From Selenomonas ruminantium AC2024 (GTDB lineage Bacteria > Bacillota > Negativicutes > Selenomonadales > Selenomonadaceae): a DNA stretch of 64,000 nucleotides. Of this stretch, positions 1 to 64,000 are shown piece by piece; position 1 is the first letter of the stretch, and each line of letters opens with the position of its first letter. The position numbers and the translations under genes are program-made. The DNA is taken from contig NZ_JIAC01000001.1 in assembly GCF_000687995.1 (NCBI RefSeq), positions 620,001 to 684,000 on the forward strand. The letters run 5' to 3'. Below the pieces are notes generated by a model, which saw only the letters and a program-made list of their open reading frames with translations, did not search any database and had not been told where the DNA came from.

Positions 1-1
1 T

Positions 2-118
2 GCGGCGGAACAGGCCTACAAGCTGTTGGCAGGAGAAAAGGTGCCTAAGCTCATGCGCCTGCCCACAATGCTGCTTACCCGGGATAATCTGGGAACCGAA
101 ATGAGAGGATGGGATTAA
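2..118 (+). CDS. C-terminal end of a periplasmic sugar-binding protein (partial)
   Basis: Only the last 38 codons are inside the window, in the frame that ends at TAA 116-118. The tail, with GEKVP followed by LLTRDNLG, resembles the C-terminus of RbsB/LacI-fold periplasmic sugar-binding proteins, which end with a 'GEKVP..' turn and a '(L/V)(V/L)T.(E/D)N' strand. The stop codon overlaps the start of the sensor kinase by one base (TAATG), so the genes are probably one operon and the protein may present a sugar signal to the kinase. The family call rests on a short tail and is tentative. Confidence 0.5.
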   Translation, partial: AAEQAYKLLAGEKVPKLMRLPTMLLTRDNLGTEMRGWD

Positions 119-1452
119 TGGCCGGGGAATATACATGGGAGGAACGGCGGCTCGAATGGCTCTATGGTTTGCTGGGACTTTACAATGGGCTGGTTGTTTT
201 ACTGATGGCCGGGTTTATGAGCCTGACGCAGGAAAAAATTGTGAACAGTATGACGGCCCATGCATTTTTGACCACGCTGCCCATTGTGCCATTGCCGGCC
301 TCGAAAGGTTTTTTGCTGTCGGTGGGCGCCTATGCCCTGCTGATTCTGCTGGGCAAGCTCTACCGTCACGGCGGCATGACTTCAGGCCAGCTCCATTTGA
401 TTTTTGCAGCGGAAATCGGCATCTGCATGCTCTTGATGAAAAGCCTGAATTTGGCTTATGACGGCATTGTGTTGTTGGCGGTGGCTGACCTGATGCACCG
501 CTACCATGGGGAGAATCAGAGCTGGCTGCTCCTGGGCGCAATGCTTGGAATTTACTTCATGGCCAACTACAATATGGCCATCTTTCAACGCCATGTGGCA
601 CCTTTTGATGTGTACACGGCCTATTACCGGCCGGAGGTGCAGTCGGTACTGCTGGCCATAAAGAATGGCTTTCAGTCGTTCAATATCGTACTGTTTGTGC
701 TCTATTTGGTGCTCTTGGTACAGAGCAAGCACCACGAGAAGGAGCGCATTGCCAGTCTCAATAAGCAGCTGGAGGAAGCCAATGTGCAGCTGCGGGCGTA
801 TGCCTTGGAGGCGGAGCGCACGGCTGAGACACGCGAGCGCAACCGTCTGGCCCGGGAGATTCATGATACGCTGGGCCACACCCTGACGGGCATTGTGGCC
901 GGGCTGGATGCCTGCATTGTGTTGGTGGATGCGGTGCCGACCGCCGCCAAGAAGCAGTTGGAAAAGATTCGGGAGACGGCCCGCCATGGCATTGTGGACG
1001 TCCGCCGCTCCGTGAAGAAATTACGCCCGGATGATTTGGAAAAAATGCCGCTGCAGCAGGCGGTGAAGAAAGTTATCGCCGAGTTCTCGGCCTCATCCGG
1101 TGTGGAAATCCATCTGGTGGAGCTGGGCTGGCCGGAGAAGCTGCGGGAAGATGAGGAAGAAGTTATCTACCGCATTGTGCAGGAGGGCATAACCAATGCC
1201 CGCCGCCATGGCATGGCAACGAAGGTTACAGTCACCTGCGGTACGGAACCGGGGCGGTTCTATATCATGATTGCCGACAATGGTAAAGGCTGCGACAAGC
1301 CGCAGCATGGCTTTGGCCTGCGCCATATGGAGGAACGGCTGGAACTTCTGCATGGGCGGCTGCGGTATTGGAGTGACAAGGGCTTTACTTTGGAAGCCAC
1401 CATACCCATGGGGAAGAATGTAATGGATAATAATGGGGAGGCAGATGTTTGA
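118..1452 (+). CDS. Membrane sensor histidine kinase, NarL/DesK type
   Basis: A 444-residue kinase. The first ~205 residues hold about six hydrophobic segments, with no obvious large external domain. A short coiled coil (about 208-245) leads into a HisKA_3 domain with the motif LAREIHDTLGH; the phospho-accepting histidine is His249. The ATPase follows, with an N-box (VQEGITNARRHG), a G1 box (IADNGKG) and a G2 box (GFGLRHMEERL). ATG 118 was chosen over ATG 109 because GAGAGG at 104-108 sits at the right distance from 118. It is followed with one-base overlap by its response regulator and lies between two solute-binding protein genes, which suggests sugar sensing. The ligand is not visible from sequence. 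Confidence 0.9.
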   Translation: MAGEYTWEERRLEWLYGLLGLYNGLVVLLMAGFMSLTQEKIVNSMTAHAFLTTLPIVPLPASKGFLLSVGAYALLILLGKLYRHGGMTSGQLHLIFAAEIGICMLLMKSLNLAYDGIVLLAVADLMHRYHGENQSWLLLGAMLGIYFMANYNMAIFQRHVAPFDVYTAYYRPEVQSVLLAIKNGFQSFNIVLFVLYLVLLVQSKHHEKERIASLNKQLEEANVQLRAYALEAERTAETRERNRLAREIHDTLGHTLTGIVAGLDACIVLVDAVPTAAKKQLEKIRETARHGIVDVRRSVKKLRPDDLEKMPLQQAVKKVIAEFSASSGVEIHLVELGWPEKLREDEEEVIYRIVQEGITNARRHGMATKVTVTCGTEPGRFYIMIADNGKGCDKPQHGFGLRHMEERLELLHGRLRYWSDKGFTLEATIPMGKNVMDNNGEADV

Positions 1453-2123
1453 TGATAAAGGTGATTATCGCCGATGATCAGGAACTCATCCGGGAAAGCC
1501 TGAAAATCGTATTGGATCAGAATGAGGATATTGAAGTAACCGGTGTGGCAGAAAACGGTCAGATTTTGATGGATATGCTGACAAATAGCCAGCCAGATGT
1601 CATTCTGATGGATGTGCGCATGCCGGAACTGGATGGGGTGGAGGCCACCCGCGAGGTCAAACGGCTCTATCCGGCAGTCAAAATCATCATCCTCACCACC
1701 TTTGATGATGATGAGTACGTGTTTAACGCCTTGAAATATGGAGCCAGCGGCTACCTCTTAAAGGGTGTGTCCGTGCCTGAGCTCACCGGGGCCATTCGTA
1801 CGGTCGTTTCCGGCGGGGCCATGATTAACCCGGGGATTGTGGCCAAGGTCGTGAAGTTCTTCAATCAGATGGCCCAGGGCAGCAGTGCCGTGGAAACCGG
1901 CCCCATTGGTGAAGGTCTCAGCCGCACGGAGCGCAATATCGCGCATCTGGTGGGGCATGGCCTCTCCAACAAGGAGATTGCGGAAAAACTGCGGCTTTCG
2001 GAAGGCACGGTGCGCAATGGTCTGTCCAGCACCCTGTCCAAACTGGGGCTTAGGGACCGTACGCAGCTGGCCATTTGGGCGGTGCAGACAGGGCTCGCAG
2101 CTGCTGAGGTGGATGTATCGTGA
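1452..2123 (+). CDS. Response regulator, NarL/LuxR family
   Basis: The receiver domain (about 1-120) has the acidic pair Asp8/Asp9, phosphoacceptor Asp54 (in LMDVRMPELDG) and the conserved lysine in GYLLKGV. A LuxR-type helix-turn-helix is at the C-terminus (LSRTERNIAHLVGHGLSNKE). ATG 1452 overlaps the kinase stop (TGATG), and GGGGAGG at about 1436-1442 is correctly spaced. It is the cognate partner of the kinase upstream and probably controls sugar uptake or use genes, but no target operator was identified. Confidence 0.92.
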   Translation: MIKVIIADDQELIRESLKIVLDQNEDIEVTGVAENGQILMDMLTNSQPDVILMDVRMPELDGVEATREVKRLYPAVKIIILTTFDDDEYVFNALKYGASGYLLKGVSVPELTGAIRTVVSGGAMINPGIVAKVVKFFNQMAQGSSAVETGPIGEGLSRTERNIAHLVGHGLSNKEIAEKLRLSEGTVRNGLSSTLSKLGLRDRTQLAIWAVQTGLAAAEVDVS

Positions 2124-3415
2124 AGCGCGGATTTGCCATTTACTTTGCCTGCCTGATGCTCTTGACCTGCTTTCTGGGCTGGTATTTGACCCGTCCCAAG
2201 GTTCTTACGGTGGGGCTATTTGCCGGCAGCAACTGGAATGTGCCGGAGGGTGATTCCTATGCGCTGATGGAAGAAGCCATCAAGCGCTTTGAGGCCGAGC
2301 ATCCCGGCGTGAAGGTTAAATATGTCAGCGGCATCCGCAGGGAGGATTACTCCGAATGGCTGGCGGAACGCCTGCTCAAAGGTGAGGAGCCGGATATCTT
2401 CGTGGTGCCCGGAGCGGATTTTGACCTTTACGCTTCCATCGGTGCATTGGCGCCCCTTGACCGGTCAATGAATAAGGACACGGAATTTGACCCGTCCGTT
2501 TATTACCCCATGGCGTTGGAATATGGCCGCTGGAACGGCATCAGCTATGCTTTGCCGGTGGGAGCTGTGCCCACTTTGATGTTCGTCAACAAGACCCTGC
2601 TGGCGAAAGAAGGCATTCCCATCCCAGGAAATGACTGGACATGGCAGGATTTTTTGCGGATTTGCAAGGCTGTGACAAAGGATACTGACGGGGATGGGCG
2701 ACTCGACCAGTTCGGTGTCTATGACTACACCTGGCGCAAGGCGGCGCTCACCAATGACGTGCAGATTTTTTCTGCGGATGGGCGCAATGCAAACTTCATG
2801 AGCAAGAACATGGAGGAAGTCCTGTATTTTATGGACGAATTGCATGCGGTCAGTCAGGGGCAGGAAGTTACCGCCAAGGACTTTGACATGGGCCGGGTGG
2901 CCTTCCGTCCCTTCACCTTTGCCGAGTACCGCACCTATAAGCCCTATCCCTGGCGCATAAAAAAATACAGTTCCTTCGAATGGGACTGTATCAAACTGCC
3001 AGCGGGGCCGTCCGGCCATAATTCTTCTATTATGCAGACTATGATTATGGCCATCAGTGCCCGCACCAGTGAGCCGCGCCTGTCGTGGGAACTGTTAAAG
3101 ACCATTTGCTATGACCCCGCTATTCAGGAACTGATGTTGACGAAATCACAGGGACTGCCCGTCCGCCGGGATGTGGTGGAATCTCCCCAAGCGCAGCAGC
3201 TCTTTATGGCCGCTACGCCCGGCAGTGAGGAAATGAATCTGAAAATCGTGAGTCAGGTCATGGATGATTCTATGACGGAGCCAAAGTTCCCCCGTTACAA
3301 GGAAGCCATGAATCTGGCCGACCATAAGCTCTTGCATATCGTGCAGGAAAATATGTCCCTGAGCAGTGCGTTAAGTCAGGTACAGAAGGAGATAAACGCC
3401 TACCTGCAGCAGTAA
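2120..3415 (+). CDS. Extracellular solute-binding protein, family 1 (sugar ABC type)
   Basis: A 431-residue protein with an N-terminal hydrophobic segment (about 4-24) without a lipobox cysteine, so it may stay anchored as a signal-anchor. The rest matches the family 1 solute-binding fold typical of oligosaccharide ABC systems: EAIKRFEAEHPGVKVKY, then DIFVVPGADF, then YALPVGAVPTLMFVNKTLL, and ending with the usual helical tail. It starts with GTG 2120, overlapping the response-regulator stop by four bases, so it is translationally coupled to the two-component system. No permease or ATPase gene follows. That, plus the coupling, suggests a sensory or accessory binding protein rather than part of a local transporter. 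Confidence 0.82.
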   Translation: MKRGFAIYFACLMLLTCFLGWYLTRPKVLTVGLFAGSNWNVPEGDSYALMEEAIKRFEAEHPGVKVKYVSGIRREDYSEWLAERLLKGEEPDIFVVPGADFDLYASIGALAPLDRSMNKDTEFDPSVYYPMALEYGRWNGISYALPVGAVPTLMFVNKTLLAKEGIPIPGNDWTWQDFLRICKAVTKDTDGDGRLDQFGVYDYTWRKAALTNDVQIFSADGRNANFMSKNMEEVLYFMDELHAVSQGQEVTAKDFDMGRVAFRPFTFAEYRTYKPYPWRIKKYSSFEWDCIKLPAGPSGHNSSIMQTMIMAISARTSEPRLSWELLKTICYDPAIQELMLTKSQGLPVRRDVVESPQAQQLFMAATPGSEEMNLKIVSQVMDDSMTEPKFPRYKEAMNLADHKLLHIVQENMSLSSALSQVQKEINAYLQQ

Positions 3416-3428
3416 TGGGCAAATAAAT

Positions 3429-3453
3429 AAGCCGCCATGAAAGGCGGCTTTTC
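3429..3453. terminator. Bidirectional intrinsic terminator
   Basis: Perfect 8-bp stem (AAGCCGCC / GGCGGCTT) with a 6-base loop, A-rich on one side and T-rich on the other, between the convergent solute-binding and EIIA genes. Confidence 0.85.
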
Positions 3454-3939
3454 TTATACGGCGATGGCGTATTGCAGAACCTCATCGCTGCCGGCAGATA
3501 CTTCACAGCCGGGACAGCAGGGCTTCAAATCCGATACTTTGTCGTAATTGACCACAAGGACAGGAGAAATCATGTTGATGGAGTGCTTTTCCAAAACATC
3601 CAAATCAACTTTGATGATAGGGGTGCCGGCGGTTACCCGGTCACCGGATTGTTTCAGGGCAGTGAGGCCTTCACCGTTCAGAATGATGCTGTCGAGCCCC
3701 ACATGGACGAGAATCTGAATACCCTCATCCGTGGTGATGGCAAAGGCGTGTTTTGTGTCAAAGAACAGGGAAATCACGCCGTCACAGGGAGCCAGCACGG
3801 TGTCGCTGGCCAGTTCAATTGCCAGACCGTCACCGGTGAGTTTTTCCGCAAATACCGGGTCAGGAACAGAGGCAAGTTCCAAAGTTTTACCGGAGAAGGG
3901 GGCTAAAAGACGTTGGCACGGTGTTTTAACTGCAGTCAT
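3454..3939 (-). CDS. crr: PTS glucose-type EIIA domain protein
   Basis: A single-domain 161-residue EIIA of the glucose/Crr family. It accepts phosphate from HPr and passes it to a sugar EIIB, and in many bacteria also regulates. Both active-site histidines are present: His64 (TKHAFAI) and the phosphorylated His79 (ILVHVGLDS). The glycine-rich strand (LKQSGDRVTAGTPIIKVDLD) is typical. The C-terminus carries an unusual CCPGC cluster. It stands alone, with HPr and EI about 38 kb away in this window. A purine-rich site (AAAGGTGG) precedes the ATG. The direct repeats at 4027-4148 lie upstream and might be regulatory. Confidence 0.92.
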   Translation of the reverse strand: MTAVKTPCQRLLAPFSGKTLELASVPDPVFAEKLTGDGLAIELASDTVLAPCDGVISLFFDTKHAFAITTDEGIQILVHVGLDSIILNGEGLTALKQSGDRVTAGTPIIKVDLDVLEKHSINMISPVLVVNYDKVSDLKPCCPGCEVSAGSDEVLQYAIAV

Positions 3940-4026
3940 AGTATCGATCCACCTTTCTTCTTAGTCTAATTCAAAAGACAATTGATTGTATTTGCGAATT
4001 TTCTAATAAATCTTTTATATTTACAT

Positions 4027-4148
4027 TTTACTACGAAATCTTGGCAAGTCAAGTCCTAAAAGGACGCAGAATTGCTTAGATTTCGTGTAAGAGCGTGTGG
4101 ACTCCGTAGGTGTCCAGTAAGTTTACTACGAAATACTAGGAAGTCAAG
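4027..4148. repeat. Imperfect direct repeat with small hairpins upstream of crr
   Basis: TTTACTACGAAAT occurs at 4027-4039 and again at 4122-4134. Each copy is followed seven or so bases later by a shared AAGTCAAG. Between the copies are a perfect small hairpin (GTCCT-AAA-AGGAC, 4053-4065) and an imperfect one (4099-4115). The region lies between crr and the next minus-strand gene. Function unknown. Confidence 0.6.
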
Positions 4149-4157
4149 GAAAATCCA

Positions 4158-5255
4158 TCAAGGCAGATTGGGGATGTTTTTGCTGATGGCTGTATGACGG
4201 ATGATGTCCTGAACGCGCAAATCTATGGCCAGTTCCTGCTTGTGCAGGGTTTCGGCCGTGGCAAATTCAGCCGGACTGTCTTCCCGCAGGCCCTTGATGT
4301 AATGCTGCCAGGCCTTGATGCTGGTTTCTGTAGCCTGCTGGCGCTGACGGGCTAGATACTGAGCACCGGCGGGGACTTCTACCGCATCCAGCTGGGCTTG
4401 CCGTTCCTGCAGGCCCGGAATGATATCGTCCTCAATGAGTGCGGCGATATTGTATTTCTGCTGTTTGGAGAGGTGGCCGTTCTTGCTGCTGTTCAGGCGT
4501 TTGAAGTGATTTTGGAACACTTCAAAATGCTCATTGCTTTCGGTGACAATGCTCTTGGTCGCGGCGATGTAGTCCGCAATATCCTTGTTCTGCAGTGGCG
4601 AAATCTTGTCGAGATAAGCCTTATAATTCTTGATGTAGGATACCTGCCAGTGGCCGTCTTCCGCTTGCTCCATAGACAGTATCAGGGTGAAGGGGGTCTG
4701 GGTATAGTCCTCCTTGATTTCGACTTCTGCGGTGGCACTGCGGCCCATATGCTCCACCTTGCCAATCTTGACAAAAGTGGTATTGCGTATCTGGCTGCGT
4801 TCGATAAAGCGCTCAAAGTCGATACCAAGCTGGCGGCCTTTCAGGATATCCGTGCCATCCGGCAGATTCCAGCTGCCGCTGCTCACGCGGGTGAGGGCAG
4901 CATTTTCGAGTCCTGTGGCCAGCTGGGGCTTAATGATGATGTAGAATTTTTCAAACATGGAGCGCGATTTCGGCGTCAGTTCCGAGTCGTAGGCGAATAA
5001 ATCTACGGTCAAATCGTCATAGGCCCGGGAAGCTAACAGTTCCGAATTTACATAACGCTGGAATTTCTCGCCATCCTGTTCCGTGATAGCCGTCTGAATC
5101 TGTTCCAAGGCATATTCAGGGGTGCGGATGTAGAAAAAGAAATACCAGACCATTGCGCCAGCTATAGCTGCCAGCAGCAGAAAGACCAAAGACAGTTGCC
5201 GCCGTTCCTGAGCGCGCCTCGCCCGCAGCCGCTGTTGCCAAGTATAATCGTCCAT
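4158..5255 (-). CDS. Single-pass membrane protein of unknown function (DUF2939-like region)
   Basis: A 365-residue protein with a basic cytoplasmic N-terminus (about 1-19), one transmembrane helix (about 21-43) and a large probably extracytoplasmic domain. The segment just after the membrane (YALEQIQTAITEQDGEKFQRYVN) resembles DUF2939 proteins, in which a helix describing 'one value per residue pair' precedes a short repeat. The C-terminal half is helical and charged. No catalytic motif was recognised. It is monocistronic as far as can be seen. The DUF assignment is from memory of the pattern and needs a profile search. Confidence 0.7.
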   Translation of the reverse strand: MDDYTWQQRLRARRAQERRQLSLVFLLLAAIAGAMVWYFFFYIRTPEYALEQIQTAITEQDGEKFQRYVNSELLASRAYDDLTVDLFAYDSELTPKSRSMFEKFYIIIKPQLATGLENAALTRVSSGSWNLPDGTDILKGRQLGIDFERFIERSQIRNTTFVKIGKVEHMGRSATAEVEIKEDYTQTPFTLILSMEQAEDGHWQVSYIKNYKAYLDKISPLQNKDIADYIAATKSIVTESNEHFEVFQNHFKRLNSSKNGHLSKQQKYNIAALIEDDIIPGLQERQAQLDAVEVPAGAQYLARQRQQATETSIKAWQHYIKGLREDSPAEFATAETLHKQELAIDLRVQDIIRHTAISKNIPNLP

Positions 5256-5374
5256 TCACATAATCTCCGTTTCTTTAAGTAACCTCATTATACTATAAGA
5301 AAATAGCACGAACAATAGCCGATATGTTAAGATAAGAAGGTAATTAAGCAATTTAAGGAGTAAAAGACGAAGCA

Positions 5375-5815
5375 ATGAAATGGGTTAATCACGAAATCGT
5401 AACTGGGGTAATCGTGTATGGAGCTACGGGAGATTTATTGTCCACGGCGTTTTCCATGGCAGGCGCAATTTTCCCCGACAAGGTGGAGGGGCGTCCAGGG
5501 GCCAATTATTGGAGCTGGCGCGCCCGGCACAGGGGCTGGTCCCACTGGCCGGTCATCTATATTGCCATCCTGGCCATTATGCAGTTGGGCTTTTTGCCCC
5601 AGGGGGCAGATGTCGAGAAGGGCGTGACGTTTATCGCTGTCGGAGCACTCCTGCATATTGCCGAAGATGCGCTCTGCGGCAAGGTGCCCTTTCTTTTTCC
5701 CTGGCAGAAGGTGGGCATCAAACTCTTCACGGTGGGCTCGGTAACGGAGTATCTTTTTTCCATGGCTGCGGTTATTGTCACCTATATCATTCACGCACAA
5801 TTTATGATAAAATGA
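5375..5815 (+). CDS. YdjM-type membrane-bound metal-dependent hydrolase (DUF457-like)
   Basis: A 146-residue membrane protein with about three to four hydrophobic segments. It carries the signature polar residues of the YdjM/LexA-regulated putative membrane hydrolase family: an N-terminal histidine (NHEIVTG), an Asp-Pro-Asp-like pair (IFPDKVEG) and HRGWSHW around residue 52, then a late HIAEDAL motif. The spacing suggests a membrane metal site. The substrate is unknown across the family. It lies just upstream of fbp in the same direction with a short gap and may be co-transcribed. Confidence 0.75.
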   Translation: MKWVNHEIVTGVIVYGATGDLLSTAFSMAGAIFPDKVEGRPGANYWSWRARHRGWSHWPVIYIAILAIMQLGFLPQGADVEKGVTFIAVGALLHIAEDALCGKVPFLFPWQKVGIKLFTVGSVTEYLFSMAAVIVTYIIHAQFMIK

Positions 5816-5853
5816 TAGTAAATCAATAAAAATAATAGCGCGGGGTGATTATC

Positions 5854-7767
5854 ATGGTACGTGGTGCAGCGGTTAAGGGCAGGCCCAACAAAATCATGCG
5901 GCTGCTGGCGGAAAAATATCCCACCAAAGAAGCGGTGTATGAACAGCTGATTTATCTGCAGTCGAGGCTGTCGCTTCCCAAAGGCATCGAGCATTTTATG
6001 AGTGATTTGCATGGGGAGTATGCCTCTTTTTTCCATATCCTCAACAACTGCTCCGGGGTTATCCGGGAGAAGGTGGACTATGTCTTCGGTGAGCGGCTCA
6101 GCGAGGAGGAGAAAGCGGAGTTCTGCACCCTCATCTATTATCCCAAGGAAAAAATCGAGCAGATAAAGAACGACCATAAGAATACACCGGAGTGGTATCG
6201 GAAGAATCTTTCCCAGCTGTTGGAACTATCCAAGCTCATGAGCTATAAGTATCCGGCGTCCAAGGTCTACGGTTTTATTCCCAAGCGGTATGAGTCTGTG
6301 ATTGTGGAGCTCATGAACACCCGGCCAGAGGCGGATAATGCCCAGTTTGTCTACCATAAGCGTCTCTTAAATACCATCGTGCAGATTGACAGCGGTGCGG
6401 ATTTTATCGAGGCCTTTACCGTGCTGATTAAGCGGCTGGCCGTGGACAGGCTGCATATCGTTGGCGATTTCTTCGACCGGGGCAATCGTCCCGATGCCAT
6501 CTTGAATCTTTTGATGAAGCATCCGTCGGTGGATATTCAGTGGGGCAACCATGATGTGCTCTGGATGGGGGCGGCGCTGGGCAATGAAACCTGCATTGCG
6601 GCAGTGGTGCGCAACTCCCTGCGCTACAATAATACGGATGTGTTGGAGCGGGGCTACGGCATCAGCCTGCGGCCTTTGACGACCTTTGCTTCCCGCAGCT
6701 ATCCCGATGCCAATCCCATCAAGGCCGCCGAAAAGGCCATCACCATGATGATGTTCAAGCTGGAAGGCCAGCTTATCCGCCGTCATCCGGAATATCAAAT
6801 GGATAGCCGTTTACTGCTCGATAAGATTGACTTCCGTTCATCACATGCGGTGCTTGGGGACGGCAAGCGCTACGAATTGGAAAGTGCCTACTTCCCCACC
6901 ATTGATGAGGAGACGGCTGACCCGTATGAGCTGACGGAAAAGGAAGCGGCCATTATCGCTGATCTGAAATCCTACTTCGAGGAAAGCGCCGTGCTGCAGC
7001 GCCATGTAGAGTATCTCTATCAGAAGGGCAGTATTTACACCCGCTATAATGGCAATCTGCTGTTCCATGGCTGTGTGCTGCTCAATGATGATGGCACCAT
7101 GCGTTCCGTGTCATATGGCGGACAAGAACTCAAGGGGCGGGCCTGGTTCGACTATTGCGACCGCATTGCCCGGGAGGCCTATCTGCATCATAAGCAGGAA
7201 GCCGTGGACTTCATGTACTTCCTCTGGTGCGGGCGCCTGTCACCCGTGTCGGGGAGGGAATTCAAGACCTTCGAGCGGGCCTTTATCGCCGATGAAAGCA
7301 CCTGGAAGGAACCCTCTGACCCTTATTTCAAATACATCAATGATGAAAAGACCTGCGCCATGGTCTTAAAGGAGTTCGGCCTTGACCCGGCCAAGGGGCA
7401 TATCATCAACGGTCATGTGCCCGTCAAGGTCAAAAAAGGTGAAACCCCTGTCAAAGCTGGCGGCAAAGCCATTATCATTGACGGAGGTTTCTGTAAGGCC
7501 TATCATAGCAAGACCGGGATTTCCGGTTATACCCTGATTTCCAATTCCCGCGGCCTGCGGCTGCTGCAGCATCAGAAAATTGCCGATGTCCGGGAGGCGT
7601 TGCGCGAGAATCAGGATATCGAATCTGTCTCGGAAACGGTGGAACTGCAGACCTGCAGAACCACCTTGGGGGATACGGATGAGGGAAGGCTGATTCAGGA
7701 TGAGATTACCGACCTCTATAATTTACTGCTGGCTTATCAAAATGGGCTGATTAAGCCGCAGGAATAA
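5854..7767 (+). CDS. fbp: Fructose-1,6-bisphosphatase class III
   Basis: A 637-residue enzyme of the Firmicute-type FBPase III family, which hydrolyses fructose-1,6-bisphosphate to fructose-6-phosphate in gluconeogenesis. Metallophosphoesterase motifs appear in order: SDLHGEY near the start, GDFFDRGNRPD, GNHDVLWMGAA, then later LLFHGC and NGHVPVK. The length is normal for the class. ATG 5854 was chosen because GGGGTGAT at 5842-5849 gives good spacing; an upstream GTG at 5845 lies within that site. It is consistent with growth on lactate, succinate or other non-sugar substrates. Confidence 0.96.
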   Translation: MVRGAAVKGRPNKIMRLLAEKYPTKEAVYEQLIYLQSRLSLPKGIEHFMSDLHGEYASFFHILNNCSGVIREKVDYVFGERLSEEEKAEFCTLIYYPKEKIEQIKNDHKNTPEWYRKNLSQLLELSKLMSYKYPASKVYGFIPKRYESVIVELMNTRPEADNAQFVYHKRLLNTIVQIDSGADFIEAFTVLIKRLAVDRLHIVGDFFDRGNRPDAILNLLMKHPSVDIQWGNHDVLWMGAALGNETCIAAVVRNSLRYNNTDVLERGYGISLRPLTTFASRSYPDANPIKAAEKAITMMMFKLEGQLIRRHPEYQMDSRLLLDKIDFRSSHAVLGDGKRYELESAYFPTIDEETADPYELTEKEAAIIADLKSYFEESAVLQRHVEYLYQKGSIYTRYNGNLLFHGCVLLNDDGTMRSVSYGGQELKGRAWFDYCDRIAREAYLHHKQEAVDFMYFLWCGRLSPVSGREFKTFERAFIADESTWKEPSDPYFKYINDEKTCAMVLKEFGLDPAKGHIINGHVPVKVKKGETPVKAGGKAIIIDGGFCKAYHSKTGISGYTLISNSRGLRLLQHQKIADVREALRENQDIESVSETVELQTCRTTLGDTDEGRLIQDEITDLYNLLLAYQNGLIKPQE

Positions 7768-7789
7768 TTGCATTTTCGTTTTGGGCGGA

Positions 7790-7966
7790 TTACATCAGGT
7801 AATCCCCTGCGGCAAATGAGAGGTCCAGTTCATCGGCAATGGCCAGGATTTTAGCGGCATCGCTATTATCATCTTCATGATTATCCCAAACATCACCGAC
7901 GATGGTGGGGACATCCTCGTATTCCTGCAGCAATTCCAAAAGTTTTTTTGCATTTTCGATGGCCAT
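7790..7966 (-). CDS. Small Nif11-like protein
   Basis: A 58-residue acidic protein beginning MAIENAKKLLELLQEY and ending AIADELDLSFAAGDYLM. The pattern of an ENAKKLL helix, a variable middle and an 'A.ELDL.F' helix resembles Nif11 domains, found in nitrogen-fixation loci and as leaders of some modified peptides. ATG 7966 is preferred over the in-frame ATG 7975 because GGGAAGGA then sits nine bases upstream. There is no double-glycine cleavage site and no modification enzyme nearby, so a peptide-precursor role is not supported. The function is unknown. Confidence 0.6.
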   Translation of the reverse strand: MAIENAKKLLELLQEYEDVPTIVGDVWDNHEDDNSDAAKILAIADELDLSFAAGDYLM

Positions 7967-8161
7967 GATACTCATTCCTTCCCTGTGATGTCTATCTTAA
8001 TCGACAGCTGACAATTTTTCTGTTCTTTATATCCCTGAGAGGGCGAAAGTGTTAGAAATTTTTTTGCGGCTTGTCAAGGGAACCATGTCTCTATCTAAGG
8101 AATTTTGGCTATGCTAAAATAAATGGTAGATAAAATTATAGTTTGCAGAGGAGGAACAGCT

Positions 8162-8575
8162 ATGTGGTTATTGTTGGCGTTGTTATCGGCTGTGTTTGCT
8201 GCGTTGACGGCAATACTTGCCAAGGTCGGCATTGAAGGCGTGAATTCCCATCTGGCTACGGCCATTCGTACCGTGGTGGTATTGGCATTGGCTTGGGGCA
8301 TGGTATTTCTGACCAATGCCCAAAGCGGTATTGCAGATATCAGCCGCAAGTGCTGGATTTTTCTGGTGCTATCGGGCTTTGCCACAGGGGCATCCTGGCT
8401 CTGCTATTTCAAAGCCCTGCAGATGGGTGAAACATCTGCCGTGGTGGCCGTGGATAAATTGAGTGTCGTGCTGACGCTGATTCTGGCCATTCTGTTCCTG
8501 CATGAAGAATTCACCATGAAATCTGCTGTCGGAGCAGTATTGATTACGGCGGGCACTTGGATGATGATTAAGTGA
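8162..8575 (+). CDS. Half-size EamA/DMT-family membrane protein
   Basis: A 137-residue, very hydrophobic protein with about five transmembrane helices that equals one EamA repeat (N-terminal WLLLALLSAVFAALTAILAKVG, C-terminal helix ending WMMIK). Full-length DMT transporters have two repeats; half-size versions of this sort (COG2510-like) are thought to dimerise. GAGGAGG precedes ATG 8162. An extended -10-like TGCTAAAAT lies at about 8112-8120. The substrate cannot be inferred. Confidence 0.85.
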   Translation: MWLLLALLSAVFAALTAILAKVGIEGVNSHLATAIRTVVVLALAWGMVFLTNAQSGIADISRKCWIFLVLSGFATGASWLCYFKALQMGETSAVVAVDKLSVVLTLILAILFLHEEFTMKSAVGAVLITAGTWMMIK

Positions 8576-8583
8576 ATAACGAA

Positions 8584-8620
8584 AAGGCACCCTGTGGCAA
8601 TGCTTCAAGGGTGCCTTGTT
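8584..8620. terminator. Bidirectional intrinsic terminator
   Basis: Perfect 10-bp stem (AAGGCACCCT at 8584-8593, AGGGTGCCTT at 8608-8617) between the convergent EamA and TauE-like genes. Confidence 0.85.
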
Positions 8621-8638
8621 ATTTATGCAGTTATTTCA

Positions 8639-9403
8639 TCAGAAAAACAAGTCGTAGACGAGTTTGCCAATCAGCACTGTGGTCATAATGATGAACAGCG
8701 GCCTTACATAGCCGACGCCCTTCTTGAGGGCCATGCTGGCTCCGCAGTAGGCTCCGGCAATCATGGCAAGGCCCATGGGGATGGCATGGGAAAAGTCGAT
8801 ACAGCCCAGATAGCCGAAGAAAAATACGGCGGAGAGGTTGCTGGCAAAGTTAAGCGTACGGGCGTTGGCGGCGGCGCCTAAGAAATCAAAGCCTACCATC
8901 AGCAGGCCAAAGAGCATGAAGGAACCGGCACCGGGGCCGAAGAAGCCGTCGTAGAAGCCCAGAGAAAAGGCGACAAAGCCGGCCATCAGCAGCATTTTCG
9001 TGGACAGGCCGGTGTATTTATTCTCTTTGCCCCAGTCCTTTTTGAAAATGCTGTAGAGGAGCACGGCGATAAGCATTACGACAATCAACGGGCGCAGGAT
9101 GGATGAAGGCAGCAGCTGGACGGCGAATACGCCTAAAGCCGAGCCGATAAAGGACAGGGGAAAGAGGCGCTTCATAAGCCAGACATCCACTTTTCCCGAG
9201 CGCACGAAGGTGATGAAACTGGTCATAGAGCCCATGACCGCGGCGCATTTGTTGGTGCCCAGAGCCATCACCGGAGGCAGTCCTGTCCAAAGCAGGGCGG
9301 GCACGGAAATCAGCCCGCCGCCGCCAACTACCGAATCAATAAAAGCGGCCATAAAGCCGAAAAATATCAGAAAACCTGTTGTACCAAGGTCTAAAAATTC
9401 CAT
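8639..9403 (-). CDS. TauE/SafE-family anion permease
   Basis: A 254-residue polytopic protein (about eight hydrophobic segments) with the TauE/SafE hallmarks: an N-terminal AAFIDSVVGGGGLISVPALL motif, then LGTNKCAAV, and in the second half SLGFYDGFFGPGAGSFM followed by AANARTLNFASN. Members export sulfite, sulfonates or organosulfur anions, or have unknown substrates. GAGGAGG precedes the start. It faces the LacI-type regulator gene from its upstream side in the same direction, but a link is not shown. Confidence 0.88.
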   Translation of the reverse strand: MEFLDLGTTGFLIFFGFMAAFIDSVVGGGGLISVPALLWTGLPPVMALGTNKCAAVMGSMTSFITFVRSGKVDVWLMKRLFPLSFIGSALGVFAVQLLPSSILRPLIVVMLIAVLLYSIFKKDWGKENKYTGLSTKMLLMAGFVAFSLGFYDGFFGPGAGSFMLFGLLMVGFDFLGAAANARTLNFASNLSAVFFFGYLGCIDFSHAIPMGLAMIAGAYCGASMALKKGVGYVRPLFIIMTTVLIGKLVYDLFF

Positions 9404-9462
9404 AAAATCAATCCTCCTCAGGTAAGCATACTATGAATGAGGAGGATTTGACAATAGGCTTT

Positions 9463-10482
9463 TTAGTCAGCCACATTTTCCAAAATGCGGATTTCGTTGC
9501 GCATGATGTAGGCGTTTTTTTCCGGCAGGCTGCCGTTTACCAGATAGTCGAACATCAGCTGCATGGCCCGGCGGCCCTGCTGATGCGGGTGCTGGTAGAG
9601 GGCGGCTTTGATGAGTCCCTTTTTCATCATGTCGATGGTACTGGGAATGGTATCGAAGGCCACGATGGTGATGTCTTCGCGTCCCACCGCCTGAATGGCA
9701 CGGGCTGCGCCGTAGCCGCCGGAGGATACCACGAAGATGGCGTTGATTTCCGGATTGTCGGCAATCAGACTGCGGGCGGCTTCGTAGGCCTGCAGGTCAT
9801 CATCGGCGGTTTCTGCTACACCCAGCAGGGTGAAATCGGGATGGTTGTGCATGACTTCCTGAAAGCCCTCCAGACGCTGATTGTGGCCCAGCATGTTGAG
9901 TGAGCCTAAGAGCACACCGGCTTTCAGCGTGGTGGGGCAAATCATTTTGAGCAGAGCTCCCGCGGTGCGGCCGCCCTGCAAATAGTCACTGCCCACATAG
10001 CAATGGCGGCGGCTGGATTCCACATCATTGTTGATGGTTACCACAAACATGCCATTGTCTACACATTCATTTATCTTATCAATTACCTGCTGGTCATTGA
10101 CCGGGTTAATGATAAGGCCGCTGATTTTGTCCTTGAGCTCGTCGATAATGCGGCACTGTTCGGCGGCATCAAAGCCCTTCATGCTGCGCCAGATGACCTC
10201 CATGCCGTAAGAGGAAAAGCGTTCAGCGGCATGGTGCATGGTGGTGAGCATATCGTCAAAGAAGTGAACGCCTTCAGAGGCAATCAGCACGCCGACCACG
10301 GGGTGTTTTTTGCGGGCGGCCAGAGCCTTGCCCGCGGGATTGGGACGGTAGTTGAGCTTCTTGGCCATTTCCACAATGAGTTTTTCTTTTTCCGGCTTCA
10401 CGTTGCCGCGTTTGTTGAGGACTCTGTCCACTGTGCCCCGCGACACTCCGCAGAGCTCGGCGATTTGCTTTATCGTAACCAT
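9463..10482 (-). CDS. LacI-family transcriptional regulator with RbsB-like ligand domain
   Basis: A 339-residue repressor. The N-terminal helix-turn-helix (TIKQIAELCGVSRGTVDRVLNKRG) is LacI type; the ligand domain (from about residue 55) begins VVGVLIASEGVHFF and matches the sugar-binding Peripla_BP_4 fold, so the inducer is probably a pentose, hexose or sugar alcohol. ATG 10482 is preferred over ATG 10503 because the purine-rich AAGGAAGGTAAGG then serves as ribosome site. No sugar genes adjoin it, so the target may be elsewhere. Confidence 0.9.
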   Translation of the reverse strand: MVTIKQIAELCGVSRGTVDRVLNKRGNVKPEKEKLIVEMAKKLNYRPNPAGKALAARKKHPVVGVLIASEGVHFFDDMLTTMHHAAERFSSYGMEVIWRSMKGFDAAEQCRIIDELKDKISGLIINPVNDQQVIDKINECVDNGMFVVTINNDVESSRRHCYVGSDYLQGGRTAGALLKMICPTTLKAGVLLGSLNMLGHNQRLEGFQEVMHNHPDFTLLGVAETADDDLQAYEAARSLIADNPEINAIFVVSSGGYGAARAIQAVGREDITIVAFDTIPSTIDMMKKGLIKAALYQHPHQQGRRAMQLMFDYLVNGSLPEKNAYIMRNEIRILENVAD

Positions 10483-10612
10483 TGCCTTACCTTCCTTTGT
10501 CATTTCTGTTATCCTACAGTATAGTATATTCGGAAGGGAAGGGCAAATTCCTGCCGTGCTCGGGCAAAAAATAAACGTGAATAGCTGACTTTTTTTGATG
10601 TCAGGAATGGTT

Positions 10613-10652
10613 TATAATGTAAATATCTTCTCGTGAGAGGAGGTGAAATTCT
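10613..10652 (+). promoter_or_regulatory. Toxin 1 promoter -10 and SD-occluding leader hairpin
   Basis: TATAAT at 10613-10618; the -35 is weak. Seven bases on, at the expected +1, an 8-bp hairpin (10625-10644) with a GTGA tetraloop has its 3' arm built from the Shine-Dalgarno GAGGAGGT. The ribosome site is therefore closed in the folded mRNA, as in RNA I of par loci. Confidence 0.75.
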
Positions 10653-10742
10653 ATGTCCTCTAAGGAGTTCATTCTATGTGTGCTCTGCCCGCTGGCAGTG
10701 GGAATACTGCTTGAATTATTCAAGTACTGGTTGAACCATTAA
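10653..10742 (+). CDS. Fst/Ldr-like type I toxin peptide, copy 1
   Basis: A 29-residue hydrophobic peptide (MSSKEFILCVLCPLAVGILL, then ELFKYWLNH) behind a strong AGGAGGTGA site. The conserved features of the Fst/Ldr toxin superfamily are present: a proline followed by a VG pair within a single membrane helix, then an aromatic and a tryptophan near a short polar tail (P..VG.....F..WL). The toxin would insert in the inner membrane. Downstream lie a bidirectional terminator, a direct repeat of the start region and a convergent promoter, as in par_pAD1. A sister peptide is at 13577-13663. Confidence 0.8.
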   Translation: MSSKEFILCVLCPLAVGILLELFKYWLNH

Positions 10743-10756
10743 GCGCGGCTTGGCGT

Positions 10757-10815
10757 GCAAAAATCCCCCTGCGACCGCCATCGCAGGGGGATTTTCTAAT
10801 TCTATGTCCTCTGTT
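10757..10815 (-). ncRNA. Predicted antitoxin RNA 1 (RNA II-like)
   Basis: Convergent transcript predicted from the promoter at 10822-10850. It would start near 10815, contain the complement of the toxin start region, and end at the shared terminator near 10757, giving about 60 nt. The ends are inferred from promoter and terminator positions, not measured. Confidence 0.7.
10760..10795. terminator. Shared bidirectional terminator of par-like locus 1
   Basis: Perfect 15-bp stem (10760-10774 with 10781-10795), GC-rich core, A and T ends, 6-base loop CCGCCA. Serves both the toxin mRNA and the antisense RNA. Confidence 0.92.
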
Positions 10816-10821
10816 ACTGTT

Positions 10822-10850
10822 ATTATAGCAGTGTACAGTGGAAAAATCAA
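10822..10850 (-). promoter_or_regulatory. Antitoxin 1 promoter
   Basis: On the minus strand TTGATT (10845-10850) and TATAAT (10822-10827) are separated by exactly 17 bases: a near-consensus sigma70 promoter, stronger than the toxin's. It begins eight bases after the panD stop codon. Confidence 0.85.
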
Positions 10851-10857
10851 TAATTTG

Positions 10858-11241
10858 TTAATTCGTCTGTCCGTGATATTCGACTTCGCGGATTTCTTTT
10901 ACGTGGTTCTGCGCATCAACCATGACAACCTTTGGTTTATGTGCCCGGCCTTCTTCTTCGGTGAACAGGGCGTAGGCCATGATGATGACGATATCGCCCG
11001 GCTGGGCGAGGCGGGCGGCGGCACCGTTTAGGCAGATGACACCGGAGCCTCTGGGGCCGGGAATGGTATAGGTTTCGAGTCTGGCGCCGTTGTTGTTGTC
11101 TACGACCTGCACGCGTTCATTGGGCAGGATGCCGGCTTTTTCCATGAGTTCTTCATCAATGGTGATGCTGCCCATGTAGGCAAGGTTGGCCTCGGTAACG
11201 GTAGCGCAGTGAATTTTTCCTTTGAGCATATTTAAGAGCAT
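10858..11241 (-). CDS. panD: Aspartate 1-decarboxylase precursor
   Basis: A 127-residue pyruvoyl enzyme that makes beta-alanine from aspartate for pantothenate. The self-cleavage site is Gly24-Ser25 (in [12 protein letters not shown]), and the [20 protein letters not shown] segment is typical. It is the last gene of panS-panC-panD, 17 bases after panC. No terminator separates its end from the antitoxin 1 promoter, so pan transcripts should read through the antitoxin region and stop at 10760-10795. Confidence 0.96.
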
Positions 11242-11258
11242 TTTGGGGTATCCTTTCG

Positions 11259-12107
11259 TTAAGCGGAGAGAATTACGTTATCAATCAGGCGGGTTTTGCC
11301 GATTTTTACGGCGATGGCCAGCAGGGTGTCCTCGTTGACTTCGGTCAGCGGTTTAAGGGACGGGTAAGCGTAGGCTTTTACATAGTCAATGGACGCCATG
11401 GGTTCCTTGCTGATTTCGTCTTTGACGATATTTTCCAGCGCCGCTACTTTGGTTTCGCCCTGGGCAAAGGCCGTTTTTGCTTCCTTCAGGCTGCGGGAGA
11501 GGACGAGGGCTGCTTCTTTTTCCTCAGCGGACAGATAGGTGTTGCGGGAACTGCGGGCAAGGCCGGACTCTTCGCGGGCGATGGGCACCATGTTGATGTG
11601 CACGTTGATGTTGAGGTCCTCCACGAAGCGACGGATAACTGTTACCTGCTGGGCATCCTTTTGGCCGAAGAAGGCTTCGTCTGCACGGGCGAGGTTGATA
11701 AGTTTGGTGACAACCGTAGCCACGCCGCGGAAATGGCCGGGGCGCTGGGCGCCGCAGAGTTTATGGGTGATATCTCCATCCACGTTAACATAGGTGCAGT
11801 AGCCTTCCGGATACATTTCGGAGGGTTCCGGATGAAAGACGGCATCGACATTTACGCTTTCGAGTTTCTCGCAGTCGGCGGTAAACTGACGCGGGTAGGC
11901 GTCATAGTCCTCGTTGGGGCCGAACTGCGTGGGATTGACAAAGACCGAAGCGATGACGATATCGCATTTTTCACGGGCCGCGCGCATCAGCGTCAGATGG
12001 CCTTCATGCAGAGCGCCCATGGTGGGGACAAGGCCGATGGTTTTGCCCTGAGCTTTGCAGTCAGCGGCGTATTTTTTTATGTCTTGGATGGTTGTCAAAA
12101 TTTTCAT
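11259..12107 (-). CDS. panC: Pantothenate synthetase
   Basis: A 282-residue enzyme that joins pantoate and beta-alanine using ATP. Visible motifs: [13 protein letters not shown] near residue 28 (first HxGH nucleotide site), [19 protein letters not shown], and GQKDAQQ with the KMSKS-like segment [13 protein letters not shown]. Length is normal. It lies 12 bases after panS and 17 before panD, so the three are one operon. No panB or panE is present in this window. Confidence 0.96.
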
Positions 12108-12119
12108 AGCGAATTCTCC

Positions 12120-13076
12120 TTAGTTGTTGTAAGCGGGGGCGGGTTCTTCCTGTGCCTCGCGGTTGTCCTGGCGCACGCAGAAGTTGGCCACAAGGGAGCC
12201 GGAAACATTATGCCAGACGCTGAAGATGGCGCCGGGCAGAGCGGCGGCGGGGTTAAAGTACATGACGGCAAGACTGGCGGCCATGCCGGAGTTCTGCATG
12301 CCAACTTCGATAGCGACTGTACGAGCCTTGCGGGCATCCATATGCAAAAGTTTGGCAGCGGTAAAGCCTAGCGCCAAACCAAAGGCGTTGTGCAGAATCA
12401 CGATAGCAGCCATGGTAAGACCAACGGTTGCCAGCTTGCTGGCGGAGAGCGCCACCACACAGCCGACCAGCAGAACAATGCAGACTACCGAAACTAAAGG
12501 CATGGCAGGCATGATTTTTTTCGTCGTGTCAGCCATAAAGTGATGTACCAACAGGCCGAGGATTACCGGAGCCAGTACCATCTGGGCAATGGAAATCATC
12601 ATGGCCGTGAAGGAAATATCAATCCAGGCGCCGGCGAGGAAATAGGTCAGCGCCGGCGTTACGATGGGCGCCAAAAGCGTGGTGGTCATGGTCATGGATA
12701 CGGAGAGTGCCACATCACCCTTGGCCAGATAGGCAATGACATTGGAGGCCGTACCACCGGGGCAGGTGCCCACGAGGATAACGCCGATGGCCAGTTCCGG
12801 CGGCAGGGCAAAGACTTTGACCAAGGCCAGTGCGACAAGCGGCATAATGATGAACTGAGCGCCTACGCCGATAGCGACCTCCTTGGGATGCTGAAGGACA
12901 CGCTTAAAGTCCTCGACTTTCAGCGTCATGCCCATGCCGAACATGACAACGCCCAGCATCCACGAAACATAAGGCCCGACCCAGGTCAGCGTTTCCGGCC
13001 GCCATGCGCCCAGAATACCAATGGCAACCACGAGCAGTGCCAGATTGTCTACAATTTTTTTGATGATTTTTTGCAC
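12120..13076 (-). CDS. panS: BASS-family sodium symporter, probably pantothenate-precursor importer
   Basis: A 318-residue membrane protein with about nine to ten hydrophobic segments and BASS-family motifs (GTCPGGTASNVIAYLAKGD, then EVGMQNSGMAASLA). In enterics, a BASS protein (PanS) takes up ketopantoate or pantoate. Being first in the operon with panC and panD strongly supports that role here. Translation starts at GTG 13076, preceded by GAGGAGG. Its ~255-base leader contains a structured region and a terminator (13117-13271). The substrate remains inferred. Confidence 0.82.
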   Translation of the reverse strand: MQKIIKKIVDNLALLVVAIGILGAWRPETLTWVGPYVSWMLGVVMFGMGMTLKVEDFKRVLQHPKEVAIGVGAQFIIMPLVALALVKVFALPPELAIGVILVGTCPGGTASNVIAYLAKGDVALSVSMTMTTTLLAPIVTPALTYFLAGAWIDISFTAMMISIAQMVLAPVILGLLVHHFMADTTKKIMPAMPLVSVVCIVLLVGCVVALSASKLATVGLTMAAIVILHNAFGLALGFTAAKLLHMDARKARTVAIEVGMQNSGMAASLAVMYFNPAAALPGAIFSVWHNVSGSLVANFCVRQDNREAQEEPAPAYNN

Positions 13077-13116
13077 AAAAAAACCTCCTCATAAAGTTGA
13101 ATTTTTTTAGGCAAAA

Positions 13117-13176
13117 GAAAAAGGCTGTAAAGCAATGCGTTCTCGAAAAGAACGGCAAAGATGCTTTCACAGCCTT
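13117..13176 (-). terminator. Intrinsic terminator inside the panS leader
   Basis: On the minus strand the arm at 13162-13176 pairs with that at 13121-13134 (about 14 bp, one bulged base), followed directly by a T-rich tract (TTTTTCTTTT). It ends about 40 bases before the panS start codon, so it can only act as an attenuator of panS-panC-panD. Confidence 0.8.
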
Positions 13177-13213
13177 GGTGTTTACTGATTGTACGGAAAA
13201 TAACCTTAATAGA

Positions 13214-13271
13214 GCATATACCCCTAAAGCCGTCCCGGTTTCTGACAATCCGGGCAGTTTCCTTTATATGC
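13214..13271 (-). other. Aptamer-like stem structure in the panS leader
   Basis: A 7-bp closing helix (GCATATA at 13265-13271 on the minus strand with TATATGC at 13214-13220) encloses a hairpin (CCCGG / CCGGG, 13234-13254). It lies upstream of the attenuator-type terminator, in riboswitch order. No known riboswitch class was recognised; the described 'pan' RNA motif is a candidate to test. Confidence 0.45.
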
Positions 13272-13336
13272 TAAGATTAATCCTGTTCATAAAAGTATGA
13301 CTCACAGCAATGATGTCATCTTTTGCCATGAGTCAT

Positions 13337-13365
13337 ATTTTAGCACTAATGCGGTGTTTGGTAAA
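13337..13365 (-). promoter_or_regulatory. panS-panC-panD promoter
   Basis: On the minus strand TTTACC (13360-13365), a 17-base spacer and TAAAAT (13337-13342) preceded by an extended TG. An 8-bp inverted repeat (ATGACTCA at 13297-13304, TGAGTCAT at 13329-13336) abuts the -10 and start, possibly an operator or the first leader hairpin. Confidence 0.65.
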
Positions 13366-13386
13366 GGGGCAAGGTTTACATCTATG

Positions 13387-13483
13387 TACTAAGGCGCCCG
13401 TGAGACTGGTAATATTTTTCCTTCGCCATAGACAGGCTTGTCAAAAGCTGCGGAAAAATATCACCAGTCTCGCGGGCTTAGTG
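13387..13483. repeat. Long near-perfect inverted repeat between the pan and toxin 2 promoters
   Basis: Arms 13387-13421 and 13452-13483 pair over about 31 bp with one 3-base bulge, one mismatch and a few G-U pairs; the 30-base loop contains GACA-GGCT-TGTC. No T-tract follows on either strand, so it is not a standard terminator. It separates two divergent promoters. Confidence 0.75.
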
Positions 13484-13534
13484 CTATGCACTTGACTTCC
13501 CTAGGTGCGATAGCTGGCCTTTCATTCTATGCTG

Positions 13535-13569
13535 TGTTAAAATATTACCATCTCCTTGCGAAAGGAGGT
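13535..13569 (+). promoter_or_regulatory. Toxin 2 promoter -10 and SD-occluding leader hairpin
   Basis: Extended -10 TGTTAAAAT (TAAAAT 13538-13543). The predicted +1 at 13550 begins an 8-bp hairpin (13550-13569) with GCGA tetraloop, whose 3' arm is the Shine-Dalgarno AAGGAGGT. Compared with locus 1, two stem pairs differ in a compensatory or wobble-compatible way. Confidence 0.75.
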
Positions 13570-13576
13570 GACTCTT

Positions 13577-13663
13577 TTGAAGGAGAAGCTCATAGTGCAT
13601 GTACTGATGCCGTTAGTGGTGGGAATGCTGGTAGCTATGTTTAACTACTGGTTGAATCATTAA
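13577..13663 (+). CDS. Fst/Ldr-like type I toxin peptide, copy 2
   Basis: A 28-residue hydrophobic peptide starting at TTG 13577 (MKEKLIVHVLMPLVVGMLVA, then MFNYWLNH), eight bases after AAAGGAGGTGA. It shares the P(L)xVG(I/M)L core and the identical YWLNH tail with the peptide at 10653-10742 and matches the Fst/Ldr pattern. An alternative GTG start at 13595 lacks a ribosome site. The locus has the same repeats, terminator and convergent promoter as copy 1, so it is a second complete module rather than a relic. Confidence 0.78.
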   Translation: MKEKLIVHVLMPLVVGMLVAMFNYWLNH

Positions 13664-13741
13664 GATGCAGATGATGTACAAAAACCCCGAGGACTGCCAT
13701 CCTCGGGGTTTTCTCGTCTTTTAAAGTCGAAGCTCATAGTG
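13585..13741. repeat. Direct repeats of par-like locus 2
   Basis: GAAGCTCATAGTG occurs at 13585-13597, inside the toxin coding start, and at 13729-13741 beyond the terminator. The sequence is unrelated to the repeat of locus 1, so each antisense RNA should recognise only its own toxin mRNA. Confidence 0.88.
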
Positions 13742-13751
13742 TTTAATTCGT
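13676..13751 (-). ncRNA. Predicted antitoxin RNA 2 (RNA II-like)
   Basis: Predicted to start near 13751 from the promoter at 13758-13786, carry the complement of the toxin 2 start region, and end just past the shared terminator near 13676, about 75 nt. Ends are inferred. Confidence 0.7.
13681..13712. terminator. Shared bidirectional terminator of par-like locus 2
   Basis: Perfect 13-bp stem (13681-13693 with 13700-13712), loop CTGCCA, one base different from the loop of locus 1 (CCGCCA). Confidence 0.92.
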
Positions 13752-13757
13752 GCTTTT

Positions 13758-13786
13758 ATTATAGCATTACATAGGGGATAAAGCAA
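13758..13786 (-). promoter_or_regulatory. Antitoxin 2 promoter
   Basis: On the minus strand TTGCTT (13781-13786), 17 bases, TATAAT (13758-13763). It lies about 20 bases after the acyl-CoA synthetase stop, the same arrangement as panD and antitoxin 1. Confidence 0.85.
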
Positions 13787-13805
13787 TCTCTTTTGGTAAT
13801 GCTGC

Positions 13806-15296
13806 TTATTTATTTTTGCTCTTGCGGAACTCGTCGAGAATCATGCGTTTGGCGATTTTGCCTGTGGAGGTGCGGGGCAGTTTTTCCATGAGGTGGAATT
13901 CGCGCGGAATCTTGTAGAGCGCGAGGTTGGCCTGCAGGAATTTCTTGAGTTCCCGCACGTTGATGTCCTGACCGTCATGGGTGCTGTAGAAGCAGGCACC
14001 GGCCTGGCCGCGCAGTTTGTCCTCGATACCGATAACGGCGGCTTCGAAGATGCCGGGGAACTGGTAAACGAGTTCTTCGACTTCGCGCGGGTAGATGTTT
14101 TCGCCCATGCTGATAATCATGTCCTTGATGCGGTCCACGATGTAGATATAGCCTTCTTCGTCACAGCGGGCCACGTCGCCGGTGTGGAACCAGCCGCCGC
14201 GCATGGCGTCTTGGGTCACATCCGGCAGGTTCCAGTAACCGAGCATGATGTTTTCGCCCTTGACGATGAGTTCGCCGGCTTCGCCCTGCGGAACTTCTTT
14301 GCCTTCGGCGTCAATCAGCTTCCACTGAATACCCGGCACAATCTTGCCGCAGGAGCCGACAATCGGTTTCTCCGGCGGGTTCATGGTGACAACCGGGCTG
14401 GTTTCGGACAGGCCGTAACCTTCGCAGATATCCACGCCGAATTTCTTGATGAAATCCTGCTGAATCTGCAGGGGCAGCGTCGTGCCGCCGCTGACGACCA
14501 GACGCAGGGAGGCCATGTCCTCAGTGGTGGCCAGTTTCGTGAGCAGGCTGCAGATGGACGGCACGATGTAGAGGTCGGTGACTTTTTCCTCGCGGATAAC
14601 GCCAATGGTTTCCTTCGGGGTGAAGGAGTCGAGAATGACCACTTCGGCACCGCTGAAGAAAGAATAGAGCACGGAGCAGGTCCAGCCGAACGCATGGTAC
14701 ATGGGCAGTACGCAAAGTACGTTGTGTTCGGCCTTACAGCCCATGCCGTTGTCCCGCATCTGTTCGCAGTTGGCTACGAGGTTACGATGGGACAGCACAG
14801 CTCCCTTGGGGTTGCCCGTGGTGCCGGAGGTGTAGATGGTGGCACAGGGCTTATGCTCGTCAAAGTCAGCCCGCAGAGCCGGAGCTTCACCGATTTTGGG
14901 GTCGGCCTTGCTCATGGTCTTGATGTCGTACTGGGTAACCTTGAGGTCACAGCGCAGAGCGGCCAGCGCATCCACGAGGTTCAACGGCTGGTAGGTCAGC
15001 ATGGTGCGGATGCCGGAATCCTTGATGATGTAGGCGATTTCGCGGTTGCTGAGCTGGAAGTTGATGGGCACGGAAATAGCGCCCAGAGAAGCCGTTGCCA
15101 TGTAGGCAAAGACGAAATCTGCGCTGTTGCGGGAGAAGATACCCACGCGGTCCCCTTCGCGGACACCGACGGCATAGAGCCGGTTGCGGAAGTTGGTCAC
15201 TGCGGTCTGTAATTCTTTATAAGTGAAGCGGCGCTTATGGTCTACGATGGCCATGGCGTCAGGTTTGCCTTGCAAAATGAGTTCATGTACAAACAT
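13806..15296 (-). CDS. AMP-forming acyl-CoA synthetase / ligase
   Basis: A 496-residue class I adenylate-forming enzyme: ATP-binding motif YTSGTTGNPKGAVLSH, then GYGLSETSPV, HTGDVARCDEEGYIYIVDRIKD and the C-terminal catalytic lysine in PRTSTGKIAKR. It activates a carboxylic acid to its acyl-AMP and then the CoA ester; the chain length cannot be told from sequence. ATG 15296 is chosen because AGAGGGA precedes it; an ATG 48 bases upstream has no site. It is followed by an alcohol dehydrogenase upstream in the same direction (98-base gap), possibly co-transcribed. Confidence 0.9.
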   Translation of the reverse strand: MFVHELILQGKPDAMAIVDHKRRFTYKELQTAVTNFRNRLYAVGVREGDRVGIFSRNSADFVFAYMATASLGAISVPINFQLSNREIAYIIKDSGIRTMLTYQPLNLVDALAALRCDLKVTQYDIKTMSKADPKIGEAPALRADFDEHKPCATIYTSGTTGNPKGAVLSHRNLVANCEQMRDNGMGCKAEHNVLCVLPMYHAFGWTCSVLYSFFSGAEVVILDSFTPKETIGVIREEKVTDLYIVPSICSLLTKLATTEDMASLRLVVSGGTTLPLQIQQDFIKKFGVDICEGYGLSETSPVVTMNPPEKPIVGSCGKIVPGIQWKLIDAEGKEVPQGEAGELIVKGENIMLGYWNLPDVTQDAMRGGWFHTGDVARCDEEGYIYIVDRIKDMIISMGENIYPREVEELVYQFPGIFEAAVIGIEDKLRGQAGACFYSTHDGQDINVRELKKFLQANLALYKIPREFHLMEKLPRTSTGKIAKRMILDEFRKSKNK

Positions 15297-15394
15297 GATA
15301 TTCCCTCTTTCTTTTCTATAAACTATGTTGACTAGCTCATACAAGATAAATTTTATACCAGGTCATAAAAAAAGTAAAGGGTTTTATTTGACGC

Positions 15395-16579
15395 TTATTT
15401 ATTGGCTAAGCGGTAAATTTCGATAGCTGTCTGCTTGTCGATGGGATGGAAGTTTGCCACCACTTTAGTGCCGCCAGCGGTGCAGGAATCGGCCAAAGCT
15501 TCCAGCACATCCTCACCTTGCACACCGATGCCCAGCTCGGTGAAGTTGGTGGGCATATCGATTTCCTTGAAGTAAGCCACGGTCTTATCAATGCCTGCTT
15601 TGGCCCGTTCTTCCTCCGTACCATCGGTTATGCCCCAGACTCTTTCGGCGAATTTGGCAAAGCGGGGAATGTCATCCCGGTAGACGTAATGGGCCCAGGC
15701 CCCCCAGACGGCGGTCAGGCTGGCCCCGTGGGTTACGTCAAAGCGCCCGGACAGTTCATGGCCTAGCTTATGGCAGGCAAAGTCCTTGCAGCGTCCCAGT
15801 TCCGTAAGTCCGCAATGGGAGATGGTGCCTGCATACATGATTTCGCTCATGGCATCGTAGTCGGTCTGGTCCTTGATGGCCCGGCGGGTGGCTTCGATGA
15901 CTGTAATCATCAGGGCTTCGGCAATCCGGTCGGTCAGGGTGTTTTCCTCCTTGACGCTTGTGAAGTAGCGTTCCAATGTATGCATGAGAATATCGGAAGT
16001 GCCGCAGATAAGCTGTTTTTTCGGAATGGTATAAGTGAGTTCCGGATTCATAAAGGCCAGCGCAGGACGATTGAACGGTGTGTTGAGTCCGGCTTTTTTG
16101 CCCGTTTCCTCGTTGGTGATAACCGCTGAGTCACTTGTCTCGCTGCCAGCCGCGGACAGGGTCAGCACCGCACCTACAGGCAGGCTCTTTTCCAGTTTTA
16201 CGCTGCCATTCCAGAAACTCCAGACGTCGATTTCCGGATTGGCGGTGCCATGGGCGGTGGCTTTGGCGGAGTCAATAACACTGCCGCCGCCGACTGCCAG
16301 AATGAAATCAGCTTTGAAGGCAATGGCTTCCTTGACGGCTTCCCGCACCCAGCTCAGCCGGGGATTGGGCTGAACACCGCCCTTGGACTGGGTAAACAGG
16401 CCGGCCGCCTGCAGGGATTTTTCAATTCTGTTCAGCAGGCCGCTTTTGACCACGCTGCCACCGCCGTAGACAATGAATACCCGATGGGCATTATAGGCGG
16501 TGAGTTTTTCGGCAGCCTTATTTTCGGCGCCGCGGCCAAAGACGATTTCGGTGGGAACTTTGAAGTTAAAGGATTGCAT
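15395..16579 (-). CDS. Iron-containing alcohol dehydrogenase, YqhD/BdhA type
   Basis: A 394-residue group III dehydrogenase that reduces aldehydes to alcohols, or the reverse, with NAD(P)H. The N-terminus (FNFKVPTEIVFGRGAENKAA) and the dinucleotide-binding loop (ILAVGGGSVIDSAKA) are typical. The metal ligands lie in HTLERYF and in the segment CHKLGHELSGRFDVTHGASL. It resembles butanol dehydrogenase and YqhD more than AdhE. GGAGGT precedes ATG 16579. Confidence 0.93.
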   Translation of the reverse strand: MQSFNFKVPTEIVFGRGAENKAAEKLTAYNAHRVFIVYGGGSVVKSGLLNRIEKSLQAAGLFTQSKGGVQPNPRLSWVREAVKEAIAFKADFILAVGGGSVIDSAKATAHGTANPEIDVWSFWNGSVKLEKSLPVGAVLTLSAAGSETSDSAVITNEETGKKAGLNTPFNRPALAFMNPELTYTIPKKQLICGTSDILMHTLERYFTSVKEENTLTDRIAEALMITVIEATRRAIKDQTDYDAMSEIMYAGTISHCGLTELGRCKDFACHKLGHELSGRFDVTHGASLTAVWGAWAHYVYRDDIPRFAKFAERVWGITDGTEEERAKAGIDKTVAYFKEIDMPTNFTELGIGVQGEDVLEALADSCTAGGTKVVANFHPIDKQTAIEIYRLANK

Positions 16580-16666
16580 AAGAATACCTCCGTAAAAAAT
16601 TGTTCGCTATCATATTGTATATTAGTGATAAACTGGAAAAATCCTGCAAGGATTCCAAATAGACAC

Positions 16667-16703
16667 AAAGAACCGGACGCATGAGCAGTACGTCCGGTTC
16701 TTT
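16667..16703. terminator. Hairpin after the EAL gene, likely terminator
   Basis: Perfect 13-bp stem (16667-16679 with 16691-16703) between the EAL stop and the alcohol dehydrogenase start. The T-tract is only three bases, so termination is likely but not certain. Confidence 0.6.
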
Positions 16704-16786
16704 GCTGTGTATTATATTTTAGGAGAGCTTTAACGAAAGCCTGAATATAATATAGCACAAATGAGAATGAAAATCAATAACTTATT

Positions 16787-19444
16787 TTATTTTTTTGCGT
16801 TTTTATCCAGTTGGGCAAAGAATTGTTCCATAGGAATGGGGTGAGCGAACAGGTATCCCTGGCCTACATGGCAGCCGGTAGCTTTCAGCAGGCGTTCCTG
16901 TGCGTCGGTTTCGATGCCTTCCACCAATACCCGCATGTTGAGGCTGCGGCCCATCTGGATGACCTGCTTCAATATGGTCAGGCTGCGCTCGCTGTTTTCA
17001 GCGGAGAGCAGCATACTGCGGTCAATCTTCATGATATCCATGGGCAGGTTCCGCAGCATGGCAATGGAGGAGTAGCCCGTGCAGAAGTCATCCATGGACA
17101 GGGAAAAACCCATGCTCTTGAGACGCCGGGTAATCTGCAGGGCGCTTTCATTTTCTTTCTTGGTGGTAAAGTCAATGAAGGAGGTTTCCGTAAGCTCCAG
17201 TTCCACAAGCTTGCGGGGCAATTTATAGCGGTCGGCAATGGTCTGCATGCTGGACAGGTAGCCCCGTTCGGAGATATGAAGGCCTGACTGATTGACCGAG
17301 ATAGGCACCACGGGCAGTTTGTTCTTGAGCCGCTCGGAAAGTATCTTGCAGACTTCTTCGAGCACAAAGTAATCCAGCTTGAGCACAAAGCCGTTGCGCT
17401 CAAAGAGATTGATGAAGTGGTTGGGCATCAAAAAGCCCAGTTCCGGACTCTGCCAGCGTATCAGGGCTTCGGCACCACAGATTTCGCGGGTGGCGAGGTC
17501 ATACTTCGCCTGCAGGTGAATCTGGAATTCGCCTTCGGCCAGGCCTTTTTCCATATAGAGTTCTATCTGCTGGTGATGGAGAAGTTCGTCATGCATGACG
17601 GAATTGAAGATACCAATGGTCTGGTTCGTTCCTATGATTTCGTTGCGGGCCATCATGGCGTTGTCCATGAGCAGGCTGGCATCGATATCTTCTTGGCGGG
17701 GCACCGGGCAGAGGCCGATATAGTAGGTGAAACTGGTGGGAATGCCGTTGATTACGACGGTGCGGGCATTCTTCTCCACTTGTTCTGCCGCTTGCCGCAG
17801 CGTCAGGCCGGTAGGTTTCCGGCAGAGCATATAGACATGGGTGATTTCCGCGGACAGGCCATAGCGCAGAATCCAGGGCAGCTTGCGGGTTACGGTTTGC
17901 ATGCTGGCTTTGACGGATTCAGCAAAGAGCTTGGAACCGTAAACTTCCTTGAGGAAGGCCATGCGCTGGGCTGAGATTATCAGGACAAAAAGCTCGCCTT
18001 TTTTTCGGGCTTCGTTGTAATAGGCAATGGCATTGGGAAGTTCATTGGTGAACCAGTGGATATTGTACATGCCTACAGAATTTACCAGATTGGCCTGCTG
18101 CCAGAGTTCCTGGGTGTAATTGTGCCGCAGCCGCAGGAAGATGAGCAGGCCGATGATGATTAGAAGCAGAATCCCTACCGCAAATCCCAGCGTCAGGAAG
18201 GGATTGCGGTAGATAATGGATTGCAGGGTGTCCTGGGCCTGCACCTGATAAACTTCACGGTTGATGATGCTGGTAATGTCCCGCGGATTGATATGGGTGA
18301 CTTCCTTGTTGAGAATGCGGATAAGAATAGGGTCTGCCGTATCCCGTATCGCCATGGAAACCTGATGGGAGAACATCACATTGCCGTTGGTGTAGAGGTT
18401 GTAGTAATTTCCTTGGAAAATATCGCTTTGGGCGGTGATGGATTTGACGAAGGTTATGTCGGCTTCGCCTCGGTTCACCGCGGCCATGCAGTCGGATACG
18501 TCAACATAGTAGCGCAGCTGTTCTGCTGGGAACATCCTTTCGATGAACTGGTGCGTGTAGAAATGGGTTCGTGCGCAGGCCACCACCGGTGCTGCCGGCA
18601 GCGGTCTGTCCTTGCGCATGACGGAGACATAATTAAGCGTCAGATAGGGAAAGGTCAAATCGGCGTTATGGGCTTTGGCCCAGTTGTAGTCGGTGTAAAA
18701 ATCCATCACCATGTCGATATCCCCGTTGGTGAGGTGTTCCATCATGGTTTGCTGGCTTTCTTCGGGGATGACTTCCAGCTTGATATTCAGGTCGGATTCC
18801 ACCCGCTTGATGACATCCGCAATAACCCCGCGTGGTTCGCCGTTTTCCCAATAGGCATAGGGGGCCTGCCGGGGGGAAATCATGGTGCGGATAACGGGAT
18901 GCGTGGTGAGATAGGCCTGTTCTTCGGGGGTGAGATTCAGTTTGAGGCCTGTGGAATGGTATTTTTCCAGCAGGTCGTGGCGGAAGAAGGGGTTGACCTC
19001 GGCGATGGTCTTCACGGCAGCAGAAATCTGAGGCGCCATTTCAGCCCGGTTTTCATCCAGTAACAGCCAGCCTAGGGATTCTCCCAAAGGCACAGAAATA
19101 GTGCCAGCGGGTAAATTTACGGGGATGGGTTCAGTACTTCGGTTGGTCATTGGGCCATCGGGCAGGATAATCATATCAATGCTGCCTGATTTCAGCCGCA
19201 GGAGATTTTCTTCCATTGTACCGCTTGTATAGGCAGTGCGTCGGTTCAGATAAGTGGACAGTGCCTCGATGAATTCGTAGGCCGTGCCTTGATAGAGCAG
19301 CCGCTTGTCCTGCCAGATGCAGCCTTCGGTATCCGTGAAGCCTATCCGCAGAGCCGGGCGCAAAAATTCCGCGCTAAAACCGCTGGCGGGGAAATATGTC
19401 AGGCCCAGCATCAGCAGTAATAATATCCGTATCAGAAAACGCAT
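16787..19444 (-). CDS. Membrane c-di-GMP phosphodiesterase with periplasmic SBP_bac_3 sensor
   Basis: An 885-residue protein: signal peptide (1-24), two periplasmic amino-acid-binding-protein (SBP_bac_3-like) modules (about 30-125 and 175-390), a membrane helix (about 410-435), a degenerate GGDEF-like region lacking the GGDEF signature, and an EAL domain. The EAL catalytic set looks complete: Glu659 in AEALIRW, VSVNQS, ELTETS, MDDF, MKIDR and VEGIET; the usual DDFGTGYSS reads DDFCTGYSS. It probably hydrolyses c-di-GMP in response to a small ligand outside. GGGAGGTGG precedes the start. It is divergent from suf. Confidence 0.92.
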   Translation of the reverse strand: MRFLIRILLLLMLGLTYFPASGFSAEFLRPALRIGFTDTEGCIWQDKRLLYQGTAYEFIEALSTYLNRRTAYTSGTMEENLLRLKSGSIDMIILPDGPMTNRSTEPIPVNLPAGTISVPLGESLGWLLLDENRAEMAPQISAAVKTIAEVNPFFRHDLLEKYHSTGLKLNLTPEEQAYLTTHPVIRTMISPRQAPYAYWENGEPRGVIADVIKRVESDLNIKLEVIPEESQQTMMEHLTNGDIDMVMDFYTDYNWAKAHNADLTFPYLTLNYVSVMRKDRPLPAAPVVACARTHFYTHQFIERMFPAEQLRYYVDVSDCMAAVNRGEADITFVKSITAQSDIFQGNYYNLYTNGNVMFSHQVSMAIRDTADPILIRILNKEVTHINPRDITSIINREVYQVQAQDTLQSIIYRNPFLTLGFAVGILLLIIIGLLIFLRLRHNYTQELWQQANLVNSVGMYNIHWFTNELPNAIAYYNEARKKGELFVLIISAQRMAFLKEVYGSKLFAESVKASMQTVTRKLPWILRYGLSAEITHVYMLCRKPTGLTLRQAAEQVEKNARTVVINGIPTSFTYYIGLCPVPRQEDIDASLLMDNAMMARNEIIGTNQTIGIFNSVMHDELLHHQQIELYMEKGLAEGEFQIHLQAKYDLATREICGAEALIRWQSPELGFLMPNHFINLFERNGFVLKLDYFVLEEVCKILSERLKNKLPVVPISVNQSGLHISERGYLSSMQTIADRYKLPRKLVELELTETSFIDFTTKKENESALQITRRLKSMGFSLSMDDFCTGYSSIAMLRNLPMDIMKIDRSMLLSAENSERSLTILKQVIQMGRSLNMRVLVEGIETDAQERLLKATGCHVGQGYLFAHPIPMEQFFAQLDKNAKK

Positions 19445-19533
19445 GGGAAACCCACCTCCCTGGTGAATTATGCGAGACTATTCATACAGTTTCTATTCGT
19501 GATTGGCTGGTAAATTCCTCCTTGTGATAATAA

Positions 19534-19604
19534 CTCTCAATTATATACAATATTTATGAGAGCTGGTGAAATCTATTGACTTTTCTTTTGCGACATCCTA
19601 AAAT
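19534..19604 (+). promoter_or_regulatory. suf promoter and upstream inverted repeat
   Basis: TTGACT (19576-19581), 17 bases, TAAAAT (19599-19604): the likely suf promoter, about 85 bases before sufC. Just upstream is an AT-rich region with an inverted repeat (CTCTCA 19534-19539, TGAGAG 19557-19562) and a loosely Fur-box-like TGATAATAACTCTCAATTAT around 19525-19544, possible control sites. Confidence 0.7.
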
Positions 19605-19692
19605 AAGAATCAATCCTGACAATTTTACTAAGGATTAAATAAACGAAGTTTTTACAGTGTTCCCACTGTTGTTTTAGAAGGAGAGTTTAGTA

Positions 19693-20445
19693 ATGGCAGA
19701 GCAGCTTTTGGAAATCAAGGACCTCCATGCCGGTGTAGAGGATAAGGAAATCCTGAAGGGCCTTTCCCTGTCCGTAGGCAAGGGGGAAGTGCATGTTATA
19801 TTAGGGCCGAATGGTTCCGGCAAGTCTACACTGATGAACATCATCATGGGCCATCCCAAGTACACGGTGACGGGCGGTTCCATGACATTTGAAGGCGAGG
19901 ACATGACGGAGATGAAAACCTTCGAGCGCAGCCGCAAAGGCCTGTTCCTGTCCTTCCAGACACCGGAGGAAATCCCCGGCATTACCGTAGAGAATATGCT
20001 CCGTACGGCTAAGCAGGCCATCACGGGGGAAAAGGTAAAACTTCTGCCCTTCCGCAAGGAACTCAAGGCCACCATGCAGGAACTCAAGATGGACCCGGAA
20101 TATGCTCAGCGCTATCTCAATGTCGGTTTCTCCGGCGGCGAGAAGAAGCGTACGGAAATCCTGCAGCTTCTGATGCTCAATCCGAAATTGGCGCTGCTCG
20201 ATGAAACGGATTCCGGCCTCGATGTCGATGCCGTGCAGATTGTGTCCGAAGGTGTGGCCAAGTTCCATAACGAGGAAAATTCCTGCCTGATTATCACTCA
20301 TAACACGCGCATTCTCGAACATCTCAAGGTGGATAAGGTTCATGTTCTGATGAACGGCCAGATTGTGGAAGAAGGCGGCCCGGAACTTATTGAGGACATC
20401 AACAGCCGCGGTTTTGCCCATATCCGTGAAGAACAGGAAGGTTGA
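19693..20445 (+). CDS. sufC: Fe-S assembly ATPase SufC
   Basis: A 250-residue ABC-type ATPase that powers the SufBCD scaffold for iron-sulfur cluster assembly in the cytoplasm. Walker A is GPNGSGKST near residue 37; the ABC signature reads VGFSGGEKKR; the Walker B / H-loop region LALLDETDSGLDVDA and IITHNTRIL is present. It is the first gene of sufCBDSU. AAGGAGAG precedes ATG 19693. Confidence 0.97.
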   Translation: MAEQLLEIKDLHAGVEDKEILKGLSLSVGKGEVHVILGPNGSGKSTLMNIIMGHPKYTVTGGSMTFEGEDMTEMKTFERSRKGLFLSFQTPEEIPGITVENMLRTAKQAITGEKVKLLPFRKELKATMQELKMDPEYAQRYLNVGFSGGEKKRTEILQLLMLNPKLALLDETDSGLDVDAVQIVSEGVAKFHNEENSCLIITHNTRILEHLKVDKVHVLMNGQIVEEGGPELIEDINSRGFAHIREEQEG

Positions 20446-20450
20446 GCGCG

Positions 20451-21860
20451 ATGGCTGAGAAGAAGAAAACCTATGTAGAGGATATCGAGCGCACCCTCTA
20501 CGACATCAAAAACGAAGACCATTCGGTCTACAAATCCCATAGCGGCCTGACGCCGGAAATCGTGCGGGATATCTCCAAGCGCAAGCATGACCCGGAATGG
20601 ATGACTGAGTTCCGCTTAAAATCCCTCGAAGTTTATAATTCGCTGGAACTGCCCACCTGGGGCCCGTCCCTCGAAGAACTCCATATGGACGATATCGTGA
20701 CCTATGTGCAGCCCGATGCCAAGATGACCGGCAGCTGGGACGAAGTGCCGGAGGATATCAAGGATACGTTCGACCGGCTCGGCATTCCCGAAGCGGAAAA
20801 GACTTCTCTGGGCGGCGTTGGTGCCCAGTATGACTCGGAAGTGGTTTACCACTCCATTCAGGAAGACATGGTCAAGCAGGGCGTCATCTACACCGATATG
20901 GAAACGGCGCTTGTGGAGCATGGGGATATCGTCAAGGAATACTTCATGACCCTCGTGCCGCCCAAAGACCATAAATTTGCGGCCCTGCATGGCGCTGTTT
21001 GGTCTGGCGGCTCCTTCGTCTATGTGCCGGAGGGCGTCCATGTGGAAATGCCCCTGCAGAGTTATTTCCGTTTGAATGCTGCCGGCGCCGGCCAGTTTGA
21101 GCATACACTCATCATTGTAGAGAAAAATGCCAGCCTGCACTTTATCGAAGGCTGCTCGGCACCGAAACATAACGTGACCAACCTCCATGCCGGCTGTGTG
21201 GAACTTTTCGTCAAGGAAGGCGCACGCCTGCGCTATTCCACGATTGAAAACTGGTCGCGCAATATGATGAACCTCAACACCAAGCGGGCTTTGGTGGAAA
21301 AGGACGGCATTATCGAATGGGTGTCCGGTTCCTTTGGTTCCCATATTTCCTGCCTCTACCCCTGCAGTGTGCTGCACGGGGAAAATGCCCGCTGTGAGTT
21401 TACGGGTGTGACCTTTGCTTCCAAGGGGCAGAACCTCGACACGGGCGCCAGCGTCATCCATGCGGCACCGCATACTTCGGCGAACATCAACACCCGCACG
21501 ATTTCCAAGGCGGGCGGCAAGGCCACCTACCGCAGTGCGGTAAAGGTGACGAAGAACGCGCCGTATGCCAAGTGCTCGGTCAACTGCGAATCCCTGATGC
21601 TCGATAATTTCTCCCGCAGCGATACATTGCCGGTTATGGATATTGAAGGGGACGAAGCGGATATTGGGCATGAAGCCAAGATTGGCCGCATCAGTGATGA
21701 AGCCATCTTCTATCTGACCAGCCGCGGCATTGACGAAGAAGAAGCCCGCGCCATGATTGTACGTGGCTTTGTGGAGCCGATTGCCAAGGAACTGCCGCTC
21801 GAATATGCACTCGAAATGAACAATCTCGTCAACATCGAGCTTGAAGGTACTATGGGTTAA
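20451..21860 (+). CDS. sufB: Fe-S scaffold protein SufB
   Basis: A 469-residue SufB, the central scaffold on which clusters are built with SufC and SufD. The beta-helix core (GAQYDSEVVYHSIQED and SVNCESLMLDNFSRSDTLP) and the C-terminal EAKIGRISDEAIFYLTSRGI motif are typical. A start at ATG 20451 is favoured by AGGAAGG at 20434-20441; an in-frame TTG at 20442 is less likely. It begins five bases after sufC. Confidence 0.97.
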   Translation: MAEKKKTYVEDIERTLYDIKNEDHSVYKSHSGLTPEIVRDISKRKHDPEWMTEFRLKSLEVYNSLELPTWGPSLEELHMDDIVTYVQPDAKMTGSWDEVPEDIKDTFDRLGIPEAEKTSLGGVGAQYDSEVVYHSIQEDMVKQGVIYTDMETALVEHGDIVKEYFMTLVPPKDHKFAALHGAVWSGGSFVYVPEGVHVEMPLQSYFRLNAAGAGQFEHTLIIVEKNASLHFIEGCSAPKHNVTNLHAGCVELFVKEGARLRYSTIENWSRNMMNLNTKRALVEKDGIIEWVSGSFGSHISCLYPCSVLHGENARCEFTGVTFASKGQNLDTGASVIHAAPHTSANINTRTISKAGGKATYRSAVKVTKNAPYAKCSVNCESLMLDNFSRSDTLPVMDIEGDEADIGHEAKIGRISDEAIFYLTSRGIDEEEARAMIVRGFVEPIAKELPLEYALEMNNLVNIELEGTMG

Positions 21861-21881
21861 GGGATTAAGGAGGAAAAGACA

Positions 21882-22718
21882 ATGTTAAATGAAGAAATTT
21901 TTTCCGCCATTCCCATGCGTACCTGGCGGTGGCTGAAGGTCAATGAAGTTCCCGTTCCGGCAGGACTTAGCGAAAATGTTCAGACGGAAGAGATTCTCGT
22001 GGAAGCCGGCGAAAGCAAGAGCATTGTGCTCGACAGACGCGAGGGCGGCGCATTGGAAGTACAGGCCCATATCGCTGATGGCGGGGAACTGAATTTGATT
22101 TATGCCCAGCTGGTGGACGAGAACGAAGCCTCCACGAGCCGCATTAAAGTCTATATGGGCAAGGGCGCCAGGTTTAACTATACGACGGTGGAAGCTGGTG
22201 CCAAACATACGGCGGCAGAACTTACTGTGGACATGGCCGGTGACGACAGCTTTGCCGATGTCTGGGGCCTGTACTTCGGTGACGGCGGGCGCAAGATTGA
22301 CCTCAACTACATCATCCGTCAGCAGGGCAAGCGCACGGATGCCAATATGCAGTTGCGCGGTGCGTTGCTGGGGGGTGCGGAAAAGACCTTCCGTGGCACG
22401 CTGGATTTCCTCGAAGGTTCTAAAGGCTCTGTGGGCCGTGAGGACGAGGAAGTTATGGTTCTATCAGACCATGTACAGAACCGCAGCGTGCCCATCATGC
22501 TGTCCCATGAAGACGATGTGGACGGCCATCATGCGGTAAGTATCGGCAAGATGGACGAAGAAAAGCTCTTTTACCTGATGAGCCGTGGCCTCGATTTGGC
22601 CGAAGCACAGAAACTCGTGGTGGAAGCAAACTTCCAGCCGGTGCTTGACCGCATTGATAACGAGGAATTAAAGGCAGAAATTGACGCTTACCTGCAAAGG
22701 AGGCTTTCTAATGGCTGA
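21882..22718 (+). CDS. sufD: Fe-S assembly protein SufD
   Basis: A 278-residue SufD, a paralogue of SufB that completes the SufBC2D complex. It is shorter than enteric SufD (about 420) because the N-terminal helical part is reduced, as in several Firmicutes. The shared C-terminal motif EDDVDGHHAVSIGKMDEEKLFYLMSRGLD is clear, including the conserved histidine. GGAGG precedes ATG 21882. Confidence 0.94.
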   Translation: MLNEEIFSAIPMRTWRWLKVNEVPVPAGLSENVQTEEILVEAGESKSIVLDRREGGALEVQAHIADGGELNLIYAQLVDENEASTSRIKVYMGKGARFNYTTVEAGAKHTAAELTVDMAGDDSFADVWGLYFGDGGRKIDLNYIIRQQGKRTDANMQLRGALLGGAEKTFRGTLDFLEGSKGSVGREDEEVMVLSDHVQNRSVPIMLSHEDDVDGHHAVSIGKMDEEKLFYLMSRGLDLAEAQKLVVEANFQPVLDRIDNEELKAEIDAYLQRRLSNG

Positions 22719-23946
22719 TGCACAGGAGTTTTTGAAGGATTTTCCCTTATTGAATCATAATATCAATGGACGCAAGGTGGCCTATCTCGACAATGGTGCG
22801 ACCACCCAAAAGCCGGAACAGATGATTCAGGCCATTTGCGGCTATTATGGCGGCTGCAATGCCAACCCGCATCGCGGTGCCTATGCCTTGTCCATCAAGG
22901 CCACGGATATTTACGAGGGTGCGCGGAAACGCACGGCAGAATTTATCAAAGCCAAGCGCCCGCAGGAAATCATCTTTACGAAAAACGCTACGGAAGCGCT
23001 GAATCTTGTCGCTTACAGCTATGGCCTGCACAATGTCAACGCCGGGGATGAAATCGTGATTTCGATTTCTGAACATCACAGCAACTGCGTGCCCTGGCAG
23101 ATGGTGGCCAAGGCCAAGGGCGCAACGCTTAAATACATTTATCTCGAAAAAGACGGCAACTTGTCTGCAGAAGATATTGAAACAAAGATTACGGAACGCA
23201 CGAAAATCGTCGCTGTAACACAGGTGTCTAATGTGTTGGGCCTCAAAAATGACGTCAAAGCCATTGTCAAAAAAGCCCATAGTGTCGGTGCCATCTGCGT
23301 GGTGGACGGCTCGCAGAGTGTAGCCCATATGGCTGTCGATGTGTCCGATTTGGATTGCGATTTCTTCGCTTTCTCTGGCCATAAGATGCTCTCGCCGATG
23401 GGCATTGGTGTGCTCTATGGCAAATATGCGCTGCTCGATGCGATGGAACCCTTCCTGCGCGGCGGCGATATGATTGAGTATGTGGAAGAACAGGACTCCA
23501 CCTGGGCTGAAGTGCCCGCCAAATTTGAGGCTGGTACGCAGAACGTCGGCGGCGCGGCAGGTCTGGTCGCGGCGATTGATTATCTCGAAAAAATTGGCTT
23601 TGACCGCATTGAGGCCATCGAGGCGGATTTACTGAACTATGCCCTGCCTAAGCTCAGGGAACTGCCGTTTATTGAGCTATACGGCTGTGACACGACGCAG
23701 GACAACAAGACGGGCATTATCGCCTTCAATGTCAAGGATGTGCACCCGCATGATGTGGCCTCCATTCTCGACAATGACGGCGTAGCCGTGCGGGCGGGCC
23801 ATCACTGCGCTCAGCCTTTGCACCGTTATCTCGGGCAGAATGCGACCTGCCGGGCCAGCTTCTACCTGTATAACACGCGGGAAGACATTGACCGCTGGAT
23901 TGAATCGTTAAAGAAAGTAAGAGGTGTACTTGGTTATGGCGCTTGA
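22711..23946 (+). CDS. sufS: Cysteine desulfurase SufS
   Basis: A 411-residue PLP enzyme that takes sulfur from cysteine. The lysine that binds PLP is in FFAFSGHKMLSPMG, and the catalytic loop near the end reads VRAGHHCAQPLHRY, with the active cysteine in HHCAQP. ATG 22711 lies inside the end of sufD (8-base overlap) with AAAGGAGG just ahead. It pairs with SufU. Confidence 0.97.
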   Translation: MADAQEFLKDFPLLNHNINGRKVAYLDNGATTQKPEQMIQAICGYYGGCNANPHRGAYALSIKATDIYEGARKRTAEFIKAKRPQEIIFTKNATEALNLVAYSYGLHNVNAGDEIVISISEHHSNCVPWQMVAKAKGATLKYIYLEKDGNLSAEDIETKITERTKIVAVTQVSNVLGLKNDVKAIVKKAHSVGAICVVDGSQSVAHMAVDVSDLDCDFFAFSGHKMLSPMGIGVLYGKYALLDAMEPFLRGGDMIEYVEEQDSTWAEVPAKFEAGTQNVGGAAGLVAAIDYLEKIGFDRIEAIEADLLNYALPKLRELPFIELYGCDTTQDNKTGIIAFNVKDVHPHDVASILDNDGVAVRAGHHCAQPLHRYLGQNATCRASFYLYNTREDIDRWIESLKKVRGVLGYGA

Positions 23947-24367
23947 TGATGTGTATACGGAAGTTTTAGGAGAACATAGCCGCAACCCCGACCATAAGCA
24001 TAAACTTTCCTGTGCCACCTGTCAGATGAAGGGCAAGAACCCCAGCTGTGGTGATGAAATCACCATTGAACTGCAGGTGGAAGGCGGCGTTGTAAAAGAA
24101 GCTGCCTTTACCGGCGTGGGCTGCGCCATTTCCCAGGCCAGCACCGATATCATGGCCGAGCTTATCCGCGGCAAGCGTGTTGAAGATGCCCGCCGCCTTG
24201 CCAATAAATTCATCTCCATGATTAAAGGCGAACTGGTGGATGAGGATGAACTCGAAGAACTCGACGAAGCCCTGGCGCTCAAAAACGTGGCCCATATGCC
24301 CGCACGGGTAAAATGTGCCGTGTTGGCATGGCATACGCTTGACGATGCGCTCAAAGACCAGAAATAA
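23936..24367 (+). CDS. sufU: Sulfurtransferase / Zn protein SufU
   Basis: A 143-residue SufU, which receives sulfur from SufS. Zinc and catalytic residues are in NPSCGDEI, GVGCAISQAS and ARVKCAVLAWHTL. It also carries an extra CATC pair near residue 26. The start at ATG 23936 overlaps the sufS stop by 11 bases and has GAGGTG upstream. It ends the suf operon. Confidence 0.95.
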   Translation: MALDDVYTEVLGEHSRNPDHKHKLSCATCQMKGKNPSCGDEITIELQVEGGVVKEAAFTGVGCAISQASTDIMAELIRGKRVEDARRLANKFISMIKGELVDEDELEELDEALALKNVAHMPARVKCAVLAWHTLDDALKDQK

Positions 24368-24391
24368 GCATATAGGGAAAATAAATGCAAG

Positions 24392-24488
24392 TTATCCACA
24401 AAATCCTGGGGATATCCACGGCAATTCTGTGGATAACTCCGAGGTTTTGTGGATTTTCTGCATCCATGGTATAATTTCCTGTGGATAA
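24392..24488. promoter_or_regulatory. DnaA-box cluster 1
   Basis: Perfect 9-base DnaA boxes (TTATCCACA or complement) at 24392-24400 (+), 24428-24436 (-) and 24480-24488 (-). Near matches (7 of 9) are at 24412-24420 and 24448-24456. All lie in the intergenic region between sufU and the flavin reductase-like gene and overlap its promoter (TATAAT 24470-24475, TTGTGG 24447-24452). Confidence 0.8.
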
Positions 24489-24513
24489 ATGTGAAAAAGG
24501 AAAGGTGTTTATA

Positions 24514-25017
24514 ATGGCAATAAAAGAAATCAAACCCGATGATTTTAATGAGAGCGTATTTAAGGTAATTGGCAAGGACTGGCTGCTGATTGCAGGAGAA
24601 GCAGAGGGCAAGAGCAATGCCATGACGGCTTCCTGGGGCGGCATGGGTATTATGTGGGGTAAGCCAGTGGCTTATATCTTCATTCGCCCGTCCCGCTATA
24701 CGAAGGAATTTGTGGATAAGGCAGAAGGGCTGACCTTGTCCGTATTCGGTGAGGACCGCCGTAAGATGATGAATTACTTCGGTACAGTATCTGGCCGGGA
24801 CGAGGATAAAATCGCCAAGAGCGGGCTGACCGTCAAACATGACAATGGACGTACCTACTTTGATGAGGCCCGTGTGACCATGCTCTGCCGCAAGCTCTAT
24901 GCGCAGGAACTCAAGCAGGAATGTTTTATCGACAAGGCCGCAGATGAACGCTGGTATCAGAATGACTATCATACCATGTACATCGTCGAAATCGAAAAGA
25001 TTCTGGTGCAGGAGTAA
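24514..25017 (+). CDS. Flavin reductase-like / flavoredoxin domain protein
   Basis: A 167-residue protein of the flavin reductase-like FMN-binding fold: SNAMTASWGGMGIMWGKPVAYIFIRPSRYT gives the usual flavin-binding turn and strand. Such proteins bind FMN and act as flavoredoxins or small reductases in anaerobes; the partner is unknown. ATG 24514 follows AAAGGTG. The upstream promoter is buried in DnaA boxes, an unusual setting for a redox gene. A Crp/Fnr gene follows three bases after the stop, so the two are an operon. Confidence 0.88.
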   Translation: MAIKEIKPDDFNESVFKVIGKDWLLIAGEAEGKSNAMTASWGGMGIMWGKPVAYIFIRPSRYTKEFVDKAEGLTLSVFGEDRRKMMNYFGTVSGRDEDKIAKSGLTVKHDNGRTYFDEARVTMLCRKLYAQELKQECFIDKAADERWYQNDYHTMYIVEIEKILVQE

Positions 25018-25020
25018 GAT

Positions 25021-25716
25021 ATGAGCGGGGACAGGGAACAACTGATTCCGGTGCTGAAAAAATCTTCTTTGGCAGCGGGCATGAGTGATGAAGAAGTGGC
25101 GGAACTGTTGGCTTCTGCTCAGGTGCATCTGCGGGAATATCCCAAGGGACAGATTGTCTTTCACGAGGGCGATATGCCCAAATCCCTTTATATCCTGTTG
25201 GCGGGTGAGGTGCATATCCTCAAGGATACCTTCTCTGGACGGCGTATCTTCCTGTCGGAAATCAACGAGCCGGGGGATATGTTCGGGGAAGTCTACGAGG
25301 TGTTGAAGCAGCCCTACGATATGTATGTGGAAACCGTCACGCCTGTACGCTTGCTGGAAATATCCAGTGACTTATTCACCTTGGAAGCAGGCGGCAAGCT
25401 CAGCCGCAGTGCGCTGAAAATCCAGCGCAACCTCATGCGCATCTTTGCCCGCAAGGCCTACTTCATGCACAATAAGATAAAGGTGCTGGCCAGCGGCAGC
25501 TTGCGGGAGAAAATCATCCGTTTCCTGTTCATTGAATTGCAGGGCAAGCGGGAATTGGAACTTACTGGCAGCCGCGAATTTATGGCTGCCTATCTGGCGG
25601 TGACAAGACCTTCCCTGTCACGGGAACTATCCGCCATGCAGAGAGAGGGAATTATCGCGCTGGATGGCAAATGCGTCAAAGTGCTGGATATGGAGCGGTT
25701 TGAGGAATACTTATAA
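25021..25716 (+). CDS. Crp/Fnr-family transcriptional regulator
   Basis: A 231-residue regulator with an N-terminal cyclic-nucleotide-type effector domain (VFHEGDMPKSLYILLAGEVHIL) and a C-terminal winged helix (SREFMAAYLAVTRPSLSRELSAM). There is no cysteine cluster for an oxygen-sensing iron-sulfur centre, so it is not a classical FNR. The recognition helix is RPSLSREL. It is translated as an operon with the flavin reductase-like gene, whose redox state or products it may follow. The effector is unknown. Confidence 0.9.
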   Translation: MSGDREQLIPVLKKSSLAAGMSDEEVAELLASAQVHLREYPKGQIVFHEGDMPKSLYILLAGEVHILKDTFSGRRIFLSEINEPGDMFGEVYEVLKQPYDMYVETVTPVRLLEISSDLFTLEAGGKLSRSALKIQRNLMRIFARKAYFMHNKIKVLASGSLREKIIRFLFIELQGKRELELTGSREFMAAYLAVTRPSLSRELSAMQREGIIALDGKCVKVLDMERFEEYL

Positions 25717-25727
25717 AATTGCATACC

Positions 25728-25760
25728 AAAAAGGACATGCTGTGGGGGCATGTCCTTTTT
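25728..25760. terminator. Bidirectional intrinsic terminator
   Basis: Perfect 13-bp stem (25728-25740 with 25748-25760), A-rich and T-rich flanks, after the Crp/Fnr gene and before the convergent small exported protein. Confidence 0.9.
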
Positions 25761-25837
25761 AGTAGAGAATTAGAGAATTTAGGAATCGAATGTATGTGTA
25801 ATCCTTCGTGGGGAAGAATTAGCTACGGGGATGCCAA

Positions 25838-26083
25838 TCAGGTGTTCTTGGCAATAACGGCACCAACTACTGCGCCCAAAATAGCGGCGGTGTTGCGCTC
25901 ACCCTCGGAATATTTCTTGGGGTGTTCGTTGTGGTGTCTGTGTGCAAGTTCCTGTACTTCGTAGTTTTGTCCATGATGAAAGGGACTTGCTTCTGCAGCG
26001 CTTACCGTAAGTCCGCCAATCCCCAGGCTCATAACTCCGACAAGGGCGATAGCAGTCATTTTAACATTCTTGGTGTTAAGCAT
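25838..26083 (-). CDS. Small exported protein of unknown function
   Basis: An 81-residue protein with a signal peptide (about 1-27, likely cleaved after TVSAAEA), a His-rich charged middle (HRHHNEHPKK) and a C-terminal glycine-zipper-like helix (AAILGAVVGAVIA). It may be periplasmic with membrane association. ATG 26083 is chosen because AAGGAGAG lies nine bases upstream; an earlier ATG would add an unlikely N-terminus. No homologous family was recognised. Confidence 0.65.
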   Translation of the reverse strand: MLNTKNVKMTAIALVGVMSLGIGGLTVSAAEASPFHHGQNYEVQELAHRHHNEHPKKYSEGERNTAAILGAVVGAVIAKNT

Positions 26084-26294
26084 CTTGTATCTCTCCTTTG
26101 CTGTCAAACTAAGTTTTGTTAACTCCTGACTACATTGGTCATTATAGAAGGCGAACATTAAAATACAAGAAGAAGGGGATTAAATTTCCATTAAAAATTT
26201 TTCATTGTCAACTTTTTCGGGTGATTTTTTGCCCTGCAAGGCATGGTTTTTAGTGTTATAATTAGAAGGTATGTTTTATTTTTGGAGGACGGAA

Positions 26295-27392
26295 ATGTTA
26301 GCGGCAGAAGAATATAAGGATATAGAGGAAAAAATTCAGCGGGGAGAGCGGCTCACCCGTGAGGACGGCCTGCGCCTGTTCCATTGTCACGACCTGGCCT
26401 GGCTGGGGGCTATGGCGGACATGGTACGGAAGCGGAAATGCGGGGATATCGTCTACTATAACGTAAACTGTCACGTAAATCTGACCAATATCTGTACATC
26501 CCATTGCAAGTTCTGCGCTTTTGGCCGGGACTGCAACGAAAAGGGCGCCTATGAAATGACAAAGGAGCAGGCTCTGGCTTTGGTGGCAGATGCCATGCAG
26601 GACCCGAACCTTGCCGGGCTCCATGTGGTCAGCGGGCTGCATCCTACTTGGACTTTCGAGCATTATCTGGGAATTGTCAAAGCCATCCATGAAGCCTATC
26701 CACAGCTTTATATGAAGGGCTTTACCGGCGTGGAAATCACCCACTTTGCGGAAATTTCCGGCTTGTCTGTGGAAGAAGTGCTGATTCGCCTGCGCGACGA
26801 AGGTGGCCTGCAGGCCATTGCGGGCGGTGGTGCAGAAATCCTCTCCGACCGGGTGCGGGATGAACTCTGCCCCAACAAGGCTACGGCGGAAGAGTGGCTC
26901 GAAGTGGCAAGGACGGCTCACAAGCTGGGCATCAAGTCCAATGCCAGCATGCTCTATGGCCATATTGAAACCTTGGAGGAACGTGTGGACCATCTGCTGC
27001 GCCTGCGGGATTTGCAGGACGAAACCGGCGGTTTCCAGACCTTTATCTGCTTCCCGTTCCTGCCGAAGAATACAGAGCTTGGGGAAAGCATCAAGCAGAC
27101 CAGCGTCTGGGATGATTTGCGTACCATGGCGATTTCCCGCCTGATGCTCGATAATTTCACGAACATCAAGGCCTACTGGGTCATGCTCACGGTGCCCGTG
27201 GCGCAGGTGGCGCTGGGCTTTGGGGCCAACGATATTGACGGCACGGTGCACAAGGAAACGATTCTCCATGATGCCGGGGCCACCAGTCCCACGGCGCTTT
27301 CGGAAGATAATATCATCCGTATTATTCGGGAGGCCGGTCGGATTCCGGCGGCCTGCGACTGCAATTTCAACATCCTGCGGACGTTTGATTAA
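26295..27392 (+). CDS. mqnE: Radical SAM aminofutalosine synthase MqnE, copy 1
   Basis: A 365-residue radical SAM enzyme of the futalosine menaquinone pathway. The cluster-binding motif is CTSHCKFCAF (CxxxCxxC); IAGGGAEILSDRVRDELCPNKATAEEW and NASMLYGHIETLEERVDHL are family signatures. MqnE joins the adenosyl radical to the carboxyvinyloxy-benzoate substrate. ATG 26295 has GGAGG seven bases upstream; an ATG at 26271 does not. A paralogue follows nine bases downstream. One of the two may have a different role. Confidence 0.88.
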   Translation: MLAAEEYKDIEEKIQRGERLTREDGLRLFHCHDLAWLGAMADMVRKRKCGDIVYYNVNCHVNLTNICTSHCKFCAFGRDCNEKGAYEMTKEQALALVADAMQDPNLAGLHVVSGLHPTWTFEHYLGIVKAIHEAYPQLYMKGFTGVEITHFAEISGLSVEEVLIRLRDEGGLQAIAGGGAEILSDRVRDELCPNKATAEEWLEVARTAHKLGIKSNASMLYGHIETLEERVDHLLRLRDLQDETGGFQTFICFPFLPKNTELGESIKQTSVWDDLRTMAISRLMLDNFTNIKAYWVMLTVPVAQVALGFGANDIDGTVHKETILHDAGATSPTALSEDNIIRIIREAGRIPAACDCNFNILRTFD

Positions 27393-27401
27393 GGAGGAGC
27401 T

Positions 27402-28487
27402 ATGGACAACATGCAACGCGCACGGGCAAAGGCGGAAGCTGGGGAACGGCTGACTCTGGCAGATGCGCTGGCCCTCTACGAAGACAATGACCTGCTCTTT
27501 CTGGCTAAATGCGCCCGCCGCATGAAGGAAGCCAAAAGCGGCAAAAAGGTCTTTTATACCGTAAACCGTCATATCAATCTGACCAATATCTGCAGTGCCA
27601 ACTGCCCGCTCTGTGCCTTTCAGGTAAAGGATGGGGATAAGCGCGGCTTTGTACTGGAAACAGATGATGTGGCTAAGATTTTGGACAGTGCCAAAGAACT
27701 CAAAAATCTTTCGGAAATTCATATCGTCAGCGCCCTGCATCCCGATAAGGATTTTGACTACTACAAGAATATCGTAAGGCAAGTGCGGGCGGCACTGCCA
27801 GAAGCGGATGTCAAGGCGTTCACGCCCGTGGAAATCGTAAACTTTGCCAAAATCAGCGGTAAGAGCATTTTAGAAGTGCTGACCGAACTTAAAGAAGCAG
27901 GTCTGGACAGTCTGCCGGGCGGCGGTGCAGAAATTCTTTCGGACAGGGTGCGGGAGATTATCTGCCCCAAGAAAGCCACCACGAATGAATGGCTGGAAGT
28001 TATGCGCACGGCGCATAAGCTCGGCATTCGCACCAATGCTTCCATCATGTATGGCCATGTGGAAACGATTGAGGAACGTCTGCAGCATCTCATTACCCTG
28101 CGGGATTTGCAGGATGAGACACATGGTTTTCAGGCCTTTATGTTGTTCCCCTTCCATCCGGAGCATACGGAACTGGGCGAGGAGCGCGGCCTCAAGCGCG
28201 TGGGCTCCTGGGAAGATATGAAGATGTTGGCGCTGTCCCGTCTTATCTTGGATAACTTCGACCATATTAAGGCTTTCTGGATTATGCTGACCATGCCGAT
28301 TGCTCAACTGGCCTTGGGCTTTGGAGCGGATGATTTGGATGGCACCATTGGTGAGGAAAAAATCATTCATGCCGCCGGCGCTAAGACTAACACGGGCATT
28401 ACCCGCACGGATTTGGAGAAATTTATCCGTGAGACGGGGTATGAACCGGTACAGCGGGATACTTTTTATCGGGAGGTGCAGGAATGA
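27402..28487 (+). CDS. MqnE-like radical SAM protein, copy 2
   Basis: A 361-residue paralogue of the preceding gene with the same motif layout: CSANCPLCAF for the cluster, LPGGGAEILSDRVREIICPKKATTNEW and NASIMYGHVETIEERLQHL. It matches MqnE at least as well as copy 1 (the ICPKK form is the common one). AAGGAGG precedes ATG 27402. It overlaps mqnC by four bases. Two adjacent MqnE-type genes are unusual; which carries the pathway step, or whether they act as partners, cannot be told. Confidence 0.82.
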   Translation: MDNMQRARAKAEAGERLTLADALALYEDNDLLFLAKCARRMKEAKSGKKVFYTVNRHINLTNICSANCPLCAFQVKDGDKRGFVLETDDVAKILDSAKELKNLSEIHIVSALHPDKDFDYYKNIVRQVRAALPEADVKAFTPVEIVNFAKISGKSILEVLTELKEAGLDSLPGGGAEILSDRVREIICPKKATTNEWLEVMRTAHKLGIRTNASIMYGHVETIEERLQHLITLRDLQDETHGFQAFMLFPFHPEHTELGEERGLKRVGSWEDMKMLALSRLILDNFDHIKAFWIMLTMPIAQLALGFGADDLDGTIGEEKIIHAAGAKTNTGITRTDLEKFIRETGYEPVQRDTFYREVQE

Positions 28488-29512
28488 TGCGGCTTAGTGA
28501 AGAAAAAGGTATTGACCTGCTGAAAAACGGCGACCCCATTGAACTTGGTATACAGGCGGATAATGCACGAAGAAAGCTCTTTGATGATACCGTAACTTTC
28601 ATCGTGGACAGGAACATCAACTATACCAACGTCTGCAAGAATGAGTGCAAATTCTGCGCCTTCTTCCGCCGCAAGGAGTCCAAGGACGCTTATCTGTTGA
28701 GCAATGAGGAAATTCTGGCCAAAGTTGCGGAAACCGTAGCGGCAGGCGGTACGCAGGTCATGATTCAGGGCGGGCTTTATCCGGACTTAGGACTTGACTA
28801 TTACGAAACGATGCTGCGCAGTATCAAGGAGAAATTTCCGCAGATTACCATTCATTCCTTTACGGCCACGGAAATCCAGTATTTTGCCCAGCAGGCAGGG
28901 CTTTCGATTCTCGATACGCTGAAGCGTCTGCAGGAAGCGGGACTTGACAGCCTGCCCGGCGGCGGGGCGGAAATCCTTGTGGACGAAGTGCGCAAACGGG
29001 TCAGCCCCAAGAAAATCATGACGGATGATTGGCTGCATGTGATGGAGTGTGCCCATAGCATTGGCATGGAGAGCACGGCCACCATGGTTATCGGCTTTGG
29101 TGAAACCATGGCACAGCGCATTGAGCATATGGAAAAAATCCGCCGCCTGCAGGATAAGACCGGCGGTTTCCGCGCCTTTATCACTTGGACCTTCCAGCCA
29201 GGTAATACGGAACTAGGCGGCGAAAAGACCAGCGGCTGGGATTATATGAAGACCCTGGCCGTGACTCGCCTCTATATGGACAATATCAAACATATACAAG
29301 GCTCCTGGGTCACGCAGGGCGAACGTATCGGCCAGTTGACATTGGGCTTTGGCGCCGATGACCTCGGCAGTATTATGCTAGAAGAAAATGTCGTGCGGGC
29401 CGCCGGCACGCAGTATGAAATGTCCATCAATAAGATGACGGAACTGATTCGCGGCGCAGGCAAACAGCCTGCCCAGCGTGATACTGAATATAACATTATT
29501 AAACGATACTAA
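28484..29512 (+). CDS. mqnC: Dehypoxanthine futalosine cyclase MqnC
   Basis: A 342-residue radical SAM cyclase that turns dehypoxanthine futalosine into cyclic dehypoxanthine futalosine. The cluster motif is CKNECKFCAFFRR; then MIQGGLYPDLGLDYYE and LPGGGAEILVDEVRKRVSPKK match MqnC rather than MqnE. It overlaps the gene upstream by four bases. A repeat element separates it from the phosphorylase gene. mqnA and mqnD are not in this window. Confidence 0.9.
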   Translation: MMRLSEEKGIDLLKNGDPIELGIQADNARRKLFDDTVTFIVDRNINYTNVCKNECKFCAFFRRKESKDAYLLSNEEILAKVAETVAAGGTQVMIQGGLYPDLGLDYYETMLRSIKEKFPQITIHSFTATEIQYFAQQAGLSILDTLKRLQEAGLDSLPGGGAEILVDEVRKRVSPKKIMTDDWLHVMECAHSIGMESTATMVIGFGETMAQRIEHMEKIRRLQDKTGGFRAFITWTFQPGNTELGGEKTSGWDYMKTLAVTRLYMDNIKHIQGSWVTQGERIGQLTLGFGADDLGSIMLEENVVRAAGTQYEMSINKMTELIRGAGKQPAQRDTEYNIIKRY

Positions 29513-29513
29513 A

Positions 29514-29637
29514 GCCTTCCCCTTTGGGGAAGGGGGACCGCGAAGCGGTGGATGAGGTTTATGTATGTCCTGCCAATGCACCTCATCCGCCTCGCTTTTG
29601 CTCGGCACCTTCCCCAGAGGGGAAGGCAAAAGGAGTT
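29514..29637. repeat. Inverted pair of REP-like units
   Basis: Two copies of a unit beginning GCCTTCCCCTnTGGGGAAGG, then a small GC hairpin and GGATGAGGT, arranged tail to tail, giving an element of 124 bases with inverted ends. A third, single unit is at 33490-33534. The pattern matches the short palindromic repeats common between genes of Firmicutes. Confidence 0.85.
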
Positions 29638-29643
29638 ACGATT

Positions 29644-30495
29644 ATGAATGACAATAAAATCCCCGCAGCAGCCTACGCTGTAGTCGGTGGCTCGGGTACA
29701 TTATCCAGCAATTTCCCGGCCAACGTGACCGATAAAGATGTAGAAATTCTGGCCGATAACCTGCGCTTTAATACGCCCTATGGCGAAAGTCCCGCTATGC
29801 GCCTGTTTCGTGTGGGCGAAAAGCGGGTGCTCACTGTCAAGATGCACGGCTGGCGCAGTGGTGTAACCCGCGCGGATGCTTCACGGCAGGTATTCTGGGT
29901 TTTTCGCGAAGCTGGCGTTAAACGCATTATCTCTGAAGGTGGTGTAGGCACCGTCAACAAACTGCTCGACTTGCGGGACTTTATTATCCCCGACGATTAC
30001 CTCGACCTGTCGGTGCGCAAGGATGTAATGCTCGATGGCCGCTATCTGCTTGTGATGCGTGATGCCCTGTGCCCGGAAATGCGGCAGGCTTTGATTGCGG
30101 CCACCAAGAAGCGTTTTGACGGCCGAGTATTTATCCGCGGTACCTATGCGGTAACCGATGGCCGCCATTTTGAAAGTCCGGCCGAAGTGGCTATGATGAA
30201 TGGCCATGCGGATATCGTGGGCCAGAGCATCTGTCCCGAAGTTTATCTCGCGCGGGAAATCGGTGCCTGCTATGCAGGGCTGTACTTCACGGTGAACTAC
30301 GGCGAGGGGATTAAGGAAAAATGGTCCCATCAGGATATGGCGGATATCTTCTACGATGATGCGCCGATGATTGGACAGATTATCCTTGAAACCATCCGCA
30401 ATGTGGATGCAGACGATAGAAAGTGCGAATGTCTGTCCCTGCGCAAGGAAACCTTGCTCAAGGATGTATATAACGAAGTGTCAGCCAAAGGTTAA
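29644..30495 (+). CDS. MTA/purine-nucleoside phosphorylase-family protein in the menaquinone cluster
   Basis: A 283-residue protein of the MTAP-type nucleoside phosphorylase fold: AYAVVGGSGTL at the start, FWVFREAGVKRIISEGGVGTVNKLLD, and a phosphate/base site region FIRGTYAVTDGRHFESPAEVAMM. In the futalosine pathway the adenine of aminofutalosine is removed by a nucleosidase (MqnB/MTAN); here a phosphorylase-family enzyme sits in that place, so it may take that step or recycle 5'-methylthioadenosine or 5'-deoxyadenosine. The position after mqnC suggests it serves the pathway, but this is inference. Confidence 0.78.
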   Translation: MNDNKIPAAAYAVVGGSGTLSSNFPANVTDKDVEILADNLRFNTPYGESPAMRLFRVGEKRVLTVKMHGWRSGVTRADASRQVFWVFREAGVKRIISEGGVGTVNKLLDLRDFIIPDDYLDLSVRKDVMLDGRYLLVMRDALCPEMRQALIAATKKRFDGRVFIRGTYAVTDGRHFESPAEVAMMNGHADIVGQSICPEVYLAREIGACYAGLYFTVNYGEGIKEKWSHQDMADIFYDDAPMIGQIILETIRNVDADDRKCECLSLRKETLLKDVYNEVSAKG

Positions 30496-30525
30496 CGGCG
30501 GATAGCACCCGGGAGGTGACTCGTT

Positions 30526-31449
30526 TTGACAGCGGAGGAAATGAGGAATTTTTTCGGTGGACAGGGCTTGCGGCCTGAGCTTTTGGCGCAGGCTGCGGCC
30601 TTTCGCGAGGCCAATCCCTGGCAGGGAAAACGGGAGGTAAATGCGCCCCGCTTTCCCTACTTTGGCACAGAAATTTTAACAGCGGCATTGACGGCTCTGT
30701 TGGCGGGGGCAAACCTCCTGCTGGCAGGGCCTAAAGCCACAGGTAAAAATATTCTGGCGGAGAATCTGGCGCTGCTCTTGGGGCGGCCACTTTGGAATGT
30801 GTCCTTTCATATTGATGTGGATGCCTCCTATCTGATTGGCATGGACACCTTCAAAGGCGGCGAAGTCTGCTTCCGGCCCGGCCCTGTCCATGACTGCGTG
30901 ACGGCGGGCGGCATCTGCGTTCTCGATGAAATCAATATGGCCCGCAACGAGGCCTTGGCGGTGCTTCATTCGCTGCTCGACCATCGGCGCCAATTGGAGG
31001 TGCCGGGCTATGACCGCTTAAAACTTCATCCTGCCACCCGCTTTATCGCCACCATGAACTATGGCTACAGCGGCACAAGGGAACTGAATGAGGCGCTGCT
31101 ATCTCGCTTTGTGGTCATTCATATGCCTGTGCCCGGCGAAAGCGAACTTACCTCCCTGCTAAAATACGAATTCCCGGATTTGCGGGAAAATGCTGTCCGC
31201 ACAATGGCAGCTTTGTTCCTCGACCTGCGGCAGAAATACGAAGCCCGGGAAATCTCTGGCCGGGCGCTGGACTTGCGGGGATTATTGGAAGCTTTGCGCC
31301 TTATTAAGCTGGGCCTTACGGCGGGGCAGGCTTTTTCTATGGGGCTCACGGGCAAATGTTTTGATTTGCAGGAGCGGACGCTGGTTGAGGACATTATCGC
31401 CCTGCGCCTGCCGGCGGACTGGGGCAGGGATGAAATCTTTGCGGGGTAA
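30526..31449 (+). CDS. MoxR-family AAA+ ATPase
   Basis: A 307-residue AAA+ ATPase of the MoxR/NorQ type. Walker A reads GPKATGKN, with asparagine in place of the usual serine or threonine; Walker B is ICVLDEINMAR, and sensor 1 is FIATMNYG. Start at TTG 30526, behind GGGAGGTGA; an ATG at 30541 is too close to its own purine run. It is followed by a VWA-domain protein, the usual partner. Such pairs load metals or activate enzyme complexes. Confidence 0.85.
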   Translation: MTAEEMRNFFGGQGLRPELLAQAAAFREANPWQGKREVNAPRFPYFGTEILTAALTALLAGANLLLAGPKATGKNILAENLALLLGRPLWNVSFHIDVDASYLIGMDTFKGGEVCFRPGPVHDCVTAGGICVLDEINMARNEALAVLHSLLDHRRQLEVPGYDRLKLHPATRFIATMNYGYSGTRELNEALLSRFVVIHMPVPGESELTSLLKYEFPDLRENAVRTMAALFLDLRQKYEAREISGRALDLRGLLEALRLIKLGLTAGQAFSMGLTGKCFDLQERTLVEDIIALRLPADWGRDEIFAG

Positions 31450-31455
31450 ATTGAC

Positions 31456-33147
31456 ATGTCAAAGGAAAATCTCCATGCCCAGCGGCAGAAGCGGGCACTT
31501 AATATTGTCTGGACGGCGGCGGGGCGCTATGACTTTCGCCCGGCCTTTTTGTCCTTTTACGCAGACGGTGAACCGGATTTATACCTCAATTCCATTGTGG
31601 GGCTGGTTCACCGTCATTATGATGCAGAAAAACTGACCGCTTACCTGCAAAACACGCTGGATAAATCTTTGTTGGGAGAGCTCTTTGCGGAACTCTTTTG
31701 GCTGGGACTGGAAGTGGCGGCCTATGAAAAGGAACTGCCTGCCCGCCCTGTTTTGGCAAGTTTACGCCGTCAGCATGCGGCGCGGTTCCTGCGGGAGGAT
31801 GTGGATGTGTCTTTTCAACAGCTTATGATGCGGCAGGAACTGGCCCATAATCTCAAATGCGCCCGCTGTCGGGAAATTTTGGGCGGGAAGCCGGAAATCA
31901 TAAATCCCTGGGACAGGAAACTCTATAAAGCCCTGCAGTTTACAGGGCAAATGAGCACCGATGAAATCATTGCCGCCATGGAGGGGATTATCAAGCACTT
32001 CTTTCGTTTTCATTGGTACGGTGCCCCGCGCAAAGCCCTGCACTTTTCCTTATCGCCAAGGCTTAAGGCCCTTCTGCATAGAATTCTGCCCCTGCATAGC
32101 CGCTATGGGGAGAATTTTGCGGCGGGCATGCTGCTGCCTGCTGCAGGTGAGGCCGATTGCGGAGAGAAATCCTTTTGGCCGGGGGGGAAGGTGGGCAGAA
32201 AGTCAGAGGCGGAACTTAGCCGCCTTTACGGCGAGCCGTTGTTCAGTCAGGAACGGTTAAGCGGGATAGAAGGAAACCTTTGCCGGGGCATACATCGCCA
32301 TGCCCAGCTTTGGTTTACCAGAGAAGCGGGGAAACAGCAAAGCGAGAATTGGGATTTTTTTCAGCAGCAACAGATATGGTTCCGTACGGAAATGCGGGAA
32401 CTTACCCGCCGTCTGCAAAATGCTTTGCTCGTACACCGTCAGCCCCTGGAACTGCCGGCCCGCAGCGGGCGGCTGGCGCCCGGCCGGGTATGGCGGGGCG
32501 TGAAATTGCAGGACAGCCGGGTTTTTACGGCGATGGAGAAGGCCAGCTATGCTGATTTTTCCGTGATGCTGCTGTTGGATGCTTCGGACTCCCGGCAGGG
32601 GCGTCAGATGATGATTGCCACGCAGGCATATCTGTTGGCCGAGGCCTTGGGACAGGCGGGAATCCGATTGGCAGCGGCCTCGTTTTTCAGTCAAGGCGGT
32701 TGCACAATTCTGCGCCTGCTAAAAGGCTTTGACGACAGTTCAAGTCAGGGAATCTTTGCTTACAAGGCGCAGGGCTGGAATCGGGACGGGCTGGCCCTGC
32801 GGGCGGTGCCGGAACTTTGGGGAGAGATAACCGGCAGGAAATTGCTCTTTATCCTGACCGATGCCGACCCTAGCGATGAGGAGCCTATTCCAGCCGAGGG
32901 CCTTGGCACCGGCAAAATTTACGGCGGCCTTCCGGCAAGGGAAGATGCAGCCCAAGGTGTTAAGTATCTGAAGGTGCAGGGCTTTGCCGTGATGGCGCTG
33001 ATAAACAGCGTGATTTCTGCGGAGCTGGTGACGGAGGCAGCAGGCAAAATCTATGGCTCCAGCTATATTCATTTGCAGGATTTATCGCATATGGCCAGCA
33101 AAGTAGGGGATATGCTGGAAAAGGAAATTTTTTCGCATAGCGGTTGA
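31456..33147 (+). CDS. VWA-domain protein, MoxR partner (NorD/CoxE-like)
   Basis: A 563-residue protein with a C-terminal von Willebrand A domain (about 365-560). The metal-ion-dependent adhesion site is DASDS (in VMLLLDASDSRQGR). The N-terminal half is helical and unrecognised; it holds a Cys pair (CARC) around residue 133. Six bases separate it from the MoxR gene, and its own ribosome site is weak, so translation is coupled. The pair may mature an enzyme made elsewhere; which one cannot be told. The stop overlaps the promoter of the next leader. Confidence 0.8.
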   Translation: MSKENLHAQRQKRALNIVWTAAGRYDFRPAFLSFYADGEPDLYLNSIVGLVHRHYDAEKLTAYLQNTLDKSLLGELFAELFWLGLEVAAYEKELPARPVLASLRRQHAARFLREDVDVSFQQLMMRQELAHNLKCARCREILGGKPEIINPWDRKLYKALQFTGQMSTDEIIAAMEGIIKHFFRFHWYGAPRKALHFSLSPRLKALLHRILPLHSRYGENFAAGMLLPAAGEADCGEKSFWPGGKVGRKSEAELSRLYGEPLFSQERLSGIEGNLCRGIHRHAQLWFTREAGKQQSENWDFFQQQQIWFRTEMRELTRRLQNALLVHRQPLELPARSGRLAPGRVWRGVKLQDSRVFTAMEKASYADFSVMLLLDASDSRQGRQMMIATQAYLLAEALGQAGIRLAAASFFSQGGCTILRLLKGFDDSSSQGIFAYKAQGWNRDGLALRAVPELWGEITGRKLLFILTDADPSDEEPIPAEGLGTGKIYGGLPAREDAAQGVKYLKVQGFAVMALINSVISAELVTEAAGKIYGSSYIHLQDLSHMASKVGDMLEKEIFSHSG

Positions 33148-33172
33148 CAACTTTACAATCCGGTGCTAAGAT
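33144..33172 (+). promoter_or_regulatory. Promoter of the T-box transcript
   Basis: TTGACA (33144-33149), 17-base spacer, TAAGAT (33167-33172) with extended TG: near consensus. The -35 overlaps the stop codon of the VWA gene. Confidence 0.85.
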
Positions 33173-33210
33173 AATAAACGTGTTCAAGAAAACAATAATC
33201 CACAATACAG

Positions 33211-33485
33211 ATACAGTCGATGAGAGGAAAGAGTACATTTCCCAGCAGACTTCCAGCGAATCGGGTATGGTGTAAGCCGATAGTCCAGCAGAAATGGAAA
33301 ATCATCCTTGAGATATGGTGCTGAACGCATTTGACATGTCAAATGCAGTAGGCGGCCACGGGGGCTTCCCGTTACAGAAGTCGCGTATGCTGGTACGTAG
33401 TAGAGTGCCCTGTCATAGAAATAGGCAGGGAATTTGGGTGGTAACACGGATAATGAGTCCGTCCCTTCGCGGGACGGGCTTTTTC
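33211..33485 (+). promoter_or_regulatory. T-box leader with isoleucine (ATC) specifier
   Basis: A tRNA-sensing leader. Stem I begins near 33211 with AGAGTAC. The specifier loop's 3' strand (GGAAAATCA, 33296-33304) lies between helices ATTTC/GAAAT and GAGGA/TCCTT. Aligned on the known GAAA-codon-A pattern, it presents ATC at 33301-33303, an Ile codon. The T-box core AATTTGGGTGGTAACACGG (33431-33449) has TGGT, which pairs with tRNA ending ACCA, consistent with tRNA-Ile. A perfect 20-base palindrome (33328-33347) forms a mid-leader stem. A terminator (9-bp stem, 33457-33479, then TTTTT) follows. Confidence 0.9.
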
Positions 33486-33489
33486 TATT

Positions 33490-33534
33490 GCCTTCCCCTC
33501 TGGGGAAGGTGGGCGCGAAGCGCTCGGATGAGGT
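33490..33534. repeat. Single REP-like unit
   Basis: One unit (GCCTTCCCCTCTGGGGAAGG, small GC hairpin, GGATGAGGT) between the T-box terminator and the MFS start, matching the pair at 29514-29637. Confidence 0.8.
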
Positions 33535-33568
33535 AAAAAAATTGTTGTTATATTGGGGAGGAATTATT

Positions 33569-34906
33569 ATGGAAACTGTAAATCTTGAAAGCCTAAAAAG
33601 CAAGCGGGACTTACGCATCATTTTGCCAGTGTTTCTGGTGTCCATTATCGCCTGCATTGACCGGGTCAATGTTGCTTACGCAAAACTCACCATGACGGCA
33701 GATATGCCCTGGCTGACGCCGGAAATCTTCGGCATGGGCGCCGGGATTTTCTTTGTGGGCTATCTGATTTTTGAAGTGCCCGGCTCGTTGGTTGCGGCGA
33801 AGTTCTCCGCGACAAAGTGGATTGCCCGTATCATGTTCACCTGGGGATTGGTGTGCGTGTATATGGCCTTTGTGAAAACGCCGTCAGAATTTTATTTGTG
33901 CCGGTTCCTGTTGGGGGCGTCAGAAGCCAGCTTGTATCCGGTTATCTATTCGGTATTATTCCCGCGTTGGTTTGCCGCTGGGGAGCGTGCAAGAGCAACT
34001 TCACTAATGCTGACTTCGCTGTTGATTTCCACAATTATCGGTGCGCCATTGGCTGGTGTTCTGCTCGAAACTTCCTTGTTCGGCCTGCACGGCTGGCAGG
34101 AACTCTTTATCCTCGAAGCACTGCCCGCCCTGCTCTTTGCGGTGTATTTCTTCTTCGCCGTCAAAGACCGCCCCGAACAGGCCCATTGGCTTACAGATGC
34201 GGAAAAGGAATACCTGAATAAAGTCTATGACGAAGAACAGGCTGCTATGCATCGCGTAAAAAAATACACCGTTTGGCAGGCCTTCTGCGAGCCAAAGGTG
34301 CTGAAACTTTGCCTTATCTATTTCCTCTGGGTGGTAGGTTTCTGGGGCTTCAACTTCTGGATGCCCACGGTGCTCAAAGGACTTTCCGGCTGGTCCACCA
34401 GCCTCTTGGGCGGCGCTATCGCCATTCCCATGATTGCGGCTCTCGTGGTGCAGGTGATTATCGGCCATACCTCGACAAAGACGGGCGATAAAGTCTGGCA
34501 TGTGGCAGGCGCCCTGTTGGTCGGTGCCATTGGCCTGGGCTGCTCCCCGTTGGTTGACAGCATGGGCATGGCTCTCTTCCTCGTATGCCTCTCCGCTATC
34601 GGCATTTACGCAGCCATGGGCGTATGGTGGACGATTCCGACCACTTTCCTGACCGGCCCGGCAGCGGCTGCTTCCGTTGCCCTCATCAATTCCTGCGGCA
34701 ATATCGGCGGCTGGGTAGGCCCGAATATGATGGCCTGGGTGCAGAAGAGTACCGGCGCATTTGACCTGGGTTACTACATCATGGCCGCCTTTATGCTGGC
34801 TGCCGCTGTACTGGTGCTGACCGTCAAATACCGCTGGAACGGCGAAGTCCGTGAGGATATGGCTCAGCTTAAAGCGGAGGAAGAAGCCGTTTTGGCAACA
34901 GAATAA
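33569..34906 (+). CDS. MFS permease, anion:cation symporter type, under Ile T-box control
   Basis: A 445-residue MFS transporter with about twelve hydrophobic segments. The N-terminal region (IACIDRVNVAYAKLTM) and the segment RFLLGASEASLYPVIYSVLFPRWF match the ACS (anion:cation symporter) family, whose members carry organic acids such as tartrate, galactonate or phthalate. It is preceded by a T-box that reads an Ile codon, so it is made when charged tRNA-Ile is scarce. ATG 33569 has GGGGAGG seven bases upstream. The substrate is probably an Ile precursor or a branched-chain acid; not proven. Confidence 0.87.
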   Translation: METVNLESLKSKRDLRIILPVFLVSIIACIDRVNVAYAKLTMTADMPWLTPEIFGMGAGIFFVGYLIFEVPGSLVAAKFSATKWIARIMFTWGLVCVYMAFVKTPSEFYLCRFLLGASEASLYPVIYSVLFPRWFAAGERARATSLMLTSLLISTIIGAPLAGVLLETSLFGLHGWQELFILEALPALLFAVYFFFAVKDRPEQAHWLTDAEKEYLNKVYDEEQAAMHRVKKYTVWQAFCEPKVLKLCLIYFLWVVGFWGFNFWMPTVLKGLSGWSTSLLGGAIAIPMIAALVVQVIIGHTSTKTGDKVWHVAGALLVGAIGLGCSPLVDSMGMALFLVCLSAIGIYAAMGVWWTIPTTFLTGPAAAASVALINSCGNIGGWVGPNMMAWVQKSTGAFDLGYYIMAAFMLAAAVLVLTVKYRWNGEVREDMAQLKAEEEAVLATE

Positions 34907-34931
34907 GCAAAGGTGTTATAAAGAGGCAGAG

Positions 34932-34964
34932 AAAGGCCGTTCCTTCGTGGGAACGGCCTTTGAC
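34932..34964. terminator. Bidirectional intrinsic terminator
   Basis: Perfect 12-bp stem (34932-34943 with 34950-34961), A-rich and T-rich sides, between the MFS gene and the convergent chemoreceptor gene. Confidence 0.85.
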
Positions 34965-34977
34965 ATGAATGGTTTTA

Positions 34978-37035
34978 TTACAACTTAAACTTCTGCATCT
35001 CTGCCTGCAAATCTCCGGCTAGCGTTGCCATATTGCGGGCGGCGTCGGAGATTTCGTGCATGGAGGCACTTTGTTCTTCGCCGGCGGCGGATACGGACTG
35101 GGCTTCGTCGGAGTTTTTGCCGCTGGTATTGGCGATGTTGATGCTGGCTTGCAGCATGCGTTCGTTTTCTGCGGCCATGGATTCGATGCCTTTGGCGATG
35201 GTTTGTATCTGGTTGGTCAAGTCATCTATGACAGCGACGATTTCCTCAAAGACTTTGTCGGCGGACTGCACGGTGGCAATGCCGGACTGTACGCTTTGGG
35301 CACCGCTGTGGCTGGCTTCAACGGCCGATTTCATATCCTGCAGATTACTTTGTACCAGTTCGGCGATCTGTTGGGAGGACTGATTGGAGCTTTCGGCCAG
35401 TTTTCGTACCTCGTCGGCAACGACGGCAAAGCCGCGGCCTGCTTCTCCAGCTCTGGCCGCTTCGATGGCAGCGTTCAGGGCCAGCAGGTTGGTCTGTTCG
35501 GCAATGCCGGTAATCATCTGCACGATATCGGCAATTTTTTGCGAGCTGGTGTCGAGCTTTTCAATGGATGCTTGAATGCTGTCGGTGCTGGCGGTGATGT
35601 TATTCATCTGTTCCACGGCCTGCACGATGGACTGGCGGCCTGTGGTGATTCTGTACTTGGCCTGTATTGCGTGGTCGTAGACTTGCTTTGTGCCTTTGAC
35701 TATGTCCTGAGCAGATTCGGTTACCTGTTCGGCAGTGGCCTGAATATTACCGGCATCGATGGCCTGTTCGCTGGCACCTTCGGCAATGGAGACGATGCTG
35801 TCGGCTACCATGTGGGAGGCCTGGGCAGATTGGTCTGCACTGGCGGTGAGTTCTTCACTGGCAGCAGCTACCTGCTGGGACATATCGTTGACCTGACCGA
35901 TAACCTTGCGTAGGTTGGCTACCATATGGTTAAGGGAGTTGCCAAGGGCACCCATTTCGTCGTCAGCTGCGATACGGAGGTGGCTCTGGAGATTGCCGTC
36001 GGCAATTTTTGCGGCTTCTTCCATGAGGTGATGGATGGGGCCGCCGATGCGCCGGTTGAAAATCACAATCATAGCGGTGCAGAGAATTACCATGACCAAT
36101 ACGGCCATAATGATGCTGAGGTAGATGGATTTGGTGATGGGGCCGGTATAGTCGGCCTTGGGCGCCACGAGTACCAGTTTCATGTTGTCGATACAGAGTG
36201 GTGCGGCCATCACATAACTGTCCTCACCGAATACCGCGCTTTCCGTCAGGGATACTTCCGTGAGTCCCACGATTTTCTTGCCCAAGGCAGCCAGTTCCGG
36301 GGAGGATTCTTCGGTGATTTTTGCTTTCATGTTCTTGCTGTCGTCACGGGAAGCAAGGTAGAAGCCCTCCTGGCTGACCAGGAAGGCGTAGCCGTTCTGA
36401 CCGACCTGAATGCCTTTGACATAGTCTTCCAATTCGGTAATGCCGATATCCACGGTGACAGTGCCCACATTTTTGCCATCCTTTTGTACGGCGGCGGCGC
36501 TGGTCAGCATGGTGGTGCCGGTCATTTCGTCAAGGTAGGGGCCGGTCCAGGCTACTTTGCCGGGGGCCTTCATGGCGTTCTGGTACCAGTCAAATTTGGT
36601 GTAGCCGTATTCGGCGTTGCTGTACTCCATGTCCAAGTCAACGGAGCCCTTGTCATTTTTAGCACGGTAGGGGCCGAAGTAATCGATGTCTGCCTGATAG
36701 GCGAAGGGCTCGAACCAAAAGCCGCTGCCGATAATCAGCGGGTCGGAGAGCACGTAGCCGTCTGCCATGCCATACATGACATCTGTGTCATAGGTTTTCA
36801 GCTGGGTGACACCACGGGCCAGCCCTGCGGTTTTCTGAGCTACCTGCAAAATGCGCTGGTCAAGTTTCCCAGCAATGGCGCCGGACTGCTCGGTCAGGGT
36901 GGCTTTTACCTGTTCCTCCATGCTGCTTTTGAATTGTCCGATGTTGATAAAAGTCTGGATAGAAAGCAGTATACCAGTCAGCAGGATGATGCTGACGACG
37001 AATAATGTCTTAATACTTCCTTGTGGCTTGCGCAT
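34978..37035 (-). CDS. Methyl-accepting chemotaxis protein
   Basis: A 685-residue receptor. A transmembrane helix (about 8-28), a large periplasmic dCache-type sensor, a second helix (about 300-325), a HAMP domain ([23 protein letters not shown]) and a long signalling coil with the hairpin tip [39 protein letters not shown] 37035 has AAGGAAGGGA upstream; an ATG at 37059 does not. The ligand is unknown; dCache domains often bind amino acids or carboxylates. Confidence 0.95.
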
Positions 37036-37118
37036 AAAAATCCCTTCCTTTCCGGGCACGAAACAGCTGTGTTTTCGTTACTATTTCGCGACAAAGGGGA
37101 AGTATTCCTGCCCGCACG

Positions 37119-37154
37119 AAAAAATCCCCTCCGCAATCTGCGGAAGGGATTTTT
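37119..37154 (-). terminator. Intrinsic terminator of the PRC-barrel gene
   Basis: Stem of 15 pairs with one mismatch (37119-37133 with 37140-37154), AT-rich ends; just after the PRC-barrel stop on the minus strand and ahead of the chemoreceptor start. Confidence 0.8.
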
Positions 37155-37160
37155 ATCATC

Positions 37161-38072
37161 TTACTGTACGTTCATGGAAAGTTCGATGAACTTGTTAGCC
37201 AGTTTTGCCTTCTGGAGAACTTCCTCGGTGATGTCCTGGCCTGCTTCTACGATAACGATGCCGTTATCCATCTTAATGTCGCGAGCGGCTTTCTTGCCCA
37301 GGAGAAATCGGCGATGGCGTTCTTCAGACGCTTTGTCAGCAGCGGCCTGTTTTGCGGCATCTGCTTTCGGAGCCTCTTTCTTGGGCTCAGCCTTGGGAGC
37401 AGGAGCAGCTTTCGGAGCTTCTTTCTTGGGCTCAGGTTTTGCTTCTTCTTTCGGAGCATCAGCCTTCGGTGCTTCTTCTGCTTTGGCAGGTTCAGCAGCC
37501 TTGGGAGCTTCCTCAGCTTTCGGTGCTGCTTCGGCCTTCGGAGCTTCCGGCTGTGCGGGAGCAGCTTTCGGAGCCTCAGGAGCACTGGGCATTACATTAT
37601 TTTTTTTTTCCCCGGTGGGGTCAATAACCGTTACCTGCTTACCGAAGATGGAAATCTGGTCGGTTGCAATGTCGGAAGTGGTGCCATCGGGTGCAGTGAT
37701 TTCGCATTTTTCAATTTTGCCATCGTCGCCGATGTAGAGTTCAGTTACCTTGCCCTGAATCGTACCGGACTTGGTGATAGCTTTGGTGTCGATGATGCGG
37801 ATATTTTCATCCAGCAGAGCTTCGTAGTCGCCAGCAGCATCCAAAGTCAGGATGTTTTCGCTGTTGGTGATGGTTACGGCATCGTCACCGATAGCAATAA
37901 CGGACTCATAGGGAATGAGTTTTACACCGCGGTACCAGTCAGCATCTTCGATGGTGATAGCTGCTACCGTGCCGTTCTTAGCATCGATAAGGAGCGTTTT
38001 GCTGACGCCCAGCTCGCGGCCTTCCGTAATGCTGATGATAGGAAGACCAAGGATTTCTACACTTTTCTTCAT
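37161..38072 (-). CDS. PRC-barrel protein with Ala/Pro/Lys/Glu-rich linker
   Basis: A 303-residue protein: two PRC-barrel-like domains (about 1-75 and 80-155; GLPIISITEGRELGVSKTLLID and TIQGKVTELYIGDDGKIEKCEI), a low-complexity linker of PKAEEAPKA-type repeats (about 165-250), and a C-terminal helical domain ending NKFIELSMNVQ. The linker resembles TonB/TolA-type spacers that cross the periplasm, but there is no signal peptide. ATG 38072 has GGAGGA eight bases upstream. It follows the TolA-like gene with a 15-base gap, so they are an operon. Function unknown. Confidence 0.8.
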   Translation of the reverse strand: MKKSVEILGLPIISITEGRELGVSKTLLIDAKNGTVAAITIEDADWYRGVKLIPYESVIAIGDDAVTITNSENILTLDAAGDYEALLDENIRIIDTKAITKSGTIQGKVTELYIGDDGKIEKCEITAPDGTTSDIATDQISIFGKQVTVIDPTGEKKNNVMPSAPEAPKAAPAQPEAPKAEAAPKAEEAPKAAEPAKAEEAPKADAPKEEAKPEPKKEAPKAAPAPKAEPKKEAPKADAAKQAAADKASEERHRRFLLGKKAARDIKMDNGIVIVEAGQDITEEVLQKAKLANKFIELSMNVQ

Positions 38073-38087
38073 TAAAAATTCCTCCAA

Positions 38088-39266
38088 TTATTTTGCGCTG
38101 CCACTGTGAGCCTGGAATTCGGTTTCGATTTCCTGCATGATATCTCCCGGAATTTGCGGGAAAGGCGTAGAAAGCGCAGCATGTTTGGCAAGTATATCCT
38201 GAACGGTGCCCAGATAGTGGATGTTCTTGGTGAACTCCTGACACATGGCATCGTTTTTGGCAATGATAGGCATGGTAAGTGCCTGTTTGTAAGCGGCGAT
38301 GGCGCCGCTGTAATTGGCTTGTTCTTTGTAAAGGTTGCCCAGCTCAATGACGAGGAACGGTGTGTAGTCGTCGTCGCCGTAGCGGGAAATGGCTTCGTGA
38401 TAAGCAAAGATGGCATCTTTGGGCTGTGCATCCTTGGCTTCGTAAGCAAAGTCCAAAATGGCATCGAGGCTGTCCATGCTCGCAAGCTCCTGCTTGAGTT
38501 CCTGCTCGTGAGCCTGGCGCTTCGCAGCAAGTTCCTGACGCGCTTTTTCCTCTGCTTCTGCACGGGCTTTTGCTTCGGCAGCGGCTTTGGCCTTCGCCTC
38601 GGCCTCTGCTTTCTTGCGGGCAGCTGCTTCGCGTTTCTTCTGTTCAGCACGCTCCTTGGCTTCTTTTCTGGCCTTGGCTTCGGCAATCGCCTGCGCTTCT
38701 TTTTCGGCCTTCTCTGCTGCCAGCTTGGCTTCTTTTTCCGCGATAGCCTGAGCTGCTAGTTTTGCTTCTTCGACAGCTTTTTCTGCTTCGTTGCTCTTCT
38801 GCGGAGCGGCAGATTTTTCTTCTGGGGGAACTTCCTGAACCGCTGCGGGCTGCTCTAATGGTGCTGCTTCCATGGGAACAGCAGGTTCGGACGGGGATGT
38901 TTCGGCCACAGGTTCCTGCATTGCTGCCGGCAGTATATCTTCTGCAGGCGGTTCTTCTTCCACAGGCAGCTGCTCGGTGGGCAGAACTGTGCAATTGCCA
39001 GCAAGAGCTTCCTCCCGGCGCAGCATTCGTTCGTTGAAGATTGTCACCACTGCCGCTGCCGTTATGACCAATATCCCTAGTCGCAGGTAATGCCCGCGGT
39101 CGAGGAAAGGACTCATGGTGATTGCCATGCCATTGACGATGAAGGCCATCACAGCACAGAGCACCAGCGAAGTCCACTTCATCTCGATGTTAAAAAAGCG
39201 ACATAGCCGATAAATGAGGAAGATGCTGATGGCCATGATGGATCCTGTTATCAGGATAAATGTCAT
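38088..39266 (-). CDS. TolA-like membrane protein with Ala/Glu/Lys coiled coil
   Basis: A 392-residue protein: three hydrophobic segments at the N-terminus (about 3-20, 30-50, 60-75), a Pro/Glu-rich stretch, then a long alanine/lysine/glutamate-rich coiled coil (about 150-260) and a C-terminal TPR-like domain (about 265-360; LVIELGNLYKEQANYSGAIAAYKQAL). The coil resembles TolA domain II. ATG 39266 follows AGAGGTGAG. With the PRC-barrel partner it may link cell envelope layers, which would fit a diderm Firmicute; no direct evidence. Confidence 0.75.
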   Translation of the reverse strand: MTFILITGSIMAISIFLIYRLCRFFNIEMKWTSLVLCAVMAFIVNGMAITMSPFLDRGHYLRLGILVITAAAVVTIFNERMLRREEALAGNCTVLPTEQLPVEEEPPAEDILPAAMQEPVAETSPSEPAVPMEAAPLEQPAAVQEVPPEEKSAAPQKSNEAEKAVEEAKLAAQAIAEKEAKLAAEKAEKEAQAIAEAKARKEAKERAEQKKREAAARKKAEAEAKAKAAAEAKARAEAEEKARQELAAKRQAHEQELKQELASMDSLDAILDFAYEAKDAQPKDAIFAYHEAISRYGDDDYTPFLVIELGNLYKEQANYSGAIAAYKQALTMPIIAKNDAMCQEFTKNIHYLGTVQDILAKHAALSTPFPQIPGDIMQEIETEFQAHSGSAK

Positions 39267-39477
39267 GTTTCTCACCTCTTCCTGAAAGTGAGCATTATGC
39301 AAATATACTCACCATCTTATAAACTTTTCGACAATAATAGGAAAATTCCTGCCAGTGTTTACACATTTGTGCAAAATTAGCGAACCTTCCCCCACAGTAT
39401 ACCATATTCTCGTGGATTTGTGCAGATAAATATTTGTATTCTTATTGTTACTCGCTGATTTTGCTCTGGAGTTATAG

Positions 39478-39483
39478 TATAAT
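39478..39483 (+). promoter_or_regulatory. Promoter -10 of the sigma54-activator gene
   Basis: TATAAT at 39478-39483; the -35 is poor (CTGATT at 39455-39460, 17 bases upstream). Confidence 0.5.
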
Positions 39484-39509
39484 GAAGGGAAGAAAGGAAC
39501 GATGGCCAG

Positions 39510-41188
39510 ATGATGTATGAACAGGAAGCTGTGGTTCACCACGAAAGCGGCATACATGCCCGCATTGCGGCCATGATTGTCCAGCGGGCAAGGGAACTCG
39601 GCGAAAAATATGCAACACCTCTGTTTTTGCGCAGTCAGCGCAGTGAACGGTTTGAGATGCGCAGCCTGATGAAGCTCGTCGCGCTCAAAATCGGCAAGGG
39701 CGATTCGGTCTTTGTATCGGCGGAAGGTGATGCCGGGCGGCAGGCGGTCTACGAAATGGTGCGCTTTTTGGAAGGCGACTTCGAACTGCGGGAGCCGGGG
39801 AAAATCCATGAGATGGATAAGCTGCTCCATGAAAATGCCTTGATGCAGGAACGCCTGCAGATGATTTTGGAGGCGGTGCAGGATGGCATCTGCGTGGTGG
39901 ACAGAACCGGAGAGATTACCTATGTGAATCCGTCTTACCTGCGCATTGTCCATAAGACGCCTGAGATGGTCATGGGGCAGAATGTCTTTAAGACTGCGCC
40001 GGATGGCAATCGCTGTGCGGTGCTCCGCACTGGCGTGGCCCGCATTGGCAGTATCAGCCGCAAGAAGGATGGCACAACGGTTGTAGCCAATGTCAATCCC
40101 ATCTTCATCAACGGTGAAATTGCGGGTGTTGTATCGGTCATCAAGGATATCACGGAACTGCAAAACCTTATGGCCAGATTGTCGCAGGTATCAGCCAGAG
40201 CAGAGTATTTGGAACAGGAACTTCTGCGCACGAAAAAGACCGCCAACGCCTTCGCCAATTATATCGGCAAAAGCGGCAAGGTCATTGACGTGCTGGCATT
40301 GGCCTCCAAGGCGGCGCAATCCTCGGCCACGGTGCTGATTCGCGGGGAAAGCGGCACCGGTAAGGAAGTCATTGCCGAGGGTATTCACTATGCCAGTGAG
40401 CGGCGCAGAGGGCCCTTTATCCGCGTGAACTGCGGAGCCATTCCCGGGACTTTGCTGGAATCGGAACTCTTTGGTCATGAGAAGGGCGCTTTCACCGGAG
40501 CGGTGAAGCGCAAGCTCGGCAAGTTTGAACTGGCTGACCACGGCACGATTTTTCTCGATGAAATCGGCGAGATGGACAAGAAGATGCAGGTCAAGCTCCT
40601 GCGGGTGCTGCAACAGAAAGAATTTGACCGCGTAGGCGGCGAGAGACCGTCCATGTGGATGTGCGGATTATCGCCGCCACCAACCGCCATTTGGAAGATA
40701 TGGTGAAGGACGGCACCTTCCGCGATGATTTGTACTACCGCCTCAATGTCATTCCCATCATCCTGCCGCCGCTTCGGGACCGCATTGATGACATTCCGCT
40801 GCTGGTGGAGCATTTTATCGAGAAGGTCAGCGTCAGTACCGGTAAGACTGTCCGCAGTATTACGCCGGAGGCTATGGATATCCTCATGCGCTACAAATGG
40901 CTGGGCAATGTGCGGGAATTGGAAAATGTCATTGAGCGGGTTATCACCCTCATGGACAGCGACACCATTACGGTTGCGGCACTTCCTTCCTACATCAAGG
41001 GCGAAGCGGCGGACAGAGAGGTGCAGCGCCTCGAAACGGAAAGCGCCGTGCTTCCCTGGGAGGAATATGAGAAGCGCATCATTGCCAAGGCGTTGAAACA
41101 GTGTGGCAGTTTCAACGCCGCCGCCAAGGAATTAAAAATTACGCACAAGACGGTGGCGGCCAAAGCCCGGAAATACGGATTGGCATAA
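39510..41188 (+). pseudogene. HPr-PAS-sigma54 activator, frameshifted
   Basis: An enhancer-binding protein. An HPr-like domain (1-95) keeps the phospho-histidine in [10 protein letters not shown] (His16), the arginine and a Ser46-like site; a PAS domain follows (about 115-210), then an AAA+ domain with Walker A GESGTGKE and GAFTGA, and a Fis-type helix-turn-helix at the end (FNAAAKELKITHKTVAAKARKYG). The reading frame breaks at 40647-40652: one G is missing (CCGTCC where CCGGTCC restores [15 protein letters not shown]). Either a real -1 frameshift inactivates it or it is a sequencing error. It lies just upstream of ptsH. Confidence 0.85.
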
Positions 41189-41254
41189 TTGGTAAAAAAT
41201 ACCATGATTGGCAAAATTTACCAGGAAAATGACGTGAGTTGGTAAATTTTACCG
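41189..41254. promoter_or_regulatory. Three upstream activator-like inverted repeats
   Basis: 16-base inverted repeats of form TTGG(T/C)AAA-TTACC(A/G) at 41189-41204, 41208-41223 and 41239-41254, centred about 120-170 bases before the sigma54 promoter, where an enhancer-binding protein would act. A half site (ATTACCAA) is at 41343-41350. Confidence 0.85.
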
Positions 41255-41364
41255 AAATGATTATTGTTAGCTGGGAACTGTAGAGGGATAAATATTATTT
41301 TTTAACATCGTTATGGGTTGCTGGCAGGGCTTTTGCGAAAAAATTACCAAGTTTTTACAAAAGT

Positions 41365-41380
41365 TGGCACGCTGTTTGCA
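41365..41380 (+). promoter_or_regulatory. Sigma54 promoter of ptsH-ptsI
   Basis: TGGCACG-N4-TTGCA (41365-41380) matches the -24/-12 consensus exactly. It lies about 95 bases before ptsH. Confidence 0.92.
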
Positions 41381-41475
41381 TTTATATAAGGCAGTTAGCA
41401 ACATTATAGTTCATAAACCGCTGCTTAGCGGTTAGGATATGTTGTGGTTTTTTTAAGAATGGAGAGGTTTTAGAA

Positions 41476-41742
41476 ATGACTCAGGAAATTGTAACGATTG
41501 AAAACAAGACTGGTATCCATGCCCGCCCGGCTTCCATCTTCGTACAGACGGCTACGAAGTTCAAGTCCAAGGTTCAGATCCAGGCTAAGGGCAAGACCGT
41601 TGACGCTAAATCCATCCTCATGATCATGAGCATGGGTCTCGTTAAGGGCACGGAAATCACCATCGTTGCAGACGGTCCGGACGAAGCAGATGCAGTTAAG
41701 GCTCTGAAAGACCTCGTTGATTCCAAGTTCGGCGAAGAATAA
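41476..41742 (+). CDS. ptsH: Phosphocarrier protein HPr
   Basis: An 88-residue HPr that carries phosphate from enzyme I to PTS permeases. His15 is in KTGIHARPAS and Ser46 in VDAKSILMIMS, so both EI- and HPr kinase-type phosphorylation are possible, as in Firmicutes. GGAGAGG precedes ATG 41476. It is driven by the sigma54 promoter and shares an operon with ptsI. Confidence 0.98.
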   Translation: MTQEIVTIENKTGIHARPASIFVQTATKFKSKVQIQAKGKTVDAKSILMIMSMGLVKGTEITIVADGPDEADAVKALKDLVDSKFGEE

Positions 41743-41849
41743 TTTACTAAATTGGAATCTTAGGAATCGCCTTCTTTCCAAGGATTGGAACTTTGGAGGA
41801 AGGCGTTTCTTGTATGTATCGTATTTACAATCAGGGGGAAAGAAATAAA

Positions 41850-43562
41850 ATGGCAGAAGCAATCAGAGGTAAAGGCGTTATTTCCGGTATCGCCATCGGT
41901 AAAATCATGCTGGCAGGTCAGAACCTGGACGGCTATCTGGTAAACTACCAGCCGGAATCCAAAGAAGTGGAGAGCAAGAAGGCTCAGGACGCTTTGACCG
42001 CCGTAGCAGAAACCCTGCGTGAAAACATCGACCGCCTGCAGAAGCAGAACATGGTTGAGCAGGCTGCAATCATGGAAGCGCATCGCATGATGGTGCAGGA
42101 CCCCATGATGGCCCAGAAAATCGAAGAAAAGCTCGAAGAAGATGCCAATGCTCCGCAGGCTGTCCTCAAAGCTGCTGAAGAACAGGCACAGATGTTCGAG
42201 ATGATGGAAGATGAATACTTCGCAGCCCGCGCAGTTGACCTCCGTGACGTAGGTAAGCGCGTAGCGAAGTACATCCTGGGCGTTAAAGAACCGGAACTGG
42301 GCGACGAAAAAGTTATCCTCTGCGGCCGTGAAATCGAGCCTTCCGTTATCGCTGGCATGCCGACCGACAAGATTGCTGGTGTTATCCTGGGCTCCGGCTC
42401 CACGACGGCTCATGCAGTTATCATTGCCAAAGCCCGTGCTATTCCGACCATTGTTGGTCTGAACAAAGAAGACCGCATCGACAAGATTGCTGACGGCGAC
42501 CATGTTATCATGGATGGCGAAGAAGGCAAGATTCTCGTGAACCCCAGCGAAGAAGAACTGGCTGGTTACAACGAAAAAATCAAGAAGCAGCAGGAACTGG
42601 CTGCTCATTACGCTCAGCTCAAAGACCTGCCCGCTGTTACGACGGACGGCGTGAAGGTTGACCTCATGGCCAACATCGGCACGCATATGGACGTTGATAA
42701 CGCCCTCAAGTATGGTGCCAAGGGCGTAGGCCTGTTCCGTTCTGAGTTCGTATTCATGGGTCGTCAGGATATCCCCAATGAAGAAGACCAGTTCAAGGCT
42801 TACAAAGAAGCTGTTGAAAAGTGCCAGGGCAACCTCTGCGTTATCCGTACCATGGATATCGGCGGTGACAAACCTCTGCCGTACCTCAACATTCCGGAAG
42901 AAGAAAACCCGTTCCTGGGCTACCGTGCAGTTCGCATCAGCTTGCAGCGCAAGGACCTCTTCCTGCCGCAGCTGAAAGCTATCCTGCGTGCCGGTGTATA
43001 CGGCAAAGTTGGTATCATGGTTCCGATGATCATCAACGTAGCAGAATTCAAGAAGGTTAAGGAATTCATCGAAGAAGCTAAGCTGGAACTGGCTCATGAG
43101 GGCAAGGCTTATGCGGAAGATGTACAGGTTGGTATCATGGTTGAGACCCCGGCTGCTGCTGTAATGACGCCGGTACTTGCCAAGTATGTAGACTTCTTCT
43201 CCATCGGCACCAACGACCTCGTTCAGTACACGCTGGCTTGCGACCGCGGCAACGCCAACATCGCTGAACTCTACAATCACTTCAACCCGGCTGTACTGCA
43301 GCTCATTCAGCGCACCATCACCAGCGCTCGTGAAAACGGCATCTGGGCCGGCATGTGCGGTGAAATGGCCAGCGACCCGAACGCTGCTGTAATCCTCATG
43401 GCTATGGGCATCAGCGAACTCTCCATGAGCGCTCCGTCCATTCCGCGTGTTAAGGAAAAAATCCGCAACATCAGCTCCACGAAGGCTAAGGAAATCCTCG
43501 CTGACGTGATGAAGATGGAAGACGGCGACGAAATCAAAGCATACCTGAGCAAGGTACTGTAA
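41850..43562 (+). CDS. ptsI: PTS enzyme I
   Basis: A 570-residue enzyme I that takes phosphate from PEP and gives it to HPr. The phosphohistidine loop reads SGSTTAHAVIIAKA, a variant of the common GGxTSHxAI form; the PEP-binding domain has FLGYRAVRISLQRKDLFLPQLKA and the catalytic region FFSIGTNDLVQYTLACDR, then GMCGEMASD. ATG 41850 is chosen by AGGGGGAAAG; earlier in-frame starts lack a site. Confidence 0.97.
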   Translation: MAEAIRGKGVISGIAIGKIMLAGQNLDGYLVNYQPESKEVESKKAQDALTAVAETLRENIDRLQKQNMVEQAAIMEAHRMMVQDPMMAQKIEEKLEEDANAPQAVLKAAEEQAQMFEMMEDEYFAARAVDLRDVGKRVAKYILGVKEPELGDEKVILCGREIEPSVIAGMPTDKIAGVILGSGSTTAHAVIIAKARAIPTIVGLNKEDRIDKIADGDHVIMDGEEGKILVNPSEEELAGYNEKIKKQQELAAHYAQLKDLPAVTTDGVKVDLMANIGTHMDVDNALKYGAKGVGLFRSEFVFMGRQDIPNEEDQFKAYKEAVEKCQGNLCVIRTMDIGGDKPLPYLNIPEEENPFLGYRAVRISLQRKDLFLPQLKAILRAGVYGKVGIMVPMIINVAEFKKVKEFIEEAKLELAHEGKAYAEDVQVGIMVETPAAAVMTPVLAKYVDFFSIGTNDLVQYTLACDRGNANIAELYNHFNPAVLQLIQRTITSARENGIWAGMCGEMASDPNAAVILMAMGISELSMSAPSIPRVKEKIRNISSTKAKEILADVMKMEDGDEIKAYLSKVL

Positions 43563-43570
43563 TATTATAG

Positions 43571-43614
43571 AAAGCCCTGAATAAAGGATAAAAGCCTTTG
43601 TTCAGGGCTTTTTT
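43571..43614 (+). terminator. Intrinsic terminator of ptsHI
   Basis: Two-tier stem: outer 11 bp (AAAGCCCTGAA / TTCAGGGCTTT, 43571-43611) and inner AAAGG/CCTTT, followed by six T. Confidence 0.9.
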
Positions 43615-43719
43615 ATGCTTAAATTTAACTGGAAATTATCTCTTTTTTAAGACCATTTTAATATAGATGCATTATCATTGTTTATGGAATAAATCTTATA
43701 GCAGACCATAAACGGTAAC

Positions 43720-43747
43720 ACCGTGCCGAGGGATGTTGTGGCACGGT
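43720..43747. other. Hairpin ahead of the lipoprotein gene
   Basis: ACCGTGCC / GGCACGGT stem (43720-43727, 43740-43747), about 25 bases upstream of the gene, with no T-tract; possibly a leader structure. The rest of 43615-43719 is AT-rich with nothing recognised. Confidence 0.45.
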
Positions 43748-43773
43748 ATTTCTTTGAGAAGTGGAAGGAGTAA

Positions 43774-44376
43774 ATGATGAAGAAAAGTATGGGTAAGTTT
43801 TTTCTGGCAATGATGATGCTGGCCGTTGTGGTGGCATCGGCAGGCTGTATGATAAAAGCCGATTCTTCGGGATTGAAGTTCCATGGTGGCGGTGAAGGTG
43901 TTTCCGTGCCTGCTGACTGGGAGACGGTGAGCCTGCCTAAGAATGATGGCGGCCAGGTGGTCATGAAAATGCCGTTTGCGCTCAAGCGCGTAGCAGACCC
44001 GCATCCAAATGGCCCGGTGAAGGAGTCCGTTCGTTATCAAAACGAGTCTGACCGGATGGTAATTGATGTGCTCCACGGCAGTTTGGATGATCCGAAAGAC
44101 GTGGTAAAATACAACTTGGGAACTTTTATGTGGGCTGTCAATATCGCGGAAAAACATCCGGAGATAAAGTCCATGGAAAGCCAGAAGTTAAATGGGCAGG
44201 AAATAACGCGCGCCAAGATCGCCATGGTCAACAATAAAAATATCCCGTTCAGTGTGGACTGTGTGGGCCTTAATTTTGATAATGAGTTTTTTATCATCGA
44301 ATTTTTCTACCCCGAAGGAGATCAGGAGATGAAGGCGGCTGCAGAGAAATCCATTGCGACGCTTAACATAAAATAA
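43774..44376 (+). CDS. Putative lipoprotein of unknown function
   Basis: A 200-residue exported protein. The N-terminus (about 1-25) is a signal peptide ending VVASAGC; the cysteine at about residue 25 would be lipidated, though the lipobox is imperfect. The mature part is a mixed alpha/beta domain of unknown family (VPADWETVSLPKNDGGQ and FFIIEFFYPEGDQE). GGAGTAA precedes the start. It stands alone between two terminators. Confidence 0.7.
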   Translation: MMKKSMGKFFLAMMMLAVVVASAGCMIKADSSGLKFHGGGEGVSVPADWETVSLPKNDGGQVVMKMPFALKRVADPHPNGPVKESVRYQNESDRMVIDVLHGSLDDPKDVVKYNLGTFMWAVNIAEKHPEIKSMESQKLNGQEITRAKIAMVNNKNIPFSVDCVGLNFDNEFFIIEFFYPEGDQEMKAAAEKSIATLNIK

Positions 44377-44380
44377 GTAA

Positions 44381-44417
44381 AAACTCGCTGGAGACAATGT
44401 CTCGCAGCGAGCTTTTT
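44381..44417 (+). terminator. Intrinsic terminator of the lipoprotein gene
   Basis: Two stacked stems (CTCGCTG/CAGCGAG and GAGAC/GTCTC) followed by six T. Confidence 0.85.
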
Positions 44418-44449
44418 TATAAACCGATTGTATGGAATGCTGGGGTATG

Positions 44450-46627
44450 TTATTGATGAGGCAGGGACCAGTTGTTCCGGCCGTGTTCCTTTACATAGTA
44501 TAGAGCCTGGTCGGCATGGTGCAGAAGTTCCTGATAGTCATTGCCGTGAACGGGATACAGGGCGATGCCAATGCTGGCCGATAGGCCGGGGAATTTGTCG
44601 CTGGCTGGTTCGAGGCTGTGCGCCGCCTCCATCACGCGCCGGGCTACAGAGGCGATGGCTTCCTGCGGGAAATCCTGCAGCAGGAGGATGAACTCATCTC
44701 CGGCGAAGCGGCCGACGGCATCATGTGCCCGTACGATATGGACGAGGTTCAGGGCAAAATGGTGCAGAATTTCATCGCCTTTTTGATGTCCCAGGGTATC
44801 GTTGGCTTCCTTGAAGTGGTCCAGGTCAATGATGAAGAGGGCATGGCAGTGGCCCTGCTGAAACGGAGCGCTCAGCATTTCCTGACCGATGGTCTCAATG
44901 GCCGCTTTGTTCAAAACGCCGGTAAGTGCGTCGATTTCTGCTTTTTCCTTGTAGAACTCCCTGCTCTGGGTGGTTTCCTGCAATTCAAGGATGGTGGCCT
45001 TGAGTTTCGTGTTATTTTCCTGCAGAAGTTTTTTGGCTTTGGACATGGCCCGGCTATGGTGGTTGAGGAAGATCATGATTGCCAGCAGCAGCAGAATCAG
45101 TCCGCAGACAAGTCCGGTCTGCAGGGGGTAAAAGGTGAGGATATGCTGCAGGGAAAAGCCAGGACGTGCCTTGATGATGTGCTTCTGGATGATATGGAGG
45201 CGTTTTTCCGGGTCAGTCTGGGTGATGGCTTTGTTGAGAATGCCCTGCAGAATACGGGGCTGGTTGGGGGCGATGATGATGCTTATAGGCACGTTGATGG
45301 AGGCATCGGGGATAATGACCAGATCGGGATGGAGCATCAGGGGACGGTCGATTTCCAGCATGGAGTTGCGGATGAGCGCCAGAGTTCCGGGCTTCTGGTC
45401 AAGGGCGTTGAGCGCCTCGGCAGCTGGTGCAGGGCTGGCTGTGATGTCCCAGGAGGGGAATTTTTGCTGCAAGTACTTCATCAGCGATGGTTCGGGGCGG
45501 GGGACAATCAGTTTTATGTTGTCAGCAGAAGATGGCGTCTGACTTGTGGAGCCGATGAAGGTATAGGGCAAGGTTGTCAGTGGATTGGTGTAGTAGAAGG
45601 GCTGATGGTCTTCAGGCCCCGCATAGATGTCCAGCATCAAATCTGCCTGTCCGGATTTCAGCAGGTTTACGGCATCGTCATAGGTGGGTACATGGACATA
45701 GGTGAATTCCAGACCGGAATTTTTCGCCAGCTGGCTGATAAGGTCGGGATAAATGCCCTGGGCTTTTTTCTGGGCCTCATCGTAGATAACATAGGGATAA
45801 ACCCCACCGTAAATGGCTACCCGCAATGGAAGTGACATCTTGATATACTGACTTTCCTGGGGCGTGTAATGCACCAGCTGGAAGTCGAGCTTTTCCGCCA
45901 GCGTATGGGAAAGCTGGGGCTCGAAATGAGGATTTTCCATATTGAGCCGGTTGATGGCGTTTTCCAGATTGACCAGTTTGTTCCGATTGGCGGTTGTGGC
46001 GGCGGCCCGCACGGGAATCCGGCTGTAGGCCAAAAGAAACTGTTCCTCGGGCATGGTATTGGTGGCGGTGTCCACTACGAGGTCAACGCTTCCTGCCTGT
46101 AAAGCGGCCAGCATCTCCTGCTGGTTGGCGAAGGCTTTTACGGCGAAATTCAGGCTGTTGTTCTGTTGGAACAGTTCAAACTGCTGGTTGATGGGGCGGG
46201 CGGCGATAATGCCCACCCGGGCCCCGGCCAGCGTATTCAAATCATGGGGGTCAAAGCGCGTTTCCCCAATACGGGAGTACAGGCCCTCTACATCATAGCC
46301 AAAGTTGATGGTGCTGTAGATAATGCCGCCCTTTAGGCCCAGGGAACTGGGGTATTCCACGGAGAGCAGCAGGTCAATATCCCCGGCAAACAACCGTTCA
46401 AAGGCTGTGCTGGCATTGATGTTGACCAAATGGTAATCCCAGTCCGTGTGCTTGGAGAGCTCGTCCAGATAGCTGGTATAGTATTGCCGCAGGACATGGG
46501 GATTGACCAGGCTGTTGTCCGGCTGTATATAGCCAAGCCGGATGTTCAGGTCTTCTGCTTCTAGCTGGCTGGCGGGCATAGCCAGCAGGAGGCAAATGCT
46601 GATAATAAATGACAGCAGTGCTTTCAT
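44450..46627 (-). CDS. Diguanylate cyclase with periplasmic SBP_bac_3-like sensor
   Basis: A 725-residue protein: signal peptide (1-24), a long periplasmic part with two ligand-binding-protein-like modules (about 28-235 and 265-475), a membrane helix (about 500-520), a short coiled coil, and a GGDEF domain. The signature is AGDEF at 642-646, accepted as active; the inhibitory I-site RAHD (633-636) is five residues ahead, as is normal. It should make c-di-GMP and be feedback-inhibited. TAGGAGAATG precedes ATG 46627. The overall plan matches the EAL protein at 16787-19444. Confidence 0.93.
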   Translation of the reverse strand: MKALLSFIISICLLLAMPASQLEAEDLNIRLGYIQPDNSLVNPHVLRQYYTSYLDELSKHTDWDYHLVNINASTAFERLFAGDIDLLLSVEYPSSLGLKGGIIYSTINFGYDVEGLYSRIGETRFDPHDLNTLAGARVGIIAARPINQQFELFQQNNSLNFAVKAFANQQEMLAALQAGSVDLVVDTATNTMPEEQFLLAYSRIPVRAAATTANRNKLVNLENAINRLNMENPHFEPQLSHTLAEKLDFQLVHYTPQESQYIKMSLPLRVAIYGGVYPYVIYDEAQKKAQGIYPDLISQLAKNSGLEFTYVHVPTYDDAVNLLKSGQADLMLDIYAGPEDHQPFYYTNPLTTLPYTFIGSTSQTPSSADNIKLIVPRPEPSLMKYLQQKFPSWDITASPAPAAEALNALDQKPGTLALIRNSMLEIDRPLMLHPDLVIIPDASINVPISIIIAPNQPRILQGILNKAITQTDPEKRLHIIQKHIIKARPGFSLQHILTFYPLQTGLVCGLILLLLAIMIFLNHHSRAMSKAKKLLQENNTKLKATILELQETTQSREFYKEKAEIDALTGVLNKAAIETIGQEMLSAPFQQGHCHALFIIDLDHFKEANDTLGHQKGDEILHHFALNLVHIVRAHDAVGRFAGDEFILLLQDFPQEAIASVARRVMEAAHSLEPASDKFPGLSASIGIALYPVHGNDYQELLHHADQALYYVKEHGRNNWSLPHQ

Positions 46628-46693
46628 ATGTCATTCTCCTATACATAATAAGAGCAGTGTTTCTGCTGTCTCAATTCGTGAGGGATAGAAAAA

Positions 46694-46794
46694 ATCCTGC
46701 CTGTGGATAAAAGGCAGGATTTGTGGATAAAAGGGAAAATAATGCACAGATTATCCCCAGATATTGGGGATAATGTGGACAGTTTTGTGGATAA
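46694..46794. promoter_or_regulatory. DnaA-box cluster 2 with terminator
   Basis: Perfect DnaA boxes at 46702-46710, 46722-46730 and 46786-46794 (all complement orientation); one-mismatch boxes at 46751-46759 and 46765-46773, which form a perfect palindrome; a weaker one at 46774-46782. The first box is the loop of a terminator-like hairpin (46694-46721; followed on the minus strand by T6) that ends the response-regulator operon. It lies upstream of the cyclase gene. Confidence 0.8.
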
Positions 46795-46811
46795 CTGTCG
46801 ATAAAGCTGGC

Positions 46812-47687
46812 TTATTTATCCCTTTGTACGGTGTCATAAAGTGCATAAATGAATTTTTTCATGTTGATATGAACTTGAGAAGGGCTGGGTTTTTCCTCGT
46901 TTTCCAACAGGCGCATGGTATTGCGGATGTCGTTGTAGTCAAAGTACAGGGGCGCGTAGTCCTCGAATTTGGGATTGGTGTAGTCCAGTACGCCCATACT
47001 GGCCACGTTGATATGGCCCTGGAAAATGGTACGGCGCAGCCGCTGTTCCATGGCTTTTGCTTCCCGGGCGGGGTCACTGGCGCCGTTTTGCTCCGCTACG
47101 GCTGTAAAGAGGCCCTTGAGGGCAGAGATTTCTCCGCCGCATTTTTCGATATAGGCGACGATGTTCAGCAGGTCCTGCGCTCCTGGCGCACTTAAGATGC
47201 CCAGTTCTTTTAATTGGTTTTCTGCCCGAGTGCGCAGGTTTTCTTTGGGGGCTGGGGCAGGTGCGGCCTGTGGATTGAGGCTCAGCAGGGAGTTTTGCAG
47301 ATTGTGGGCAAAGGACTCCAGCCGCAGATGTTCGCTGACGTTTTTCAGCACACTGACAATTTCGTTGCGGTTCAGGGGCTTCATTATATAGTAGTCAATT
47401 CCATTTTCATAGGCTTTGCCGACTAAATCTTTGCTTTCCACCTGCGAAAGCATGACGATTTTGCCGGGGAAGTCTTTTTTGATGCGGTTCACCGCCTGAA
47501 TGCCGTCAATGCCGGGCATCAGCATATCGATGATGAGAATGTCTGTCTGGCGGCGGGAAAGAAGTTCGTTGGTTAATTCCGTAGCATTGTTTAGGGAGTC
47601 GGTTACATCACCTAGATTATAGTCTTCGATGATGTCCTGCAGCATCATGCGTACGGCATCATCATCGTCAATCAGCATTATATTCAT
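46812..47687 (-). CDS. Response regulator with YcbB/GlnL-type output domain
   Basis: A 291-residue regulator. Receiver (1-120): Asp7-Asp10 acidic cluster, phosphoacceptor in IIDMLMPGIDG (about Asp54), lysine in YIMKPLNRNE. The C-terminal half (about 160-285; AENQLKELGILSAPGAQDLLN ... INMKKFIYALYDTV) matches the YcbB DNA-binding domain of B. subtilis GlnL. Start overlaps the kinase stop by four bases. It should control the divergent dicarboxylate genes. Confidence 0.88.
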   Translation of the reverse strand: MNIMLIDDDDAVRMMLQDIIEDYNLGDVTDSLNNATELTNELLSRRQTDILIIDMLMPGIDGIQAVNRIKKDFPGKIVMLSQVESKDLVGKAYENGIDYYIMKPLNRNEIVSVLKNVSEHLRLESFAHNLQNSLLSLNPQAAPAPAPKENLRTRAENQLKELGILSAPGAQDLLNIVAYIEKCGGEISALKGLFTAVAEQNGASDPAREAKAMEQRLRRTIFQGHINVASMGVLDYTNPKFEDYAPLYFDYNDIRNTMRLLENEEKPSPSQVHINMKKFIYALYDTVQRDK

Positions 47688-49054
47688 AAGGGCTCTCCTT
47701 TATTTATCGTGTTGGGGGAGTTTTCGTTGGTGCGGGGGGCAGGTTTATGGAGTTTTTGACAGGGCAAATCTAAGTGGCAGATAACTTTATCTTTGCCATC
47801 TGAAGTCAATTCGATGGTGCCGCCTAAGGTTTCTGTCTGATGTTTTACATAGGTCAGCCCCACGCCGCTGGACGCCTTGCCGGTGCTGTCGAATTTTGTC
47901 GTGTAGCCAGGCGTGAAGACCTGCTCCAAACGCCGTGGTGAGATAAAGCTGCCGGTGTTTTCCAAGGTGATTTTGAGCCGTCCATCGCCAGTGCCGCCGA
48001 CAATGGTCAAGGTGATGGTACCCCGGCAGGGGATAGCCTCTACGGCATTGGCTACAAGATTGTTGAGAATGGACAGCAGCATAAAGGCGTGCAGAGGTGG
48101 CAGTCCGGCAGGTACATGGCTGGCAAAATGTATTTCCTTGCCCAGCGAGCGGGCGTATTTTTTTTGTGTATGAATCATGAGCCGGGCGATTTTATCCGGA
48201 GACATATAGTCATCGACCCGGCGGTTTTGGGTCAGCTCCTGCAGTCCTGCGTAAATGCGCTGCTGATTTTTCTTGATATCGTGACATTGGCCGGCAATGC
48301 GTAGTACTTCATTGGCCAGTGCTTCATCTTCTGGTGTTTGGGCGCTGTCTTTTAGCTGGACGTAGACGTTGTAACAGTCGTGGGTAACAGCTTCGCCACT
48401 TTGCAGAGAGCATTTCAGCTCGAATACTTCTTCGTATAGCCCGGCAATCAGCATGGTGAGTCGGTCTTTTTCCTTGGTCTTGCGGGTCAGCCGCATTTCT
48501 GTGTTGTAGAGCTGAAACAGGAAGAAGAACGAGAGGATGAAGAAACACCGCAGAATGGCAATCAGTATCAGTCGCACAAGCATCCCAATGGTAAAGGTTT
48601 CCGACTGCTGGTAGGCGATGGCATTCATGGCCGCCAGTTCGCCGACGCTGGCAAAAACCTCCGCGATAATCGCCCAAAAGGCAATGCCCAAAGCCTGCTC
48701 GTAGATGGATTTGCGGCTGAGCTGGGGCAGAGCGAAGAACAGGGCGTAGACAAAATAGTAGAAGAAATTGGGAATGTGCTCAATGAAGGCCAGCAGTATG
48801 TCGTCGCCGTAGAACACATCGAGCCCTGTGCGGAACAGCATAACCGCAGCACCGGCCACGGCGCCTGTAAAGAGGCGGGGAAAGGTACTGAGCCAGATGA
48901 GAAACAGCAAAAACACAGGCGAGCCAAAGCTGACGCGGAAGTTGGCGAAGTCCCCGCTGAAGGGGTGCATCTTCGGTTCGCCTGCCAGGGGAACCAATAT
49001 AATCATAAAGAGCAGCACTAGCCAGTCCTGTCGGGTAGGCTTGCCATCATTCAT
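47684..49054 (-). CDS. Membrane sensor histidine kinase, GlnK/YcbA-like
   Basis: A 456-residue kinase with about six hydrophobic segments in the first 200 residues, no large external domain, then a coiled coil and a kinase core with QCHDIKKNQQR (phospho-histidine) and ILNNLVANAVEAI (N-box), ending in GVGLTYVKHQTETLGG (G-box). It matches the kinases that partner YcbB-type regulators. AAGGAG precedes ATG 49054. Divergent from the transporter gene across 179 bases. Confidence 0.9.
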   Translation of the reverse strand: MNDGKPTRQDWLVLLFMIILVPLAGEPKMHPFSGDFANFRVSFGSPVFLLFLIWLSTFPRLFTGAVAGAAVMLFRTGLDVFYGDDILLAFIEHIPNFFYYFVYALFFALPQLSRKSIYEQALGIAFWAIIAEVFASVGELAAMNAIAYQQSETFTIGMLVRLILIAILRCFFILSFFFLFQLYNTEMRLTRKTKEKDRLTMLIAGLYEEVFELKCSLQSGEAVTHDCYNVYVQLKDSAQTPEDEALANEVLRIAGQCHDIKKNQQRIYAGLQELTQNRRVDDYMSPDKIARLMIHTQKKYARSLGKEIHFASHVPAGLPPLHAFMLLSILNNLVANAVEAIPCRGTITLTIVGGTGDGRLKITLENTGSFISPRRLEQVFTPGYTTKFDSTGKASSGVGLTYVKHQTETLGGTIELTSDGKDKVICHLDLPCQKLHKPAPRTNENSPNTINKGEPL

Positions 49055-49158
49055 AGGAAAAACTCCTTTGAGAAATTTTATATATAAAATAATAATCGTT
49101 GCTTATCGGATTATATAGTTTTTTATAGTCACGCATTTATATTATTACCATCAATCAT

Positions 49159-49207
49159 ACCATAAGTCAAACAGCAATTATAATTTCGTTCAACTAAGAC
49201 TTATGGT
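49159..49207. promoter_or_regulatory. Inverted repeat in the divergent kinase/transporter region
   Basis: ACCATAAGTC (49159-49168) and GACTTATGGT (49198-49207) are a perfect 10-base inverted repeat spaced 39 bases apart, with TATAAT at 49179-49184 between them. Likely sites for the two-component regulator; no proof. Confidence 0.65.
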
Positions 49208-49233
49208 GGTCTAGTTATGAGGAGGTAGAAAAA

Positions 49234-50661
49234 ATGTCTGACTCGAAAAATCAGGGATTAAGCCCGCTGATTCGCGGCCTGATGTGCGTGGCCATCGGCG
49301 CAATTATCTGGTTCATTCCCGCACCGGCCGGGGTTACTGCTCAGGCTTGGGGCCTCTTGGCCATCTTTATCGCAACTATCGCAGGTTTCATTCTCCAGCC
49401 CATGCCCATCGGTGCTATCGCACTGATTGCGCTGACGCTGCTGCCAATCCTTGGCATTATGAAAACTGGCGAAGCGCTGGCAGGTTTTTCCAACACCACG
49501 ATTTGGTTAATCGTGTCCGCCTTCATGTTTGCGGAAGGTTTCATTAAAACCGGTCTTGGCAAACGCATTTCCTACATGCTGCTCTCCAAGTTCGGCAGCA
49601 GCACGCTGCGGGTTGCTTATGTCATGAGTGCCGCTGACTTCGTTATCGCACCGTTCACGCCGTCCAACACGGCTCGCGGCGGCGGCATCATCTTCCCGAT
49701 TGTCCGCAGTATCACGGCTGCCGTTGGCTCGGACGTGGACAAGAAAACCAATATGCGCACGGGTGCATTCCTGATGTTCAGCGCCTATGCGGCAGTTATC
49801 ACTTCCGCTTGTATCTTCCTGACGGGTGCTTCCAACAACGTGCTCTGCAACACCTTGGCACAGCAGATTTTCGGCACCTCGATTGGCTGGGGAGACTGGT
49901 TCCTGGCCTGCATCATTCCCGGTCTTATCCTGACCGTGGCTACACCGTATATTCTCTATAAACTCATTAACCCGGAACTCAAGAACACTCCGGAAACGCA
50001 GGAACTGGCCCGCCGTGAGCTGGCTGAGATGGGCCCCATGAGCTCCAAGGAAATCATCCTGAGCTTCATCTTCGTGATTGCTTTGATTATGTGGGCAACG
50101 GGTTCCTATCATGGCATTGACTCCGCGTTCGTCGCATTGCTGGGCCTTTCCGCCATGCTTCTGACGGGGATTCTCGACTGGTCGGATGTGGCACATCAGC
50201 ATGCTGCCTGGGACGTACTCGTATGGATGGGCGTGTTGGTTAACATGGCCGCCTTCCTCTCCAAGTTCGGTCTGATGAAATGGTTCGCCGATGTGATGGC
50301 TGCTCAGTTCGCAGGCATGGAATGGATTATGATGCTGGTAGTTCTCAGCATTATCTACACCTTCGCTCATTATCTGCTGGCCAGCAACTCGGCACATATC
50401 ATGGCCCTCTTCGCTGCTTTCGCGACGATTCTCGTGGCTGCTGGTGCTCCGGTACTCGGCGTGCTGATTCTCTTCGGCGCACTCTGCAACAGTGCATCTT
50501 TCCTCACCCATTATGGCTGCGGCGTTACCCCGATTTTCTTCGGTGCCGGCTTTATGGGACAGGGCGAATGGTGGAAGATTGGTTTCATCATTACGGTACT
50601 GCATGTAGTGGTTTGGATGGGCGTAGGCCTGCCGGTGATGAAAGTAATCGGTATGTTGTAA
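49234..50661 (+). CDS. DASS-family (CitT-like) dicarboxylate transporter
   Basis: A 475-residue anion transporter with about eleven to twelve hydrophobic segments. Family motifs: NTTIWLIVSAFMFAEGF, SAADFVIAPFTPSNTARGGGIIFPI (the SNT-type cation/substrate loop), and ALCNSASFLTHYGCGVTP in the second half. It is most like CitT-type exchangers of C4- or citrate-type acids. It is divergent from a two-component pair and ahead of aspA, so it probably brings in a dicarboxylate such as aspartate, malate or fumarate, or exports succinate. GAGGAGG precedes ATG 49234. Confidence 0.9.
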   Translation: MSDSKNQGLSPLIRGLMCVAIGAIIWFIPAPAGVTAQAWGLLAIFIATIAGFILQPMPIGAIALIALTLLPILGIMKTGEALAGFSNTTIWLIVSAFMFAEGFIKTGLGKRISYMLLSKFGSSTLRVAYVMSAADFVIAPFTPSNTARGGGIIFPIVRSITAAVGSDVDKKTNMRTGAFLMFSAYAAVITSACIFLTGASNNVLCNTLAQQIFGTSIGWGDWFLACIIPGLILTVATPYILYKLINPELKNTPETQELARRELAEMGPMSSKEIILSFIFVIALIMWATGSYHGIDSAFVALLGLSAMLLTGILDWSDVAHQHAAWDVLVWMGVLVNMAAFLSKFGLMKWFADVMAAQFAGMEWIMMLVVLSIIYTFAHYLLASNSAHIMALFAAFATILVAAGAPVLGVLILFGALCNSASFLTHYGCGVTPIFFGAGFMGQGEWWKIGFIITVLHVVVWMGVGLPVMKVIGML

Positions 50662-50667
50662 GGTTGA

Positions 50668-50711
50668 GGGCTCTCGTCCTTGAGAGCCCCTTACCATAGC
50701 TTAATGCTATG
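50668..50711 (+). terminator. Likely terminator after the transporter gene
   Basis: GGGCTCTC / GAGAGCCC hairpin (50668-50689) and a second hairpin CATAGC/GCTATG (about 50695-50707); no clear T-tract, so efficiency is uncertain. Confidence 0.5.
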
Positions 50712-50743
50712 CGGCAATCCTATGGACAAATTTTTCAAAATGT

Positions 50744-50784
50744 ACTTGATTGTATATTGTATACATGATACAATATAGTCAAGT
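50744..50784. promoter_or_regulatory. Long AT-rich inverted repeat ahead of aspA
   Basis: Arms 50744-50762 and 50768-50784 (ACTTGA...TATATTGTAT and complement) match except for a 3-base-versus-1 insertion, around the centre ACATG. It lies 100 bases before aspA. Probably a regulator-binding site. Confidence 0.65.
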
Positions 50785-50883
50785 CAAAGAGCTATGAGAA
50801 TATAAATATTGCTTATAGTTCGTCTCGTTAAAATGTAATGTTAGTTGGGTTATCTTTTTAGAAAGAAAGGAACGTGGAGCAAA

Positions 50884-52272
50884 ATGAGAAAAGAGCATGA
50901 TTTCCTTGGCGAACTGGAAATTCCTGATGACGTGTACTATGGTGTACAGACTACCCGTGCAATCTCGAACTTCAAGATTACGGGACAGAAGATTGACCCG
51001 GATTTCGTTCAGGCTTATGCCAAGGTCAAAAAGGCTACGGTAATGGCAAATATGTCTACAGGCCGTATGCCGAAGGAAGTCGGTGAGCCTTTGATTCAGG
51101 CTGCCGATGAAATCATTGCTGGCAAATTCTTGGATCAGTTCCCCGTTGACCCCATTCAGGGCGGCGCTGGTACTTCCGTGAACATGAACGTCAACGAAGT
51201 TCTCTGCAACCGGGCACTCGAAATCATTGGCAAACCGAAAGGCAGCTATGATATCATCAGCCCCAACAACCATGCCAACATGGCACAGTCCACGAACGAT
51301 ACCTTCCCGACCAGTATCAAAGTTTGCCTGTCCCACAAGGGCAAGAAGCTGACGGCTTCCCTTGGCAGACTGGCTGATGAACTGGACAAGAAGGGCGAAG
51401 AATTCAAGGATATCCTCAAGATGGGCCGTACTCATCTGCAGGATGCTGTGCCCATTACGCTGGGCCAGGAAATGCATTCCTATGCATCCGCAGTTCGCCG
51501 TGGCATTGACCGCATCAACCACGCTATCGACAGCATCCATGTGGTAAACATGGGCGGTACGGCAGTAGGCACGGGCCTCAATGCAGAACCGGCTTACATC
51601 ACGAAAGTTGCTGAGACCCTGTCGGAAGTAACTGGTGAAAAATATGTGACCGCTGACAACATCATCGATGCCACTAACAACACGGACGGTTTCTCCGATG
51701 TTTCCAGCGCCATGAAGACTACGGCTCTAGTGCTCATCAAGATGGCTAACGACTTCCGTCTGATGGCATCCGGTCCGCGCTGTGGCCTCAATGAACTCAA
51801 GCTGCCGATGCGTCAGCCGGGTTCCTCCATTATGCCGGGCAAAGTAAATCCGGTTATCGCTGAAGTTCTCGACCAGGCCTGCTATCAGGTAGTAGCGAAT
51901 GACCTTGCTGTTTCTTTGGGCGTAGAAAATGGTCAGTTCGAACTGAACGTTATGGAGCCGGTTATCAGCTTCAATATGTTCAATTCCATGACGTACATGA
52001 CCAATGCAGTGGATACCTTCGTGGAAAAACTGCTGCTTGACCTGCAGCCGAACAAGGAACAGTGCCAGGAATGGCTCGACAAGAGCGTAGGTGTTGTAAC
52101 GGCTATGCTTCCCCACATCGGTTATGAAAATTCCGCGATGATTGCCAAAGAAGCCTACAACACGGGCAAACCCGTTCGTCAGGTCATCCTCGAAAAGGGC
52201 CTCATTTCCAAGGAGAAGATGGAAAAGATTCTCTCCCCGAAGGAAATGACCACTCCGGGCATTGCCGGCTGA
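50884..52272 (+). CDS. aspA: Aspartate ammonia-lyase
   Basis: A 462-residue enzyme of the fumarase/aspartase superfamily that converts aspartate to fumarate and ammonia. Signatures: GGAGTSVNMNVNEV near residue 97, ATNNTDGFSDVSSAMK, and the catalytic loop GSSIMPGKVNPV around residue 317. The SPNNHANMAQSTND segment and overall length match aspartase rather than fumarase C; the two can be hard to tell. ATG 50884 has GGAG upstream. The product fumarate feeds anaerobic respiration. Confidence 0.92.
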   Translation: MRKEHDFLGELEIPDDVYYGVQTTRAISNFKITGQKIDPDFVQAYAKVKKATVMANMSTGRMPKEVGEPLIQAADEIIAGKFLDQFPVDPIQGGAGTSVNMNVNEVLCNRALEIIGKPKGSYDIISPNNHANMAQSTNDTFPTSIKVCLSHKGKKLTASLGRLADELDKKGEEFKDILKMGRTHLQDAVPITLGQEMHSYASAVRRGIDRINHAIDSIHVVNMGGTAVGTGLNAEPAYITKVAETLSEVTGEKYVTADNIIDATNNTDGFSDVSSAMKTTALVLIKMANDFRLMASGPRCGLNELKLPMRQPGSSIMPGKVNPVIAEVLDQACYQVVANDLAVSLGVENGQFELNVMEPVISFNMFNSMTYMTNAVDTFVEKLLLDLQPNKEQCQEWLDKSVGVVTAMLPHIGYENSAMIAKEAYNTGKPVRQVILEKGLISKEKMEKILSPKEMTTPGIAG

Positions 52273-52305
52273 ATTTAGCGTAACCCAAATAACATTTCCA
52301 TAAAG

Positions 52306-52346
52306 AGGAAGCGTGGCTGTGAAAATCAGTCACGCTTCCTTTTTTC
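52306..52346 (+). terminator. Intrinsic terminator of aspA
   Basis: Perfect 10-bp stem (AGGAAGCGTG / CACGCTTCCT, 52306-52315 with 52331-52340) with T6 following. Confidence 0.9.
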
Positions 52347-52442
52347 TATTATTTATGTAGGAAATATTTGCGTTAATACCCTGTATGTTATATTATAAAG
52401 ATGTTGACTTTTGGCTAAATCCTTACGATAGGAGTAATTTTG

Positions 52443-53966
52443 ATGAATAGACATAAGCTTGCAGGATTGTTGGCAGTAGCGGTAATGCTTCCTTTGCCAA
52501 GTGGAGTTGCTTTGGCGGCATACCACTCTGATTCGGATACAGGGGTTTCTGTACTGGACTATATCGAAGACCGTCACCGGTCTGAACGGGAAAACCGCCT
52601 TAGCGATGAGCAGAAGAAATTATTGGCAGATGCCAAGGCACTGGAGAAGAATCTGCGTTATCCCTTGGACAAGACAAAGGCCATGCCTGTCGCCTTCGAA
52701 GGGGATGATTTGACCTATGATGAACGGGATGGCAGTTTCGTAGCTAAGGGACACGTAGATATTGTGCAAATGGATGCTCATCGGTTCCAGGGGGAAGAAG
52801 TTAACGGTAATACAAAGACTCAGGATGTGTATGTGCCGGATAAGGCTCATATGTTGCAGATGACGCCGGGACAAAGCCGTATAACTTTAGATGGCTATAA
52901 GGCACATTATAATTACGGCAAAAGCACAGGTGAAATGGATAATATCAAAGGTAAGGTTGGTAATAAGTATGTTACTGGCAAACGCATTGAGTTTTATCTA
53001 GATCGCATCGTGATTTACGAGGGAACACAAACAAAATGCGGTGCTAAAAAGCCAGATTATCAGTTGAAAGCCAAAAAGATAACCATATACCCAAATGATA
53101 AAACTGTTATGGAAAATGTGAAGTTCTGTATTCGAGGAACAACAATATATTCACGAAAGCATTATGAGCGAAAGGCAAATGAATCAGATAGTAGCAATTT
53201 CCCTAAGGTAGGGTATTCGAATAGTGATGGCGTTTATGTGCGGTGGGATTTTAAGCATCCAATTGCGGATAATGTAACAGCAAATACGAATCTTCATGTC
53301 ACGAGTAAAGACGGCTGGCGAAGCAATTATGATGTTACCTGGGCAAATCGTGGGATGAGTACTAAGGTGACTTATGGGCATTTTGAAGATGGTGATAATA
53401 ATTGGCTTAAGAAGCAACCGTCACTTATATGGAGCTATGGTCATAAAATAGGTCATACGCCTTTTAATTATGGCTTGAGTGCAGAATATGGGCGTTGGTA
53501 CAATAGAGGAATACATAGTACGCATACTCAATATGGCATAAGCTTTAGTCGTGATCCGATCGTATTTAATCGGTATGCATTGTACCTCAATACGGGGTAT
53601 ACTGTTACGCATGAATCCTATGACAAATCCCGGGTAAACGGCTGGTCTTGGTCGGCTTTGTTGACTAAGGATTTTGATGAACGTTGGGCAGCTTATGCTG
53701 GTTACTATTACAACAGTTATAATAAGACGACTTCTTTGTTCGCTTATAATGCTGCGGATTCAGCAAGAAGAATTGATTGTGGTTTTAGTTATCGTTTGGA
53801 TAGCAAGAATCGTTTTGTAGTAGGAACAAGATATGATTTGGTGGCGCAGGAATGGAAGAAAGTGGACTATTATTGGTATCATGATTTCCACTGTGCACAG
53901 CTAATTCTTCGCTATCGCTCCAAGGAACAGCAGTGGAATGTTCGTTGGGAGTTCACCCCGTGGTAA
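52443..53966 (+). CDS. LptD/OstA-like outer-membrane barrel protein (short)
   Basis: A 507-residue exported protein: signal peptide (about 1-26), an OstA/LptA-like beta-jellyroll region (about 80-225; LTYDERDGSFVAKGHVDIVQMD) and a C-terminal barrel ending NVRWEFTPW, with the C-terminal aromatic needed for barrel insertion. Typical proteobacterial LptD is 700-800 residues, so this is a compact form. LPS assembly is the likely role; it opens the LPS cluster. The barrel half is clearly lower in GC than its neighbours (about 53,000-53,900), as seen in base choice. ATG 52443 follows TAGGAGT. Confidence 0.8.
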   Translation: MNRHKLAGLLAVAVMLPLPSGVALAAYHSDSDTGVSVLDYIEDRHRSERENRLSDEQKKLLADAKALEKNLRYPLDKTKAMPVAFEGDDLTYDERDGSFVAKGHVDIVQMDAHRFQGEEVNGNTKTQDVYVPDKAHMLQMTPGQSRITLDGYKAHYNYGKSTGEMDNIKGKVGNKYVTGKRIEFYLDRIVIYEGTQTKCGAKKPDYQLKAKKITIYPNDKTVMENVKFCIRGTTIYSRKHYERKANESDSSNFPKVGYSNSDGVYVRWDFKHPIADNVTANTNLHVTSKDGWRSNYDVTWANRGMSTKVTYGHFEDGDNNWLKKQPSLIWSYGHKIGHTPFNYGLSAEYGRWYNRGIHSTHTQYGISFSRDPIVFNRYALYLNTGYTVTHESYDKSRVNGWSWSALLTKDFDERWAAYAGYYYNSYNKTTSLFAYNAADSARRIDCGFSYRLDSKNRFVVGTRYDLVAQEWKKVDYYWYHDFHCAQLILRYRSKEQQWNVRWEFTPW

Positions 53967-53992
53967 TATCTGGATAGTAAAGAAGGAAAAAA

Positions 53993-54979
53993 ATGAAGCA
54001 GGAACTTGAATCCATAGTGGATGAATTTCAAGGAAAACGAATATTGGTTATTGGTGATATGGTGGCGGATATCTATCTGGATGGTCGCATTTCCCGCATT
54101 TCCCGGGAAGCACCGGTTTTGGTGTTGCAGCAGGCTGGAGAAAAGGTAGTAGCCGGTGGCGCAGCCAACGTGGTTAACAATGTGGCTACGTTGGGGGGCA
54201 ATGTCTTTGCGGTTGGCCTTCTGGGGTTGGACAATGCCGCCAAGGGGCTTAAGGAAGCTTTGGAGAAGAATGGTGCTCATACGGAAGGTCTGTTCTGTGA
54301 TGAAAAACGGCCCACCATTTCCAAAACCCGCATCATTGCTGGCGGCCGAGCGACTGTCAGCCAGCAGATTGTCCGCATTGACAAGGAAAGCGACAAGCCC
54401 ATGCAGAAGGCTCATGAGAGTCAGATTATGCAGTATATCAAGGGGCTGTTGCCGAAGATTGATGGGGTGGTGCTCAGCGACTATGGTTCCGGCACCATTA
54501 CGGAGAAGTTGCAGCAGCAGATTATTTCCTATTGTCGCGCGCATAATATTCCCAGCATGGTGGACAGCCGCTATGATATTCACCGTTTCAAGGATATTGG
54601 CTATGTGAAGCAAAATGATGCGGAACTGGCTGCTGCTGTAGGGCGGGAGCTTAATGATGATGAAAGCATATTCACAGCAGGGCAGGAACTTTTAGAGGAA
54701 TTGAACGCCGATGGTGTTCTCGTTACCCGCGGCGAAAAAGGCATGGTACTGTTGGAAAAGGATGGAGCCATCCATGATATTCCTGTATCGGACAAGAGTG
54801 AAGTCTTTGATGTGTCTGGTGCCGGCGATACCTGCGTTTCCACGGTGATTTTGGCACTGGCCGCAGGTGTGGAACCGGCAAGGGCGGCAGAACTCAGCAA
54901 TATTGCCAGCGGCATTGCCGTGCGCAAGCTCGGAACGGCTACGGTTTCCAGTGAAGAACTGCGCCGGGCGCTGCGTTAA
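53993..54979 (+). CDS. PfkB-family kinase, RfaE1/HldA-like (divergent paralogue)
   Basis: A 328-residue PfkB-fold kinase: GGAANVVNNVATLGGNVFAVGLLG and the C-terminal anion-hole and catalytic motif FDVSGAGDTCVSTVILALAAG. It resembles D-glycero-beta-D-manno-heptose-7-phosphate kinase but is less typical than the paralogue at 59601-60578. It lies ahead of the nucleotidyltransferase gene, so the pair could be the heptose kinase/adenylyltransferase. Alternatively it phosphorylates another LPS sugar. Confidence 0.8.
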   Translation: MKQELESIVDEFQGKRILVIGDMVADIYLDGRISRISREAPVLVLQQAGEKVVAGGAANVVNNVATLGGNVFAVGLLGLDNAAKGLKEALEKNGAHTEGLFCDEKRPTISKTRIIAGGRATVSQQIVRIDKESDKPMQKAHESQIMQYIKGLLPKIDGVVLSDYGSGTITEKLQQQIISYCRAHNIPSMVDSRYDIHRFKDIGYVKQNDAELAAAVGRELNDDESIFTAGQELLEELNADGVLVTRGEKGMVLLEKDGAIHDIPVSDKSEVFDVSGAGDTCVSTVILALAAGVEPARAAELSNIASGIAVRKLGTATVSSEELRRALR

Positions 54980-54989
54980 AGGAGTAAAT

Positions 54990-55451
54990 ATGTTAGTAGA
55001 ACGTCAAGATATCGCGAAGTTTTGTGAAATCCTGCGCAAGGGCGGGCAGAAAGTGGTCTTTACCAATGGTTGTTTTGATATTCTCCATGCAGGCCATGTA
55101 ACTTATTTGGAAGCCGCCAAAGCGCACGGGGATGTGCTGGTGTTAGGCCTGAATACCGATGCTTCTGTGCGCCGCTTGAAAGGCCCGGAACGCCCCATTA
55201 ACAGTGAATTAGACCGTGCCAAGGTTGTTGGCGCGTTGAAATCCGTGGATTACGTGGTGCTTTTTGGCGAGCAGACCGCTGAAACGGTTATTGCCGAAGT
55301 AAAGCCTGATATCTATGTTAAAGGCGGCGATTACACTTTGGATACGCTGCCGGAAGCCAAAATCGTCCAGAGTTACGGTGGTAAAGTGGCTTTTATCGAT
55401 ATGGTAGAGGGCCGTTCCACCACGAACATCATCAACAAGATTAAGAGTTGA
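54990..55451 (+). CDS. rfaE2: D-glycero-beta-D-manno-heptose-1-phosphate adenylyltransferase
   Basis: A 153-residue nucleotidyltransferase of the RfaE/HldE C-terminal domain type, making ADP-heptose. The active-site motif is NGCFDILHAGHVTYLEAAK (HxGH), and DIYVKGGDYTLDTLPEAKIV is also conserved. ATG 54990 has AAGGAG seven bases upstream, 10 bases after the preceding stop. In enterics it is fused to the kinase; here it is separate. Confidence 0.94.
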   Translation: MLVERQDIAKFCEILRKGGQKVVFTNGCFDILHAGHVTYLEAAKAHGDVLVLGLNTDASVRRLKGPERPINSELDRAKVVGALKSVDYVVLFGEQTAETVIAEVKPDIYVKGGDYTLDTLPEAKIVQSYGGKVAFIDMVEGRSTTNIINKIKS

Positions 55452-55455
55452 GCCT

Positions 55456-56472
55456 ATGAAAAATTTTCTTATTGTAAAATTAAGTGCCATCGGCGATGTA
55501 ATCCATGCTCTGCCCGTGGCCTATGCGTTGAAAGAGGCATATCCTGATTGCCATATCACCTGGGTAGTGGAACCGCCTGCGTATGATTTAGTAAATATGA
55601 GCCCCTATATTGATGAGATTATCCTCTTTGAGAAGAAGAAATTTAAGTCCTTAGGGGGCTTTTTGCATGAGTATGGGCCGCTGAAGCGTAAAATCCGTCA
55701 GCGCCGCTATGATGCGGTGCTGGATTTGCAGGGGCTCTTTAAGTCGGCAGCCATTGCCCGGCTGGGGAAAGCTCCGGTGAAACTTGGCATGTGCAATATG
55801 CGGGAACTCAGTGATAAAATCTCCAGACCGGTTATCGGCCCGCATGCGCATGGTCATATTGTGGAGCGTTATCTGGATGTGGCCAGAGCTTTGGGCTGTC
55901 CGGTAAATGAGGTACGATTTACTTTGAGTGTGCCGGAAAGAGAAGCTGACCTTTCTCAGCAGATTTTTGCCCAAGCGGGGGCAAATATGACCAATCCCTA
56001 TGTGGTGCTGGCTATTGGTGCCAACTGGCCCAATAAGCGCTGGCCCGCAGAAAACTTTGCCAAGCTGGCTGATTGGATTTACGACAAACAGCTGATTCCA
56101 GTGATGGTCGGAGGCGGCATTGTGGATGAACAGCGGGCGGCAGAAATCAGCTCGTACAGTGATATTCCTCCATTGAACTTAGTGGGACGCACAAATTTCA
56201 AGCAACTTACCTATATCCTGCAAAATGCACGCCTGACCATAGGCGGCGATACAGGGCCGGTGCATCTGTCTGCCGGCTTGGGCACGAAAACCATTATGGT
56301 CATGGGCCCGACCGACGCTAACCGCAACGGCCCCTATGGACAGCTGGAGAATGCTTTGGAAGTTGATCGTGACTGTCGGTACTGTTGGCAGCGTGCTTGT
56401 CCGAAGAATTTTGACTGCCTGGAAAATATCCGTGTAGAGCAGGTGGCAAAAAAAGTAGAGGAGATTCTCTAA
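55456..56472 (+). CDS. LPS heptosyltransferase (GT9), copy 1
   Basis: A 338-residue GT9 glycosyltransferase that transfers heptose from ADP-heptose to the LPS core at the inner face of the inner membrane. N-terminal IVKLSAIGDVIHALPVAYALK and C-terminal GGDTGPVHLSAGLGTKTIMVMGPTD are the family marks, and NWPNKRWPAENFAKLADW is the donor site segment. It could be WaaC-like (heptosyltransferase I). Four bases separate it from rfaE2. Confidence 0.92.
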   Translation: MKNFLIVKLSAIGDVIHALPVAYALKEAYPDCHITWVVEPPAYDLVNMSPYIDEIILFEKKKFKSLGGFLHEYGPLKRKIRQRRYDAVLDLQGLFKSAAIARLGKAPVKLGMCNMRELSDKISRPVIGPHAHGHIVERYLDVARALGCPVNEVRFTLSVPEREADLSQQIFAQAGANMTNPYVVLAIGANWPNKRWPAENFAKLADWIYDKQLIPVMVGGGIVDEQRAAEISSYSDIPPLNLVGRTNFKQLTYILQNARLTIGGDTGPVHLSAGLGTKTIMVMGPTDANRNGPYGQLENALEVDRDCRYCWQRACPKNFDCLENIRVEQVAKKVEEIL

Positions 56473-56475
56473 TCT

Positions 56476-58416
56476 ATGCGATTACAGTCTTATTTGAAGA
56501 ATTGCCAGCTGGATTTGCGTTTGTTCGCTTTTTTTTTCCTGCTAATGGCAATATATCGTCTTATCTTTATGGTTAAGTATGCTGGTGCGATGTCGGCAGA
56601 TGTAGCATTAACAGAGATATTTCAAGCGAATTGGGCTGGCTGGCGTTTGTCCCTGAAGAGCGCTGGAGGATTTACGTTACTGAGCTTTTTACTGGTGACA
56701 TTACCGGGAATCGTACGGCCTAAGTGGAGTTTGGGACGGCTTCGTTTGGCGATTGGTGCATTGGCCTGCTTTATTCTGACGGTACTCTTTTTGGCACGGT
56801 TTCCCTATTATGAAGAATTCCGCATGACTTATGGTCTGCAAGTTTTTCAAGGCTGGCATGATGATAGAGTGGCGGTTTTAGGCATGATGGTAAGCGAATA
56901 TCATTTATTGCCAGGGCTGCTGGCGGCAGCAGTGATAACGGGATTATTGGTGCTGGGGCTTAAAAAGATTTTGGAACTGCCGGTTTTGCAAAAGCAGTGG
57001 CAACAGCCTATAGCAGTTGCAGCAGGGGCTTTTGTGATTACCTTTTTATTTATGCTTTTCTGCCGTTTTGGTGGGGGCGTTTCCTACGCAACAGGAATAA
57101 ATTGGGAAAATGCTGCAGTGACCAGTGATGATTTTCTTAATGAGTGTGTGCTGGATGATGTGCAGGCCATGTATCGGGCGATACAGCAGGAAGAACGGAT
57201 GAAGGCTGGCGATATTTACGGTGTTGATAAAGAACAGTTAAAGACAATGACGGTGGAGCAGGTGGAAACTGCTTTGCAGCGAACTGCGCCAGGGGCTAAA
57301 TTGTCTAAGCCGCGTCATATTTTCATTGTGCTGGGGGAAACCTGGGCCCAGTGGCCTTTGCTGGAAAAATATGCACCACTCCATGCGGCAGATGGTCTTA
57401 AAGGTTTAATAAAGGAAGAAAATGCATATTATACATCCCGCTTTATGCCCAATGGTGATTTTACATCCATTGCTATTACCGGGATGATTACAGGCCTTTC
57501 TGAGGTCAATGTGCGAGTGAATTATCAACCACGCAGTTTTGAGGATATATATCCCACGGCGTTGGCAAATCCTTTTCATAAGCTGGGCTATCAGGTGGAT
57601 TTTTGGTATGGTGGCACGCCGGGATGGGATAATATCAGCCGTTTGGCACTGGCACAGGGATTTAATCATTTCTATGGGTATCCTGATTTCCATGCGCCTA
57701 AAACGAATGCATGGGGAACGAATGACCGTAACCTCTTTAATGCTCTTAGTGAACATTTGCGCGGGGAAGAACCTACGGTACATTTAATTATGACCACATC
57801 AAATCATCCGCCCTATAATATTGATTTGGCAGCGGAAGGCTTTGATGTGGACAAGACAGAAAACTTGGTACGGGAACTGATTCCTAGTGAAACTGACCCG
57901 CATAATTTGGCTGTAGAAATTGGCCATTATTACTATATGGACAAGGTGGTTACGGAATTTATCCGGGATACGGCCAAGAAATATCCCGACAGCTTGTTTG
58001 TGGTTACAGGGGATCATGCTGTGCGTTCCAATCCGGGAGCACAGCCCACTATGTTCGAATTCCAGTCAGTACCTTTTGTGCTTTATGGCGCAGGAGTGAC
58101 GCACGATATTTTACCGGCTGATGCGGTTGGCGGGCACACGGGAATTATGCCTACACTGGTGGATTTGATTGCGCCAGTTGGATTTCAGTATGATTCCGTT
58201 GCTCCAGCCATTGGCCAGTATCCGGCGGCCTTTAACCGTGATTACTATATAACCTCTCATATCATGGGGCAGGTTGGCACAGACAAAACTGAATTGCTGC
58301 CGGATGTCATTGAGGCTGATACAGCTAATGAACAGCTCAAGATGGAGCCTTTCTTACGACGTCTGCGCACGCTTAGCTATTGGCTGATTATGGGCGGACA
58401 CAACGAGGAGAAATAA
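56476..58416 (+). CDS. LtaS/EptA-like membrane sulfatase-fold transferase
   Basis: A 646-residue protein: about five transmembrane segments (10-215), then a large periplasmic sulfatase/phosphoethanolamine-transferase-type domain. MPNGDFTSIAITGM marks the nucleophile Thr/Ser region, and MTTSNHPPYNI and VVTGDHAVRSN are metal-site motifs. In this family, enzymes modify lipid A, core LPS or lipoteichoic acid with phosphoethanolamine or glycerophosphate. It lies between two heptosyltransferases, so an LPS-decorating role is likely. A related but longer-diverged protein runs at 62092. Confidence 0.85.
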   Translation: MRLQSYLKNCQLDLRLFAFFFLLMAIYRLIFMVKYAGAMSADVALTEIFQANWAGWRLSLKSAGGFTLLSFLLVTLPGIVRPKWSLGRLRLAIGALACFILTVLFLARFPYYEEFRMTYGLQVFQGWHDDRVAVLGMMVSEYHLLPGLLAAAVITGLLVLGLKKILELPVLQKQWQQPIAVAAGAFVITFLFMLFCRFGGGVSYATGINWENAAVTSDDFLNECVLDDVQAMYRAIQQEERMKAGDIYGVDKEQLKTMTVEQVETALQRTAPGAKLSKPRHIFIVLGETWAQWPLLEKYAPLHAADGLKGLIKEENAYYTSRFMPNGDFTSIAITGMITGLSEVNVRVNYQPRSFEDIYPTALANPFHKLGYQVDFWYGGTPGWDNISRLALAQGFNHFYGYPDFHAPKTNAWGTNDRNLFNALSEHLRGEEPTVHLIMTTSNHPPYNIDLAAEGFDVDKTENLVRELIPSETDPHNLAVEIGHYYYMDKVVTEFIRDTAKKYPDSLFVVTGDHAVRSNPGAQPTMFEFQSVPFVLYGAGVTHDILPADAVGGHTGIMPTLVDLIAPVGFQYDSVAPAIGQYPAAFNRDYYITSHIMGQVGTDKTELLPDVIEADTANEQLKMEPFLRRLRTLSYWLIMGGHNEEK

Positions 58417-58418
58417 AC

Positions 58419-59597
58419 GTGTATAAAAATATACTGGTCATAAATCTCATGCAAATTGGCGATTTAATGCTGACCACGCCAGTGCTAGGAGCTTTGCGCA
58501 AGGCCTATCCGCAGGCACGTCTTACTTTGTTGGCCGATACCCGCTGGCGGGAGTTGGTGGAATGCAATCCTCATTTGGATGCATGCCTGTTTATGGACAA
58601 AAAAGGTGAAGATAAGGGGTTGGCCAAGTTATGGAAATTCATTCGCAAGGTGCGGGCGCAGCATTTTGATTTAGTCATCAATCTTCATCGCAATGAACGG
58701 GCTTCGGCGGTGGCAGCCTTCAGCGGTGCCAAGCGCATTGTAGGGTACAGCAAACCGTTGTTTTCCTTGTTTTTTGACCAGACGATGCAGAATCCGTCCA
58801 TTGCCCATCATATCGGTTGGGGACCGGGAGGCATCTTGCCGCCGCATCGCTATGTGCCGGGCTGGGAACATCAGGTACATGCACACTTGAATGTTTTGCG
58901 ACAGACTTTGGGCATTGAGCCGGATGATGGTGGTTTGGAAATGGCGTTAAGCCCGGAAAATCAGCAGAAGGCGGATGTGCTTTGGCAGGAGCATTTTACG
59001 GCTGAGGATAAGGTTATTGCCTTGAATATCGGAGCAAGCTGGGAAACCAAGCGCTGGCCGGACAGTTATTTTGCCCAATGTGCCGATACGTTTATCGAAC
59101 AGGGCTATAAACTGGCCTTCTTTGGCGGGCCTATGGACTTGGATATTGTCAATAAATGCATCAGTCAGATGCAGCATAAGGACAACGAAGCTCTGCATAT
59201 CTTTACAGGTAAGGTGAGTCTGGCTGTACTGGCGGGACTTCTGCGCAAATGCAGTCTATTCCTGACTACGGATTCTGGCCCCATGCATATCGGTGTAGCT
59301 ATGAATTTGCCGGTGATTACCATGTTTGGCGCTTCTCCGGTGCCGGGCTTCTATCCCTATGATGGCCGTTCGGTGCTGTTGAAGTCACCGGAATCTTGCC
59401 ATCCCTGCGGCATTCATAAATGCCCTCGAAAAGGTGAGGAGAATATGGCCTGCATGAAAAATATTCCCGTGGCGGCGGCGTTGCATTATGCGGCGGAACT
59501 GCTGGAAAAATTCCAAGGGAAGCCTGCCTATAAGTTGCCATCCCATAAGGGCGATTATCAGTGTCGCATGATTGAACTATCCAAAGGAGATTTTTAG
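58419..59597 (+). CDS. LPS heptosyltransferase (GT9), copy 2
   Basis: A 392-residue GT9 protein: ILVINLMQIGDLMLTTPVLGALRK at the N-terminus and SLFLTTDSGPMHIGVAMNLPVITMFG near the C-terminus. A C-terminal Cys-rich tail (CHPCGIHKCPRKGEENMAC) might bind a metal; similar cysteines occur in some WaaF-type proteins. GTG 58419 is chosen by GAGGAG eight bases upstream. It may act as heptosyltransferase II. Confidence 0.9.
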   Translation: MYKNILVINLMQIGDLMLTTPVLGALRKAYPQARLTLLADTRWRELVECNPHLDACLFMDKKGEDKGLAKLWKFIRKVRAQHFDLVINLHRNERASAVAAFSGAKRIVGYSKPLFSLFFDQTMQNPSIAHHIGWGPGGILPPHRYVPGWEHQVHAHLNVLRQTLGIEPDDGGLEMALSPENQQKADVLWQEHFTAEDKVIALNIGASWETKRWPDSYFAQCADTFIEQGYKLAFFGGPMDLDIVNKCISQMQHKDNEALHIFTGKVSLAVLAGLLRKCSLFLTTDSGPMHIGVAMNLPVITMFGASPVPGFYPYDGRSVLLKSPESCHPCGIHKCPRKGEENMACMKNIPVAAALHYAAELLEKFQGKPAYKLPSHKGDYQCRMIELSKGDF

Positions 59598-59600
59598 CTG

Positions 59601-60578
59601 ATGGATAAGCAGATAATGTATAATTTTATTGCCGGCCCCGCAGCAAAATGCCATGTGCTGGTGGTAGGAGATGTAATGCTGGATAAGTATTACTACGGTG
59701 AAGTTACCCGTATTTCCCCGGAGGCACCGGTGCCGGTAACCCATGTGACGAGCCAAAAGGAAACTTTGGGCGGTGCGGCCAATGTGGCGCATAATCTGGC
59801 CCGTTTAGGCTGTCAGATTGGCATTGCCGGTTATGTGGGCGAGGATTATCACTGCCAGAGCCTTACGGATAAACTTACCGCACGGGGCATTGACTTCAAG
59901 GGACTTATCACTACTGACAGGCCTACGACCACAAAACTTCGGGTAATCGGCGGCCATCAGCAGATGATTCGGCTGGATTTTGAAGAGGCCGAAGATATGA
60001 CTGGGCCTTATGCGGACAGACTCCATAATTTCGTTGCAGCCCGTTTGAATGAAAGTGTAGATGCAGTGATTATATCCGACTACGGCAAAGGAGCCTGCAC
60101 AGAGGAAACCTGTCAGCAGATTATCAAGGCGGCAAATGCCCATGGTGTTCCCGTGCTGGTAGACCCGAAGGGGACAGCTTGGGGCAAGTACCGTGGCGCA
60201 GATTATGTTACGCCGAACTTTAAGGAAATCAGTGCTGTACTGCCGGGAAAAATCAAAAATCAGGACGAGGACATTGAGCAGGCAGCTCGCTATGTGATGG
60301 GCAAGTTCGGTATTAAGCAGGTGCTGGCTACCCGCTCGGAGTTTGGTATGTCGTTGGTGACGCAGGCTAGCGCGTATCATATCCCCACCAAAGCGCAGGA
60401 AGTCTTTGATGTGTCTGGTGCCGGGGATACGGTAATTGGTGTATTTGCCTTGGGGCTGGCCGGTGGACTGGCACCGGAAGTTAGTGCTTATATGGCCAAT
60501 ATGGCTGCCAGTGTGGTCGTAGCTAAGCTGGGCACTTACGCTGTAAGTAAAGAAGAACTGTTAGAGGTTTTGAAATAA
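59601..60578 (+). CDS. rfaE1: D-glycero-beta-D-manno-heptose-7-phosphate kinase
   Basis: A 325-residue PfkB kinase closely matching the HldE N-terminal domain: DVMLDKYYYGEVTRISPEAPVPV near residue 24, LGGAANVAHNLARLGCQIGIAGYVGED, and DVSGAGDTVIGVFALGLAGG with the catalytic aspartate. It phosphorylates heptose-7-phosphate to the 1,7-bisphosphate that GmhB then cleaves. It is one of two RfaE1-like kinases in the cluster. Confidence 0.93.
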   Translation: MDKQIMYNFIAGPAAKCHVLVVGDVMLDKYYYGEVTRISPEAPVPVTHVTSQKETLGGAANVAHNLARLGCQIGIAGYVGEDYHCQSLTDKLTARGIDFKGLITTDRPTTTKLRVIGGHQQMIRLDFEEAEDMTGPYADRLHNFVAARLNESVDAVIISDYGKGACTEETCQQIIKAANAHGVPVLVDPKGTAWGKYRGADYVTPNFKEISAVLPGKIKNQDEDIEQAARYVMGKFGIKQVLATRSEFGMSLVTQASAYHIPTKAQEVFDVSGAGDTVIGVFALGLAGGLAPEVSAYMANMAASVVVAKLGTYAVSKEELLEVLK

Positions 60579-60593
60579 AGGGAGGATATATTC

Positions 60594-61580
60594 ATGATTA
60601 TTGTAACTGGTGGTGCTGGTTTTATCGGCAGCAACCTGGTTAAGGAACTAAATCGCCGTGGCCATACGGATATTCTCGTGGTAGATGATTTGAAGGACGG
60701 GCAGAACTACAAGAACCTGCGCGGACTCAAATTTATCGATTATCAGCATAAGGATGATTTCCTGCAGAGCATCGAAAATGATGACTTTGATGGTACGGAT
60801 ATCGATGCGGTGTTCCATGAAGGGGCCTGCTCCGACACCATGGAATATGATGTCAACTATATGATGCGGGTGAATTACGAATATTCCAAGTCCCTGCTGC
60901 ACTTCTGCCTCCAGCATCGTATTCCCTTCCTTTATGCTTCCTCTGCTTCCACATATGGCAGTGGCAAGAATGGCTTCCGCGAAGGGGACGAGTGCGAGGA
61001 TGCGCTGAATCCTTATGCGTTTTCCAAGCTGGCGTTTGACCGCTATGTGCGTCAGGTAATGCCTGAAGCACACAGCCAGATTGTCGGCCTCAAGTATTTC
61101 AATGTCTATGGCCCGCAGGAACATCACAAGGGCAAGATGGCTTCCATCTTCTATCAGCTCTACAATCAGGTTAACGAAACAGGCAAGGCCCGCCTGTTCA
61201 AAGGCTGGGGCGAGATTAACGGCCAGCCGGTCAAAGATGGTGAGCAGCGCCGTGACTTTGTCTATGTCAAGGATGTAGTCAATGTAAATCTTTGGTTCTG
61301 GGAAAACAAAGGCAAGAGTGGTATCTACAACTGCGGTACAGGCCATGCCCATAATTACAACGAAGTGGCAGAGGCTGTTATCGAAGCATTGGGCAAGGGC
61401 GAAATCGCCTATCGTGAATTCCCCGAAGTTCTCAAGGGAAAATACCAGAACTTCACCGAAGCCGATACCACGAACCTACTCGCCGCTGGTTACAATGAAG
61501 GCTTCCATGAAATGAAAGATGCGGTTAAAGAATACGTCGATTTCCTAGAGCAAGGTGGCTATTTTGACTACAACGAATAA
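60594..61580 (+). CDS. rfaD: ADP-L-glycero-D-manno-heptose 6-epimerase
   Basis: A 328-residue short-chain dehydrogenase-fold epimerase. The NADP-binding loop is TGGAGFIGSNLVKEL; the catalytic region is LYASSASTYG, with YAFSKLAFDRYV (YxxxK). GLKYFNVYGPQEHHKGKMAS is a strong RfaD/HldD signature. GGGAGG precedes it by a few bases. It overlaps gmhB by 26 bases. Confidence 0.96.
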   Translation: MIIVTGGAGFIGSNLVKELNRRGHTDILVVDDLKDGQNYKNLRGLKFIDYQHKDDFLQSIENDDFDGTDIDAVFHEGACSDTMEYDVNYMMRVNYEYSKSLLHFCLQHRIPFLYASSASTYGSGKNGFREGDECEDALNPYAFSKLAFDRYVRQVMPEAHSQIVGLKYFNVYGPQEHHKGKMASIFYQLYNQVNETGKARLFKGWGEINGQPVKDGEQRRDFVYVKDVVNVNLWFWENKGKSGIYNCGTGHAHNYNEVAEAVIEALGKGEIAYREFPEVLKGKYQNFTEADTTNLLAAGYNEGFHEMKDAVKEYVDFLEQGGYFDYNE

Positions 61581-62073
61581 AAAAAAAGCCGTATTCTTCG
61601 ACCGTGACGGTACCCTCAACGTTGACATTGCCTACCTTCACCGTCCCGAGGACTTCATCTGGATAGAGGGTGCTAAAGAGGCCATCAAATATGTCAACGA
61701 CAAGGGATACCTGGCTATCCTCGTCACCAACCAAAGCGGCGTGGCCAGAGGTTACTATCCTGAAGAAGATGTAAAAGCAGTCTACGACTGGATGAACAAA
61801 GAACTGGAGCAAATCGGAGCGCATTTAGATGCGCTCTTTTACTGCCCACATCATCCACAAGGGGAAATCCCCGCTTATACAAAAACGTGTAACTGTCGTA
61901 AACCTGCTACCGGAATGATTGATGCAGCCTGTAAAGAATTTAATATTGACAGGTCGAACTCTTTCTTTGTAGGGGATAGCAGCAGTGATATGGAATGTGC
62001 TCAGCGTTCTGGCTTACGAGGGATACATTATAAGCAGGGAAGTTTGCTGACAGGTATAAAGAGTACTTTATAA
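61555..62073 (+). CDS. gmhB: D-glycero-D-manno-heptose-1,7-bisphosphate 7-phosphatase
   Basis: A 172-residue HAD phosphatase: nucleophile motif FFDRDGTLNVD (DxD), LVTNQSGVARG, the zinc-binding CPHHPQ...CNCRKP loop and VGDSSSDMECA. It starts at GTG 61555, 26 bases inside rfaD; the first candidate with a usable reading frame, though its ribosome site is weak. It supplies heptose-1-phosphate to RfaE2. Confidence 0.93.
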   Translation: MAILTTTNKKKAVFFDRDGTLNVDIAYLHRPEDFIWIEGAKEAIKYVNDKGYLAILVTNQSGVARGYYPEEDVKAVYDWMNKELEQIGAHLDALFYCPHHPQGEIPAYTKTCNCRKPATGMIDAACKEFNIDRSNSFFVGDSSSDMECAQRSGLRGIHYKQGSLLTGIKSTL

Positions 62074-62091
62074 GCAGAGGAGAATGGATTA

Positions 62092-64000
62092 GTGTTTGAG
62101 ACTTTTTTTACGGGCTTGCAAAGTGATTTGTTGCTCAGCTTATGGGCAGCAGTAGTTTGCGCAGGTTTCAGGTGCTTATTTATTGCCCTGTATGGGCCAA
62201 AAGAATCCAAACGAAACTGGGCGAGATTACGTGGTTGTTTCCGATATGGCTTTTGGTGGGGCATGGACTTTAACGCCTATGTTTTTTTGCTGGGGATGAT
62301 ACTGGTATCTATTCCGGCATCTTTATTGCCCGGGTATCAGGCTGTGTCTGCTGAAGTGCGTACAGGCTTGTTTATGCTCTATTTGACGGTGATATATTTG
62401 GCATCTTGGGCGAATATGATTTTTTATTATCATTTCCATGATATTTTTAACTCGTTAGTGCGTTTGGGGGGAAATGCAGATAAGAAGAATTTTGCTGATA
62501 TCTTTTTTAATCAAAATCATGGTGGTTGGATTTTAGCAAGTTTTATTCCTTATGCAGTTGTCACGGGATGGGTTTCTTATGCTATTTGTCAGTTGCCCAA
62601 GATGGGGTATGTTAGTGTACAGCCTGTATGGCTGCAATATGCTTTGAATACTGTAGTTTTTGTTATGGCGGTACTGCTCTTTTATTGGCTGCGTTATGGT
62701 GGTACTTTTGATCATCGTAAAAAACCGGAATGGGATGAAGTACCAGTAGATGTGAAAAAAGATGAATTCTTAGGGAAAATGACGCTGGATGCTTTAGTAG
62801 CGTTAGAATTGGCTTGGCGCAGCGGCCTTTGCGAATCTTTGCGGCATACAGAGGAAGAGTCGCGGGAGATAATGGCAACAATTCTGCCACCTACGACAGA
62901 TTGGCAAGCACCTTTGGAATGTTTCAAGCGGCAGGCTCATGGAGCCAAAATAACCAAACCACGGAAAATATTTTTCCTTTTTGCTGAGAGTCATGGGCAG
63001 GCGCCCTTCGATTGCCTCTATCAGAAGTTGAATCTGATGGAGGCCAGTCAAAAATTCCGTAAAAATGAACATACGGTAGCGATAAATAATTTCTTGCCAG
63101 GTGGGATGGTTTCAGCACCGTCTTTGGCTAGTCTGTTATCTGGTATTTATGATACAGGTTTGGAATTAAATGAAAATCGGTCCTTTTGGCAGGGGTATTT
63201 ACCTGTGTCATTGCCTGTGCAATTGCGGAAGCTGGGCTATCGTACAGAATTTTGGTATGGCGGTGGACTAAACTGGGGAAGTTTGGAACACTTTGTGCCA
63301 GCTGTCGGATTTGATGTTGCACATGGTGGCCCGGACATTTGCGCAAAAGATGCGCCTAGCACCTGGCTGGGCGTGTATGACCATCTGTTTTTGGATGCAG
63401 CTGCTAAGAGAATAGAAGCTGGGAATCCAGAGGATTATGAATTCCATTTCCTGTATACGACCTCCAATCATGGGCCTTATAATATGCCTTATGATGAGTA
63501 TGGTGCTGATTTGGAAAGGATTATGCCGGAGGCGCCTGCGGCTTTAAAACGAGACAAACGGGAGAGCCGCAAAATGCAGGGAATCTGGTATACGGATCAA
63601 GCACTTTGTGCTTTTATTGAGCGTATGCAGAAAAAATATCCGGATGCTTTGTTTATTGTTACAGGCGATCATACTACGGGGCTTATTCCTTATCAGTTCG
63701 GGGTTACCGACCGGGAGGAACCAAGTTTGCGGGAACAGGTGCTTACTTCCTTTGCCATGTATCATCGTGAACTCACACCGGAAATGCTGGCAGGAAATAC
63801 GATTGGTGGGCACTTGAACATATTGCCAACTATCATTGAGTTGCTTGCTCCGCAAGGACATGAGTATTATTCACTATTCCCTGCTCTTACGGAACATATA
63901 GACCATGTGGTTACACCATATTGTTATTTGACAGAGGAGATGGTGGGGGATTATAGGAGCAACGTGTGTCAGTCTCTGAAAGTGTCAAAGGAGAAGCTGC
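62092..64000 (+). CDS. Second LtaS/EptA-like membrane sulfatase-fold protein (partial, 3' end off the window)
   Basis: The reading frame from GTG 62092 continues past 64000; 636 codons are visible. About five transmembrane segments in the first ~200 residues are followed by a periplasmic sulfatase-fold domain. Motifs: PGGMVSAPSLASLLSG (nucleophile Ser/Thr region), YTTSNHGPYNM and IVTGDHTTG. It resembles the protein at 56476-58416 in plan but not closely in sequence. GAGGAGA lies about eight bases before the GTG. Likely another LPS-decorating transferase. Confidence 0.85.
   Translation, partial: MFETFFTGLQSDLLLSLWAAVVCAGFRCLFIALYGPKESKRNWARLRGCFRYGFWWGMDFNAYVFLLGMILVSIPASLLPGYQAVSAEVRTGLFMLYLTVIYLASWANMIFYYHFHDIFNSLVRLGGNADKKNFADIFFNQNHGGWILASFIPYAVVTGWVSYAICQLPKMGYVSVQPVWLQYALNTVVFVMAVLLFYWLRYGGTFDHRKKPEWDEVPVDVKKDEFLGKMTLDALVALELAWRSGLCESLRHTEEESREIMATILPPTTDWQAPLECFKRQAHGAKITKPRKIFFLFAESHGQAPFDCLYQKLNLMEASQKFRKNEHTVAINNFLPGGMVSAPSLASLLSGIYDTGLELNENRSFWQGYLPVSLPVQLRKLGYRTEFWYGGGLNWGSLEHFVPAVGFDVAHGGPDICAKDAPSTWLGVYDHLFLDAAAKRIEAGNPEDYEFHFLYTTSNHGPYNMPYDEYGADLERIMPEAPAALKRDKRESRKMQGIWYTDQALCAFIERMQKKYPDALFIVTGDHTTGLIPYQFGVTDREEPSLREQVLTSFAMYHRELTPEMLAGNTIGGHLNILPTIIELLAPQGHEYYSLFPALTEHIDHVVTPYCYLTEEMVGDYRSNVCQSLKVSKEKL

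Follow-up and report, generated by a model that had tools for sequence, protein, structure and literature searches.

What drives transcription of the ptsH–ptsI operon of Selenomonas ruminantium AC2024, when the gene directly upstream of it encodes a sigma54 activator that carries an HPr-like domain of its own? The question arises from a 64-kb stretch of the genome, referred to here as the window, in which a group of inverted repeats and a −24/−12 promoter element lie between the HPr-domain sigma54 activator gene and ptsHI, an arrangement pointed out in an earlier sequence-only reading and read directly from the sequence. The best explanation of the locus as a whole, and one in which we have considerable confidence on comparative grounds, is that positions 41189–41380 form a control region through which sigma54 and the activator would govern the ptsH–ptsI operon. 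The features discussed below are collected in Table 1.

Table 1. Features of the activator–ptsHI locus, in window coordinates
Feature	Position	Strand	Description
HPr-PAS-AAA+-HTH sigma54 activator gene	39510–41188	+	Pfam PTS-HPr, PAS, Sigma54_activat, AAA_lid_14, HTH_50
HPr-like domain with His16 (equivalent of HPr His15)	39519–39773	+	PF00381, E 1.6e-14
Approximate place of frame break, one-base length difference	40642	+	blastn against nearest relative, G011
Putative enhancer (UAS) palindrome 1	41189–41205	+	TTGGTAAAAAATACCAT, 2 mismatches to TTGGTAANNNTTACCAA
Putative enhancer (UAS) palindrome 2	41208–41224	+	TTGGCAAAATTTACCAG, 2 mismatches to TTGGTAANNNTTACCAA
Putative enhancer (UAS) palindrome 3	41239–41255	+	TTGGTAAATTTTACCGA, 1 mismatch to TTGGTAANNNTTACCAA
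Tentative fourth palindrome, weak, promoter-proximal	41334–41350	+	3 mismatches to TTGGTAANNNTTACCAA
Predicted sigma54 −24/−12 promoter element	41364–41380	+	TTGGCACGCTGTTTGCA, exact match, TTGGCAC-N5-TTGCA
Predicted transcription start	41391	+	12 bases after C of −12 GC, inferred from sigma54 consensus
ptsH (HPr, 88 aa)	41476–41742	+	PF00381, E 7.6e-32; TIGR01003 over cut-off
ptsI (enzyme I)	41850–43562	+	Pfam; TIGR01417 over cut-off; only PF05524 match in genome

Palindromes and predicted promoter in the activator–ptsH spacer

Analysis of the spacer revealed three palindromes of 17 bp with a 7-3-7 architecture, for which the consensus is TTGGTAA-N3-TTACCAA (TTGGTAANNNTTACCAA). They had been described before as three 16-base inverted repeats; the number stands, and the 17-bp form is the better description. 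The three are located some 110–175 bp upstream of the −24/−12 element, with a step of 31 bp from the second to the third, and steps of ~31–33 bp recur in other families. The window as a whole contains nine matches to the palindrome with up to three mismatches, compared with a mean of 2.52 (sd 1.63) in shuffled versions of it, and a count of nine was reached in none of 100 shuffles. Four of the nine are packed into 162 bp of the spacer. The weakest of these, the promoter-proximal copy, has better counterparts in several congeners, and its mean column identity of 0.68 is no higher than that of the rest of the spacer (0.67) in an alignment of 21 sequences.

The −24/−12 element was rightly called perfect in the sequence-only reading. 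Both the GG at −24 and the GC at −12 of the consensus TTGGCAC-N5-TTGCA are present, and TTGGCACGCTGTTTGCA, which may alternatively be written as an exact TTGGCACG-N4-TTGCA, is the sole exact match in the window. Relaxing the search to at most two mismatches gives three −24/−12 matches in the window against a chance mean of 3.07; since these looser matches are at chance level, it is the exactness of the element and its conservation that carry the weight. In the form TGGCACGNNNNTTGC (TGGCACG-N4-TTGC), the 2.83-Mb genome holds three exact matches, the present locus among them, and 97 matches with at most one mismatch, compared with 45 for a backward-read control. The stretch GGCAGTTA at 41390–41397, which covers the predicted transcription start, has 0.86–1.00 identity per column in the 21 spacers. 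A second −24/−12-like match, with one mismatch, is found at 41322–41336, 43 bp upstream of the perfect element. Its counterpart in the nearest relative, G011, is an exact TGGCACG-N4-TTGC, and the identity of its columns in the 21-spacer alignment (0.65) is not above the background of 0.67. The genome has an rpoN gene for sigma54.

Downstream, the ptsI frame extends over 41793–43562, with a probable ATG start at the position given in Table 1. The PTS inventory of the genome comprises one PF05524 (EI) match and 12 PTS_EIIC matches; with a single EI gene found, the circuit would govern the genome's only general PTS. B. subtilis possesses an HPr kinase, and the genome search for this enzyme (PF07475), which returned no match, is to be read with the finding that the B. 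subtilis control was also unmatched by the same search.

Two repeated sequences were observed elsewhere in the genome. TGGCACGTAGTTAGC occurs seven times (G000:C1 41677, 454717, 723057, 918430, 1369161, 1486011 and 2810292); it resembles the 16S rRNA 515 region, which suggests that there are seven rRNA operons. TTGGTAAATAATAGCG occurs at five places (G000:C1 246838 and 2161310–2169882), four of them within 9 kb, and may be a repeat element that has nothing to do with the enhancers.

Conservation and co-occurrence with the activator

Conservation was examined in an alignment of 21 spacers drawn from 19 of the 22 Selenomonas genomes and from two other genera of the family. The spacers L062, L064 and L065 were left out as more distant, and those of L053, L055 and L058 are absent, L055 stopping at a contig end; the genomes of L053 and L058 (G008 and G002) are covered in the ptsHI comparison as L159 and L161. 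The mean column identities of palindromes 1, 2 and 3 are 0.80, 0.86 and 0.91, and that of the promoter element is 0.90, compared with 0.67 for the rest of the spacer. The letters TTGGCA and TTGCA are invariant in all 21 spacers. The promoter is accompanied by at least one palindrome in 21 of the 22 Selenomonas genomes; in the other, G021, the contig stops after the activator.

A genome search for the same repeats, as the sequence-only reading had proposed, was run over the 22 genomes of the genus on the forward strand with at most one mismatch. It returned 52 palindromes, 41 of them at the ptsHI locus; the 11 that lie off the locus are scattered over seven genomes, and a backward-read control yields seven in all. 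At this threshold, ptsHI looks like the activator's only evident target in the genus, as judged from site matches. Two sites from a scan of the whole AC2024 genome with 0–2 mismatches were considered as candidate targets and rejected: the only exact TTGGYAAAWWWTACCR match away from the locus, at G000:C1:1431587, precedes an unrelated ORF and has near it none of the sigma54-element matches counted above for the genome, and a one-mismatch palindrome at 182401 lies inside a transporter-like gene.

Comparison of ptsHI loci with and without the activator bears more directly on who uses these sites. We collected 81 ptsH–ptsI loci, of which 60 were kept for the count and 21 were dropped, the latter consisting of 12 dha-type loci and nine genomes; in eight of these nine ptsH does not immediately follow the activator, and G291 gave only a weak partial match. 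At none of the 21 dropped loci do the two signals, sigma54 element and palindrome, occur together immediately ahead of ptsH; a sigma54-like match with one mismatch is seen at L200 and L209, and a palindrome-like match by itself at G041 and L211. Among the 60 retained, promoter and palindrome precede ptsH at all 38 loci that have the activator directly upstream (at least three genomes being counted twice) and at none of the 22 that do not, one of which, G028, shows two palindrome-like matches and no promoter. Eighteen of the 22 activator-less loci belong to the same family, and as these 18 genomes carry ptsHI with neither activator nor sites, sigma54 control is unnecessary for a PTS. When mapped onto an EI tree, the loci show five changes of state and provide four independent contrasts on well-supported (starred) branches. 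All four agree, a number too small for significance (sign test, p 0.125).

The co-occurrence and the conservation together favour the earlier proposal that the adjacent activator controls ptsHI through sigma54, and this is further backed by the occurrence of the same type of site before dha or ptsI genes in other families (see below). We consider it very probable that 41364–41380 is a sigma54 promoter and that the palindromes are its enhancers, at which the HPr-domain activator would act.

Palindromes alone do not identify the protein that binds them, and those described here might be operators of an unrelated regulator, for example a repressor of ptsHI, next to a sigma54-like element that is incidental; the weak copy at 41334–41350, beside the promoter, could act in this way. 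Such an arrangement would not be expected to give the all-or-none pairing of promoter and palindrome with an adjacent activator, nor to have this type of site track the activator to positions before dhaK or facing ptsI in other families, nor to keep the −24/−12 letters identical in every aligned spacer, and we regard it as highly improbable. Transcription of ptsHI mainly from a sigma70 promoter, with sigma54 adding little, deserves more weight and is nevertheless unlikely. Here TTGGCA would serve as a −35 element, or the promoter would lie at 41381–41410, where there is a weak sigma70-like match at 9 of 12 positions; the TATA-rich letters 41384–41389 are partly conserved (0.52–0.86 over the 21 spacers), and the relatives that lack the activator must use another promoter. 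Set against this, TTGCA at −12 is identical in all 21 spacers whereas the TATA-rich letters vary, and the three sigma70-like matches in the region, compared with 1.0 (sd 0.9) in shuffles, are a weak signal. Sigma54 and sigma70 promoters of ptsHI could also coexist.

The activator and its wider family

The AAA+ domain of the activator matches PF00158 with an E value of 9.4e-54, and the GAFTGA motif is present in the translation. PF00381 is matched by all 17 members of the activator family in alignment A2, and the profile of the HPr domain matches 33 solved HPr-type sequences. Residues G14, H16, R18, A20 and A21 of this domain are invariant in 20 activator sequences from several families. For His16, the 20 of 20 comes from a biased sample because the selection patterns included the histidine place: the scan that gave the 80 loci described below used a peptide pattern containing the histidine, and the remaining activator loci were required to have His or Asn there, a selection failed by two distant paralogs (L138 and L139) and by three loci that have no usable activator (L131, L132 and L133). 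The place of Ser46 is occupied by Ser in the window activator and by Ser, Ala, Gly or Asn across the family. Activators of the dha type have two PAS copies, as judged from the alignment.

The first 130 residues of the activator were matched in 66 of 300 genomes sampled from the class (E ≤ 1e-8), and 36 activator loci from the sampled genomes had enough downstream sequence to score. A sigma54 element with at most one mismatch is present at 34 of these, compared with 0.010 per single-base-shuffled region, and the palindrome TTGRTA-N5-TAYCAA with at most two mismatches at 30, compared with 0.092. Both signals are present at 29 of the 36 loci, while seven are without one or both at the thresholds used. 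Within this set, sites of this type come after the activator both where ptsH is next and where dhaK is.

A scan with a peptide pattern gave 111 loci, of which the best 80 were kept and assigned to operon types by tblastn; they include members from Selenomonas, Mitsuokella, Propionispira, Pelosinus, Sporomusa, Heliobacterium, Desulfosporosinus, Geosporobacter and Clostridium. The strict sigma54 pattern is at the expected place in 71 of these best 80 of 111 loci and absent from nine. The activator precedes ptsHI at 35 of the 80, with the strict pattern at 31 and a one-mismatch form in its stead at L168, L170, L172 and L179. At 30, it precedes dha genes, all except L186 having the strict pattern (29 loci); 16 of the 30 contain ptsH and ptsI, 12 contain ptsH only and two have neither in the stretch. 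At 11 Clostridium loci (L210, L212–L216, L218–L220, L223 and L224) ptsI is divergent from the activator, a sigma54 element points toward ptsI in every case, and each of the 11 spacers contains a pair of TTGATA-N5-TATCAA palindromes, 28–32 bp apart. The other four of the best 80 are incomplete or differently arranged. Genes of the phosphoryl chain (ptsI, ptsH or dhaM) adjoin the activator at 76 of these best 80 of 111 loci. The steps between palindromes at ptsHI-type loci comprise 24 of 31–33 bp, 23 of 18–20 bp and 11 of 51–52 bp, and nine of the 11 steps at dha-type loci (17 loci) are of 31–33 bp. At the Pelosinus-type loci L107, L108 and L137, the activator is followed by dhaKLM and an HPr gene with no EI in the stretch; two of the Pelosinus-type genomes, G041 and G059, have a separate, distant EI elsewhere.

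In the AC2024 assembly itself, the activator is split between two frames, 39510–40706 (398 codons) and 40655–41188, with the HTH_50 and HTH_8 matches confined to the second. The sequence-only reading had named an HPr-sigma54 activator but overlooked the break. In all 21 other genomes of the genus, the activator is one open frame of 566–588 aa. The split is explained by a one-base length difference from G011, and is possibly a sequencing or assembly error in this single-contig assembly. It is also possible that AC2024 is a natural activator mutant near window position 40642: the gap list from the comparison with G011, inspected by eye, showed no further coding difference of a single isolated base where the sequences aligned, which is compatible with a real mutation. 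With the frame broken, the switch of this strain may no longer work, barring a sequencing error. The chance that the activator of AC2024 is a pseudogene and its promoter region a relic seems to us nearly even, the one-base difference and the intact frames of the 21 congeners being offset by sites and a promoter that are preserved in AC2024, by the finding of only one EI, and by the scope for error in the assembly. The pseudogene reading, which concerns AC2024, leaves the reading for the genus untouched.

Possible mechanism, precedents and operon history

In the mechanism that we favour for the genus, RNA polymerase with sigma54 would sit at TTGGCAC-N5-TTGCA before ptsH, and the activator would bind the three palindromes upstream and, once bound, loop over to open the ptsHI promoter by ATP hydrolysis. 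More speculatively, enzyme I would phosphorylate the histidine of the activator's HPr domain, and this phosphorylatable domain would let the activator read the amount of free phospho-EI. The sign of the response is a guess. We judge it more likely that the unphosphorylated activator, expected under heavy sugar demand or when there is too little EI, is the active form, as the reverse would give a runaway positive loop; the activator would then act as a negative-feedback supply regulator of ptsHI. The invariance of H16, R18, A20 and A21, together with the variability at the Ser46 place, points to phosphorylation by EI as the signal, and the EI, HPr or DhaM genes beside the activator at 76 of the 80 loci make feedback from EI supply the most economical idea. 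Feedback through the conserved histidine is plausible on this evidence. The PAS domain may carry a second signal or bind something else entirely.

It could instead be that the HPr-like domain is a fixed docking or ligand domain that is not phosphorylated by EI, with the PAS domain as the sensor and no PTS feedback. The Pro that follows HAR in the HPr of ptsH is replaced by Ile or Val in the activator domain, a point in favour of such a role; the invariance of His, Arg and the flanking Gly and Ala across 20 sequences of several families, and the phosphoryl-chain neighbours at 76 of the best 80 of 111 loci, argue for a phosphorylatable domain, and we consider fixed docking somewhat unlikely. Returning to feedback through the histidine, a broader scheme would see the family as a Firmicutes-wide homeostat of PTS supply, in which the HPr domain of the activator competes with HPr for phospho-EI and its phosphorylation sets sigma54 transcription. 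The scheme would take in the three outputs of the activator layout (dhaKLM–ptsHI, divergent ptsI and ptsHI alone) and also a loss of dhaKLM in Selenomonadaceae, by which the switch of a DHA-kinase operon would have become the control of the sole general PTS. We put this forward tentatively, its probability being somewhat below even.

The trees that bear on this history come from quick searches, have long branches and gave warnings, and the clade statements drawn from them are tentative. In the EI tree, a starred branch (97) unites the EIs of the Selenomonads with those encoded in dha operons of Sporomusa, Desulfosporosinus and Anaerospora, apart from the other EIs of Pelosinus-type and related genomes. 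Six dha-operon EIs from Clostridia (Roseburia, Fusibacter, Petrocella and related genomes) do not belong to this branch. In the activator tree, with the root placed on Clostridium, activators of the ptsHI-only type from Selenomonadaceae and Massilibacillus make up a single starred group within the dha type, and the ptsHI-only type of Propionispora is separate. The Selenomonas operon probably arose, as a tentative deduction from these trees, from a sigma54-controlled dhaKLM–ptsH–ptsI operon by loss of dhaKLM. Such a loss, perhaps twice, is the simplest reading, and it depends on the Clostridium root and on the quick trees. The AC2024 genome contains two Dak1 genes, neither of which adjoins the activator; the first is preceded by an apparent universal-stress-protein gene, and the second, as judged from translations, is followed by a dhaL-like gene and preceded by a cobalamin-type gene.

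Activators of the LevR/CelR type are sigma54 activators with PRD domains that are controlled through PTS phosphorylation and serve sugar-specific operons, whereas the Selenomonas activator carries HPr itself in place of a PRD, and its predicted target is the general PTS. A closer precedent is DhaQ, a sigma54 enhancer-binding protein (EBP) of Clostridiales with dhaKLM and ptsI as predicted targets (Nie et al. 2019, PMC6615313). The same paper reports PTS-HPr domains among Clostridiales EBPs, and its text on Acetobacterium, Clostridium and Geosporobacter describes a regulon in which a sigma54 EBP is predicted for dhaKLM and ptsI. In our data, the HPr-domain EBPs of Clostridium and Geosporobacter are likewise encoded opposite ptsI or ahead of dha genes, a sigma54 element being present, and we infer that DhaQ corresponds to this HPr-domain family. 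The family as a whole has dha and ptsI neighbours, whereas the window member precedes ptsHI only: the Selenomonas-type loci have no dha gene between activator and ptsH, and their target would be ptsH together with ptsI. Sigma54 activators with a fused HPr signal domain were noted in Clostridia by Francke et al. (2011, PMC3162934), who cite Reizer et al. 1999 for such proteins; the excerpted text, in contrast to the present case, names neither target genes nor a binding site for them and draws no connection with ptsHI. A further parallel is dhaR–dhaKLM of E. coli, where an activator adjoins a DHA kinase operon. The DhaR and PrdR NCBIfam models match an intact congener activator with 270 of 551 bits and 470 of 795 bits, respectively, both below the curated cut-off, and DhaR is described as lacking a working GAFTGA and as sigma70-dependent (Francke et al. 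2011, PMC3162934). The dhaKLM genes of C. beijerinckii are predicted to be sigma54-controlled (PMC6510779). A link between sigma54 and ptsHI has an in vitro precedent, since the E. coli RpoN holoenzyme bound the cysK–ptsH spacer in genomic SELEX (PMC8743547).

The sequence-only reading had presented control of HPr and EI by sigma54 and an HPr-domain regulator as unusual; the control is supported by the comparisons, but in view of DhaQ and the HPr-domain EBPs, as the excerpts of these papers present them, it is not wholly without precedent. In those excerpts neither Nie et al. (2019) nor Francke et al. (2011) covers Negativicutes or a ptsHI operon, and none of the open-licence PMC titles listed deals with control of ptsHI by sigma54 in Selenomonas or other Negativicutes. 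Measured against these sources, HPr-domain EBPs are already known and the ptsHI output in Selenomonas is new.

If the circuit works as proposed, the level of the general PTS in these rumen bacteria would be regulated, and would not be a housekeeping matter, and the activator could sample enzyme I directly by means of its own copy of HPr. The finding would suggest a purpose for the HPr-domain sigma54 activators, and would offer a traceable case in which the output of a regulator was altered by gene loss while its binding sites were kept. It would also open sugar uptake in this major rumen genus to simple genetic manipulation.
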